DNA of 7,127 nucleotides from Deltaproteobacteria bacterium RIFOXYA12_FULL_61_11 (GCA_001799195.1 MGSU01000227.1:1-7127), one strand, 5' to 3'; positions 1 through 7,127 are shown, counted from the stretch's first letter. Program-made: numbers and translations. The notes: generated by a model not told the origin, from the sequence alone.

Positions 1-906
1 GATCTGCCCTTCGAGGTCTGGCGCACGTTCATCGACCAGACCCTCGAGTTCATCGGCCCGCACCACCTCATCGTCTCGGGCGGCGAGCCTTTGACCTCTC
101 CTTACGTGGTCGACGTGATCCGCCACTGCAGCAAGAATGGTATCTCCACGGCCATGGTCACCAACGGCTGGTTGCTGGAGCGTCCCATGCTCCAGGCCCT
201 GCTCGAGGCCAAGCTCAGCGCCCTGATCGTCTCGCTCGATGTTCCCGGTCCCGCGCACGACGAGGTGCGCAACAAGCCCGGCCTGTACCGCCGCATCCGC
301 GAAGCCCTCGATTTCTTGGCCGGCCGCAAGGGGGGGATGAACCTCAACCTCATGGCGGTCATCGCGGCGCACAACCTCGAGCACCTCGAGAGCTTGGTCC
401 GTTTCGCCCACGAGCACCCAGCGGTCGGCGGAGTACGTTTCCAGTGCTTGGCGCAACCCTTCTTCAGCGAACCCGACCGCTTCTGGTATCGCACCAACCC
501 CTTGTGGCCAAAGGATAGCGCAGCCGTAGACCGGGCCATGGACCGCCTGCTCGCGCTCAAGGACCAGGGCCTGCCCATCGTCAACGAGCGCTACCAGATC
601 GAGTACTTCAAGCACTACTTCCGGGACCCCAACCTGGCCATCCGACAGCGCTGCGTGTTGGGCGAGTTCAAGCTCCAGGTGCGCAGCGACGGCCTCATGT
701 CCCCGTGCATGTATCACGGCGTGATGGGTGACATCCGCACGCAGCACGTCCGCGACATCTGGTACTCCGAACAGGCCAGGAAGCTGCGCCGGGCCATGTT
801 GGAGTGCCCTTTCCGCTGCAACATGCCGCTCAACTGCGACTTCGAGTCCAACATGCGCCAGCAGTACGGCAATCGCCAGTTGCGCATGGACGAGATCCTG
901 GCCTGA
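1..906 (+). CDS. Radical SAM protein with C-terminal five-cysteine (SPASM-like) domain, 5' end missing
   Basis: Partial gene. The frame is open from the first base and the start lies upstream. The SGGEP motif at nt 76-90 is the radical SAM 'GGE' motif that helps bind the amino group of S-adenosylmethionine. The CxxxCxxC cluster motif must lie before the window: aligning W7 here with W61 of the next gene implies about 54 missing residues. A TNGWLL segment and a conserved YFRDPN stretch follow. The C-terminal cysteines, at codons starting 652, 706, 805, 817 and 835, have the spacing C-x17-C-x32-C-x3-C-x5-C, suggesting one auxiliary Fe-S cluster or more (SPASM/twitch type). Family knowledge: such enzymes cleave SAM to a 5'-deoxyadenosyl radical and modify peptides or small molecules in the cytoplasm. 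The substrate is unknown. The gene is paralogous to the next two and ends 6 bp before the second. The in-frame TTG at 85 or 91 is not a credible start, since the radical SAM core runs through it. Confidence 0.93.
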   Translation, partial: DLPFEVWRTFIDQTLEFIGPHHLIVSGGEPLTSPYVVDVIRHCSKNGISTAMVTNGWLLERPMLQALLEAKLSALIVSLDVPGPAHDEVRNKPGLYRRIREALDFLAGRKGGMNLNLMAVIAAHNLEHLESLVRFAHEHPAVGGVRFQCLAQPFFSEPDRFWYRTNPLWPKDSAAVDRAMDRLLALKDQGLPIVNERYQIEYFKHYFRDPNLAIRQRCVLGEFKLQVRSDGLMSPCMYHGVMGDIRTQHVRDIWYSEQARKLRRAMLECPFRCNMPLNCDFESNMRQQYGNRQLRMDEILA

Positions 907-912
907 ACCGCG

Positions 913-1968
913 ATGAACGGCTTGCGTGCCGATTTCGCGAGGCTGCGGGAACGCCTCCACCGCTTCGGTGAGGAACGGGAGGCCGTCCCGCCGCCGTGCT
1001 GCATCGACCTCAAGGTGACCACGGCCTGCATGCTGCGCTGCGCGATGTGCCGTTCTTGGGCCATGCCGCGGCGGCAGCTCCCGCTCGACACCTGGCGTCG
1101 TGCCGTGGACGAACTAGCCTCCTGGAGCGGTGCTGCCAAGATCGTCTTCTCGGGCGGAGAGCCCCTGATGGTCGATGACCTGCCGGACCTGATCCGGCAC
1201 TGCAGCGCCCTGGGTTTCTCGACCGTGCTGCCGAGCAACGGCTGGTTGCTCGATGCAGCCATGATCGACCGGCTTGCCGAGGCCGGGCTCAGTACCCTGC
1301 TCCTGTCGCTGGAAGCGCGCGATCCCCTGCACGACCGCCTGCGCGGCCGGGAGGGGGTGTGGCAGCGGGTCGAGGCTGCCCTCCAGCGTTTGCGCGAAGT
1401 GAGTCCTCCTTACACGGTCAACCTGCAGACCATCATCTTGGCCCAGAACCTCGAACATGTGTGCGGCCTGGTACAGTGGGTGCTCGAGGATCCCCTGCTC
1501 AGTTCGATCAACTTCCAGGCCGTGGCCCCCACCTTCGGAGAGCCTGAGGAGCGGGGTTGGCACCAGCGGAGCGAGCTATGGCCGCGCGACCTCGGGCAGC
1601 TCGACGAGATCCTCCAGCGGCTGGCAGCCCTGCGCCGCGAGGGCGCGCCCATTGTCAACGAGCCCTATCACTTCGCTTTCTACCAGCGGTACTTCCGAGA
1701 CCCCGACCAATTCACGGCGCACCGCTGCGACCTCGGCCGCATCCTGCTCATGGTCGACGACCAGGGCGAGGTCTCGTCCTGCTTCCGATTGGGCAGTATC
1801 GGCAACGTACGCGAGGCCCCGCTCAGGGATCTGTGGCACGGACCGCGGGCCTCCGAGCTGCGCCGGGCCATCCGGAGCTGCGCGGTGAGCTGTAACCTAC
1901 CGGTGAACTGCAACTTCGAGGAGAACGCCCGCCTCGCGTGCCCCGACCTCTTGCAAGGAGGAGCATGA
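913..1968 (+). CDS. Radical SAM protein with C-terminal five-cysteine (SPASM-like) domain, second paralog
   Basis: A complete 351-residue radical SAM enzyme. After an N-terminal helix (about 4-23) and a PPP turn (26-28) comes the [4Fe-4S] motif C39-x3-C43-x2-C46, then the SAM-binding SGGEP motif at 80-84 and SNGWLL further on. The C-terminal part carries C272, C290, C323, C327 and C333, with the same spacing as in both neighbours. It ends in a CNLPVNCNFEEN segment, consistent with an auxiliary Fe-S cluster. Two further cysteines, C29-C30, sit just before the core strand and are absent from the third paralog. The ATG at 913 follows the previous stop by 6 bp with no clear Shine-Dalgarno, so translational coupling is likely. 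The stop overlaps the next start (ATGA at 1965-1968). The reaction and substrate are not recognisable. A peptide, sugar or lipid-precursor substrate are all possible. The fold call is firm; the function is open. Confidence 0.95.
   Translation: MNGLRADFARLRERLHRFGEEREAVPPPCCIDLKVTTACMLRCAMCRSWAMPRRQLPLDTWRRAVDELASWSGAAKIVFSGGEPLMVDDLPDLIRHCSALGFSTVLPSNGWLLDAAMIDRLAEAGLSTLLLSLEARDPLHDRLRGREGVWQRVEAALQRLREVSPPYTVNLQTIILAQNLEHVCGLVQWVLEDPLLSSINFQAVAPTFGEPEERGWHQRSELWPRDLGQLDEILQRLAALRREGAPIVNEPYHFAFYQRYFRDPDQFTAHRCDLGRILLMVDDQGEVSSCFRLGSIGNVREAPLRDLWHGPRASELRRAIRSCAVSCNLPVNCNFEENARLACPDLLQGGA
1955..1961 (+). promoter_or_regulatory. Strong Shine-Dalgarno deciding the start of the third radical SAM gene
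   Basis: AAGGAGG lies 3 nt before the ATG at 1965, a slightly short spacing but the best ribosome binding site in the left block. It sits inside the 3' end of the second radical SAM gene and favours the ATG at 1965 over the upstream GTG at 1938. Confidence 0.7.
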
Positions 1969-3038
1969 GCACGCCTTTTTCCGAACTGCACGCCGGACTG
2001 GACCGGTTGCGGCGTCTCGTCGAACGCGAAGAGTTGCCGCCGCCGGCCATCATTGACGCCCAGCTCACCCTGCGTTGCTTCATGCGCTGCCGGTATTGCC
2101 GCATCTGGACCTTCGAGGGCGAGGAGCTGGGTTTCGAACCGTGGCGCGACCTGGTCACCGAGCTGCGTGCTTGGCTCGGCCCCTTCCAGTTCATCATCTC
2201 GGGCGGGGAACCCTTGCTGGTGCCGTACTTGACCGAGTTGCTGGAGCACTGCCGCGACCTCGGAGTCCAGACCTCCCTGACCACCAACGGACGCTTGCTC
2301 GACGATCCCCTGCTCGAGCGGCTCGGCAGGTCCGGTCTTGGCACCCTGGTCCTCTCGCTCGACGCCTTGTCGCCGACCCACGACCAACTCCGCGACAGCC
2401 CCGGTTTGGCCGGCCACCTGCGTTCCGTGGTCGAGCACTTCGGTACCTCCAGCGAGCGCATCAAGCTCAAGATCCTCAGTGTCATCAGCAGAGCCAATCT
2501 CGGCGAGATAGAAACCCTGCTCGACTGGGCCGAGGGGTGCGAGGAGCTGACCGCGGTCTTGTTCCAGGCCCTGGCCCAACCCTTCTCGACCGAGTTCCGC
2601 CAAGACTGGTACCTCCATAACGACCTCTGGCCCGACGACCTCGAGGCCGTGGACGGACTGCTCGACCGCGTGGTGCGACGCCAAGCCGCCGGCGGCAAGA
2701 TCGAGAACGAACGTTTCCAACTTGAGTTCTACAAGCTCTATTTCCGCGATCCCAACCAGTTCGTACGCCATCGCTGCAACCTCGGACGGGTGCTGCTCAA
2801 GATCAGCAACCAGGGCCAATTCTCGGCCTGTTTCCACATGGGAGTCATGGGCGACCTCGCCCGGGGCTCGGTCCGGGAGCAATGGTATAGTCGTCAAGCC
2901 GACGAGGTGCGGCGGCGGATGCGGCGCTGCGACCTGAGCTGTAACCTGCCGGTGAACTGCAATTTCAAAGAGAATGCCGCCCTGGTCTTCGGTGACCGCT
3001 GGCGTGAGTTCGACCGCGATGCCGTCGAGCAGCCATGA
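1965..3038 (+). CDS. Radical SAM protein with C-terminal five-cysteine (SPASM-like) domain, third paralog
   Basis: A complete 357-residue radical SAM enzyme. I chose the ATG at 1965 because it follows AAGGAGG and overlaps the previous stop as ATGA. An in-frame GTG at 1938 would add nine residues from inside the upstream gene and has no such support. Cluster motif: C38-x3-C42-x2-C45, followed by RIW. The SAM motif SGGEP comes later, then TNGRLL. C271, C289, C322, C326 and C332 repeat the C-x17-C-x32-C-x3-C-x5-C array of the two upstream paralogs, and the last three lie in a CDLSCNLPVNCNF segment. Like the second paralog it begins with an amphipathic helix and a PPP turn before the core. Identity to the others is moderate by eye and highest in the C-terminal cysteine region, so this is an old duplication with likely specialisation. 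The stop overlaps the start of the phosphodiesterase gene (ATGA at 3035-3038). Substrate unknown. Confidence 0.95.
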   Translation: MSTPFSELHAGLDRLRRLVEREELPPPAIIDAQLTLRCFMRCRYCRIWTFEGEELGFEPWRDLVTELRAWLGPFQFIISGGEPLLVPYLTELLEHCRDLGVQTSLTTNGRLLDDPLLERLGRSGLGTLVLSLDALSPTHDQLRDSPGLAGHLRSVVEHFGTSSERIKLKILSVISRANLGEIETLLDWAEGCEELTAVLFQALAQPFSTEFRQDWYLHNDLWPDDLEAVDGLLDRVVRRQAAGGKIENERFQLEFYKLYFRDPNQFVRHRCNLGRVLLKISNQGQFSACFHMGVMGDLARGSVREQWYSRQADEVRRRMRRCDLSCNLPVNCNFKENAALVFGDRWREFDRDAVEQP

Positions 3039-4525
3039 TACGAGGGTTGGTCAGAACCGGTGCCTGCCTGTGCTCTTTCTGGTGCTGGGCAACCGGCGCT
3101 CTTGCCTTGCCGGCCGCCGGTCGGGTGATCGTCGTGGTCGGTATCGACGGGGCCAGCCCCGACGTCATCGAGAGTCTCCTGGCCGAGGGTCGCCTGCCCG
3201 CCTTCCAGCGGTTGAAGACCGAGGGAGCATTCGGACCGCTCCTCTCCGATGTGGCGATGACCCCGGTGAGCTGGACCACGCTGGGCACGGGAAGACGGTA
3301 CGCGAGCCACGGTATCGATCCCTCCTGGGGACCTGTGCGGACCTTCTTCGCCTCTCCCTCAGAGATCAGGGTAGCTCGCCTGTGGGATCACCTGCGCGCA
3401 GGTGGGCTCTCGGTACGGGTACTCAACTGGTTCTTCCTCGATCCCCCCGAGGAACTCACGCCCCACTATCCTTCTCCCAAAGGTGCGACGACGGTCTGGC
3501 CGGTCAGCCCCCTGCCAGGCCTCCTGGCCGCTCGCCGGGAAGATGCCGTCCTCTCGGCCGAGATAGACCTCGACGACGTCCAGCACCGCTATCGATGGTA
3601 CCTCGATCATCGGCGCGAGACGGTCGAACGGTGCTGGCCTGCCGACTCGAGGGAGAGCGCCGGGCGGCTCGCCGAGCGTGTGCTAGAGGATTATGAACGC
3701 GCGGATACCTTGCTCGGTCAGGTCCTCGGCACCTTGGGGCCCGCTGATGTGCTCGTCGTGGTCTCGGATCATGGTTTTTTCCCCAAGAGCAGGCTCGAGA
3801 AGAACCTCTCCGGTGGGCCCGGACTGTGCCGTTTGCTGTCCTGCGAGCCTCCGGCAAGCGGATCCGGGGACAGACAACGCGGCCATTGGCAGGGGCGGTC
3901 TCTTCTCCTGACCAGCGAGGAACGCAGACGGGAAGTTCCGTTCCCCGTCACCGCGCCGGACTGCGGCCAGGTGAAGCAACTGCTCATCTTCGATGCGGTC
4001 GTGGTGACCCCCGAGCTCCCGGGGCGAACGCTGCCAGAGGAGCTGGGAAAAGACCTCGCTGCCATCGCGCACGAGGGGTTACCCGTGTTCGCGATCGAAG
4101 TGGAAGCTCGGGATCGCCTCGTGCTCGTGCCATCTCACGCCATGCTCCGGCGTGCTGAGTACGCGCTCGAAACCTTCCACGTTCCCCCGTGGTTCTCGGT
4201 ATATGTCGAGACCGGCGATCATTATGGAACGACGCCGGGGATCGTCGCCCTGTGGGGCAGGGGCATTCGCCCCGGGAGCGAGGTGGGTTTCGCCACGCTG
4301 ATCGATATTGCGCCGACGGTATTGTGCTTGGCCGGGGTTCCGGTTGCCCGGGAACTCGAAGGTCGGGTGTTGTCAGCGCCGCTCCTCGAACGGTGTCCCT
4401 ACGGTGCCGGGAGTCCCGGAACCTCGTCGAACGCTACGTCCGAAAAGGGACTAACGGGAAAAACGATGCCGAACCCGACCCATGAAGAGGTGGAAAAGCT
4501 GCGAAGTCTCGGTTACCTGCGCTGA
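3035..4525 (+). CDS. Secreted type I phosphodiesterase / AlkP-superfamily hydrolase
   Basis: A 496-residue protein of the type I phosphodiesterase/nucleotide pyrophosphatase family (alkaline phosphatase superfamily), which hydrolyses phosphate esters with two bound metal ions, usually zinc. The N-terminus has basic residues R3 and R7, a hydrophobic stretch and an ALA/LPA cleavage region near 24-28, so export to the periplasm is likely. Active-site residues by family alignment: D38 in GIDGA; nucleophile T76 in MTPVSW, placed by the downstream TG at 85-86 and HGI at 92-94; D180 and H184 in DDVQH; D245-H246 in VVSDHGF; and H396 in GDHYG. The C-terminal DIAPTVLCLAGVP stretch and the ending SLGYLR are typical of bacterial members of the superfamily. 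Length is normal and no catalytic residue appears lost. Its start overlaps the stop of the third radical SAM gene, so it is the fourth gene of that operon and may act on the same or a related compound. Substrate class (phosphodiester or phosphomonoester) cannot be read from the sequence. Confidence 0.93.
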   Translation: MIRGLVRTGACLCSFWCWATGALALPAAGRVIVVVGIDGASPDVIESLLAEGRLPAFQRLKTEGAFGPLLSDVAMTPVSWTTLGTGRRYASHGIDPSWGPVRTFFASPSEIRVARLWDHLRAGGLSVRVLNWFFLDPPEELTPHYPSPKGATTVWPVSPLPGLLAARREDAVLSAEIDLDDVQHRYRWYLDHRRETVERCWPADSRESAGRLAERVLEDYERADTLLGQVLGTLGPADVLVVVSDHGFFPKSRLEKNLSGGPGLCRLLSCEPPASGSGDRQRGHWQGRSLLLTSEERRREVPFPVTAPDCGQVKQLLIFDAVVVTPELPGRTLPEELGKDLAAIAHEGLPVFAIEVEARDRLVLVPSHAMLRRAEYALETFHVPPWFSVYVETGDHYGTTPGIVALWGRGIRPGSEVGFATLIDIAPTVLCLAGVPVARELEGRVLSAPLLERCPYGAGSPGTSSNATSEKGLTGKTMPNPTHEEVEKLRSLGYLR

Positions 4526-4533
4526 ATTCGGGG

Positions 4534-4559
4534 AGGAACCGCGGGCCCTCAGGGTTCTT
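4534..4559. terminator. Weak hairpin at the convergent gene junction
   Basis: AGGAACC (4534-4540) can pair with GGTTCTT (4553-4559) across a 12-nt loop that contains the palindrome GGGCCC. The stem is 7 bp including one G-U pair. There is no T-tract on either side. It lies between two convergent genes only 23 bp apart, so a bidirectional terminator is plausible but poorly supported. Confidence 0.22.
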
Positions 4560-4884
4560 CGTAGACGATGAAGCCCTCGGCGCGTTGCGCTTTGCCTTCT
4601 CTGACCCGGTAATAGAGTTCCTTGCATTTCACGGTGGGCAGGTAACCGCAATGTTCCTGACCGAGGTGTTCTCCGGCCAGACGCTCGGCCGTTACCAAGC
4701 ATTGGGCGATGGTCTCGACGTCGCCCTTAATGGGCACACCGCCGAATTCTTTCTTGAGCCCCTTGACCACGATGCCGTCGATGCGTCCGGCGATCACGAT
4801 CTCGCAGGTCATGGCCTGGGCCGACCAGGATCCCAGGAGGGCGGTCAGCAAGACTACTCCAAGGAGAGGACGCGGGGAGAACAT
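4549..4884 (-). CDS. Small secreted four-cysteine protein of unknown function
   Basis: A 111-residue protein that I do not recognise. Residues 1-24 form a clear signal peptide: R5, a hydrophobic core LLGVVLLTALLG, and an AQA cleavage site before M25. The mature protein of about 87 residues has four cysteines (C27, C62, C79, C87), an even number that would allow two disulfides in the periplasm. There is no lipobox, no haem CxxCH motif and no further membrane segment. The start is supported by AGAGGT at 4890-4895, 5 nt upstream on this strand. The gene lies downstream of the adenylate cyclase on the same strand but is separated by 185 bp with a possible promoter of its own. It faces the phosphodiesterase gene tail to tail. 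The signal peptide, ribosome binding site and lack of any better opposite-strand gene make it a real gene; no function can be given. Confidence 0.8.
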   Translation of the reverse strand: MFSPRPLLGVVLLTALLGSWSAQAMTCEIVIAGRIDGIVVKGLKKEFGGVPIKGDVETIAQCLVTAERLAGEHLGQEHCGYLPTVKCKELYYRVREGKAQRAEGFIVYEEP

Positions 4885-4889
4885 CGGGG

Positions 4890-4895
4890 ACCTCT
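4890..4895 (-). promoter_or_regulatory. Ribosome binding site of the small secreted protein gene
   Basis: Read on the minus strand this is AGAGGT, 5 nt before the ATG at 4884-4882. It supports that start codon, which also gives a well-formed signal peptide. Confidence 0.55.
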
Positions 4896-4929
4896 GGGAC
4901 GAACTTCTCGGACGAGCGATCTAGCAACA

Positions 4930-4979
4930 ATCATACCCGGCTACCGTGAATAAAATGCTGATAAATTAAACTGTTACAA
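4930..4979 (-). promoter_or_regulatory. Candidate promoter region upstream of the small secreted protein gene
   Basis: This is an AT-rich patch in otherwise high-GC sequence, 46-95 bp upstream of the start codon. Minus-strand candidates are TTGTAA (4979-4974) with TTTTAT (4955-4950) at an 18-bp spacing, each matching 4 of 6 sigma-70 positions. TATGAT (4935-4930) matches 5 of 6 of the -10 consensus but has no good -35 partner. The base composition is the main evidence; the exact elements are uncertain. Confidence 0.3.
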
Positions 4980-4992
4980 GAACGGACGGGTG

Positions 4993-5065
4993 CTCTGACA
5001 GTGCCCTTGGAAGCGATCCGGGGTCAGAGTGAACCTTTTCCGGCGAGGCGCCGCGTTCCGGATCG
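4993..5065. repeat. Two interleaved inverted repeats downstream of the adenylate cyclase gene
   Basis: CTCTGAC (4993-4999) is the exact inverted partner of GTCAGAG (5023-5029). CGATCCGG (5014-5021) is the exact inverted partner of CCGGATCG (5058-5065). The arms interleave, so they form either alternative hairpins or an H-type pseudoknot. A third short hairpin, CGGCG-AGG-CGCCG (5041-5053), lies inside the second. The outer arm ends 4 bp from the cyclase stop, so a terminator or mRNA 3'-end structure on the minus strand is possible, although no U-tract follows. The GGGGTCAGAGTGAACC core (5020-5035) resembles, from memory, intergenic repeats linked to REP-associated tyrosine transposases; this is unverified. 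Confidence 0.35.
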
Positions 5066-5069
5066 ACCC

Positions 5070-7127
5070 TCACTTCTCCTGCGCTCTGAAGACTCCGTCC
5101 CAGCTCGGGTCGGGGGGAGCGACCAGGAACACGGTGCAGCGTTTCAGGTAGACCTTGCTGGCCTCGTCGTCGGGTTTGAGGCGCAGGCATTCTTTGAAGT
5201 GACCGAGCGCAGATGGGAAGTTGCGCCGGTCCTTCTGGTAGCAGTCGACTCCGGCCGAGAAATGCTCGGCCAGCTCCCGCTGCAACGGGGTGGCGCTATC
5301 CCGAAAAGCGAGGAGTTCGAATACCGGGATCGGTACGTCCTTGCCCTTGACAGCGACCAGGTCGAGAGGACGATAGAGGAAGTCCTCTCCTGCCTTGGTT
5401 CTCGTCGTCCCGCTGACCGCGATCCTGGTGCCGAAGACCTTGTTGAAGCCCTCCAGCCGGGAGGCGAGGTTCACCGCGTCGCCGATGGCCGTGTAATTGA
5501 ATTTCTTGGAGGTCGAAAGATCGGAGCCGATGTTGCCGACCACGGCCGGACCGCTGTGCAGGCCGATGCGGGTGATCAACTGGGGCGAAACCCCGAAGGT
5601 TTGCAGGGTCTCGTACCGGGTGGCCTCGAGCAGGGCATTGATCTCGAGGGCGGCCCGACAGGCTAAGGCCGCGTGGCCGGGGAGGGCGATCGGAGCGCCG
5701 AAGAGAGCCATGATCGCGTCGCCGATGTACTTGTCCACGTATCCGCCGTGGGTCATGATGATCTGGGTCGGTCCCGAGAGATAGGCATTCAAGACCTTGA
5801 TCAGCTCGCCGGCCGGCAGTTTCTCGGACAAGGTGGTGAAGCCCTGGATGTCCGAGAAGAAGATGGTCATTTCCTTGGTTTCCCCACCAATCTTGAGGTT
5901 GTCGGGGTTGGCGATGAGGCTGTCGATGATGCTCGGGTCGAGGTAGTGGTTGAACATCTTCTTGATATTCTCCTTGGTCGATTTCTCGACCAGGTAACGA
6001 TAGCTGAGCGGCAGGAAGAAGCTGCCGGTCAGGCCGAGCAGGATCGGGGTCGTGACCAGGTAGGTGTGTTCGAGGGCGAAGAGGTAGTACGCCCAACCGA
6101 GTACCGCCAGACCGGTGCTGAGGTAGACGAGTGAGGAGGTCAACAGGGAGCCGCGCAGGAAGACTACCCCGAACAGGAACAGCGACAACACCACGGTGAG
6201 GGTCAGACTCCAGGAAGCTCGCAGGGGGCGGAGGGCCTGTCCTCCGAGCAGGTTGAGTATGGCCGTGGCGTGGACCTCCAAGCCGGGTTCGGCGGTCTTG
6301 CCGGAAGAGAGAGGGGTGGTCTTGAAATCGTAGAGTTGGGGTGAGGTGCCACCGATGATGACGATGCGGTCGCGGAAGGCATCGTGACCGAGGATGGTGG
6401 TTTCTCGTCCTTCCGCCTCGGCGAGGCCGGCCTCCAGGACGTGGGAAAAACTGTAAAAAGCGAAGGGGGAAGGCTCTCCGGCGACCTGGGCGTTGTAGCC
6501 TCGGCCGTACCAGTTCAGCAGCATCTCGCCCCGGTCGTTGAGATGGACGTCGTAGGCCTTCGAGAGCAATCGCCCGTCTCGCAGCAAGAGTTTCCGGCTG
6601 TCGGTGACCAGGGTGGCGGCGGCAAGCGCGAGTGAGGGGACGACCTCGGTTCCCCGACGGACGAAGAGTTGATAGCGGCGGACCTTGCCGTCGACATCGA
6701 GGGAAATGTTGGTAAAGCCGAGCCCGGCCGTGGCCTCGACGAAGATGGGGATCGGCGGCATAGGGGTCCAGGAGGAACGGTTCTCAGCGCTCTTGCCTCC
6801 CTCGAGCAGCAGCGCTCCCAGTTTGTCCGGCAGGAGGGGTTGGGGTTCGAGCTCGGTCGGGGGTTGCTCTCCGTGCTCGTCGAGACGCATCGCCAGAATG
6901 GTGCGTTGGGAGGAAGAGAGCGCCGCGGCCAGGGCTTGATCGCCCTCTCCACCGTCCTCGACGAAGGGGTTGGAGAACTCGATATCGAAGACGATGGCTC
7001 GCGCCCCCGCTTTGGTCAAGAAGTCGATCACGGGCTGGTAGAAGATGCGGTTGAAGGGCCAGGGATCGTCCTTGTACTCCTCGATGTAGCGCAGCGAATT
7101 CTCGTCGATGGCGACCACGGCGATCTG
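5070..7127 (-). CDS. CHASE2-domain membrane adenylate cyclase, class IIIb, 5' end missing
   Basis: Partial gene. The frame is open to the right edge and the start lies beyond it. Numbering takes the codon at 7118-7116 as residue 1. The N-terminal part is a CHASE2 extracytoplasmic sensor: VVAIDENSL at the window edge, later FDIEF, and GLEVHA near its end. Three membrane segments follow at about 303-321, 326-349 and 353-371. The catalytic domain has metal-binding D423 (FSDIQGFT) and D467 (GDAIMALFG), and purine-binding K463 and T543 (NYTAIGD). N550 and R554 (VNLASR) are the transition-state residues. The K/T pair marks a class IIIb adenylate cyclase rather than a guanylate cyclase; it makes cAMP from ATP on the cytoplasmic side. 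The tail is TPR-like (helices and PDDEASKVYLKRC) and ends in the PP..WDGV motif common in this family. All catalytic residues are intact. The signal sensed by CHASE2 is unknown. A 185-bp gap separates it from the small secreted protein gene, so co-transcription is possible but uncertain. Confidence 0.95.
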   Translation of the reverse strand, partial: QIAVVAIDENSLRYIEEYKDDPWPFNRIFYQPVIDFLTKAGARAIVFDIEFSNPFVEDGGEGDQALAAALSSSQRTILAMRLDEHGEQPPTELEPQPLLPDKLGALLLEGGKSAENRSSWTPMPPIPIFVEATAGLGFTNISLDVDGKVRRYQLFVRRGTEVVPSLALAAATLVTDSRKLLLRDGRLLSKAYDVHLNDRGEMLLNWYGRGYNAQVAGEPSPFAFYSFSHVLEAGLAEAEGRETTILGHDAFRDRIVIIGGTSPQLYDFKTTPLSSGKTAEPGLEVHATAILNLLGGQALRPLRASWSLTLTVVLSLFLFGVVFLRGSLLTSSLVYLSTGLAVLGWAYYLFALEHTYLVTTPILLGLTGSFFLPLSYRYLVEKSTKENIKKMFNHYLDPSIIDSLIANPDNLKIGGETKEMTIFFSDIQGFTTLSEKLPAGELIKVLNAYLSGPTQIIMTHGGYVDKYIGDAIMALFGAPIALPGHAALACRAALEINALLEATRYETLQTFGVSPQLITRIGLHSGPAVVGNIGSDLSTSKKFNYTAIGDAVNLASRLEGFNKVFGTRIAVSGTTRTKAGEDFLYRPLDLVAVKGKDVPIPVFELLAFRDSATPLQRELAEHFSAGVDCYQKDRRNFPSALGHFKECLRLKPDDEASKVYLKRCTVFLVAPPDPSWDGVFRAQEK

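Follow-up and report, generated by a model that had tools for sequence, protein, structure and literature searches.

The genome of Deltaproteobacteria bacterium RIFOXYA12_FULL_61_11 encodes a sharply bounded, unnamed and otherwise rare radical SAM subfamily that is uncharacterised and has 16 members in this genome. Three of the members are encoded head to tail, together with an AlkP-superfamily phosphodiesterase that is predicted to be exported. The radical SAM and AlkP superfamilies are already known; what appears to be new is the subfamily, its expansion and the operon. In the literature that we searched, limited in scope, we found no description of the family, of its 16-fold expansion or of the operon of three radical SAM genes and one AlkP gene.

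Gene content of the contig

The window, meaning the whole stretch of DNA analysed, is the entire contig C227 (7,127 nt) of a genome bin of 342 contigs (4.64 Mb, 87% complete). The comparison set included one genome of the same class (n = 1) and none closer. Four open reading frames lie on the + strand, followed by two convergent genes:

1..906, + strand: radical SAM paralog a, 301 aa readable (Pfam Radical_SAM 5e-12, SPASM 8e-9)
913..1968, + strand: radical SAM paralog b, 351 aa, core motif CMLRCAMC, five-cysteine C-terminal domain (Radical_SAM 1.5e-22, SPASM 4e-7)
1955..1961, + strand: ribosome-binding site AAGGAGG of paralog c, rated good (read from the sequence)
1965..3038, + strand: radical SAM paralog c, 357 aa, core motif CFMRCRYC (Pfam Radical_SAM 3e-15)
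3035..4525, + strand: AlkP-superfamily type I phosphodiesterase, 496 aa, predicted N-terminal signal peptide (Pfam Phosphodiest 1.4e-14)
4549..4884, - strand: convergent small protein, 111 aa, several cysteines (open reading frame; predicted export)
5070..7127, - strand: convergent gene for a CHASE2-adenylate cyclase, truncated at its 5' end where the contig stops (Pfam CHASE2 1.8e-45, Guanylate_cyc 7.5e-21)

Paralogs a and b are separated by 6 nt (907-912), and 4-nt ATGA overlaps join b to c (1965-1968) and c to the AlkP gene (3035-3038). The open reading frames and Pfam matches bear out the gene families, the gap and both overlaps as the preliminary description had read them. The contig begins within paralog a, which therefore has an open 5' end and has lost the N-terminal part with the CX3CX2C motif; since the window is the whole contig, genes upstream of a are unreadable. 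The 111-aa protein, without a Pfam match or a clear paralog in its own genome, probably does not belong to the operon, and the cyclase gene is no member of it. An Rfam search of the window gave no match, and promoter and terminator scans of the window gave matches no more than expected by chance.

The three radical SAM enzymes scored 46.7, 81 and 57 bits against PF04055 (Radical_SAM; gathering score 29.5), and a and b scored 36 and 31 bits against PF13186 (SPASM; gathering score 21.5), with c below. Paralog c shares 40% identity with both b (E 1.9e-86) and a (E 6e-77). Among the NCBIfam radical SAM equivalogs (PqqE, BlsE, AhbD, NirJ, GeoRSP and others) none fits, the best match of each of the three enzymes reaching 59-81 bits against cut-offs of 381-500, which agrees with the earlier statement that the set matches no named pathway.

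The AlkP protein resembles the type I phosphodiesterases/nucleotide pyrophosphatases (PF01663) in its Pfam match, Thr nucleophile, metal-ligand motifs and predicted export, the signal peptide being called from the sequence and a hydropathy heuristic only. Its active-site motifs are GIDGA (D38), T76, SDHGF (D245, H246) and GDHYG (H396), with Thr at the nucleophile position (MTPVSW), where homologues carry Ser or Thr. The D-x3-H ligand pair is DDVQH (180-184) by motif and D191/E195, with Glu for His, by alignment. Judged from these residues, the active site looks intact, with one ligand pair unsure. The protein had no NCBIfam family and no PDB sequence match, and a single-sequence structure model (pLDDT 38) was left unused. 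The AlkP family was found in 92 of 386 genomes. Up to six tandem genes of this family were observed per locus in L154, L155, L156 and L157.

A sixteen-member family in the source genome

Using paralog c as query, we found 15 relatives in its own genome (30-46% identity), giving a family of 16 members spread over 12 contigs. With a profile of the 16, the members scored 365-451 bits, against 124 bits for the best of the genome's other radical SAM proteins. At E 1e-10 the radical SAM profile has 57 matches in this genome, a large number for 4.6 Mb, and 4 in the genome of the same class.

The CX3CX2C motif is kept in all 15 members with a readable N-terminus (b, c and 13 others). All 16 have five C-terminal cysteines, arranged as a C..G....C (C-Gx4C) pair and then Cx3Cx5C, and all are without the CX3C and without a conserved distal cysteine. 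The SPASM motif has seven cysteines, CX9-15GX4C-gap-CX2CX5CX3C-gap-C (PMC6231123), and is present in none of the 16 members. With five cysteines against seven, the C-terminal domain appears reduced and twitch-like, and the cysteine pattern is compatible with a single twitch-like auxiliary cluster, which the family enzymes are predicted to carry.

In the tree, a, b and c fall inside a supported seven-member clade with the copies on contigs C280, C335, C11 and C333. A clade of the window genes only was neither shown nor rejected (p-AU 0.22), and the nearest sequence to c by identity is the C280 copy (46%) on another contig, against 40% for its operon neighbours. Three paralogs do run head to tail, as had been described; their origin by a simple recent tandem duplication is not supported by these results, nor rejected.

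A second tandem is present on C341 (L046 1398-4021, - strand), where two family members adjoin in overlapping frames. The C280 copy is part of an open frame of 1107 aa (L041 2-3325) composed of a radical SAM from outside the family, a weak match to Wzt_C (E 0.0015, under the Pfam threshold) and the family radical SAM. Most other copies have neighbours of unrelated function, for example RibD, the tRNA synthetases for glutamate and cysteine or NADH dehydrogenase genes, and exported proteins or lipoproteins adjoin those on C251, C333 and C231. No AlkP gene lies beside the other family copies within the DNA read. What looked like internal stops in the copies on C231 and C251 proved to be C-terminal ones. 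The copies on C11 and C333 extend at the C-terminus in a way that seemed Wzt-like by eye, but Pfam did not bear this out.

Relatives and gene partners in other genomes

A profile search of 386 genomes identified 22 others with a match at E 1e-40 or better (best 300 bits). Scans for short peptide patterns, two over 84,980 genome contigs and one over viral contigs, returned no relatives; because the profile search did find relatives, we regard these scans as insensitive. Strong matches occur in four of the seven genomes of the phylum of G315, with up to four copies each. At the readable family loci of this phylum there is no AlkP gene, and the neighbours are mostly lipoprotein or unrelated genes; exported proteins or lipoproteins adjoin the family gene in L090, L178 and L182. 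The lipoprotein gene in L182 overlaps the family gene by 4 nt, and long Asp-rich (DDDDD/DDN) exported proteins are encoded near family genes in L182, L183 and L185.

In a second phylum, all three genomes (G149, G287 and G386) have a 4-nt overlap between the family gene and an AlkP gene (L092 8724-8727, L094 9715-9718 and L100 8167-8170). The order there is AlkP and then the family radical SAM, with a different radical SAM upstream; L094 and L100 continue with a GT2 gene, L092 and L100 with a SIS+HAD fusion, which combines the domains known from phosphoheptose isomerase and phosphatase. The operon is like that of the window in the 4-nt overlap and in having a second radical SAM gene, but it differs in combining one family member with a different radical SAM, in placing AlkP first and in its attached sugar genes. 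Its upstream region encodes a conserved protein, 614-680 aa long and 51% identical between loci, for which Pfam gave no match (L092 4025-5869, L094 12471-14327, L100 3371-5413); the 614-aa protein of L092 has no homologue in the window's own genome. A possible further lineage with this pairing is represented by L093, where the family radical SAM is followed by GT2 and B12-radical SAM genes and, in third place downstream, by an AlkP fragment that is truncated by masked sequence.

As a control, 20 loci were picked by AlkP similarity regardless of radical SAM genes, and none has a family radical SAM within ~6 kb. Set against the overlaps in three genomes, this makes the pairing recurrent but uncommon. 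The preliminary description had proposed a neighbourhood search for conservation of the three-plus-one arrangement: among the genomes searched, the full set was seen only in the source genome, and elsewhere we found only AlkP with one family radical SAM.

Pairing with a second radical SAM enzyme, as fusions or tandems, extends further and recurs across phyla. In G379 (L091 6274-8976), both radical SAM types of the C280 frame are fused in the opposite order, and the non-family halves of the two fusions are 37% identical across 384 aa. That both orders of fusion exist gives good reason to think that the family works with another radical SAM enzyme, but says nothing on the substrate. Wider relatives adjoin a second radical SAM in L101, L102, L103, L109, L110, L113 and L115, several of these loci also carrying glycosyltransferases. 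L110 is a GT4 locus with an NAD-dependent epimerase and a DegT aminotransferase, and other wider relatives adjoin PMT_2-like and GT genes. A locus of a GT4-like gene followed by two radical SAM genes recurs in distant genomes (L103, L109, L110 and L115) and looks like an uncharacterised glycan pathway.

Possible role of the operon

We tentatively propose, at somewhat less than even confidence, that in the cytoplasm the radical SAM enzymes alter a sugar or lipid precursor of the envelope, with an exported phosphodiester step added. The operon would then make or tailor an envelope glycan or lipid headgroup. Each radical SAM enzyme is predicted to hold one SAM-cleaving [4Fe-4S] cluster besides the twitch-like auxiliary cluster. 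In the cytoplasm, the three would act in successive or alternative steps on a sugar- or lipid-linked precursor, by radical oxidation, epimerisation or similar C-H chemistry, after the fashion of BtrN or BlsE, and the exported AlkP-type enzyme might then cleave or transfer a phosphodiester on the far side of the membrane. What we infer here is the number of clusters, the type of reaction, the substrate, the sequence of steps and one common product for the four proteins. The operon genes run in one direction and overlap, and the overlap of AlkP with a family gene in L092, L094 and L100 also speaks for the proposal, as do the two radical SAM fusions and the five-cysteine C-terminus. Its glycan side draws on the genes found near the relatives, on the Wzt_C-like domain and on a likeness to the sugar chemistry of BtrN and BlsE. 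Counting against it, the AlkP family is common and usually has no family radical SAM near. The mostly unrelated surroundings of the other copies in the source genome, the lack of AlkP at the readable loci of the phylum of G315 and the moderate quality of the model behind the fold match weigh on the same side. The window, its upstream side unreadable, contains no glycosyltransferase, lipid or sugar gene.

BtrN is a twitch dehydrogenase (PMC9012708). It and other twitch dehydrogenases share with the family a radical SAM core followed by a C-terminal domain poorer in cysteines than SPASM. The substrate oxidised by BtrN is a sugar-like aminocyclitol; BtrN is only a weak fold match to paralog c, and the family differs in its five C-terminal cysteines ending in Cx3Cx5C. 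A Foldseek search with a model of c (moderate, pLDDT 64) matched PqqE, BlsE, viperin, SuiB and SkfB. The SPASM peptide maturase PqqE is the best match in both PDB sequence (1.8e-10) and fold (1.7e-6), although the family misses the seven-cysteine motif and c scores 68 bits against the 381-bit equivalog cut-off. BlsE, a cytosylglucuronate decarboxylase with a sugar nucleotide as substrate, is second-best in sequence (4e-9) and in fold, with 22% identity in the fold alignment and 38-50 bits against a 400-bit cut-off.

The presence of the peptide enzymes PqqE, SuiB and SkfB among the closest characterised structures fits a different role, in which a peptide or exported protein is the substrate of the radical SAM enzymes, in a RiPP-like or maturation system, and AlkP is a bystander or the modified protein itself. 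The exported or lipoprotein neighbours at C251, C333, C231, L090, L178 and L182 may be read in the same way, but such neighbours are common by chance. The first core cysteine of c is C38, preceded by ~37 residues, and b is similar, so that neither has room ahead of CX3CX2C for a fused N-terminal RRE of roughly at least 80 aa. The seven-cysteine SPASM pattern is missing and no precursor is visible in the window; the lack of a fused recognition domain and of a visible precursor makes a RiPP-like role less likely, and we hold the peptide or protein role as a whole to be unlikely. Maturation of a protein partner is also the function of anSME, a SPASM radical SAM enzyme that acts on sulfatases, which belong to the AlkP superfamily, and the recurrent AlkP-radical SAM overlap would suit an analogous formation of formylglycine at the AlkP nucleophile. 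The window AlkP, however, has Thr as its nucleophile and no C/S-x-P-x-R sulfatase motif, whose absence largely refutes this idea, and the 25 best NCBIfam matches do not include anSME; we consider this kind of maturation very improbable.

The preliminary description had further supposed that the four genes share one pathway. The AlkP-radical SAM overlaps in three genomes and the recurrent radical SAM fusions and tandems favour this, while the restriction of the full set to one genome, the lack of AlkP beside the other paralogs in that genome and the 20 AlkP-chosen loci speak against it. The last of these, and the uniqueness of the set in what was searched, would be expected if the genes were merely co-transcribed, with AlkP a scavenging phosphodiesterase unrelated to the radical SAM products and brought in by gene shuffling. 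Such a chance union is a serious alternative that we nevertheless think doubtful, as a second phylum has independent 4-nt overlaps of AlkP and family genes, arranged the other way round, in three genomes, with L093 as a possible third lineage.

In the most far-reaching reading, the 16 paralogs might constitute a lineage-specific toolkit of five-cysteine enzymes whose pairs and triplets act on a new class of envelope molecules, each copy making a different modification and exported AlkP enzymes finishing some of them; we hold this reading to be a long shot. The 16 copies, the cysteine signature, the pairing or fusion with other radical SAM enzymes and the AlkP partner provide concrete targets in the search for a new radical reaction, which probably belongs to the sugar or lipid chemistry of the envelope. 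They also point to a lineage with a heavy investment in radical SAM enzymes beyond the named pathways.
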